From assembly GCA_020201275.1 (NCBI GenBank), contig JAIVHB010000029.1, positions 1 to 33,263 on the forward strand: a stretch of 33,263 nucleotides of DNA, written 5' to 3'. Origin of the DNA: Rhodothermaceae bacterium (GTDB lineage: Bacteria > Bacteroidota > Rhodothermia > Balneolales > Cyclonatronaceae). Shown piece after piece: positions 1-33,263 of the stretch (position 1 is its first letter; each line of letters opens with the position of its first letter). The position numbers were made by a program, and so were the translations under genes. Under the pieces are notes generated by a model. It saw only the letters and a program-made list of their open reading frames with translations, made no database searches and was not told where the DNA came from.

Positions 1-789
1 CTACAAACTCATTATTCACTGGCAATATCCTATCTCCCTAATCCAGGACATCTTTGGTTTCTTGCAAACATATTTATTTATGTACTCATACTGATTCCTG
101 TTTTCTACTATTTCAAACAAAATGAAGAAGCAAAAATAGTTGTCTCATTAAAAAAGCTTTTCAGTACACCTTTGGGGCTGATCGCAGTTATTGCTGTGTT
201 TATGATAGAATCTGTTATAGTAAACCCCGCAATATATGAGCTATACGCAATGACCTGGCACGGTTTCTTTTTGGGGTTGATTGCATTCTTTTTTGGCTTT
301 TGTTTTGTGATGTCAGGACCAGCATTCTGGAAAATGCTTCTTCAATGGAAGTGGGTATTTCTGGTACTTGCTATATTATTGTATGGAAACCGGCTTATGG
401 CGGAACAGATGCAAGTAAACACCTTACTCATTGTATTGGAATCAAATTTTTGGATTTTCTCGGTTTTTGCCTTTTCTCATCAATATTTGAACAAAGAAAG
501 TAAGGTATTGACATATTTAAGTGAATCCGCATATTCCGTTTATATTGTCCACATGTTAACACTTTATTTAACTTCTCTATTGGTATTTCCATTGGAAATT
601 AACAGTTGGTTAAAATTCTTACTTGTTTTAACAGGGACATTTGGTGGGAGCTTCTTTCTGTACGAATTTATTATCAAAAGATTGAAAATATTAAGGTTCC
701 TATTCGGATTGAAAACAGCATCAAAAAGATTAAAAAAGACTACTAGGATTTCAAAACCTCATTTCACATCTTTTACTGTATACAAATGA
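1..789 (+). CDS. Acyltransferase 3 family membrane protein, C-terminal part (5' end outside window)
   Basis: The frame is open from base 1 to a TGA at 787-789, so the gene begins upstream; 262 residues are visible. The protein is almost entirely hydrophobic helices (roughly eight here). Near the visible start it has HLWFLANIFIY, resembling the HLWFL segment of acyltransferase-3 (OatA/WecH-like) proteins, and near the end SAYSVYIVHMLTLY, the typical penultimate helix of that family, followed by a basic tail. Family members transfer acetyl or other acyl groups to exopolysaccharide, O-antigen or peptidoglycan at the inner membrane; the substrate cannot be told from this fragment. The gene is much more AT-rich than most of the window and is followed after about 100 bp by an attC-like site, so it may be an integron cassette gene. 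Family call fairly sure; cassette status is inference. Confidence 0.75.
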   Translation, partial: LQTHYSLAISYLPNPGHLWFLANIFIYVLILIPVFYYFKQNEEAKIVVSLKKLFSTPLGLIAVIAVFMIESVIVNPAIYELYAMTWHGFFLGLIAFFFGFCFVMSGPAFWKMLLQWKWVFLVLAILLYGNRLMAEQMQVNTLLIVLESNFWIFSVFAFSHQYLNKESKVLTYLSESAYSVYIVHMLTLYLTSLLVFPLEINSWLKFLLVLTGTFGGSFFLYEFIIKRLKILRFLFGLKTASKRLKKTTRISKPHFTSFTVYK

Positions 790-885
790 TAAACGAACAC
801 CCATAAAAAAACTGATTTTAAGCAGAGACTAATATAATGCAAGTTGGTAACAGTGAATAAGATATGATTATTCCTAAACCTACTC

Positions 886-1018
886 CTATAACCAGCGTTT
901 CAACTCGGACTTGGTCGCTTTTTGGCAATTTAAAATTTGTGGGCTTAAAGAAATACCTAATTTTAGCTACAATTACCAGCCAATACGACCAAGCCGGTTA
1001 AACGCGAAACCGTTATAT
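886..1018 (+). other. Candidate integron attC recombination site
   Basis: A 133-bp imperfect inverted repeat. Outer arms are TATAAC (887-892) and GTTATA (1012-1017); next come GCGTTT (895-900) and AAACGC (1000-1005), then CTTGGTCG (910-917) and CGACCAAG (986-993). An unpaired A at 909 interrupts one arm between CGG and CTTGG. The centre (918-985) holds further short complementary segments (TTGGC at 922-926, GCCAA at 979-983). Two pairs of simple-site-like boxes, unequal spacers, an extrahelical base and a variable central stem are the architecture of attC; the length resembles long chromosomal-integron attC sites. It lies just downstream of one gene and 34 bp before the next start codon, as cassette boundaries do. 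No integrase gene is in the window. Confidence 0.6.
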
Positions 1019-1051
1019 GCTACTTAGCAGAAACATAATAACCACACTAAA

Positions 1052-3055
1052 ATGCTATCAACTATATCTTTGATTATTGCCGGATTTGTATCAATTCCTG
1101 ACAACTACCTCACTACCACAAAGTCGGTTTATACACAAGGGCCGGTTGATTCAGAAGCTTATTACTTTACTCCTGAAAACTACGGCATCAAAGCAGACGG
1201 GGTAACGGATGTCTCAGTTGCACTTCAGAAAGCCATTAATGAGGTGAAGGAGGAAAAAAACTTCGGAATATTATTTATTCCGGAAGGCCGCTACCTGATA
1301 AGTAAGACGATATACATTCCTATGGCAGTGCGCCTGATAGGTTATGGAAAAGAACGGCCTGAATTTATCCTGGGAGCAAATACCCCTGGATATCAGAGGG
1401 AAAAGAACACGGAAGAAAAATATATGTTCTGGTTTACCAGGAATATGGTTACCAGCAAAAGTGAACCTCAGGATGCCAATCCGGGAACTTTCTACAGTGC
1501 CATCACAAATATCAATTTCAGGATTGATGAAGGAAACCCAAACGCCGTAGCTCTGCGGACACATTATGCCCAACATGGATTTGTAAGTCATTCAATAATA
1601 AATATAGGATCAGGAAAAGCAGGAATTTCTGATGTGGGAAATGAAATGGAAAACGTTCAGTTTTTGGGTGGAGATTATGGAATCATATCCGAGGAAACTT
1701 CCCCAAGCTGGCCTATGATGATGATAGACACCTATTTTGAAGGACAGCGCAAAGCAGCCATTCAGACAAACGGTGCCGGCCTGACAATAGTGAATATGCA
1801 TGTGAAAAATGTTCCCGTAGCCCTGGAGATGCGTGAAGGTTCAACCGACCGTCTGTTTTTTGAAAACTGCCTGTTTGAGAACGTGAGTGATGCCGGAATA
1901 ATCATCAATGGAAAAGAGAACAGCACGAATCAAATCAACATGTTGAATATTCATGCCCGGAATGTCCCCATATTTGCACGCTTTAGAAATCCTGACGAGG
2001 TAATCAAAGGGAAAGGTAATACATACACGGTAAGGGAATTTGTCCATGGTCTGGTAATAGACGATTTAAATACAGATTCGAAGTTCGAAACAATAACCGA
2101 TATAATTCCCTCAGACAGCGTTCCCACTAAACTTGAACGTACGATTCCATCCCTTCCTTCAATGGAAAGTTGGGTAAATATAAAAGATCTGGGTGCTACA
2201 GGAGATGGTGAAACTGATGATACCGAAGCTTTCCAAAAAGCCATTGCAAAGCATGAAGTAATTTATGTGCCACAGGGCTGGTACCATATTACTGAAACCA
2301 TAAAAATGGCTCCCGGCACCAAATTGATAGGGTTACACCCATGGGCAACACAATTCATTATAAAAGAAAGTGAACCCGCGTTCAGCGGATTCGGAGGGCC
2401 TGTACCTATGTTGGAATCGTCCGAAGGTGGTGATGATATGTTGAACGGTATCGGAATTTCAACAGGTGGATATAATTATCGCGCTGTGGGGTTAAAATGG
2501 ATGGCAAACGAAAAATCTCTGGTCAATGATGTGAAATTTGCTGGAGGACATGGTACGATGTATCGACCCTCAGAATCACCGGAAAATTACCGGAGACCTG
2601 AACGGCAGATCAGTGCTCCGGGAAGTCCGGTTTATGAACAAGGGATGGATGAAGCCTGGGACAATCAGTTCTGGAGTTTATGGATTACCAATAATGGTGG
2701 AGGAACTTTCAAAGACATCTGGACCGCTAACAGTTATGCTGCCAGCGGAATGCTTGTCAGTAATACTTCTACTCCCGGACGTATATTTGCGATGTCTCTG
2801 GAACATCACCTTCGCAATGAGGCCCGTTTTGATAATGTCTCAAACTGGAAGATGTATGCCTTTCAGTTTGAGGAGGAGTACAAAGAAGGAATTGATGCGA
2901 TTTCCATTGAAATATCAAACTCACACGATCTGTTTTTTGGGAATCTGTGGTTGTACCGAACCATCCGGGTTGAAACTCCAAAACGGTTTGGTATACGACT
3001 CTGGAATTCCCGGGATATTGAGATCAGAAACCTTGGGCCTAAGCTCAGACAGTAA
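1052..3055 (+). CDS. Pectate-lyase-superfamily (GH28/GH55-like) protein, N-terminal part of a frameshifted gene
   Basis: 667 codons encoding two tandem right-handed beta-helix domains of the Pectate_lyase_3 type. The first opens at about residue 43 with NYGIKADGVTDVSVALQKA and includes IPEGRYLIS; the second opens at about residue 377 with IKDLGATGDGETDDTEAFQ and includes VPQGWYHIT. The DGxTD(D)T-x-A-F/L-Q-KA signature marks the start of this fold in polysaccharide lyases and hydrolases. The start is the first ATG after an in-frame stop at 1025; the N-terminus is hydrophobic but lacks the usual lysines, so the signal peptide looks clipped or weak. The frame ends at 3053-3055, yet the next frame continues directly into a propeller domain, so this is probably the first two thirds of one secreted protein. 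Substrate unknown; an extracellular polysaccharide is likely. Confidence 0.75.
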   Translation: MLSTISLIIAGFVSIPDNYLTTTKSVYTQGPVDSEAYYFTPENYGIKADGVTDVSVALQKAINEVKEEKNFGILFIPEGRYLISKTIYIPMAVRLIGYGKERPEFILGANTPGYQREKNTEEKYMFWFTRNMVTSKSEPQDANPGTFYSAITNINFRIDEGNPNAVALRTHYAQHGFVSHSIINIGSGKAGISDVGNEMENVQFLGGDYGIISEETSPSWPMMMIDTYFEGQRKAAIQTNGAGLTIVNMHVKNVPVALEMREGSTDRLFFENCLFENVSDAGIIINGKENSTNQINMLNIHARNVPIFARFRNPDEVIKGKGNTYTVREFVHGLVIDDLNTDSKFETITDIIPSDSVPTKLERTIPSLPSMESWVNIKDLGATGDGETDDTEAFQKAIAKHEVIYVPQGWYHITETIKMAPGTKLIGLHPWATQFIIKESEPAFSGFGGPVPMLESSEGGDDMLNGIGISTGGYNYRAVGLKWMANEKSLVNDVKFAGGHGTMYRPSESPENYRRPERQISAPGSPVYEQGMDEAWDNQFWSLWITNNGGGTFKDIWTANSYAASGMLVSNTSTPGRIFAMSLEHHLRNEARFDNVSNWKMYAFQFEEEYKEGIDAISIEISNSHDLFFGNLWLYRTIRVETPKRFGIRLWNSRDIEIRNLGPKLRQ

Positions 3056-3854
3056 GGGAAATGTCTATTTTTGTGAGACCAAAAAGAGAAGAATCTATAA
3101 ATGGTCGGCTGAAACAAATGCGGTCACGTTTCTGGCTGATTTTCCGTTTCAGCCATTTGCTACAGCAACGGATTCAGAGGATAATTTACTGGTGGTAGCC
3201 CGGTACGATCCTCAGCCCGGTTATATGGTGAACGGCGAGCAGGAACGGGTAAAAATACTGCCGGATGATAACGAAGCCTACAGCAGCTGGGGAAACAGCG
3301 GTTGGGCTTCTTATGCTTATTCCATCGATCCCAATGATCCTGATAATACCTTTAAGGTTATGCCGAGAATTGCCACGACTGATATAAAAGATTTCAGCAA
3401 AACCTATTATCCTTCCGGCAGATGGCATTACACTTTTGATGACGCCGCAGTCTATTATCCCGACTCGGCCTTTGTCGCCCCTGATGGAATCACTTATATA
3501 CAGGAAGTGTATGATATTGGCAGGACAGCAGACTTAAATGCTGCGGTTCCCGGGGAATCCATTTATGCCCTGGACGAAATTAACATGCGAACGCTAAAAA
3601 TGGATGTGGGCGAAAAAGGGAAGCTGACTGATCTCAGAGAGGTTCTCCCCCGCGGTCAATACAGCACTGCTGTTGATAACGACGGGAACCTGTATGTACT
3701 GGACGGACAGATTTTTGTGTACAACAAGAATATGATTGAAATCAAACGTATCAATCTTACGGAGCGCCCCTTATCTATTACGTTTGGCGGTAAGGATGGA
3801 AATACCCTGTTTATTACGACTGCTAATTCACTGTTTGGTGTAAGGGTCAAGTAG
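3033..3854 (+). pseudogene. SMP-30/gluconolactonase-like propeller domain, frameshifted C-terminal part of the preceding gene
   Basis: From about 3033 the +1 frame encodes a continuous propeller-like domain: SDSKGNVYFCETKKRRIYKW, then TDSEDNLLVVARYDP, then a final blade region VDNDGNLYVLDGQIFVYN and GGKDGNTLFITTANSLF. These D-x-x-G-N-x-Y/L-V blades are typical of SMP-30/gluconolactonase-type propellers. No signal peptide or convincing start precedes it; TTG at 3033 is the only nearby start that keeps the whole domain. As I recall, homologues carry beta-helix and propeller domains in one chain joined by a linker of several dozen residues. Here the switch is abrupt (3032-3045), suggesting that linker sequence was lost together with the frame. 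Whether this is a true pseudogene, two expressed pieces or a base-calling error cannot be decided from sequence. Confidence 0.65.
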
Positions 3855-4009
3855 GGAGTAATTAAGAATTAGGATTGTAAGCGAAATAAATTTTAGAAGT
3901 TTGAATTATATATTCTTAAGCCATGATGAAATCTTCATTAATTATATGGCAGTATAGTTAAAATCAAATAATGCGAATAAGAATGGCCTGGAAAGCAGAT
4001 ATGAGCTGT

Positions 4010-4297
4010 TTATTTTTTTCGTCCTAATAAATCCCTTGTTCGGATAATAATATGTTGGTACCCTCTGAGATCATTATATGAAATGGGTTTAGACGAACTT
4101 AGTGGTAAATGAGACCGACTTTTGCTCAAGAGTTCAATTTCATGCGTTCGTCGTCCTGGATGTTTCGGGTTTAATCTCAGGTTAGAAATCGATTTTACGA
4201 ATCGGATAAAGAGTTCTTTTTCATCAGCCTTTAGTGGATTACTCATACGCCTTTGGAGCATATCCTGCCAAAAAGCTTCCATATCGGGAACACCCAT
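4010..4297 (-). pseudogene. Truncated RelE-like/toxin-family fragment
   Basis: A 95-codon reading frame. Its first 57 residues look like a real family: VPDMEAFWQDML, then KELFIRFVKSIS, then LNPKHPGRRTHEIELLSK. The NPKHPG..(S/T)HEI segment recalls small RelE-superfamily, plasmid-stabilisation-type proteins, which continue for roughly 50 residues with strands around an SYLENxTPAAGRxxWVYGP-like core. That core is absent. After ELLSK the sequence becomes serine/arginine-rich and unlike the family, and I could not find the missing part in the other two frames. The reading frame extends only eleven codons upstream of the ATG before a stop. No antitoxin partner is evident on either side. I read this as a decayed solitary toxin gene; assignment is from remembered family patterns. 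Confidence 0.4.
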
Positions 4298-4527
4298 TCG
4301 AATGGTGTAATTAATTGCCAGAATTTCAGATCTTCAATTGATTGAGAACCATAAAGTTGTAGTAAAATCATATATTAAAGACCATATTTATTATTGGGAT
4401 CACCGTTTTATTAGCAAGGATTATCCCATTCAAATAAAGCCCTGCTGTATATTTGTTGTATCTGTTGTCTTCCAAAAACGTTGCCTTTTGGCGCTATTTA
4501 TAAAGAATCAATCCGAAACCTACGCAA

Positions 4528-4962
4528 ATGAATAAAACCGGACCCATTATTATTATTGAAGATGACACAGATGACCAACTTATCTTGAATGAAATCTTCG
4601 AAGAACTGAATTACAAGAATCAGCTAATTTTTTTTGGAGACAGCGAAGAAGCTTTAGATTTTCTGGAACACACAGATGTTGAACCCTTCCTTGTGTTGTC
4701 CGATATAAATATGCCAAAATTAAATGGCATGGAGTTACGAGAGAAGATTCATAATAATGAAGACATGAGGCGAAAATCTATTCCCTACCTTTTCTTTTCA
4801 ACAAGTGCGGAGCAACAACATGTGATTGACGCTTATTCCAGGTCTGTTCAGGGGTTTTTTGTTAAACCGAATGATTATGAAAAGATTAAAAATACGATTA
4901 TAAAAATTGTAGAATACTGGCAAGAGTGTGAATCGCCTAATTATATCAAAGTTGCTCAATAG
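4528..4962 (+). CDS. Rcp1-type single-domain response regulator
   Basis: 144 residues, one CheY-like receiver domain and no output domain. The acidic pocket is E11-D12-D13, the phosphoacceptor is D59 in LSDINMP, the switch residue is S91 or T92, and the conserved lysine is K113 in FFVKPND. The pattern of extra acidic residues after the pocket (DDTDDQ) and the short C-terminal helix place it with the Rcp1-like regulators that serve bacteriophytochromes and hybrid kinases in Bacteroidota and cyanobacteria. It has no adjacent kinase. Two regulators of the same subfamily sit around 27.6-31.9 kb beside a large kinase, so a phosphorelay partner elsewhere is plausible but not shown. A TATATTTG at 4448-4455 matches the Bacteroidota -7 element (TAnnTTTG), but no clear -33 element is visible. 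Confidence 0.9.
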   Translation: MNKTGPIIIIEDDTDDQLILNEIFEELNYKNQLIFFGDSEEALDFLEHTDVEPFLVLSDINMPKLNGMELREKIHNNEDMRRKSIPYLFFSTSAEQQHVIDAYSRSVQGFFVKPNDYEKIKNTIIKIVEYWQECESPNYIKVAQ

Positions 4963-5176
4963 ACCGGTTATTACATAAAGGGGATGTAATCAGGGCAGTA
5001 TACTCCTTCTATCTATTTTATCAGCATCAACTGTCTTGAGAGAGTCTTTGAACCGGATTGAAGCCTGTAGATATACGTTTTTTCATGCCTCACATCGAGC
5101 TCCACGGCAGGTGTAACCAAAAATTTCATAAAAATTAATCCAGACAGGTATTGTATGGCTGGGAATTTTGTATTAG

Positions 5177-5197
5177 CTTTGAAACTGAAAGTACTTT
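5177..5197 (+). promoter_or_regulatory. Shared operator/promoter element, copy 1
   Basis: CTTTGAAA, three bases, then the perfect palindrome AAAGTACTTT, ending 19 bp before the ATG of the first membrane-protein gene. The same arrangement with identical spacing occurs at 6224-6244 before the second membrane-protein gene. CTTTGAAA is also repeated at 5194-5201, overlapping the palindrome. The likely reader is the winged-helix regulator encoded between the two sites. Function is inferred from repetition, symmetry and position only. Confidence 0.5.
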
Positions 5198-5216
5198 GAA
5201 ATAAAAAACAACTTGA

Positions 5217-5843
5217 ATGGAAAAAGAACAGGATTACAGTAAGGATATTGCCGAGATTCGCTCAATGATGGAGCGTTCTTCCAAATTTCTGTCGCTGTCG
5301 GGATGGGCAGGCATCATGGCCGGTATGTATGCCCTGGCAGGAGCCGGCATTGCCTACACCGTTTTTAACTTTAATCCTGATGCCATCGATTACAGTGCCA
5401 TAGATCCGGGAAGTGCAACATCAGCACTGCCAAAGGTTATGTTAACAGGCCTTTTGGTGCTGATACTGGCCCTGGTTACAGCCATTGTGTTATCCCGCAA
5501 GAAGGCTGAACAATGGGGTGAAAACATTTGGAATGCCACATCCAGAAGGCTGTTGGCGAGTATGGCTGTTCCTCTGGCAGCAGGCGGCCTTTTCATTTTG
5601 ATTATCATCTCAAAAGGCCTGCTGGGGCTTATTGCACCCTTAACGCTTCTGTTCTATGGCCTGGCTTTATATAATGCAAGCAAATTCACCATTGATGAAG
5701 TGAAGTTTTTGGGCATGGTTCAGATTGGGTTGGGATTGGCAGCCACCTGGTTTATTGAATATGGCTTACTCCTTTGGGCGATCGGTTTTGGAGTTGTCCA
5801 TATAGTTTATGGAATGTACATGTATTTCAGGTATGAGCGGTGA
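5217..5843 (+). CDS. Polytopic inner-membrane protein co-transcribed with a winged-helix regulator
   Basis: 208 residues. A charged cytoplasmic-looking N-terminus of about 25 residues (DIAEIRSMMERSSKF) is followed by about six hydrophobic helices, in three pairs at roughly 28-55, 76-95 and 108-205. No enzymatic or transport motif is recognisable. Its stop overlaps the GTG start of the winged-helix gene by four bases (GTGA), which indicates translational coupling. Small membrane proteins paired with this class of regulator are common in Bacteroidota, with no established function that I know of. The upstream region holds the 21-bp element described at 5177. A sensing or envelope-stress role would be a guess. 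Confidence 0.75.
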   Translation: MEKEQDYSKDIAEIRSMMERSSKFLSLSGWAGIMAGMYALAGAGIAYTVFNFNPDAIDYSAIDPGSATSALPKVMLTGLLVLILALVTAIVLSRKKAEQWGENIWNATSRRLLASMAVPLAAGGLFILIIISKGLLGLIAPLTLLFYGLALYNASKFTIDEVKFLGMVQIGLGLAATWFIEYGLLLWAIGFGVVHIVYGMYMYFRYER

Positions 5844-6139
5844 AAGTTTCAATCGATGATTTACACAAAGCGTTCGGAAGCCGCGTAAGACTTGGCATTA
5901 TGTCGGCTTTGGCAGTGAACGACAAGCTCGATTTCACCTCACTGAAGGAATATCTTGATGTGACCGATGGCAATTTGGCAAGCCACATTAAAGCGCTCGA
6001 AAAAGAAGCGTTTATTGGCGTTGAAAAGTCATTTGTCGACCGGAAACCCAATACGAAATATTTCATGACCAAAGTGGGCAAAAAAGCGTTTGACGATCAT
6101 CTTAATGCACTGGAAATCCTAATAAAATCAAACAGATGA
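5840..6139 (+). CDS. Winged helix-turn-helix transcriptional regulator (PF13601-like)
   Basis: 99 residues, a single winged-helix DNA-binding domain. The characteristic sequence of the family is present: LHKAFGSRVRLGIMSAL, then DFTSLKEYLDVTDGNLASH (recognition helix around residues 38-52), then the wing with FVDRKPNTKYFMTKVGKKAF. Family members are MarR/ArsR/PadR-like local repressors. GTG at 5840 is chosen because it yields the normal family length and overlaps the preceding stop (GTGA). No ligand-binding domain is present, so the signal must come through the DNA-binding domain or a partner, possibly the membrane protein translated just before it. Two copies of a palindromic element, one before its own operon and one before the next gene, suggest autoregulation and control of the neighbour. 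Confidence 0.85.
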   Translation: MKVSIDDLHKAFGSRVRLGIMSALAVNDKLDFTSLKEYLDVTDGNLASHIKALEKEAFIGVEKSFVDRKPNTKYFMTKVGKKAFDDHLNALEILIKSNR

Positions 6140-6223
6140 AAATTCACGAGTCCAGGTTCGGCCGCGGCGTAAGCTGAAACGCAGGGATATTAACGAAGCT
6201 GCTTAAATTTTTTTCGTCACAAA

Positions 6224-6244
6224 CTTTGAAAAACAAAGTACTTT
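6224..6244 (+). promoter_or_regulatory. Shared operator/promoter element, copy 2
   Basis: CTTTGAAA, three bases, AAAGTACTTT: the same layout as at 5177-5197. Here the left part also forms its own inverted repeat, ACTTTG (6223-6228) with CAAAGT (6234-6239) around AAAAA, so overlapping dyads are present. It ends 34 bp before the ATG at 6279. A likely binding site for the winged-helix protein encoded immediately upstream. Confidence 0.5.
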
Positions 6245-6278
6245 TAATAATCAATCAAAACAGACAGAGGTAACCATC

Positions 6279-6839
6279 ATGAATACAGATAGAAAATTAT
6301 ATCAATCCATCGCCGGCCTGGCATTTATAACAGGGGTGATATTGCTTATTCCTCTTATCGCAATGCAGTACACCGGTGAAGTGAACTGGGACCTGGCCGA
6401 TTTCATTGTGATGGGTACTCTCATATTCGGAACCGGACTCACATACAAGCTGATTACAAGGAAGTCCGGCGAAACCAAATACCGGGTCGCAATAGGATTT
6501 GCACTTGCAATAGGATTTTTCCTTATCTGGGCGAACCTTGCCGTTGGCATCATCGGGTCGGAAAATAATCCGATTAACCTGGTGTATTTCGGGGTGCTTG
6601 CTGTTGGAATCATTGCTGCTTTCATTGCCCGCTTTCAATCACACAAAATGGCAATTGTTATGTTCGCAATGGCGATCGCCCTGGCATTGGTCGCGGTTAG
6701 TGCAGTTATCGCCGGAATGCACAGCTCGCCGGGCAGTTCCTTGCCCGAAATCATGGGAGTGAATGGGTTCTTCATTCTGATGTGTGTAATATCGGCCTTG
6801 CTGTTTCGGCATGCCGCGCAGGATCAGGTGAAACCATAG
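6279..6839 (+). CDS. Polytopic membrane protein of unknown function
   Basis: 186 residues, mostly hydrophobic, with about six predicted helices: residues 8-28, 38-58, 67-90, 98-115, 123-145 and 158-176. A GAGG ribosome-binding site lies just upstream of the ATG. No conserved catalytic or transport motif is recognised. It is separated from the winged-helix gene by 139 bp, but the gap holds a second copy of the 21-bp element found before the first membrane-protein gene, so both units are probably under one regulator. It is not a close copy of the 208-residue membrane protein upstream. Confidence 0.7.
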   Translation: MNTDRKLYQSIAGLAFITGVILLIPLIAMQYTGEVNWDLADFIVMGTLIFGTGLTYKLITRKSGETKYRVAIGFALAIGFFLIWANLAVGIIGSENNPINLVYFGVLAVGIIAAFIARFQSHKMAIVMFAMAIALALVAVSAVIAGMHSSPGSSLPEIMGVNGFFILMCVISALLFRHAAQDQVKP

Positions 6840-6871
6840 GTTTACCTTATTAGCCGGTCCCGCAGAAACCG

Positions 6872-6890
6872 GGCCGGCTTGAAACCGGCC
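6872..6890 (+). terminator. GC-rich hairpin after membrane-protein gene, possible terminator
   Basis: GGCCGG (6872-6877) pairs with CCGGCC (6885-6890) around a seven-base loop, about 35 bp after the stop at 6839. The tract after it is only ATTTAAC, without a real U-run, so intrinsic termination is doubtful; it may simply be a stem at the 3' end of the message. Confidence 0.3.
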
Positions 6891-6962
6891 GGATTTAACA
6901 GGTAAATGTTCATGCCAATAAAATAACCATAACAAAACAACCTGTTAACTAATGTTCAGAAT

Positions 6963-7310
6963 ATGAAGAGAGCCAGATCGTTTTACGAAATAATTCTGAA
7001 TGTACAATTGGAAAATCTCCAGCTCCCATCCGAAATGGATGATGATACGTCTTTTCAAATGATGACATTTCCATTTATTGATAATGAGCCCAACGCAAGC
7101 GGCGCACTCGTGAAAGCTTCCGGCATGGAACCGGGCGGTAATAGTATCATGATATATTTTTCCTGCGATAACTGCAGTGTTGAACAAAATCGCGTGGAGA
7201 AAGCCGGCGGCAAACTGTTGAAGGAAAAGTTCTCTATTGGTGAATTTGGGTTCTGTTCTATCTGTATGGATACGGAAGGTAATACGTTTGGCCTGCATTC
7301 AATGAGCTGA
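6963..7310 (+). CDS. VOC (glyoxalase/bleomycin-resistance superfamily) protein, N-terminal strand missing
   Basis: 115 residues matching the vicinal-oxygen-chelate fold: KRARSFYEIILNVQLE (first helix and strand), MMTFPF, then the second module with MIYFSCDN, VEKAGGKLLKEKFSIGEFGF and MDTEGNTFGLHS. Complete members usually start with a strand such as hV.(Y/W)FEIPV before the KRARxFYE helix; that strand, about 12-15 residues, is absent. An in-frame TAA lies at 6945-6947, so the start cannot be moved far upstream. The protein may be a 5'-truncated gene or a divergent short form. VOC proteins of this PhnB/lactoylglutathione-lyase-like group often have no known substrate. It probably shares a transcript with the DUF4199 gene 20 bp downstream. 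Confidence 0.7.
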   Translation: MKRARSFYEIILNVQLENLQLPSEMDDDTSFQMMTFPFIDNEPNASGALVKASGMEPGGNSIMIYFSCDNCSVEQNRVEKAGGKLLKEKFSIGEFGFCSICMDTEGNTFGLHSMS

Positions 7311-7330
7311 TTAACAGGGAGGAATAGTAG

Positions 7331-7807
7331 ATGAATAAATACAAAGTTGAGATAAAGCGGGCGTTTATTTTTATCGGCATGATGCTCACATGGATGATTC
7401 TGGAGCGTTTGGCGGGTCTGCACGGTTCAAACATTGACAAACACGCCATTTTCACGAATTTCATTGCCATTCCTGCAGTAGCCATCTATGTACTGGCCCT
7501 TCTCGACAAGCGGAAGACCGATTACAACGGATCGATGACCTACAAGCAGGGATTTATGTCCGGCCTCATCATCACTGTAATTGTAACCATATTCAGCCCT
7601 CTTATTCAGATTCTGATAGCCTATGTGATTTCTCCCGACTTTTTTGCCAACATGATTGTGTATTCCGTTCAGGAAGGAAAGATGACGCAGCAAGAAGCCG
7701 AGGCATATTTCAACCTGCAGAGCTACCTGGTTCAGGTACTAATCGGAACACCGTTTATGGGCTTGATCACCACGGCGGTAGTGGCTCTGTTTACCAGAAA
7801 GAAATAA
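7331..7807 (+). CDS. DUF4199 family membrane protein
   Basis: 158 residues with four hydrophobic segments (about 10-28, 38-57, 76-100 and 134-155). The pattern of DUF4199 is present: KVEIKRAFIFIG at the start, a helix ending LLDKRKTDYNG, then MTYKQGFMSGLIIT, a stretch FANMIVYSVQEGKMTQQEAE, and a last helix before a short basic tail RKK. DUF4199 is almost confined to Bacteroidota and neighbours; its function is unknown. A good ribosome-binding site (GGGAGGAA) sits upstream of the ATG, and only 20 bp separate it from the VOC gene, so the two are likely co-transcribed. Confidence 0.85.
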   Translation: MNKYKVEIKRAFIFIGMMLTWMILERLAGLHGSNIDKHAIFTNFIAIPAVAIYVLALLDKRKTDYNGSMTYKQGFMSGLIITVIVTIFSPLIQILIAYVISPDFFANMIVYSVQEGKMTQQEAEAYFNLQSYLVQVLIGTPFMGLITTAVVALFTRKK

Positions 7808-8144
7808 GCATGTATGTAGCCAGGCCAGGCATTCAGCCAGGTAACCTGGCCTAAGGATGAATAAAATTATTGCCAGAACTGGATTCCACCTGTAACATGA
7901 ACCCGGAAATTTGTATAAACCTGCAGAAACCGGTACATCAAACGGACAGAATGTTACAAAACAGCAGGTAAATGTGTTTATTGAAATTTATTTTAATCAA
8001 ACTATTATGCAGCAAAGAGATTAACCGGATCACACACCTGGGCCACATGCTGAAATTTTAAAGATGAGTCAACCCGATGGGCTACTGAATGATGATGTCA
8101 ATCGCAGGTCATGTGCAAATTATAAACCATAAAGGAATGCACCA
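7808..8144 (+). other. Intergenic region with hairpin 7823-7851
   Basis: No gene is recognised in these 337 bp. Just after the DUF4199 stop, GGCCAGG (7823-7829) can pair with CCTGGCC (7845-7851), and within it GCCAGGT (7836-7842) faces ACCTGGC (7844-7850). This is a strong hairpin that could end the upstream transcript, though no T-run follows. The remainder is AT-rich and presumably holds the promoter of the SBBP gene; AAGGA lies about 10 bp before its ATG. Confidence 0.35.
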
Positions 8145-9560
8145 ATGAAAACAGGGATGTTCATTTTTCTAATATTGCTGATTGCGTTTGAAGCCGATGC
8201 GCAGGTATCGGAGGAATGGGTTGCAAGGTCGATACAGGCTGGAGGTGCCTACTCAATGGTTTTAGATAGCGAAGGTAATGCATATGTGACCGGCACAAGC
8301 CAGACGGACATTTTTACAATCAAATACAATCCCGTGGGTGAGCCGGTGTGGACAGCAAGATACAATGGTCCGGCTAATGGAAACGACTATGCCAGAGCAA
8401 TAACAGTAGACCAGACAGGAAATGTGTACGTGACCGGACTTAGTTACAGAACCTTTGTCGGGTATCAATTACTCTATGACTACGCTACAATCAAATACGA
8501 TTCCGAAGGCGTGCAGCAGTGGGTGCAAAGATATAAAGGCCCTGCAAACGGCAATAATTACGCCATGGCCATTGCAACCGATCCGGATGGTAATGTATAT
8601 GTAACAGGTTCTAGCACTGGTGAAAACGGTGAAACTGACTACGCAACGGTAAAATACAATTCAGCTGGTGCTGAACAGTGGGTGCAAAGATATAGTGGCC
8701 CGGGCAACAATACTGATTATGCCAACTCAATAGCCGTAGATGAGATCGGTAATGTATATGTAACCGGAGGGCGCAGTTATGGAACAGGTGGCAACAGGGA
8801 GTTAGCAACAATAAAGTATAACACACAGGGTGAACAGCAATGGCTGACAGTTTACAATGAAGGGGGATTTTATACCGGTGAGGCTGTCTCTGTTAAACTC
8901 GACCAAATGGGAAATATCTACATTACCGGAAACTCGTGGGATAATTATGCGACAATCAAATATAATCCAGCTGGTGAACAGCAATGGGTACATGTAGATA
9001 ATACCGGTATCCATAAAAATTATGTCAGTGCAATGGTTGTAGATAGCCTTGGCAATATTTATTTAACCGGATCTATAAGAAATGGAAGTGAAACAGGTAA
9101 TGATTATTACACCAATAAAATCAATTCAAACGGCATAAAAGAGTGGACGGCTATATATAATGGTCCGGCGAGCAGAGAAGATGTTGCAAAGTCAATTGCA
9201 GTGGATGAATTCGGGAGTGTATATGTTACAGGTTTTAGCTGGGGAATCGAAACTTTCGATGATTATGCCACAATAAAATATAGTTCTGATGGTGTTCAGC
9301 AGTGGGTACAAAGATATAATGGACCAGCTAACGATGGAGATATCGCAAATTCAATTGCCGTAGATGGTTCAGGAAATGTATTTGTGACAGGTGAAAGCCA
9401 GGGAGATTATCTAACCATTAAATATTCACAGGAAAAAGAGAAAGAACCACCTATAAATTTAACCTATGATCTCGGGACACACTCATTAAAATGGACCAGG
9501 TCTCCCTCCGGAGGAGTGATCAATCAATTGGTTTTAAAACAGGAGTATGATCGCATTTAA
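8145..9560 (+). CDS. Secreted SBBP-repeat beta-propeller protein, N-terminal part of a split T9SS cargo gene
   Basis: 471 residues. A Sec signal peptide (hydrophobic FIFLILLIAF, cleavage near EADAQ) is followed by eight SBBP repeats of about 50 residues, each with a core such as DGNVYVTGSS, FGSVYVTGFS or TGNVYVTGLS, preceded by a YATIKYN/W-V-Q-RYNGPAN segment. The repeats are close enough that DNA-level repeats occur (for example around 8517, 8677 and 9300). SBBP propellers are surface or secreted binding modules. After the last blade a short stretch PPINLTYDLG..SLKW looks like the start of a fibronectin-like linker, then the frame stops at 9558-9560. The next gene overlaps by 14 bp, lacks a signal peptide and ends in a T9SS sorting domain; this one has the signal and no sorting domain. 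Together they look like one protein of about 1,110 residues interrupted by a +1 frameshift. Confidence 0.8.
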   Translation: MKTGMFIFLILLIAFEADAQVSEEWVARSIQAGGAYSMVLDSEGNAYVTGTSQTDIFTIKYNPVGEPVWTARYNGPANGNDYARAITVDQTGNVYVTGLSYRTFVGYQLLYDYATIKYDSEGVQQWVQRYKGPANGNNYAMAIATDPDGNVYVTGSSTGENGETDYATVKYNSAGAEQWVQRYSGPGNNTDYANSIAVDEIGNVYVTGGRSYGTGGNRELATIKYNTQGEQQWLTVYNEGGFYTGEAVSVKLDQMGNIYITGNSWDNYATIKYNPAGEQQWVHVDNTGIHKNYVSAMVVDSLGNIYLTGSIRNGSETGNDYYTNKINSNGIKEWTAIYNGPASREDVAKSIAVDEFGSVYVTGFSWGIETFDDYATIKYSSDGVQQWVQRYNGPANDGDIANSIAVDGSGNVFVTGESQGDYLTIKYSQEKEKEPPINLTYDLGTHSLKWTRSPSGGVINQLVLKQEYDRI

Positions 9561-11478
9561 CTTTGACAGGGATGCCTTTAAATTGATCAGGAACAGTGAG
9601 AACTGGCCGCAATCCTGGTGGAGCCAGTTCAATTATAATGATCCGTTTTCATATTCGCCCCTGTTGTTATTTGCCGGAAGACCCGACAGTGCTTATGTAG
9701 ACTGGCCTCTTTATACTGAGATAATAGGCAAGGAACAGGCTTACTTAAGCACCACGCTGAATATTGCATATCTGACTCCCGCTTTGCAGTGGAGGTGGAC
9801 ATCGGGGCCGTTTGAAGGTGCATGTGCAGGTTTTTCAATCTCATCGTTGCTCAGTTTTTACAAAAACCCGGACTATCTTTCTCAGTTTCCTTATATGGTC
9901 AATAAAGATCCCGGGTCAATACCTAAAACCGATAACAATGCAAGAAAAGTGATAAATCACCTGCAAAACACACAAATCTTTACTCAACCTGCAGAACTTG
10001 TACATGAACCTGCAGATTCGGCCAATCGAAGACCGGACTATGTTTTGAAGCGGTTAACAGAGATTTTTTCGGATTATGAGAGCAGTACATTGGATCAATA
10101 TATATCATTAAAAACCAGGAGCGGCTATCACGCAGTACTACCGGTTGGGATCAATAAGCCTGACTTTACCCAAAATAGATATGACGTGATGGTTTATGAC
10201 AGCAATCACCCCGAGGAATACAGCTACATTCTGATCTTTACTGAGAAGAATACCTGGATTCACCAGGATTTTTCGGAACAGTCTGCCGGTATTGCCCTGC
10301 GTGGTCCGGTTGCTTCCAGGCTTGGCATTTTAAGCTTTGATTCCGACTACGCCATACCGGAAAATTCATCCGTCATGTCCGATCACAATCAGGCATCATC
10401 AATCAGCAGAACGAAAAATCCATCAGCCAAGTCCACTGCCAATATGGTTGCGTCCACAACCAGAACGATATATACATCGGGATCAAGTTCTGTATCTGTT
10501 CTCGTCGACAATGAAACCCTGGCGGGTTACGACATAGTGAACAACACACTTGTATCATTCGATAATTCGATTGTTGAAGCAACGGATGGCATCCTGAGAG
10601 CACCGAAAGGATATAAATTGCCCCTGGGTGAAACCGGAGTACTCTTTACGGATCAGATTGAAGGCTCTTCGGCTGGCCTGATGTTCCAGTCATCCGGAGG
10701 TAACTATTATTTGGCTGAAAGAACAGACGGTGCCGGTCTGGATGAGACAGAGGCTATAGAGATCAATGAAGAGGGATTCACCTACCTGAACAATGATGAG
10801 GTTAGCAAAACAATCAGTCTTATTTCGTTTTTTGAAGACAACAGCCAGAGCAAGCTGGCCAGGCTCAGCGCGATTGATATCGGAGGTAATGAAGAAATCA
10901 GCCTCAACCTTGAGCAGGATGAGGTAAACCTGAAAAACACAGGCGGATCTAAAACCTACAGCATCACTCTATTGTATGCAACCTCAGAGCAGCAACTTGA
11001 ATTTAATACCGTTTCAGTTCCACTGGCGGGAAACACAACACATAGCATTCAGCCTGACTGGGAAGCGTTAAGCCAATCAACATTAGAGATATACATTGAT
11101 AATGGCAATAACGGAACCATTGATGATACATTGACTGTAGTGAATCAGACAACGTCAATAGAGAGGGACCGGGAATCACCGTCCCTGCCGGAGACCTACA
11201 ACCTCGCGCAGAACTACCCGAACCCGTTCAATCCGTCCACAGTAATCAGCTATCAGTTGCCTGCTGCTGGTCAGGTAACGATAAGGGTATATGACTTCCT
11301 TGGCAGAGAGGTAGCATTGCTTGTCAATGAATTCAAAGCTGCCGGCCGGTATGAGGTCACATTTGACGGATCGAACCTGGCCAGTGGGGTATACCTGTAC
11401 AGTATAGAGGCCGTCAATGCATCGGGAAGCAGGGGTGGCATATTTAATCAAACCAGAAAGATGCTGCTGATTAAATAA
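9547..11478 (+). CDS. Papain-like/C39-like domain with T9SS C-terminal sorting domain, second part of the split gene
   Basis: 643 residues. The N-terminal third contains a probable cysteine-peptidase fold: SGPFEGACAGFSISSLL with C93 as the nucleophile candidate, SGYHAVLPVG with H195, and MVYDSNHP with D218/N220, in the Cys-His-Asp/Asn order of papain-like enzymes. The middle (about 250-540) is beta-rich and unrecognised. Residues 546-643 are a type A T9SS sorting domain: NYPNPFNPSTVISY, then TIRVYDFLGREV, then GVYLYSIEA and a terminal basic KMLLIK. T9SS cargo needs an N-terminal Sec signal, which this frame lacks but the overlapping upstream frame has. AGGAG sits directly against the ATG at 9547, too close for a normal ribosome-binding site. 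Protease activity is inferred from motif order only. Confidence 0.75.
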   Translation: MIAFNFDRDAFKLIRNSENWPQSWWSQFNYNDPFSYSPLLLFAGRPDSAYVDWPLYTEIIGKEQAYLSTTLNIAYLTPALQWRWTSGPFEGACAGFSISSLLSFYKNPDYLSQFPYMVNKDPGSIPKTDNNARKVINHLQNTQIFTQPAELVHEPADSANRRPDYVLKRLTEIFSDYESSTLDQYISLKTRSGYHAVLPVGINKPDFTQNRYDVMVYDSNHPEEYSYILIFTEKNTWIHQDFSEQSAGIALRGPVASRLGILSFDSDYAIPENSSVMSDHNQASSISRTKNPSAKSTANMVASTTRTIYTSGSSSVSVLVDNETLAGYDIVNNTLVSFDNSIVEATDGILRAPKGYKLPLGETGVLFTDQIEGSSAGLMFQSSGGNYYLAERTDGAGLDETEAIEINEEGFTYLNNDEVSKTISLISFFEDNSQSKLARLSAIDIGGNEEISLNLEQDEVNLKNTGGSKTYSITLLYATSEQQLEFNTVSVPLAGNTTHSIQPDWEALSQSTLEIYIDNGNNGTIDDTLTVVNQTTSIERDRESPSLPETYNLAQNYPNPFNPSTVISYQLPAAGQVTIRVYDFLGREVALLVNEFKAAGRYEVTFDGSNLASGVYLYSIEAVNASGSRGGIFNQTRKMLLIK

Positions 11479-11496
11479 CTCAATAAAAAAGACACC

Positions 11497-12135
11497 TCAC
11501 AGCGTGAGCACCAGGTCGAACAGATCGGGGGAGCCGTCGCGCGAAAGTGTATCATACACTACGCCATCGCGGGAGAACAGATACATTTCGCTCTTTACGG
11601 AGATCCCGGTAAAAGGACGCAGCAGCCGGAATAGTGGGTCCCGTTCCTGTGCCTGAAGGGTGATCAGTGAATAGTCCGATCCCCGGTACGTGTTGTTCAC
11701 ATGCCGGAACAGTGCCCCGAGCGCGCCGGGGCAGTCATCGTGGGCGTACATCACCAGCGACAGCTGCCTGAGCGGTTCATGGAGCCTCACCGGTTTTGGC
11801 GCTTTCATGAAATATGAGAGGAAGCTGAGAAGGGTTGAAACGGCCCGTATTCCGAACGTCAGTTTCAGTACTTCGTAACTTTTATAGGTGTGTTCATCCC
11901 ACAGCGCTGTTACAGCCCGGATCTTGCCGCCCTCCCTTGCCACAATAAACCGGTCGAGCGACAGTCCGTCTACCATGCTGGTATACCGTTCAAATCTGGA
12001 TTCACCTATCACCGGTGCCATCCGGAATCCTGACGCGTAGTTCCGGTACAGGGTAAGCAGTTCGGGGATGTCGGCAGGGGAGGGCACGCCGATCTCAAAC
12101 CGCGGGTCCGGCCGCATCGTCCGAAGCGGGAGCAT
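11497..12135 (-). CDS. GNAT acetyltransferase, C-terminal domain of a frameshifted two-domain protein
   Basis: 212 residues. It has the GNAT-like opening FEIGVPSPADIPELLTLYRNY, a central strand with RFIVAREGGKIRAVTALWDE, and a second half with LSLVMYAHDD and LGALFRHVNN, the latter like the acetyl-CoA-binding helix region. It lacks a convincing start: upstream in its own frame the sequence reads PKAFHLGDNRVFN before the ATG used here, which looks coding. The upstream frame (12149-12571) is a GNAT domain that ends abruptly just there. The two are therefore probably one tandem-GNAT protein broken by a frameshift. Substrate unknown. The gene is GC-richer than its left neighbour. Confidence 0.65.
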   Translation of the reverse strand: MLPLRTMRPDPRFEIGVPSPADIPELLTLYRNYASGFRMAPVIGESRFERYTSMVDGLSLDRFIVAREGGKIRAVTALWDEHTYKSYEVLKLTFGIRAVSTLLSFLSYFMKAPKPVRLHEPLRQLSLVMYAHDDCPGALGALFRHVNNTYRGSDYSLITLQAQERDPLFRLLRPFTGISVKSEMYLFSRDGVVYDTLSRDGSPDLFDLVLTL

Positions 12136-12148
12136 ATTGAATACCCGG

Positions 12149-12571
12149 TTATCGCCCAGGTGGAACGCTTTGGGTATACCCGCCCGTCCTATCCGCGTCG
12201 CTGGCCAGCACGTGTTCGATCGCTGCCTGCACCAGGCGGAAAGCCGTCCGGCCCTTCCGGTACCGGGGATCCACCCTTAGATCCATCATGAAGGAAAGAG
12301 TGCAGGGTGTTCCGGCCAGCATGGCAGGGAAATGTACCACCCCCACAAGCCCGATCACCTCCGCACCCCGGCAGGCCACATAATGCCAGGAATCCGGGTC
12401 CAGCAGCCGGTGCAGGGTATCGAAACGGGGCGTGCGCTGCACCGACAACGAAATGATGCCATCCTGATAACACCGCCGCGACAGCTGCATGATCTGTTCG
12501 TTATCGGAATCTTCGGCTGGGCGAACCGTGATAGTGTTCATAGTTTGAGTCGATGTATTGGCTGTAAACAT
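12149..12571 (-). CDS. GNAT acetyltransferase, N-terminal domain of the same frameshifted gene
   Basis: 140 residues. ITVRPAEDSDNEQIMQLSRR is the usual first strand and helix of a GNAT enzyme; YVACRGAEVIGLVGVVHFPAM and FMMDLRVDPRYRKGRTAFRL give the central strands and the acetyl-CoA pyrophosphate-binding motif (R-x-x-x-G-R/x-A). After IEHVLASDAD the sequence turns into GYTQSVPPGR and stops. One base later in frame it reads GIPKAFHLGDNRVFNMLPL and joins the downstream domain, so the break is near 12165-12182, around the run GGGCGGG on the coding strand. GNAT enzymes acetylate amines on small molecules or proteins; nothing here indicates the substrate. An ATG at residue 11 (12541) is an alternative start. 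Confidence 0.65.
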   Translation of the reverse strand: MFTANTSTQTMNTITVRPAEDSDNEQIMQLSRRCYQDGIISLSVQRTPRFDTLHRLLDPDSWHYVACRGAEVIGLVGVVHFPAMLAGTPCTLSFMMDLRVDPRYRKGRTAFRLVQAAIEHVLASDADRTGGYTQSVPPGR

Positions 12572-12827
12572 AGCTAATTTATGTGTAGAATTCTGCTAAG
12601 GGATAGCATAATCAGTGTGTGAAAGACGCAGCCACTGCATAATTTTGGGAATTACCTTGCTTAACTCCCATGAAAAATACCGTTCCGGTTTAAATCTAAT
12701 CATTGCTATCTTCAGCAAAGTTTGCACGGTATGAAATGGACGATTTCTGCCCTGTGCATTATGATAGCCTTTTAGTATTAACATAAAGGTGAAACAAAAC
12801 TGCAATTACAACACCATCAGGTATCTC

Positions 12828-14834
12828 ATGAAAGCATCCGCCTCCCTACTCTTTGCTCTCATTATAACGGTCACAACCCTTTCCGCGCAGACAACCGACC
12901 AAAAGGAATCGGTTATATCCGTTGGAGAGAGTATTCAAAGCACCCTCACATCCGCCAGTACACACACATTTACGATAGAGCTTGAGCCGGATTTTTTTGT
13001 GCACGGTTTTGTAAACCAGGAATCTGTGGATGTGGTGGTGACCATATTTAATCCGGAGGGGGAAAAAGCCGCGGAGTTCGACGGGCCTGCAAGGGGGAAA
13101 GAGTCTTTTCAGTTTACTACCAAAGCCGGCGGAGTGTACCGGATAAAAGTAACACCGTTCGAAGAGGGTGAGGGCGACTATTCGATCCTGGTTTCCATTG
13201 CCGAACCGGTCGCCGTCGATCCGGCTGCACGCGTAAACCAGATGATGATCGAATATACAGGTGATGACGTTCCCGGCGCGGCCGTGCTGGTTATAAAAAA
13301 TGGTGAAACCGTTTTGCGAAAATCCTGGGGGATGGCCAACCTGGCATACGGAATTCCCATGAGTGACAGTACCCTGCATAACATCGGCTCCACGTCCAAA
13401 CAGTTCCTCACCTTCGCGCTGCTGCTGCAGCAGGAAGAGGGCAAACTCTCCCTGGATGATGATGTACGCGAATACATACCAGAGCTGCCCGATTTTGGCC
13501 ATACGGTTACACTCAGGCACCTTGTGAATCACACCAGTGGATATCGTGAATTCATCAACCTGGTCGCCATGACGGGCCGGAATGTTAGCACCGAGCTGGA
13601 TATTGATCAGATTATCAGAATTGTTCAGCGTCAGTCCGAACTGCAGAATGAGCCGGGGAGCGAGTTTAATTACAACAATACCGGTTACGCACTAATGACG
13701 GAAGTCATTAAACGGGTTACCGGTACACCTTTCGCGGAGTGGATGAAAGAGAATGTGTTTGAACCGCTGGAGATGCATCATACGGTGGTGCGCACCAGCC
13801 CGAACCAAATCGTGGCAAACCGGTCGGTTGGGTATTCGCCGGGGAAGCAAGGAGGATTTACCGAGGCAACAGATCTTGGTGGTGCGGCAGGTGCGGGCGG
13901 CATTCACTCGACTATGGGTGATCTGGCCAAATGGGTCAGCAATCTGATCAATCCGGTAGTTGGAACCGCGGCCATGATTGAGGAGATGTCCACCCCGTTT
14001 GAATTGAACGATGGTTCACATACGCAGTACGGCCTCGGGCTGTTCATTCAGGAATTTAAAGGGTTATCCTATTTCCATCATGGCGGCGCAGATATGGCGC
14101 ACCGGTCTATGCTGATGGTGTTTCCCGGCATTGATGCGGCCGTGGTCACCCAGAGTAACATGGCTGCATTCAACGGTTCGCTCACAACCCGGATCGCGGA
14201 GCTTTTCCTGGAAGAATACCTTGAAACTGATGAGACGGCGGAGGAAACGGATGAGGTGGCCGCCGAAGCCGGTGAGGAGGCTGAATTCTCCTATGAGATT
14301 GAGAAATTCGAACTTCTGACCGGCCGGTATGAGCTGGCAATTATGCCAGGGTTCATCCTCACCTTTTCACGCGACGGCGACCGTATTTTCACGCAGGCGA
14401 CCAACCAGCCGGAAGTGAATCTTACGGCGACGTCCGATTCAACTTTTACCCTCACCGGAGTGAATGCCTCTGTCACCTTTCACATGAATGAGGATGCCAC
14501 TGCCGATTCCCTTACCCTGCATCAAAATGGAAACCACATCGCAAGGAAGATTGCATTTACGCTTAAACCTGATCAGATGGCGGAGTATGCCGGGGGCTAC
14601 TTCAGTGAGGAAATTGAGACGTTCTACACAGTGATGTTGAAGGAAGACACGCTGGTTCTGAGGCATTACCAGATGTCCGATGACCTGAAGCTCACTCCCG
14701 CCACGGAAGATACATTCGGTTCCGAATTTCCCATTTCATCTGTCCGGTTTCTTCGGAATGATGACGGGAAGATTACCGGGTTCAGGGCATCCAACGGCCG
14801 CACCCGGGACGTACTGTTCGGGAAAATGGATTAA
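12828..14834 (+). CDS. Secreted serine hydrolase, class C beta-lactamase/esterase-like family
   Basis: 668 residues from the ATG at 12828, chosen because it gives a clean signal peptide (MKASASLLFALIIT...LSAQ); a GTG at 12789 would add 13 residues. Order: signal peptide; a beta-rich pre-peptidase-like domain of about 110 residues (EPDFFVHGFV, GGVYRIKVTPFEEGEGDY); then the serine beta-lactamase fold with S188-T-S-K191 (SxxK), Y282-N-N284 (YxN) and H418-G-G420 (HxG, the KTG equivalent); an acidic linker rich in E and A; and a C-terminal beta domain as in many DUF3471-type esterases. Such proteins are mostly D-aminopeptidases, esterases or peptidoglycan hydrolases rather than resistance enzymes. 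It is divergent from the GNAT gene and convergent with selD, with only seven bases between the stops. Confidence 0.85.
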   Translation: MKASASLLFALIITVTTLSAQTTDQKESVISVGESIQSTLTSASTHTFTIELEPDFFVHGFVNQESVDVVVTIFNPEGEKAAEFDGPARGKESFQFTTKAGGVYRIKVTPFEEGEGDYSILVSIAEPVAVDPAARVNQMMIEYTGDDVPGAAVLVIKNGETVLRKSWGMANLAYGIPMSDSTLHNIGSTSKQFLTFALLLQQEEGKLSLDDDVREYIPELPDFGHTVTLRHLVNHTSGYREFINLVAMTGRNVSTELDIDQIIRIVQRQSELQNEPGSEFNYNNTGYALMTEVIKRVTGTPFAEWMKENVFEPLEMHHTVVRTSPNQIVANRSVGYSPGKQGGFTEATDLGGAAGAGGIHSTMGDLAKWVSNLINPVVGTAAMIEEMSTPFELNDGSHTQYGLGLFIQEFKGLSYFHHGGADMAHRSMLMVFPGIDAAVVTQSNMAAFNGSLTTRIAELFLEEYLETDETAEETDEVAAEAGEEAEFSYEIEKFELLTGRYELAIMPGFILTFSRDGDRIFTQATNQPEVNLTATSDSTFTLTGVNASVTFHMNEDATADSLTLHQNGNHIARKIAFTLKPDQMAEYAGGYFSEEIETFYTVMLKEDTLVLRHYQMSDDLKLTPATEDTFGSEFPISSVRFLRNDDGKITGFRASNGRTRDVLFGKMD

Positions 14835-14841
14835 CCTGATC

Positions 14842-15885
14842 TCACTCTATGGAAGGAATAACCGCGAGCCCGCTCTTTTTCTGAATGGATCCGAAAGAGG
14901 TCACAGGCGAGCGGTTTTCTCTCATGAAGGATTCAAAATCACCGGTATTTTCCGGACCGACGGCAACAAGCAGCCCGCCGCTTGTCTGGGGATCAGCCAG
15001 CACATGCAGCTGTTCTTCGGTAAACGGCCCCACCTGATGACCGTAGCTCGCAAGATTTCTGTTCGTACCGCCGGGGATGCATTTTTTTTCGAGATATTCT
15101 CCGAGAAAATCCATTTTCGGAACATCATCAAAACGGATCTGTGCGCTCACCCCGCTGTGTTCACAGACCTCGGTAAGATGTCCCAGGAGGCCGAATCCCG
15201 TAACATCTGTCATGGCATGAACATAGGGTAATTCACCGATACGGCTGCCGATAGTATTCAGAAGGAGCATGGATCTTTTTGCAGCTTCGAGATGCTCCGG
15301 TTTCGACATCCCCTTCTTTTGGGATGTGGTAATTATACCAACACCAAGCTTTTTGGTGAGATAGAGTTTATCTCCGGGTTTGGCCCCGTTATTTTTTTTG
15401 ATCCTGCCGGAAGGTACGATCCCCGTAACAGCCAGGCCGAAGATTGGCTCGGGGCAGTCGATACTATGACCACCGGCTAAAGGGATACCGGCTTCCTTAC
15501 ATACCGAACGGGCGCCATTGAGAACAATTCCGGCCACTTCCGGGGGAATTTTATCCACAGGCCAGCCCAGGATTGCAATAGCCATTAGCGGGGTTCCGCC
15601 CATTGCATAGACATCGGACAGTGCATTCACCGAGGCGATTCCACCGAAATCAAATGGATCGTCTACAATGGGCATAAAAAAGTCGGTGGTGCTTATGACC
15701 GCACTGCCGTTACCGAGATCGAACACCGCAGCGTCATCACTCGATTCGTTTCCGACGAGCAGGTTCGGGTAATCCTGAAAACCGGCGGATGTACTTATTA
15801 TCGTTTTTAGTACAGATGGGGAGATTTTACAGCCGCAACCAGCGCCGTGACTGTACCGGGTAAGCCTGATTTCTGAGTGATTCAT
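14842..15885 (-). CDS. selD: Selenide, water dikinase (selenophosphate synthetase)
   Basis: 347 residues, the normal SelD length. The enzyme makes monoselenophosphate from selenide and ATP, the selenium donor for 2-selenouridine and selenocysteine. The catalytic segment GAGCGCK gives C17 and K20, matching E. coli numbering; the active site uses Cys, not Sec. Further signatures: ESSDDAAVFDLG, STTDFFMPIVDDP, the GGH of LAGGHSIDCPEP, DVTGFGLLGHL and DPQTSGGLL near the end. The ATG overlaps the stop of mnmH by four bases (ATGA), so the two form an operon. The pairing with mnmH shows a tRNA-modification use; no selA, selB or selC is visible in the window, so selenocysteine synthesis cannot be judged. 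Confidence 0.97.
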   Translation of the reverse strand: MNHSEIRLTRYSHGAGCGCKISPSVLKTIISTSAGFQDYPNLLVGNESSDDAAVFDLGNGSAVISTTDFFMPIVDDPFDFGGIASVNALSDVYAMGGTPLMAIAILGWPVDKIPPEVAGIVLNGARSVCKEAGIPLAGGHSIDCPEPIFGLAVTGIVPSGRIKKNNGAKPGDKLYLTKKLGVGIITTSQKKGMSKPEHLEAAKRSMLLLNTIGSRIGELPYVHAMTDVTGFGLLGHLTEVCEHSGVSAQIRFDDVPKMDFLGEYLEKKCIPGGTNRNLASYGHQVGPFTEEQLHVLADPQTSGGLLVAVGPENTGDFESFMRENRSPVTSFGSIQKKSGLAVIPSIE

Positions 15886-17009
15886 GAAAATTCCTGTGAA
15901 GTGCGGTTGTGTTGATACGTATGTACACGCTGTATGATTTCGAGTGCGGTTTGCCGCGTACGGTCAAAGGTATACGGAATACTGAACAAAGCTTCCTTTT
16001 TTTTATTCGTGACCGCTTTATGGTAGGCTTTATCATAATACGTTAAGAGCAGAGACGCGACTTCGGCCAGATCCCCATTCCCAAGGGCTTCAAGGGCTTT
16101 TTTTGTATTCAACCCGCCGAGTCTTTTCTCTATGCGCATGATTCCCTCTTCAAGCCGGTTATGGTCAGCGTTTCCGTATATATGCACGAGCCTGGCGATG
16201 CGTTCTTCTCTGCTGGTGAGGACCTCGATGAAAGGAGCGGCATTCTTTACGGCATACAGTTCATCGGGCATAACTACCCGGCCAATCGAAAGGCTTTCGT
16301 CTTCAATAAAAACCGGTTTGCCGGCATCAAAGGAAATCATCGTGAATAGTATATCATTCTGAAACTGTTCGGTGCCGGGCTGTTCCGTCTCGCCGATCGA
16401 ACCAAATGCGGACCCTTTATGACATGCCAGTGCTTCCAGATCGAGTACCTGTGCACCCCCGCGCCTGATTTCATGAAGCAGGTCGGTTTTGCCGCTGCCG
16501 GTGTTGCCTGAAATCACAATGAAACGGAACTCACTGAAAATCGTTTTCAACAGATTGCGGAACGATTTATAGCCGCCTTCAAGAACTGATACATCAAAAC
16601 CGGCTGTTCCGAGAAGCCATGCCATGCTGCCTGAGCGCAACCCGCCACGCCAGCAATACATCAGTACCTGTTTTGAACCTTCTTTATCGGCCTGATCCAC
16701 AAGTTCCGGAAGTTTCGGCCCTGCAAATTTCAGGCCTGCCCTCACGGCTTTGTCCCGGCCATGCTGTTTATATATGGTTCCTATAACAGCCCGTTCATCA
16801 TTGCTGAACAGTGGCAGGTTTATCGCTCCCGGTAGATGCCCTTGCGCATATTCAGCGGGAGTCCTCACATCGAAAACGGGTTTGTGGGCAATTTCAGTGA
16901 GAAATTTTCTTATGGGTAGTGAGCTGGTCAATGGCTGAATGAATTGGTCGGGTATTCTGAGGGAAGATGTATCGGTTATCAACTGGAAGGTGTCAATACA
17001 TAATAACAT
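15882..17009 (-). CDS. mnmH: tRNA 2-selenouridine synthase
   Basis: 375 residues. The protein (also SelU/YbbB) replaces sulfur with selenium in mnm5s2U at the wobble position of Lys, Glu and Gln tRNAs through a geranylated intermediate. The N-terminal rhodanese domain begins PVFDVRTPAEYAQGHLPGA and carries the active cysteine C119 in YCWRGGLRSGSMAW. The C-terminal P-loop domain has the Walker A motif GNTGSGKT at 168-175, followed by DLEALACHKGSAFG, diagnostic of the family, and EDES around residue 236. The N-terminus is about 25 residues longer than in E. coli before the rhodanese domain; ATG at 17009 is the first in-frame ATG. It is first in the mnmH-selD operon. Confidence 0.96.
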   Translation of the reverse strand: MLLCIDTFQLITDTSSLRIPDQFIQPLTSSLPIRKFLTEIAHKPVFDVRTPAEYAQGHLPGAINLPLFSNDERAVIGTIYKQHGRDKAVRAGLKFAGPKLPELVDQADKEGSKQVLMYCWRGGLRSGSMAWLLGTAGFDVSVLEGGYKSFRNLLKTIFSEFRFIVISGNTGSGKTDLLHEIRRGGAQVLDLEALACHKGSAFGSIGETEQPGTEQFQNDILFTMISFDAGKPVFIEDESLSIGRVVMPDELYAVKNAAPFIEVLTSREERIARLVHIYGNADHNRLEEGIMRIEKRLGGLNTKKALEALGNGDLAEVASLLLTYYDKAYHKAVTNKKKEALFSIPYTFDRTRQTALEIIQRVHTYQHNRTSQEFS

Positions 17010-17348
17010 GAATATTGGAAACAGAAAGATTGTTTATCAATTCTGTGAAACTTTTAAGGAAATTTTCAGAAAAAGGCTTCACGGTTCAGTATGAATCCTG
17101 GCGAATCCTGGCCTGTACACTTACTATCCCGGTTCTGTCTTTGCTGCTGCTGAACGATATGTTCACAGTAATCTTGCCGTTAAATTAAAGCCGGACGAAC
17201 TCTTGATTCTGAATTTTTGGTTATCAGCAGCAAAAAATAGGCATTGGTAAACTTACCAATATTAGCCTGTGTTTGAAGAGAACTTGTATTACGTGGCAGA
17301 TGAACAAACCGGGAAAACGGTCTTGATTTTGATCAGCGGGGATGATAA
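17010..17348 (+). other. Intergenic region with a 10-bp tandem duplication
   Basis: No confident gene lies between the divergent mnmH and DUF3179 genes. GAATCCTGGC occurs twice in tandem at 17093-17102 and 17103-17112. A 47-codon frame from GTG at 17045 to 17188 encodes a basic start and a hydrophobic helix, but lacks a ribosome-binding site and is weak. The stretch 17276-17348 also reads protein-like in one frame (YYVADEQTGKTVLILISGDD) and may be a remnant. Promoters for both flanking genes must be here; none is clear. Confidence 0.3.
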
Positions 17349-17429
17349 ATGTTCGGGCAGGTAAGATTTTGTCTTCATGCGCAGTCATATATTAAATTGA
17401 TCCGTATTTCAACTATATCTCAGACGAAT

Positions 17430-18524
17430 ATGACGACGAACCGTATTTTGTTACTCCTTTCAGTCATCTCAATTCTGTTTACCACTTCCTGCGATTCCGT
17501 ATCATCAGATTCGGAGACCGGAATACCTCAATCGCAGGATGGAACCTGGCTAATCCCGGAAAACCAGATATTTGTGGGAGCAGGCAAAGATGGCATTCCG
17601 TCTGTTGATGGTCCATCATTCAGCACGGTAGGTGAAATATCATTTATGCAGGACGATGAATTGATTCTGGGAATAAAAGTAAAAGATGAAATCAAAGGAT
17701 ACCCGCATTCCGTTCTTAATTACCATGAAATTATCAATGACCGGATTGCTGACATCCCGGTTGCGATCACTTTTTGCCCGCTAACAGGTTCCGGAACGGC
17801 TTGGAGCAGGGTGATCAACGGCGAGGAAACAACTTTCGGTGTTTCGGGACTAATTCACAAAAATAACCTGATAGCATATGACCGGGCAACGAATAATTTC
17901 TGGAGCCAAATGAAAGAAATGAGTGTACATGGTTCACTGCAAAGAGAAAAAACCGCCACATACCAGTTAGTGGAAATGAACTGGAAAGCCTGGAGGGAGT
18001 CATTCCCTGAATCGCAGGTGATGAACAGAAACACTGGTTTTGCCAGGAATTACCATATATATCCATACGGTCGAAATTATAACCGGGATAACAATAATAT
18101 CATTTTTCCCATACACCGCGAAGATGATCGGCTTGAGAGAAAGGCACTGGCTCACGGTGTGTATTATGACATTGATCTTCATATTTTCCCATTCGATTCA
18201 TTTCAGGATAAAATCCAGGTAATACACAGAACCATAAACGGGAATGATATTGTTGTTGCTGGAAGTTTGGAATATGAAATGGTGATTTCCTTGTCGAGAG
18301 AGACAGAAGATGGTACGGTATTGACTTTTACCGAATCAGAAAAGGAACTGCCGGTGCTTATGGCAGATAATGAAGGAAATGAATGGAACGTATTTGGAGA
18401 ATGCATTAGCGGGTCCAGAATAGGTGAACGTTTAAGTCATATACCTGCATATAATGCATACTGGTTTGCCTGGGTAGATTTTTACGGCGATGGCCCCCGT
18501 TCACCCATAATCGTATTTCCCTGA
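17430..18524 (+). CDS. DUF3179 lipoprotein, copy 1
   Basis: 364 residues from the ATG at 17430, chosen because it starts a lipoprotein signal (ILLLLSVISILFTTSC) with the lipid-anchor cysteine at residue 21; an upstream ATG at 17349 gives an implausible leader. The DUF3179 hallmarks follow: GKDGIPSVDGPSF, a strand with GYPHSVLNYHEIIND, the conserved cysteine in TFCPLTGSG (C116), FGVSGLIHKNNLIAYDRATN and FWSQM, and near the end NEWNVFGECISG and YNAYWFAW. The function of DUF3179 is not established; some members are named (seleno)proteins because the CPLT cysteine is selenocysteine, but here the codon is TGC. It stands 29 bp ahead of the outer-membrane barrel gene and a paralogue lies at 20262. 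Confidence 0.85.
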   Translation: MTTNRILLLLSVISILFTTSCDSVSSDSETGIPQSQDGTWLIPENQIFVGAGKDGIPSVDGPSFSTVGEISFMQDDELILGIKVKDEIKGYPHSVLNYHEIINDRIADIPVAITFCPLTGSGTAWSRVINGEETTFGVSGLIHKNNLIAYDRATNNFWSQMKEMSVHGSLQREKTATYQLVEMNWKAWRESFPESQVMNRNTGFARNYHIYPYGRNYNRDNNNIIFPIHREDDRLERKALAHGVYYDIDLHIFPFDSFQDKIQVIHRTINGNDIVVAGSLEYEMVISLSRETEDGTVLTFTESEKELPVLMADNEGNEWNVFGECISGSRIGERLSHIPAYNAYWFAWVDFYGDGPRSPIIVFP

Positions 18525-18553
18525 TAAAAAAGAGTGAATTTCAAATATAGCTT

Positions 18554-19525
18554 ATGGCAAAGAAATTTCGATTAACGTTTTTCTGTTTGCTTTTGATTCC
18601 TTGTCAGGAAATTGTAAAAGCACAGACCTGCAGTTGTGCGGGTGCTCCACTTCTTGCATCTCAGAATTATGGAATAACGGGTAGCGGCAATATTGCGATT
18701 GGAATTACGCATGAATACAATGACATAGCCAATCTGTATAGCGGAGCATCTTTCCTCGATGATAAGAATTCTGCCCGAACAACCAATTCGACCCTTTTTG
18801 AAATCAGCTATGGAATTTCACGAAGGTTTTCACTGTCGGGTACATTTAGTTATGTTATAAAAAACCGGATTACCGGACTTCAGACAGGAAATCCGGAAGA
18901 TGTAACCACCCGTGGATTAGGTGACGGGGTGTTTCTGTTGAAATATGTCGTAAAAGAATCATCTCTTGCCTCCCAATACAATATCGTGTTTGGAAGTGGA
19001 GTAAAAGCACCTTTTGGAACTACATCCATCCGTCTGAATCGTTTTTTAATGAATGCGGACATGCAACCCGGATCCGGGGCCTGGGATACTGTGGCATGGT
19101 CGTATTTTTCCACAACTTTTGTTCCTCACACCAACCTTTCCCTGTACCTGGTTAATTCATATCGGCTAACCGGAACGAATGAGCGCTTTGGGGTAGATGA
19201 CCGTTACCGATTTGGAAATGAGTGGATTTCGGTGCTGGGAGCTGGCAACTCAATCACAGATCGTTTGGGATATTCACTTTCCATTCGTTTCAGGCATACC
19301 ATGCAAGATCAGCGTAACGAGCAAAATATGCCTAATACTGGAGGAACCTGGATCATATTGAATCCGGAGATTTCGATAGGGATTTCAGATCAACTGAAAA
19401 TCAATGTTGGTTCACAAATCCCGGTTTATCAATATTTGAAAGGCACCCAACCAACCACATCCTATACGCTTTCAGCATCTGTATTTTATAATTTTAAGAA
19501 AGAGTCAGGTTTTGTTCGGTTCTGA
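18554..19525 (+). CDS. Outer-membrane beta-barrel protein with N-terminal CSCAGAPLL motif
   Basis: 323 residues. A Sec signal peptide (LTFFCLLLIPC...VKAQ) is followed by T-C26-S-C28-AGAPLL, a closely spaced cysteine pair on the mature N-terminus. The rest alternates polar and hydrophobic residues in about twelve strands, with turns such as FLDDKNSARTTNS and TNERFGVDDRYRF, and ends with an aromatic strand SASVFYNFKKESGFVRF; an aromatic near the C-terminus is normal for outer-membrane barrels. It resembles putative metal/organic-solute transporters of the MetA-like barrel group. Function unknown. The gene follows DUF3179 copy 1 by 29 bp and converges on a thioredoxin-like gene (10 bp between the stops), so the cysteine pair may be a redox or metal site in the same system. 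Confidence 0.7.
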   Translation: MAKKFRLTFFCLLLIPCQEIVKAQTCSCAGAPLLASQNYGITGSGNIAIGITHEYNDIANLYSGASFLDDKNSARTTNSTLFEISYGISRRFSLSGTFSYVIKNRITGLQTGNPEDVTTRGLGDGVFLLKYVVKESSLASQYNIVFGSGVKAPFGTTSIRLNRFLMNADMQPGSGAWDTVAWSYFSTTFVPHTNLSLYLVNSYRLTGTNERFGVDDRYRFGNEWISVLGAGNSITDRLGYSLSIRFRHTMQDQRNEQNMPNTGGTWIILNPEISIGISDQLKINVGSQIPVYQYLKGTQPTTSYTLSASVFYNFKKESGFVRF

Positions 19526-19535
19526 AAAATCTGCT

Positions 19536-20054
19536 CTATTCTCCCGAAAGATGCTTTTTTTTAAAATCTTCGAATTTCAATGTATCGATATGTCCCTCTC
19601 CAACATACATCAGGAGTGCATTAAGTTCGGACTCGTTTAAAAATCCGCGCTGAATTCCTTTTATATCTCCGTCACCATTCATGAAAATAATCGTTGGAGT
19701 AGCATTGATTCTCATTAAATGGCTGAATGAACGTTCGCTTCTCTGTTTTCCTTTATAGGTTAGTACAGAATCGGATTCAATATCCACGGCGACCGGATAA
19801 AAAAGATCATTCATTCGCGTGTGTATTTCGGGCACCGGAAAAACTTCATTTCTCATCTGTTTGCAAAACCCGCACCAATCTGCCTCAAAAAAAAGAAACA
19901 GGTACTTATTATTGTCCACAGCTAGAGTGCGGGCTTCATCAAAATGATACCATTCCAGATCAGTTTTTGAAGTGCTCTGAGCCATTACCGTCTGTAGAAC
20001 AGTTACTGGTCCACTGGTGATGATGATGGTGATAAATAATCCGGCGAGTTTCAT
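19536..20054 (-). CDS. Periplasmic thioredoxin-like protein (WCGFC)
   Basis: 172 residues. An N-terminal hydrophobic segment with a probable signal cleavage near VMAQS is followed by a thioredoxin fold: YLFLFFEADWCGFCKQM with the redox pair C61-C64, then the cis-proline in INATPTIIFMNGDGD (P120) and GFLNESELNALL. The pattern matches the SoxW/thioredoxin_2 or DsbE-like thiol-disulfide proteins that keep periplasmic thiols reduced or shuttle electrons. It is transcribed away from DUF3179 copy 2 and toward the barrel gene, sitting between the two DUF3179 genes. Its partner is unknown; the CPLT cysteine of DUF3179 or the CSC pair of the barrel are obvious candidates, but that is inference. Confidence 0.85.
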   Translation of the reverse strand: MKLAGLFITIIITSGPVTVLQTVMAQSTSKTDLEWYHFDEARTLAVDNNKYLFLFFEADWCGFCKQMRNEVFPVPEIHTRMNDLFYPVAVDIESDSVLTYKGKQRSERSFSHLMRINATPTIIFMNGDGDIKGIQRGFLNESELNALLMYVGEGHIDTLKFEDFKKKHLSGE

Positions 20055-20261
20055 ATAGCAGTTATATTAGGTTGCCAGTTCTTAATAGTGGAGTCTGACC
20101 TGCGGCAGGAAGTTACTTTGTGATAGAAAAATGACATTTCAAAAATATCGTTTACGTTATATTCAAATATTAAATGCGGATTTAAGATCGTGTCACTGAT
20201 GTATTCAGTTATGCATAGAATATAAGTTATCCGAGAGATCCTGCATCACATAAAATGTTTA

Positions 20262-21398
20262 ATGATGTACCAGAGGAAAGATATATCAATAAACCGGAAT
20301 CACGCGAACCTGGTCGCAGTATTCACCCTACTGATCTGCAGTGTTCTCCTGCCGGGCTGTGATATTGATACTGCAAGTGTTCGAAATGGCAGTAGTGCCA
20401 CATTCAATATCGAAAGCGGGTGGTTGGTACCGGAACATGAAGTCATAAACGGTGGACCAGGGAAAGATGGCATCCCCCCGATTGAAGTGCCTGACTACAT
20501 GAGTGCAGCTCAAGTAAATTTTATTCCTGATGAACGCCGTGTTCTCGGGATCATCATAAGCGGTGAGGTAATCGCCTATCCGCATCAGATATTAGATTGG
20601 CATGAGATAGTGAATGATCCCAGTAATATAACGATTACCTATTGCCCGCTTACAGCTACAGGTGTTGCCTGGGATGCCCGTCAGGGACCCGGCTTTGGTA
20701 CATCCGGACTACTCTTTCGAAATAATTTAATTGCCTATGACCGCAAAACGGAAAGTTTATGGTCACAAATGCGGATGCGTTCGATAAATGGAGAGCACAT
20801 GGGGGCCAGTGTAGAGCCTTTAAATATTCTTGATACTACCTGGAAGACGTGGAAAGCCATGTATCCCGATTCAAAAGTACTTTCCACAAAAACCGGATAC
20901 GACAGGGATTACCAGTCTTACGCGTACGGAAAAAGTTTTGATGAAAAAGATGATCTCATACTTTTCCCAACCAAAAACCGGGACGACACCCGATTAAATG
21001 CCAAGGCGAGGGTTCACGGTATTTTTACGGATGAAGCACTTGAAGAAAATTCTAGAGTCAGAATTTATGAGATAAGCAAACTAAGTAACGAAATCGAAGT
21101 AATACACGATGAAATTGATGGTGAAAAGTATGTAATTGTCGGTAGCAGCGAACTTGATTTTGCTATTGCCTACAAATCTGTGATACACGATGGCACTGAA
21201 TTATTATTTGAAGCGGTTTTGAATGAGCTTCCGGTAGTGATGAAAGATCAGCAAGGTAATTTATGGAGTGTGTTTGGGGAAGCTGTGGATGGGCCCCGCC
21301 AAGGGGAACGTCTGCGTCAGGCAAAATCATATTCCGGTTTCTGGTATGCATTCAGGGATATGTTTACACTGCCCGAGATATATTCGCTGGATAAATAA
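20262..21398 (+). CDS. DUF3179 lipoprotein, copy 2
   Basis: 378 residues (two adjacent ATGs, 20262 and 20265). The signal ends in a lipobox LLPGC, lipid-anchor C33. DUF3179 signatures: GKDGIPPIEVP, VIAYPHQILDWHEIVND, TYCPLTATG with C128 (TGC, Cys not Sec), FGTSGLLFRNNLIAYDRKT and LWSQM, then NLWSVFGEAVDGPRQGERL and FWYAFRDMF. It is clearly related to the copy at 17430 but diverged along its whole length, so the duplication is old or the copies were acquired separately. Its promoter region (20055-20261) is shared with the divergent thioredoxin gene. Function unknown. Confidence 0.85.
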   Translation: MMYQRKDISINRNHANLVAVFTLLICSVLLPGCDIDTASVRNGSSATFNIESGWLVPEHEVINGGPGKDGIPPIEVPDYMSAAQVNFIPDERRVLGIIISGEVIAYPHQILDWHEIVNDPSNITITYCPLTATGVAWDARQGPGFGTSGLLFRNNLIAYDRKTESLWSQMRMRSINGEHMGASVEPLNILDTTWKTWKAMYPDSKVLSTKTGYDRDYQSYAYGKSFDEKDDLILFPTKNRDDTRLNAKARVHGIFTDEALEENSRVRIYEISKLSNEIEVIHDEIDGEKYVIVGSSELDFAIAYKSVIHDGTELLFEAVLNELPVVMKDQQGNLWSVFGEAVDGPRQGERLRQAKSYSGFWYAFRDMFTLPEIYSLDK

Positions 21399-21757
21399 CG
21401 GATTATTTCATTAGGGATTAACGGATTATAGAACTGAACCGGATGGCTTCAAGAATAATCCTTGCAGTAATGTTATAGGGGACATTAATAGGGCAATCAG
21501 AGTACATTCTGGTTTGTTTTCTGTCTGCATAATCAACCTGGTGTATTAATCGGGTTACCATCAGGTTCAGCTCACGGTTTTTATGGTAATTTCTTGCCAA
21601 CCTGAATCAGATTTTTTGTATGTTCATCACGATTGATCATAAAGGCATCCGATCGCCCATTCGGATCCGTCTTAAGCATGGTCAGTGGATTTTGTTCTTG
21701 TATGGTATCCTTTAGCAGGGGTACTGCATCCAATCAATCAAACATAGGAAACCGACT
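21399..21757 (+). other. Intergenic region, possible gene remnants
   Basis: No recognisable gene. TAACGGATTAT occurs twice, at 21396-21406 and 21419-21429. On the minus strand a frame between about 21740 and 21598 reads protein-like (PNGRSDAFMINRDEHTKN) and stops; another minus-strand frame continues at 21600-21418. I recognise neither; they may be debris of one decayed gene. The region marks the transition into the GC-rich sugar block. Confidence 0.3.
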
Positions 21758-23536
21758 TTGATACTTGGCTATCTGGACTGGGCCATCATCGGCCTGTTTT
21801 TTGTAATCCTCCTCTCTATCGGTTTTGCCGCCTCGCGCCAGGCCGGGCAGAGTACCACCAACTTCTTTCTGTCGGGCCGCAACATGCCCTGGTGGCTGCT
21901 TGGGGTATCGATGGTGGCTACCACCTTCTCGGCCGACACCCCCAATCTGGTAACCGATATGGTGCGTACCGGCGGGGTTGCCAGCAACTGGCAGTGGTGG
22001 GCTTTCCTGCTCACCGGCATGCTCACAGTTTTCGTCTACGCCAAATTGTGGAACCGGTCGAAGGTTATGACAGACCTCGAGTTCTACGAATTGAGGTACA
22101 GCGGCAGGATGGCGGCCTTTCTCCGTGGATTCCGGGCTGTGTACCTGGGCTTTTTCTTCAATGTGATGATTATCGCCACTGTCTCGCTGGCCTTCATCAA
22201 GATCGCCGCCGTCATGCTCGGCCTGCAGCCATCCACCGCACTCATCATCGCCTCGGTTATAGTGGTCTTCTACAGTGGCCTGGGCGGGCTCAAGTCCATC
22301 CTGTGGACCGACCTTTTTCAGTTCTCCTTCGCTATGGCGGGAGCGGTGATCGCGGCCGTGTATGTGGTGAATTCACCCGAAGTCGGTGGCCTCTCAAATA
22401 TGTTATCGCATCCCAATGTGGCCGACAAGCTGAGCCTGGTACCCTCCATATCGCAGCCCGAACTGTTCATCAGCATCTTCCTCATCCCCATTGCCGTGCA
22501 GTGGTGGTCGGTCTGGTATCCGGGAGCCGAGCCCGGCGGGGGCGGGTTCAACTTTTTCCACTATGCGCTCAGGCCCTGGCCATGGATTCTCGTTGGGCTG
22601 GGTTCTCTCATCGTTTTCCCCGATATCGCCAGCATGGCCCGTCAGTATCCCGATGTGCCGGCTCAGTACATGCAGAACGACTTTGCCTACCCCGCCATGC
22701 TCCGCGAATTTCTGCCCACCGGCCTCCTCGGGCTGGTGGTCGCCTCCCTGATTGCAGCGTATATGTCGACCACTGCATCGCAGCTCAACTGGGGCTCTTC
22801 TTACCTGGTGAACGACTTCTACGGACGCTTTTACCGGCCGGATGCCACCGAGAAGCAGCGTGTCCGGTTCGGGCGGATCTCGACCATCACCCTTATGTTC
22901 TTCTCGGTGCTGCTGGCCCTGGTGTTGCAGAACGCCCTTCAGGCTTTCCAGTACATCCTGATGATCGGTGCCGGCACCGGCCTCATCTATATCCTGCGTT
23001 GGTTCTGGTGGCGCATAAACGCCTATTCCGAACTCTCTGCCATGGTTGCAGCGGGTGCCTTTTCGCTGATGTTCATCCTGATAGATAACTTCCTCCTCAT
23101 ACGGCTCGATGACGGGTTTGTGGATGTATTCGGCCTGCAGATGAGCGTTGGCTACTGGAACGTCATCAAGCTGCTGGGTACCGTCATCCTTACCTCGGCC
23201 TCGTGGATCACCGTAACCCTGCTCACGAAGCCGGTCGATGATGAAACCCTCCGCAGCTTCTACCAGAAGATCAAGCCTGGCGGCCCGGGCTGGAAACAGG
23301 TTGTCTACCGTGCGGCGAATGATGGCGTGGAACTGACCAAGGGTGATGACCTCGCCTGGGACGTTCCCACCGGAATCATCTGCATGATCTTCGGTACCAT
23401 GTTCGTCTACAGCATGCTCTTTACGATCGGAAACCTGCTTTATTCCAACTTCGCTTCTGCCATCGCGCTGGCGTTGGTGGCGGTCGTCTCGGGCATTTCA
23501 CTTATAAAATTCTGGCACAGACTGAAGATGAGGTAG
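21758..23536 (+). CDS. Sodium:solute symporter, SSS/SLC5 family
   Basis: 592 residues with about 13-14 transmembrane helices. Typical SSS features: the opening helix DWAIIGLFFVILLSIGF, SGRNMPWWLLGVSMVATTFSAD (helix with the sodium/substrate-site serines and threonines), YSGLGGLKSILWTDLFQF, and a late helix with LRWFWWRINAYSELSAM. The best start is TTG at 21758 after AGGAAACC; no in-frame ATG keeps the first helix. Substrates of this subgroup in Bacteroidota are mostly sugars or sugar acids. Context (nucleotidyltransferase, NahK-like kinase, GH109-like enzyme) suggests an amino sugar. The gene is markedly GC-rich compared with the region before 21.7 kb. Confidence 0.9.
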   Translation: MILGYLDWAIIGLFFVILLSIGFAASRQAGQSTTNFFLSGRNMPWWLLGVSMVATTFSADTPNLVTDMVRTGGVASNWQWWAFLLTGMLTVFVYAKLWNRSKVMTDLEFYELRYSGRMAAFLRGFRAVYLGFFFNVMIIATVSLAFIKIAAVMLGLQPSTALIIASVIVVFYSGLGGLKSILWTDLFQFSFAMAGAVIAAVYVVNSPEVGGLSNMLSHPNVADKLSLVPSISQPELFISIFLIPIAVQWWSVWYPGAEPGGGGFNFFHYALRPWPWILVGLGSLIVFPDIASMARQYPDVPAQYMQNDFAYPAMLREFLPTGLLGLVVASLIAAYMSTTASQLNWGSSYLVNDFYGRFYRPDATEKQRVRFGRISTITLMFFSVLLALVLQNALQAFQYILMIGAGTGLIYILRWFWWRINAYSELSAMVAAGAFSLMFILIDNFLLIRLDDGFVDVFGLQMSVGYWNVIKLLGTVILTSASWITVTLLTKPVDDETLRSFYQKIKPGGPGWKQVVYRAANDGVELTKGDDLAWDVPTGIICMIFGTMFVYSMLFTIGNLLYSNFASAIALALVAVVSGISLIKFWHRLKMR

Positions 23537-23622
23537 GGGATGGGAACGGCGGGCCGTCGTGATGCTGGGCAACAGGTCTGGAATGAACTGAAATTTTAGC
23601 TGTTAAATATCTGAGGATTTTC

Positions 23623-24555
23623 ATGATAAAATCACAAAAAATGAAAAAGCCCGCACTTGTAATACTCGCAGCCGGGCTTGGCAGCCGGTATGGTGGTCTT
23701 AAGCAACTCGAGGCCATCGGCCCGGGTGGGGAGACCATCATTGATTACTCGGTCTACGATGCTATGCAGGCAGGGTACGGCAGGGTGGTGTTCGTCATCA
23801 AAAAGGAGATGGAGGAGGCGTTCCGTGATCGCCTGCTTTCACGCTTCGAACATCGGGTGGAGACGGCCTGCGCATTCCAGGATCTGAGCGACCTTCCGCC
23901 GGGTTTCACATTGCCCGAAGGCCGGGAGAAGCCCTGGGGCACCACCCATGCGGTGTTGGCCGCCGAAGGTTTGGTGGATGAGCCCTTTTCGGTGATCAAC
24001 GCCGACGATTTCTACGGCTCCGACGCGTACCGGCAGATGGCCGCGTTCCTCAATACCGGGGCCAACCCGCCAAACGGCGGCAACAGCCATGCCATGGTCG
24101 GTTACCGGCTGGCCAACACGCTTTCAGAACACGGCACTGTATCGCGCGGGGTCTGCGAAACGGATGAGGCGGGCAGCCTGATCACAGTGGTCGAGCATAC
24201 AAAAATCAGCCGTGAGAACGGCAGCATCATCAGTCATGCCGCGCAGCCACCGGTTGAGCTGAAGGATAACGACCTGGTCTCAATGAATTTCTGGGGCTTC
24301 ACACCAGACCTGTTCCCCCTTCTACAGGATGAATTTATCTCCTTTCTGCAGAAAAATTCGGGCGAGCTGACCGCAGAGTGTTACCTGCCGGTGGTTGTGA
24401 ACCGGCTGATCCGGCAGAAGAAAGTGAGCGTGAAAGTACTCGATTCCACCGCCGACTGGTTTGGCATCACCTACAACCAGGACAGGGATGCAGCCAGGGA
24501 AAACATGCTCCGGAAGATCCGTTCTGGAGAATATCCCCGGGACCTGTGGGCCTGA
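23623..24555 (+). CDS. Sugar-phosphate nucleotidyltransferase
   Basis: 310 residues. The nucleotidyltransferase signature is at the start: LAAGLGSRYGGLKQL (nucleotide loop with the GxGxR..LK pattern), followed by VFVIKKEMEEAF, GTTHAVLAAEG and the metal-site motif VINADDFYG. NTP-transferase proteins of this subgroup couple a sugar-1-phosphate to UTP or another NTP. With the 1-kinase gene next to it the pair could make a UDP-hexosamine from a free sugar. ATG at 23623 has AGGA eight bases upstream; ATG at 23641 is an alternative. It follows the symporter gene by 86 bp on the same strand, so one operon is likely. Confidence 0.85.
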   Translation: MIKSQKMKKPALVILAAGLGSRYGGLKQLEAIGPGGETIIDYSVYDAMQAGYGRVVFVIKKEMEEAFRDRLLSRFEHRVETACAFQDLSDLPPGFTLPEGREKPWGTTHAVLAAEGLVDEPFSVINADDFYGSDAYRQMAAFLNTGANPPNGGNSHAMVGYRLANTLSEHGTVSRGVCETDEAGSLITVVEHTKISRENGSIISHAAQPPVELKDNDLVSMNFWGFTPDLFPLLQDEFISFLQKNSGELTAECYLPVVVNRLIRQKKVSVKVLDSTADWFGITYNQDRDAARENMLRKIRSGEYPRDLWA

Positions 24556-24728
24556 AGGCAGTTACACAGTTTTTGGATGTCCACCGGGCAAAACGCTACG
24601 CACTTGGCACAGTTAAAATAATGACGGGCCTGAAGATTGTATCAAATTCCGACGGTTGATCATTACCCGGAAAAAGTCCCTGAACCAGCACAAGGAAATA
24701 TTCTGAAATCGCATATGAGGCACCTGTA

Positions 24729-25820
24729 TTGACTTCTCCGGAAAATCACTTCGAAATCCCGCCGAATATTGCCGGTGTGCTTGGGCATTTCCGGACATCG
24801 GGCTCCCTTACCCGGGCCCGCAGGTTCGGGTCCGGCCACATCCACACCACATGGCTTATTGAATCCGCCGGTTCGGGTAAGTCAGCCGGATCAGATGAGT
24901 CCGATGGCTACATCCTGCAGCAATTCAACAACAGTGTTTTCCCGCTCACAGCCGCGACCATGGAGAATATACGCCTCGTAACCGGGCATCTGCGGCTAAA
25001 ATGGGGTGAAGGCAGCGGCTTTGTGGTGCCGCAGTTGATCGAAACGACATCCGGCGGGCTTTTTCATACCGATGCAGAAGGCAATCCGTGGCGCATGTAC
25101 CGAAGGATCCTGCCCGGCATCAGCTACGATGTGGTGCCCGATGCTCCGCTGGCGCACGAGGCGGGCAGGATCTTCGGTAAATTCATCGCCGACCTGAGCG
25201 ATCTGCCACCCGAACAACTTACTGTGGTAATTCCTGGCTTCCACTCGGCGGAGCTGAGGTACCGACAGCTGCAGAAGGCCATCCGTAACGATACCGCCCG
25301 CCGCAGAAGCGAGGTGGCGGCTGAAATCAGCTTTGCTGAACTGAATTCCGATGTTATGATGGAACTTCCCCGCCGCCAGGCCTCCGGCGAGATTCCCGTA
25401 CGGGTAACCCACAATGACACCAAACTCAACAATGTACTCTTCGATGAACATAACCGTGCCGTGTCGGTTATCGACCTCGACACCGTGATGCCGGGGCTCT
25501 CGCTCTACGACTTCGGCGACCTGGTGCGCACTGCGGCAAGTACCGGCGACGAAGACGAGGCCGACCTCAACCGGATCGGCTTCAGCCGCTCTCTGTATGA
25601 TGCTATCCGTGAGGGTTTTCTGGATCAGGCGGGCCATCTTCTCACTCCGGCCGAAATCGCACTGTTGCCGCTCTCGGGCCGGTATATGACCTGGATCATG
25701 GGCATCCGCTTCCTGGCCGACTACCTCAATGGTGATGTCTATTACCAGACACACTACCCGGGCCAGAATCTGAGGCGCTGCCGTGCCCAGTTCAGATTGA
25801 TGGAAACCATGAGTATGTGA
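24729..25820 (+). CDS. Phosphotransferase, NahK-like N-acetylhexosamine 1-kinase candidate
   Basis: 363 residues of the aminoglycoside-phosphotransferase/choline-kinase fold. Motifs: GSGHIHTTWLI (residues 34-44, nucleotide-binding loop), VTHNDTKLNNVLFD with catalytic D230 and N234, and VIDLDTVMPG with the metal-binding D249/D251. The pattern G-H-I-(N/H)-x-T with HNDxKxxN and DLDT is that of N-acetylhexosamine 1-kinase NahK and its Bacteroidota relatives, which phosphorylate GlcNAc/GalNAc at C1. Start: TTG at 24729 with GAGG eight bases upstream; the ATG at 24715 is out of frame. An inserted Gly/Ser-rich loop (residues 46-59) is unusual. The stop abuts the stop of the convergent GH109-like gene with no base between. 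Substrate is inferred from context. Confidence 0.8.
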   Translation: MTSPENHFEIPPNIAGVLGHFRTSGSLTRARRFGSGHIHTTWLIESAGSGKSAGSDESDGYILQQFNNSVFPLTAATMENIRLVTGHLRLKWGEGSGFVVPQLIETTSGGLFHTDAEGNPWRMYRRILPGISYDVVPDAPLAHEAGRIFGKFIADLSDLPPEQLTVVIPGFHSAELRYRQLQKAIRNDTARRRSEVAAEISFAELNSDVMMELPRRQASGEIPVRVTHNDTKLNNVLFDEHNRAVSVIDLDTVMPGLSLYDFGDLVRTAASTGDEDEADLNRIGFSRSLYDAIREGFLDQAGHLLTPAEIALLPLSGRYMTWIMGIRFLADYLNGDVYYQTHYPGQNLRRCRAQFRLMETMSM

Positions 25821-27224
25821 TCAGATAATTTTCGTTGTGCCTCCCTGCTCCAGTTGGATGTCCATCACCGGCTTGTTGGTCTCCCAGGCGCCGCGCGTGA
25901 AGTCGGGGATGTCGACCGAGGCCGACCGGTTCGCAACCGACTGCTCCGTGAGCGGGGCGATGGCGCTCCACAGTGCGGCATCGTAGACGTCGATCTCGAG
26001 CGGAAGACCGTTTCGAAGGCAGTCGATCAGCCGCCAGTCCATGATGGTATCCATGCCACCGTGCCCGCCCACCTGCCTGGCCATGTCGCCCACGCGCTTT
26101 GTGATCTCGGGTGTGTATTTAGTCTCCAGCTCCTTCATGGCCTCATCATCCAGCCAACCGGTGTGACTTGTTGATATCCGTGCGGGCATGGGCCACTTTT
26201 GGGCGGTTCCCTTCGTGCCGCTCACAAGGTAGATGCGCGTATAGGGCCGCGGCGATGTTACGTCGTGCTGGATCATGATCGTGCGGCCCTTTTGAGTGCG
26301 GATAGTGGTCGTGTTCATATTGCCCCGGTAGTTTTTGCCCACGAAGGGTTTCCAGAGGTCGTTTTCGTCGGCCAGTTCCCGGGCGCGGTCGGCCATCATA
26401 AAGTCGTTGCCTGATACCGACACCAGGTAATCCATTCTGTCGCCGCAGTTGATGTTCATCAGTTTCGACATCGGCCCGATGGCATGTGGCGGGTAGAGCA
26501 GGCCGTTCCGCTCCGAATTTTCCCGAAGCCGCCAGAGATCATGATAGTAGGTCTCCGAGAAGTTCAAATCCATGAGGTCATGAATATAGGCCCCTTCACC
26601 GTGAACGATTTCGCCCAAAAAGCCCTGGTGCGCCATGTTCATCACCATCATTTCGAAAAAATCATAGCAGGTATTGCCCAGCATCATGCAGTGTTGCCCA
26701 GTTTTCTCCGAAGTTTCGACCAGCTGCCAGCATTCGTCGATGGTTTTAGCCGCCGGCAGTTCCACGCCCACGTGCTTGCCCTGCTCCATGGCGTAGACAC
26801 TCTGTTCTGCATGCTGATCCCAGGGCGTGCAGATGTAAACCAGGTCTACATCGTCGCTGTCGCACAAGGCCTTCCAGGAGTCGGCACGGCCGGAATAGAG
26901 CCGGGGCCTGTGCACCGTGGCATCGAGTTCGGCTTTGGCCTTTTCAGCCCGGTCGGTTTCGATGTCGCAGATGGCTGTGATCTGTACACCCTCGATGCGC
27001 GGAAGCCGATTTACGGCCCCCGAACCCCGGTTGCCGATGCCGATCAGTCCGATGCGAACGGTTTCAAGTTTCGGGGCAGCACGGCCCGACATATTTCCGG
27101 CCATAAGGCTGGAATATTTCCTGCCGGTGAGTCCTGCCGGCAGCATATTAGCGAGGGATGATCCGATGAAGCCGGCTCCGGCCAGCCCCAGAGAGGCCTG
27201 TTTGATAAAATCGCGACGATCCAT
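25821..27224 (-). CDS. TAT-exported Gfo/Idh/MocA protein, GH109-like (alpha-N-acetylgalactosaminidase family candidate)
   Basis: 467 residues. A twin-arginine signal (M-D-R-R-D-F-I-K then a hydrophobic stretch) marks export in folded form, consistent with a pre-bound NAD. Then a Rossmann domain IGLIGIGNRGSGAV (58-71), TAICDIETDRAEKA, VYICTPWDQHAEQSVYAMEQ and GKHVGVELPAAKTIDECW, the classic oxidoreductase order. The following HCMMLGNTCYDFFEMMVMNM and GEGAYIHDLMDLNF match the GH109 group, where NAD-dependent retro-aldol-type chemistry cleaves alpha-GalNAc. The family is large and many members have other activities. It faces the symporter/kinase genes tail to tail. With a hexosamine 1-kinase adjacent, GalNAc release is the simplest reading. 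Confidence 0.8.
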   Translation of the reverse strand: MDRRDFIKQASLGLAGAGFIGSSLANMLPAGLTGRKYSSLMAGNMSGRAAPKLETVRIGLIGIGNRGSGAVNRLPRIEGVQITAICDIETDRAEKAKAELDATVHRPRLYSGRADSWKALCDSDDVDLVYICTPWDQHAEQSVYAMEQGKHVGVELPAAKTIDECWQLVETSEKTGQHCMMLGNTCYDFFEMMVMNMAHQGFLGEIVHGEGAYIHDLMDLNFSETYYHDLWRLRENSERNGLLYPPHAIGPMSKLMNINCGDRMDYLVSVSGNDFMMADRARELADENDLWKPFVGKNYRGNMNTTTIRTQKGRTIMIQHDVTSPRPYTRIYLVSGTKGTAQKWPMPARISTSHTGWLDDEAMKELETKYTPEITKRVGDMARQVGGHGGMDTIMDWRLIDCLRNGLPLEIDVYDAALWSAIAPLTEQSVANRSASVDIPDFTRGAWETNKPVMDIQLEQGGTTKII

Positions 27225-27569
27225 GAGTTGTGTATTTAATTTCGTTTTATTGCGGGATGTTTATATATGCTTGTCAATAGTTTCATAATAATAGTATTTA
27301 CTAAATATTTAAACACAAATACGCAACTTTCGGTGATTGGAAAACAATCAGCATATAGAACGATCAGCTTATAATCGGTCTGCTACCCACAACTAACCTC
27401 ACGCTCCTTGTTATGACCAGGTGGATAAGGTACATGTAGGCCCCCAAGGATCAGAAAAATAATACCACCACTGGCAGCGATTTTGGAATGTTGTGCACCT
27501 GTAATCTCCGGAGGACTTCCGCCCGATTCCGTAATCAAATTTTAAGAAAGGCAGAAAAGATATCGGAGA
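27225..27569 (-). other. AT-rich intergenic region upstream of the GH109-like gene
   Basis: 345 bp between the start of the GH109-like gene and the end of the response regulator gene, both on the minus strand. It is AT-rich, in contrast to the GC-rich block to its left, and marks the right edge of that block. It should contain the promoter of the GH109-like gene and the end of the sensory operon transcript. I see no gene, no RNA gene and no convincing terminator. Confidence 0.3.
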
Positions 27570-28022
27570 CTATAATTTGAGCACAAAATTTGACTTGACA
27601 AAATCTGAATTCCGGTTTAAATGAGCAGCAGATAAAGATTTTTTCAATACTACTTTAAGTTCACTATAGGTAGCCGGTTTGGTGATGTAAATATTGGCTC
27701 CATGAGAAAATGTATCATCGATATCTTCTTTAGACGAAGACGTAGAGTAGATTGCAATCGATATATCGCTGTACTTCTCATGGTTTCTGATCTCATTCAG
27801 GCATTCTATACCGTTCATATTCGGCATATTGAGATCCAGAAAGATAATATGGGGGAGCGGGTTATTTTCGTTTGTCAGAAAATCCATCAGCTGTTTGCCA
27901 TCAATCACCATACTGACGTTGATATCTTTATCTATCTCATTCAGGATCTCTTTGAAAATAAGCCTGTCGTCCTCATCATCGTCGGTTAGAAGAACGCGAA
28001 ATGGAGTTTTTTGACTGTTCAT
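27570..28022 (-). CDS. Rcp1-type response regulator, last gene of the sensory operon
   Basis: 150 residues, a single receiver domain: acidic residues D14-D15-D16, phosphoacceptor D63 in FLDLNMPNMNG, switch T94 and K115 in YITKPAT. The tail after the last helix is about 20 residues and ends hydrophobic (FVKSNFVLKL). Its ATG overlaps the stop of the kinase gene (TAATG), so translation is coupled and it is the natural phosphorylation target of that kinase. It resembles the regulator that begins the operon (31465-31935) and the separate one at 4528, suggesting duplication within a family of Rcp1-like proteins. Confidence 0.93.
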   Translation of the reverse strand: MNSQKTPFRVLLTDDDEDDRLIFKEILNEIDKDINVSMVIDGKQLMDFLTNENNPLPHIIFLDLNMPNMNGIECLNEIRNHEKYSDISIAIYSTSSSKEDIDDTFSHGANIYITKPATYSELKVVLKKSLSAAHLNRNSDFVKSNFVLKL

Positions 28023-31000
28023 TAATCCACCGGTGTTTGAGCCTCTGCAGGCATATAAATATCAAATGTGGTTCCTTTGTTCGGGGTACTGGCCACAAAT
28101 ATTTCCCCATTATGATGGGTCACAATTTTCTTCACAGTTGCCAGCCCGATTCCCGTACCCGGATATTCATCTTTTGAGTGGAGTTTTTGGAATACCTCGA
28201 ATATTTTTTCATTGTATTTTGCATCAAAACCGATTCCGTTATCAGAAACTGAAATATGGCAATACATTTGATTCGGAGACAGGTCTTTCACTTTCAGTTC
28301 ACTCCCATTTACAATACGGCTTTTGATCTTTATGTGAGGTTTTTTTCCGGGTTTTGAAAATTTGAGCGCATTGCTGACAAGATTGTACATCAGCTGCCGG
28401 AACTGAAAGACAATAACATTTGCCACACACATTTCTTGCAGCTCAATAGTGGCTTGTTTTTCCTTAATATCGTCGTTGAAGTTTGCTAAAACCTCTTCAG
28501 TAATCGTACCCAGATCTACGGGTATAAACGTTCTCTCCGACGTATTGAGGCGTGAAAAAGCGAGCAGATCATCTATAAGCTTCTGCATCCGTTTTGCAGA
28601 ACGCTGCATAACAGTGAAATAGGTTTTGCCCTTATCGGAAAGGTTTTGATTCTCTTTTTCGAGTACAAGGTCTGCAAAGGTTTGAATTTTTCGCAGAGGC
28701 GCCTGCAAATCGTGGCTGGATATATAGGTAAAAGCTTCGAGCTCTTTATTCATTTCCACCAACTCCTTGTTCATATGACGGAGTTCTTCAATAGCACTTT
28801 TTAACTCAACAGTCCGTTCTTCTATTTTCTCTTCAAGCTCTTTGGTATGTTGTTCCTGAATTTCATGCCGTTTATTTCTCTCTTTTATATGTTCAGTAAT
28901 ATCTTCTACTGACAAGAGGATTAAATTTTCAGATCCATCATCTTTCGCAACTTCCCGTGCATTCAGCAGCAGATGAAGCTCCCCAATTCCGGGGAAGGTA
29001 TGGATGACTTCATAATCAACAACAACAGGATTATCGGGAATAATATCTTCAAGCAGTTTTTTAATTTTTGAAAAGCCCCACATCTTATCACCCAGATTAT
29101 AAATCAGTGACCCAACGGTATCCTTTTCTTTAAGCTTAAATAGTTTGTAAAAAGAATTATTAACGGTTCTTACCCGAAGGTTTTTATCCAGCACGAGAAG
29201 TGGCTCGTGAATATTTGCAACAATAGATTCAGAATAATTTCTTTCAGCTTCGATCTGTTCATTTAAACTGTTCATCTCCTGGTTCAGGACTATCAGCTCT
29301 TCATTAGTGCTCTGAAGTTCCTCCTTACTGGTCTCTAACTCTTCATTTAAACTCTGTAACTCTTCACTGCTGCTCATCAACTCTTCATTGGCACTTTGGA
29401 GCTCTTCGATGGCAACTTCCTGATCCTCCGTAATTTTTCGCATATCCTCCCTGGTGTCAACAATTTCTTGCTCTAATTGCTGAATGCGAAGATCTTTATC
29501 GGTATCCGGCACTGTGCCTTCAGTTTCAGGTCCTTGTACGTCTTTCTCTGAAGTGGTGTCGTGAAACAGTATTAAAAAATGTGGTTCTATAGTATTGGCA
29601 AGCCGAATAGCTTCGATGGAAATGGTATGAAGTTTATCATTTTGCTTGACCGGAATGTTCTCTTTTTTTACTTCTACAGCCCCCTGTTTTACTTTATGCA
29701 GAATATTACGTAGTTCAAAAGCCAGTCCCGGCACTGCCAGTGCCATTAGATTATGGCTCGGTTTCCCTGACGATTGCTCTAAATATGGCCCGGTTTTGCC
29801 CCGGTACTGTACGATATCCATCGCTTCATTAACCACTACACCGGCAGGGGTGTAATTTTTGAGCATATACTCGTCTGCCGTTTTTTGAAAGTCGGGACTC
29901 CTCTTTTCCGCTATTTCTATTTTTTCCCTCTGATTGTAATCAAGTTCCGAAGTCCGGTTAACCACCTGCATGAACTTACTGGATGCATCTTTACGTGAAT
30001 ATATATTATCACTTTTTGCAGCTTCAAAAAAAAGTTCGGGAACGCCATTGGTTGTTTCCGATTTACCGAGAAATAATATCCCGTTTGGGTTCAGAACATA
30101 ATGAAACGTAGTAAGTGCTTTTTTTTGTAAATAGGGTTCAAAATAGATAAGCACATTACGACAGCTTACCAGGTCTATTTTGCCAAATGGAGGGTCTTTT
30201 AAAAAATTATGAACGGCAAAAACGCACATATCCCGAACCTGCCGGGTTACCTGAAAATTTCCATTTGATTTGGTAAAGTACTTCTTTATTCGTTTGTCAG
30301 ATACACCTGTTAATTCAGTCGACGAATAAGTGCCTAATCGAGCTTTGTCAATTGCGGATTCGCTTAAATCAGATGCAAAAATCTGTACTTTTTTTTCGGG
30401 GTTTCCCACAGATCGGGATTCTAATAGTTCTCTGAACAAAATGGCCAGAGAATATGCCTCCTCCCCTGTACTACAACCCGCCACCCATACGCGTAAAGTT
30501 TTATCATCAAGAGTTTTATCTAATAGATCCGGCAAAAATTTGGCAGATAAATTTTCAAATATTTTAGGGTCACGGAAGAATGAGGTTACTGGAATCAGAA
30601 AATCACTATACAGGGTATCCTGCTCCTCTTTTTTTTCTCTTAAATATTCAAGATAGGCAGAAACACTTTTAATTTTGTTAATGGCCATCCTACGAAGGAT
30701 TCTTCTGCGGATTGTGGTCTGTTTGTAATAGGTAAAGTCTGTGCCTTTTCGAACCCGCAACATAGTGATGATTTGCATAAATGCACCTTCCCCATTCCGC
30801 TCCGAGGGGATATCCGAAGCATCCTCGGTTTTAATAAAGTGCTTTATTTCGAGTAATTTTTTCGGGATCTCTTCCGGTCGGAGTACAAAATCAACTACAC
30901 CTGCCTGAATTGCACTGCCGGGCATTCCATTGAAATCTGCCGATTCCACATTCTGCGCGAAGGTAATGCCCCCACCATCTTTTATGGCTCTTAAACCGTT

Positions 31001-31459
31001 GGTACCATCCGATGCCGTACCCGACAGTACCACACCAATGGCATGTGATTCATAAATTTCAGCAAGCGCTGAAAATAAAAGATCAATGGGAAAGATCCGT
31101 TCTGATTTTTTCTTCTCGGGCCGGTCAATGAGCCGTAATTCGCCATTCGATGCCTTCATCAATTTGTCGCTGGGCATCACGTAGACGTGGTCAGACTCCA
31201 ATTTACACTCATCCGACAACTCTGTTACCGGCATGTTTGTCACTTTTTGAAGTATTTCGGGCAGCAGGCTTTCGTGGTCAGGATCTAAATGCTGTACAAA
31301 TAAAAAAGCCATGCCGGGTTCATCCGAAATGGCTCTGAGTAATTCTTTAAAAGCAGATAACCCCCCTGCTGATGCACCAATAGCAACAACAGGAAATGGA
31401 TTTTCAGATTTTTTTCTTTTTTTCTTTTTAGCTGACTGATTCTCTGACTTTTTGGCCAT
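28022..31459 (-). CDS. CheB-CheR-PAS-histidine kinase fusion
   Basis: 1,145 residues from ATG 31459; a TTG at 31468 would overlap the previous stop but is weaker. Order: lysine-rich N-terminus; CheB methylesterase domain with S30 (GASAGG), H57 (VQHLDP) and D151 (TASDGTNG); CheR domain, about 225-490, with the SAM motif AGCSTGEEAYS and SCRNVLIYFEPY; a PAS-like region; a long coiled coil, about 657-740, built from EELQS(L/T)NEEL-type repeats; a PAS domain (745-865); a second coiled coil; HisKA with H916 in YISSHDLQAPLRK; HATPase with N-box SNALKFSKPG, DNGIGF and GTGIGLATVKK. All catalytic residues are present. Such fusions occur without flagella or chemoreceptors and couple an unknown signal to Rcp1-like regulators. 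Here it lies between two of them in one operon. Confidence 0.93.
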   Translation of the reverse strand: MAKKSENQSAKKKKRKKSENPFPVVAIGASAGGLSAFKELLRAISDEPGMAFLFVQHLDPDHESLLPEILQKVTNMPVTELSDECKLESDHVYVMPSDKLMKASNGELRLIDRPEKKKSERIFPIDLLFSALAEIYESHAIGVVLSGTASDGTNGLRAIKDGGGITFAQNVESADFNGMPGSAIQAGVVDFVLRPEEIPKKLLEIKHFIKTEDASDIPSERNGEGAFMQIITMLRVRKGTDFTYYKQTTIRRRILRRMAINKIKSVSAYLEYLREKKEEQDTLYSDFLIPVTSFFRDPKIFENLSAKFLPDLLDKTLDDKTLRVWVAGCSTGEEAYSLAILFRELLESRSVGNPEKKVQIFASDLSESAIDKARLGTYSSTELTGVSDKRIKKYFTKSNGNFQVTRQVRDMCVFAVHNFLKDPPFGKIDLVSCRNVLIYFEPYLQKKALTTFHYVLNPNGILFLGKSETTNGVPELFFEAAKSDNIYSRKDASSKFMQVVNRTSELDYNQREKIEIAEKRSPDFQKTADEYMLKNYTPAGVVVNEAMDIVQYRGKTGPYLEQSSGKPSHNLMALAVPGLAFELRNILHKVKQGAVEVKKENIPVKQNDKLHTISIEAIRLANTIEPHFLILFHDTTSEKDVQGPETEGTVPDTDKDLRIQQLEQEIVDTREDMRKITEDQEVAIEELQSANEELMSSSEELQSLNEELETSKEELQSTNEELIVLNQEMNSLNEQIEAERNYSESIVANIHEPLLVLDKNLRVRTVNNSFYKLFKLKEKDTVGSLIYNLGDKMWGFSKIKKLLEDIIPDNPVVVDYEVIHTFPGIGELHLLLNAREVAKDDGSENLILLSVEDITEHIKERNKRHEIQEQHTKELEEKIEERTVELKSAIEELRHMNKELVEMNKELEAFTYISSHDLQAPLRKIQTFADLVLEKENQNLSDKGKTYFTVMQRSAKRMQKLIDDLLAFSRLNTSERTFIPVDLGTITEEVLANFNDDIKEKQATIELQEMCVANVIVFQFRQLMYNLVSNALKFSKPGKKPHIKIKSRIVNGSELKVKDLSPNQMYCHISVSDNGIGFDAKYNEKIFEVFQKLHSKDEYPGTGIGLATVKKIVTHHNGEIFVASTPNKGTTFDIYMPAEAQTPVD

Positions 31460-31464
31460 TTTAT

Positions 31465-31935
31465 TCAATCTGTAGTTAGCATAAAGCTCTCTTTACCCGG
31501 AAGATCCAAATCCTTATCTGCTATTATTTTAAGTGATTTGTACATAAGCACTTTAAGATCCCAAAAATTTGCCGGTTTTCGAATATAATAGTGTGCCGCA
31601 TCTTTAAAAACCTGCTTTATCATTTCATTATTAGTAGCAGTTGAAAAAATTATTACGGGCAAATCCTGCAATTTTGTGTTTCTCTTTATTTCGCCTAACG
31701 CTGCAAATCCGTTTTTTCGGGGCATATTCAGATCAAGAAAAAGAGCATCAGGAAGCCTGGTTTTTTTTCTGAGCCATTCCATAAGTTCATCACCGTTACT
31801 GAAAGTAGTGAGTTTAACAGATACCGGCAATTCGTCTATGGCCTCTTGAAACAGAAGTCGATCGTCATCATCATCTTCAGCCAGAATTATGTTTAATTTA
31901 CGACTGATCGGCTTGAAATCTTTTGCATTTTCCAT
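31465..31935 (-). CDS. Rcp1-type response regulator, first gene of the sensory operon
   Basis: 156 residues, one receiver domain. The acidic pocket lies in AEDDDDDR (E20-D21-D22), the phosphoacceptor is D68 in FLDLNMPRKNG, the switch is S98/T99 and the lysine is K120 in YYIRKPAN. An N-terminal extension of about 13 residues precedes the domain. It is followed after five bases by the CheB-CheR-PAS-HK gene, or overlapped by it if the TTG start is used. No output domain; it probably acts by protein-protein contact or as a phosphate sink next to the second regulator of the operon. Confidence 0.92.
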   Translation of the reverse strand: MENAKDFKPISRKLNIILAEDDDDDRLLFQEAIDELPVSVKLTTFSNGDELMEWLRKKTRLPDALFLDLNMPRKNGFAALGEIKRNTKLQDLPVIIFSTATNNEMIKQVFKDAAHYYIRKPANFWDLKVLMYKSLKIIADKDLDLPGKESFMLTTD

Positions 31936-32241
31936 TAATAAACGTACTTAAAATTGCGGTGTTTTCAATTAATTATTGTTCAAAGCGTAGCTTAAACAGT
32001 TACTGATTGGATCTTGAATGATCCTTTATTCTGATAGACAACATCACATATTGAAGTTCGGGTAAACCCTGTTAACACATTTACCAGGTTATCGCGTAAA
32101 AATACGCAATAAAAGTTCACCTTTACGTCTATATTGGTATGTATAGTGCAGGTTTATTGTGCACACAAAGGTATTGGATGCAATTTTTCAAGAAGAGAAT
32201 GTTTCGGATTCAGGACTTAATTAAAGTTGAGTGGGTTAAAA
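31936..32241 (+). promoter_or_regulatory. Divergent promoter region of the sensory cluster
   Basis: 306 bp between the minus-strand response regulator operon and the plus-strand CheB gene. Inverted repeats stand out: GCGTA (32094-32098) and TACGC (32103-32107) around AAAA, and a GTGCA...TGCAC pair near 32148-32165. The region is otherwise AT-rich. Promoters for both directions must lie here; I see no clear -33/-7 pair. Confidence 0.4.
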
Positions 32242-33263
32242 ATGAAAAAAAAGAGTAAAACTAATAAGCCCGATAAAATTTCCAAAGTAGTTGTAATTGG
32301 TACATCTGCAGGGGGGCTAAAGGCATTAAAAGAACTAATCAGCCAACTGCCTAAAAACTTTGCTCTCCCGTTATTGGTTGTCCGACATATCTCTCCATAT
32401 GTTACGGGAAATGTACTCATAGATGAACTTAATAAGCTAAATACCGTAAAATGTCAGCAAGCCGAAAACGGGAAAGAATTGAAAGCCGGCCATTTATATA
32501 TGGCTCCGTCCGATCATCACCTGCTTATTGGAGAAAACCTGAAAATGTTGGTAACCAAAGGAGCCCACGAAAACAGGTCACGTCCTGCTATTGATCCATT
32601 ATTTCGATCAGCTGCCGTTGCATTTGGGAGTGGTGTTATCGGAATATTGCTGACCGGATATCTTGATGATGGAACAGCAGGAATGAAGGTTATCAAAAGA
32701 TGCGGAGGAATCTGTATTGTTCAGGATCCTGAAGAAGCAGAATATCCGGCCATGCCAAGAAATGCTTTGAATAATGTAGAGGTAGATTATTGCCTGCCTG
32801 TTTCTGAAATGGGAAATCTTCTTGACAAGCTTATTCCAAAAAAATTACCAAAACGCAAAACTATTCCTGAAGATGTAATAACAGAGGCTAACATTGCCGA
32901 ACGTGTATTAAGTGATTTATCTTCAGTTAATAAATTGGGCGATCAGGTTCCTTTTAACTGTCCTGGTTGTGGTGGTGTTCTGTGGAAAGTAAAAAAGGAC
33001 AGCAACTTACGGTTCCGTTGCCATACCGGACACGCCTATACTGCAGCTGCCCTTTTAGCTGAACAGACTGAAAAAATTGAAGAAACCATGTGGTCTGCGC
33101 TACGAATGTTCGAGGAACGAAAAAACCTGCTCACTGAAATGGCACATGAGAAAAAAGGTATTGGTTCTGAATCAGCCCTTGAAAGGGCAAAAATGTCAGA
33201 GGTTCATATACAACGGATCAGGGCAATTTTGAATACAGCTGAAACTGAAATTGAGGATGATAT
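32242..33263 (+). CDS. CheB-like methylesterase with C-terminal zinc ribbon (3' end outside window)
   Basis: The frame is open from ATG 32242 to the window end (340 complete codons). The CheB domain has S22 in IGTSAGG, H49 in VVRHISP and D143 in LTGYLDDGTAG, the expected Ser-His-Asp triad; there is no N-terminal receiver domain, so the esterase is not under the usual phospho-switch. Residues 240-264 form a zinc-ribbon-like motif, CPGCGG...RFRCHTGH (C240, C243, C260, H264), followed by a helical, charged segment, probably coiled coil (EKIEETMWSALRMFEERKN). Stand-alone CheB proteins with this tail accompany CheB-CheR-PAS-HK fusions in Bacteroidota and proteobacteria. Divergent from the sensory operon. 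It may act on a partner of the fusion kinase or may be regulatory rather than catalytic. Confidence 0.9.
   Translation, partial: MKKKSKTNKPDKISKVVVIGTSAGGLKALKELISQLPKNFALPLLVVRHISPYVTGNVLIDELNKLNTVKCQQAENGKELKAGHLYMAPSDHHLLIGENLKMLVTKGAHENRSRPAIDPLFRSAAVAFGSGVIGILLTGYLDDGTAGMKVIKRCGGICIVQDPEEAEYPAMPRNALNNVEVDYCLPVSEMGNLLDKLIPKKLPKRKTIPEDVITEANIAERVLSDLSSVNKLGDQVPFNCPGCGGVLWKVKKDSNLRFRCHTGHAYTAAALLAEQTEKIEETMWSALRMFEERKNLLTEMAHEKKGIGSESALERAKMSEVHIQRIRAILNTAETEIEDD

Follow-up and report, generated by a model that had tools for sequence, protein, structure and literature searches.

Why do two identical copies of a 21-bp element bracket the gene of a winged-helix regulator, each a short distance ahead of a gene for a membrane protein? 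In the window, by which we mean the whole 33,263-nt stretch of DNA analyzed here, CTTTGAAA-N3-AAAGTACTTT was found exactly at 5177-5197 and at 6224-6244, on the + strand in both cases. The gaps from element to start codon, 19 nt (ATG at 5217) and 34 nt (ATG at 6279), were those described in an earlier sequence-only reading, which had predicted a small regulon composed of the regulator and two unrelated membrane proteins. When up to three mismatches were allowed, the window gave these two matches, both with 0 mismatches, against 0.09 expected from shuffled windows. A genome-wide search, one of the checks proposed in the sequence-only reading and performed, like all genome-wide counts reported here, as a pattern search, recovered these two exact copies only in the 3.42-Mb genome; the motif thus does not occur at random positions. 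A control pattern occurred at background level, and a chance origin of the element is excluded. A third exact AAAGTACTTT was noticed at 20874-20883 of the window, without the first arm and inside the coding region 20262-21398; it is probably fortuitous.

The regulator, a 99-aa protein encoded at 5840-6139 on the + strand with a GTG start codon and a putative recognition helix TDGNLASHIKALE, belongs to the HTH_34 family; it matched the PF13601 profile over positions 1-79 of 80 with an E value of 1.9e-26 and 92.5 bits (cut-off 27). The start codon shares bases with the stop codon of the preceding gene, that of the first membrane protein (5217-5843, + strand), in the sequence GTGA, indicating that the two genes constitute one operon, and the same gene order was found in orthologous loci. 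The regulator gene thus lies between the two copies, as had been noted, but as the second gene of the first membrane-gene operon rather than as a free-standing gene.

Comparison of the orthologous loci, a set of 110 made up of 109 collected loci and the window, gave the consensus ACTTTG-WAWTW-CAAAGT followed by ACTTT. The operator predicted from it is the 17-bp dyad ACTTTG-N5-CAAAGT with a third arm, and not AAAGTACTTT. The latter is a perfect palindrome, as the sequence-only reading stated, but it consists of the right dyad arm and the abutting third ACTTT, and the conserved unit is the dyad that overlaps it. The true length of the element is therefore 22 bp. Site 1 occupies 5176-5197 (+ strand), with an imperfect dyad at 5176-5192 (GCTTTG-AAACT-GAAAGT) and the third arm ACTTT at 5193-5197; site 2 occupies 6223-6244 (+ strand), with a perfect dyad at 6223-6239 (ACTTTG-AAAAA-CAAAGT) and the third arm ACTTT at 6240-6244. 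Arm positions 2-5 and 13-16 were 98-100% invariant at both sites, and the dyad pairs 2:16 to 5:13 were complementary in 98-100% of sites; since sites were found by dyad match, the arm conservation is partly built in, a bias of which the genome pattern scans are free. The arms and the central A8/T10 were symmetric about position 9, which defines a dyad of 17 bp whose half-sites are separated by one helical turn. Such a dyad, with a half-site spacing of 11 bp, would be compatible with the binding of a dimer. The third arm, scored as at least 4 of 5 letters, was present in 99 of 103 copies of site 1 and was weaker at site 2 (75 of 88). We rejected AAAGTACTTT as the operator because 13 of the 88 site-2 copies dropped the third arm (no more than 3 of 5 letters matching) and retained the dyad; among loci without the dyad, just one (L120, at site 2) kept AAAGTACTTT.

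The element was also kept upstream of the orthologous genes, and the sequence-only reading thus withstood both of its own refutation checks. With a site called at 10 or more of the 12 dyad letters, a site was present before the first membrane gene in 103 of the 110 loci and after the regulator in 88, a good site 2 being missing in the other 22. In 36 genomes picked for carrying the regulator, the 22-mer with one mismatch allowed gave 0-4 copies per genome, mostly at the regulator locus. This scarcity and the fixed positions argue against the idea that the copies are a dispersed repeat or a hairpin in RNA (ACUUU...AAAGU). ACTTT and AAAGT could pair as a 5-bp stem, but the arm letters were invariant with no compensatory changes, and the transcript predicted below would start inside the element; we regard this idea as having almost no chance of being correct.

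The motif was also linked to the regulator across the phylum. A clear and nearly always single orthologue of the regulator was found in 135 of 396 genomes sampled across Bacteroidota, and the exact pattern in 115. Motif and regulator occurred together in 107 genomes, the motif alone in 8, the regulator alone in 28, and neither in 253 (Fisher test, p about 2e-59, a value that overstates the strength of the link because related genomes are not independent). Five of the eight motif-only genomes encoded a diverged regulator, 38-40% identical and below the threshold of the first search, whose gene began some 680-700 bp past the motif, as at the other loci. In these cases the motif had correctly pointed to regulators that escaped the protein search, and once these were counted the regulator was present in 112 of the 115 motif-bearing genomes. 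The matches in the remaining three (G128, G179 and G392) look like chance. When the genome_contigs collection, which spans 84,980 species, was separately scanned for exact matches, at least 94 copies at no fewer than 80 loci were obtained; among the matches listed, 78 loci were labelled Bacteroidota, and of the 94 copies listed, 72 lay at regulator genes, 22 of them preceding the operon and 50 following the regulator. Two listed records from outside Bacteroidota (L192 and L224) had an HTH_34 gene with a TDGNL recognition helix just downstream of the site.

These data bear on whether some other regulator, with its gene elsewhere, reads the sites and simply counts the HTH_34 gene among its targets. 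Both genes of the operon would be targets under any model, which fits this reading as well. However, the site tracks the HTH_34 regulator phylum-wide, the five diverged regulators stood exactly beside the motif, and the two non-Bacteroidota loci with the site also had the TDGNL HTH_34 gene next to it. We consider a regulator encoded elsewhere very unlikely, and retain the HTH_34 protein as the candidate reader.

In the two non-Bacteroidota records, labelled Epsilonproteobacteria (L224, 990-1881) and Candidatus Aminicenantes (L192, 3286-4190, reverse strand), the operator is followed by a membrane protein and then by the HTH_34 gene. Possibly the operator is not confined to Bacteroidota; alternatively, the contigs may be misbinned. 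In the family of the host, HTH_34 paralogues with a different recognition helix (ASRGNVSVQVSKLE) had no such site. A paralogue in the same genome as the window (G000:C187) has a TDGNL helix and no adjoining site, indicating that TDGNL alone does not set specificity. The regulator of the window shares about 80% identity with orthologues from another family (f2), and no close orthologue was found in 10 genomes of the host family, whereas selD on the same contig was closest to the host family (74% versus 60% in f2). The module at 5176-6839 was probably acquired horizontally, or lost in relatives.

Some other features of the window were noted. Overlapping frames at 8145-9560 and 9547-11478 encode a repeat protein and then a product ending in a secretion-type C-terminal sorting domain, and could be one gene with a frameshift. 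Translations at 4528-4962, 27570-28022 and 31465-31935 read as three receiver-only response regulators; a large CheB/CheR-PAS-kinase hybrid, likewise read from its translation (28022-31468), adjoins the latter two.

The position of site 1 relative to a promoter was then considered. The -7 box of the Bacteroidota sigma-A promoter has the consensus TAnnTTTG (PMC9723704, PMC7366714) and is placed at -12 to -5 (PMC9723704). Across the orthologous loci, the first arm of site 1 together with the two preceding bases reads TWACTTTG, close to this consensus, and 84 of the 103 site-1 regions had a TTG 23-25 bp ahead of the dyad, against 2-7 at shifted offsets. The window reads TTG-N20-TAGCTTTG on the + strand, with the predicted -33 element TTG at 5151-5153, at the conserved offset, and the predicted -7 box at 5174-5181, overlapping the first dyad arm. 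Transcription of the operon would start near 5186, inside the dyad of site 1. With both the -7 box and the predicted start inside the dyad, a bound dimer would cover them, a position of the repressor type.

Could the element then be a promoter element only, for sigma-A or an alternative sigma factor? Two features of site 1 fit this reading: TAGCTTTG is a perfect TAnnTTTG, and the TTG stands at the expected distance in most loci. Sigma-A promoters are, however, found in hundreds per genome and not in 0-4 copies, and genomes that lack the regulator have almost no copies of the motif, although they share sigma-A. Dyad symmetry and a second arm are moreover foreign to any sigma consensus, and site 2 retains the dyad without a -33 TTG. 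A promoter element and nothing more is thus a highly improbable reading, and the operator remains preferred.

Site 2 has a different upstream region. A TTG at -25 to -23 was found in none of the 88 site-2 loci, and an uninterrupted AnTm tract of at least 8 bp ended 8 bp before the dyad in 78 of the 88 site-2 regions versus 4 of 103 site-1 regions. In the window this is the A-tract AAATTTTTTT (6205-6214, + strand; AnTm without a TpA step), which ends 8 bp before site 2. The T-run of a terminator was rejected as its source: the tract is often A7T3, and it follows the site even 200 bp from the regulator stop codon. Curvature in phase with the dyad, at a center-to-center distance of about 21.5 bp, is one possible role, and a promoter of the activator type is another. 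A regulator that recruits polymerase to site-2 promoters without a -33 box would be an activator reading the same operator, and the conserved A-tract in place of TTG is what an activator-dependent promoter might have. Against this, the dyad of site 1 lies across the -7 box and start of a promoter with the full consensus, a position typical of a repressor. We judge activation unlikely, while giving it some weight, and repression, which we infer from the arrangement at site 1, to be fairly likely.

The genes that follow the sites differed among lineages. In the window, the presumed target of site 2 is the second membrane protein (6279-6839, + strand), a 186-aa member of the IPLIAMQF...EV.W..DF family whose relatives elsewhere carry the same site. 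The site-2 gene belonged to the 190-aa IPLIAMQF family here and in most of f2, and was in other lineages a 96-aa version of it, CreD, DUF4153, DUF1361, a Coq4-like 150-aa protein, a metallophosphoesterase or a radical SAM protein. Sites away from the locus preceded relatives of the same targets, namely the IPLIAMQF family, the Coq4-like protein and an uncharacterized 414-aa protein, as well as a C92 YiiX-like peptidase, an MpaB-like oxygenase and a serine beta-lactamase-fold protein. IPLIAMQF relatives located away from the regulator still carried the site in L163, L164, L165, L167, L171, L174 and L176. The strongest evidence for the proposed regulon is that the same families accompany the site both in cis and, in a different genome, in trans. 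The predicted regulon of a regulator and two unrelated membrane proteins is thus supported in kind by conserved positions, co-occurrence with the regulator and the same targets elsewhere; other species add CreD, DUF4153, DUF1361, the Coq4-like protein, the C92 peptidase and others.

In two Flavobacterium loci (L198 and L220), a site stood 15-19 bp before the gene of an 830-aa membrane protein, a possible further branch of the regulon; the protein of L198 has a PEP-CTERM-like tail, which we take to mark an exosortase-type cargo. In the host family, ACTTTGACCCACAAAGTAGTTT and its relatives were rejected as regulon sites, lying upstream of what read as mraZ/mraW genes; presumably they resemble the repeated TGGG boxes of MraZ. 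The dyad-like ACTTTGACCCACAAAGT, upstream of mraZ/mraW-like genes in L302, L303 and L304, has the look of MraZ boxes and probably resembles the operator by chance.

The first membrane protein (208 aa) was examined as a partner of the regulator. It was well conserved, and no Pfam or NCBIfam match was obtained at an E value of 0.1. In its AlphaFold2 model, a confident one (mean pLDDT 87.7), an N-terminal helix of residues 2-23 is followed by hydrophobic helices, and a fold search of the model against the PDB gave no match at E <= 0.001. At more distant HTH_34 loci, L007 and L009 in the host family and L192 and L224 from outside the phylum, the regulator gene likewise comes directly after the gene of a multi-pass membrane protein, although a different one. 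Such pairing would thus seem to be widespread among these regulators.

Taken together, we consider it highly probable that the element serves the HTH_34 regulator of 5840-6139 as its operator. What comparison among genomes showed is the site itself, where it lies, that it goes with the regulator and that it recurs before the same families of targets; from this we infer binding by the 99-aa protein. A dimer of the regulator would most likely bind the 17-bp dyad, with half-sites 11 bp, or one helical turn, apart, and the third ACTTT arm would probably help a further subunit to bind. Occupation of site 1 would cover the -7 box and the presumed start of the regulator's own operon and block RNA polymerase, resulting in negative autoregulation. 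At site 2, the regulator would control the second membrane gene from a promoter in which an A-tract replaces the -33 TTG. We suggest tentatively that the system helps to maintain the envelope, and that the first membrane protein, which is co-translated with the regulator, is the probable sensor or partner. It is also conceivable, at somewhat below even chances, that the two proteins signal as a pair, the membrane protein sensing the state of the envelope and holding or releasing the regulator. Bacteroidota would then have a phylum-wide envelope-stress system, a counterpart of HAAS-PadR, whose output would be CreD and several families of unknown function.

This regulon of membrane and cell-envelope genes is apparently undescribed so far: in open PubMed Central papers, we found no description of the motif, PF13601, DUF4153 or CreD in such a Bacteroidetes regulon. 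There are few regulators outside the main model bacteria whose operator can be read so plainly throughout a phylum. One 22-bp site groups, in many genera, the IPLIAMQF family, DUF4153, DUF1361 and the 208-aa partner with CreD, so that membrane proteins of unknown function gain a common regulator and an experimental handle, and Bacteroidota a candidate envelope-response system.

The mechanism, an autoregulated winged-helix regulator, is of an ordinary kind; its breadth is unusual. The closest solved structure to the regulator is that of PH1061 (PDB 1UB9; E 1.8e-9), an HTH_34 protein with a similar recognition helix, TPGNLDSHIRVLE. No operator or regulon of PH1061 was found in the searchable literature; the operator, the membrane partner and the regulon are what the present locus adds. 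CreD, whose loss damages the envelope in Stenotrophomonas (PMC4689548), connects the locus to the CreBC/CreD regulon: the site-2 gene was CreD in many orthologous loci (PF06123, E 6e-153 in L047), and within these loci, the only region viewed, the gene directly before creD was the HTH_34 regulator. The regulator of the CreBC/CreD regulon is, however, a two-component pair, while here it is a one-component winged-helix protein, and in the window site 2 precedes a gene other than creD. Another parallel is offered by the HAAS-PadR dyads, which have been proposed as alternatives to two-component systems (PMC11237479), and by LstR and LltR of Listeria, PadR-type repressors of transmembrane proteins (PMC6624303). 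There, too, a stand-alone winged-helix protein is encoded beside a membrane protein that is multi-pass and begins with a helical segment. As in the HAAS-PadR dyads, the winged-helix and membrane proteins of the window are encoded together by overlapping genes, and probable regulation of the own operon and membrane-protein targets are shared with PadR-type systems. The families differ: no PadR family was among the Pfam matches of the regulator, its sole NCBIfam PadR match scored 15 bits against a cut-off of 101.8, and the 208-aa partner gave no Pfam or NCBIfam match to a HAAS/DUF1700 domain. The locus thus has HTH_34 where those dyads have PadR, and it differs from them further in that genes outside the operon share its operator.
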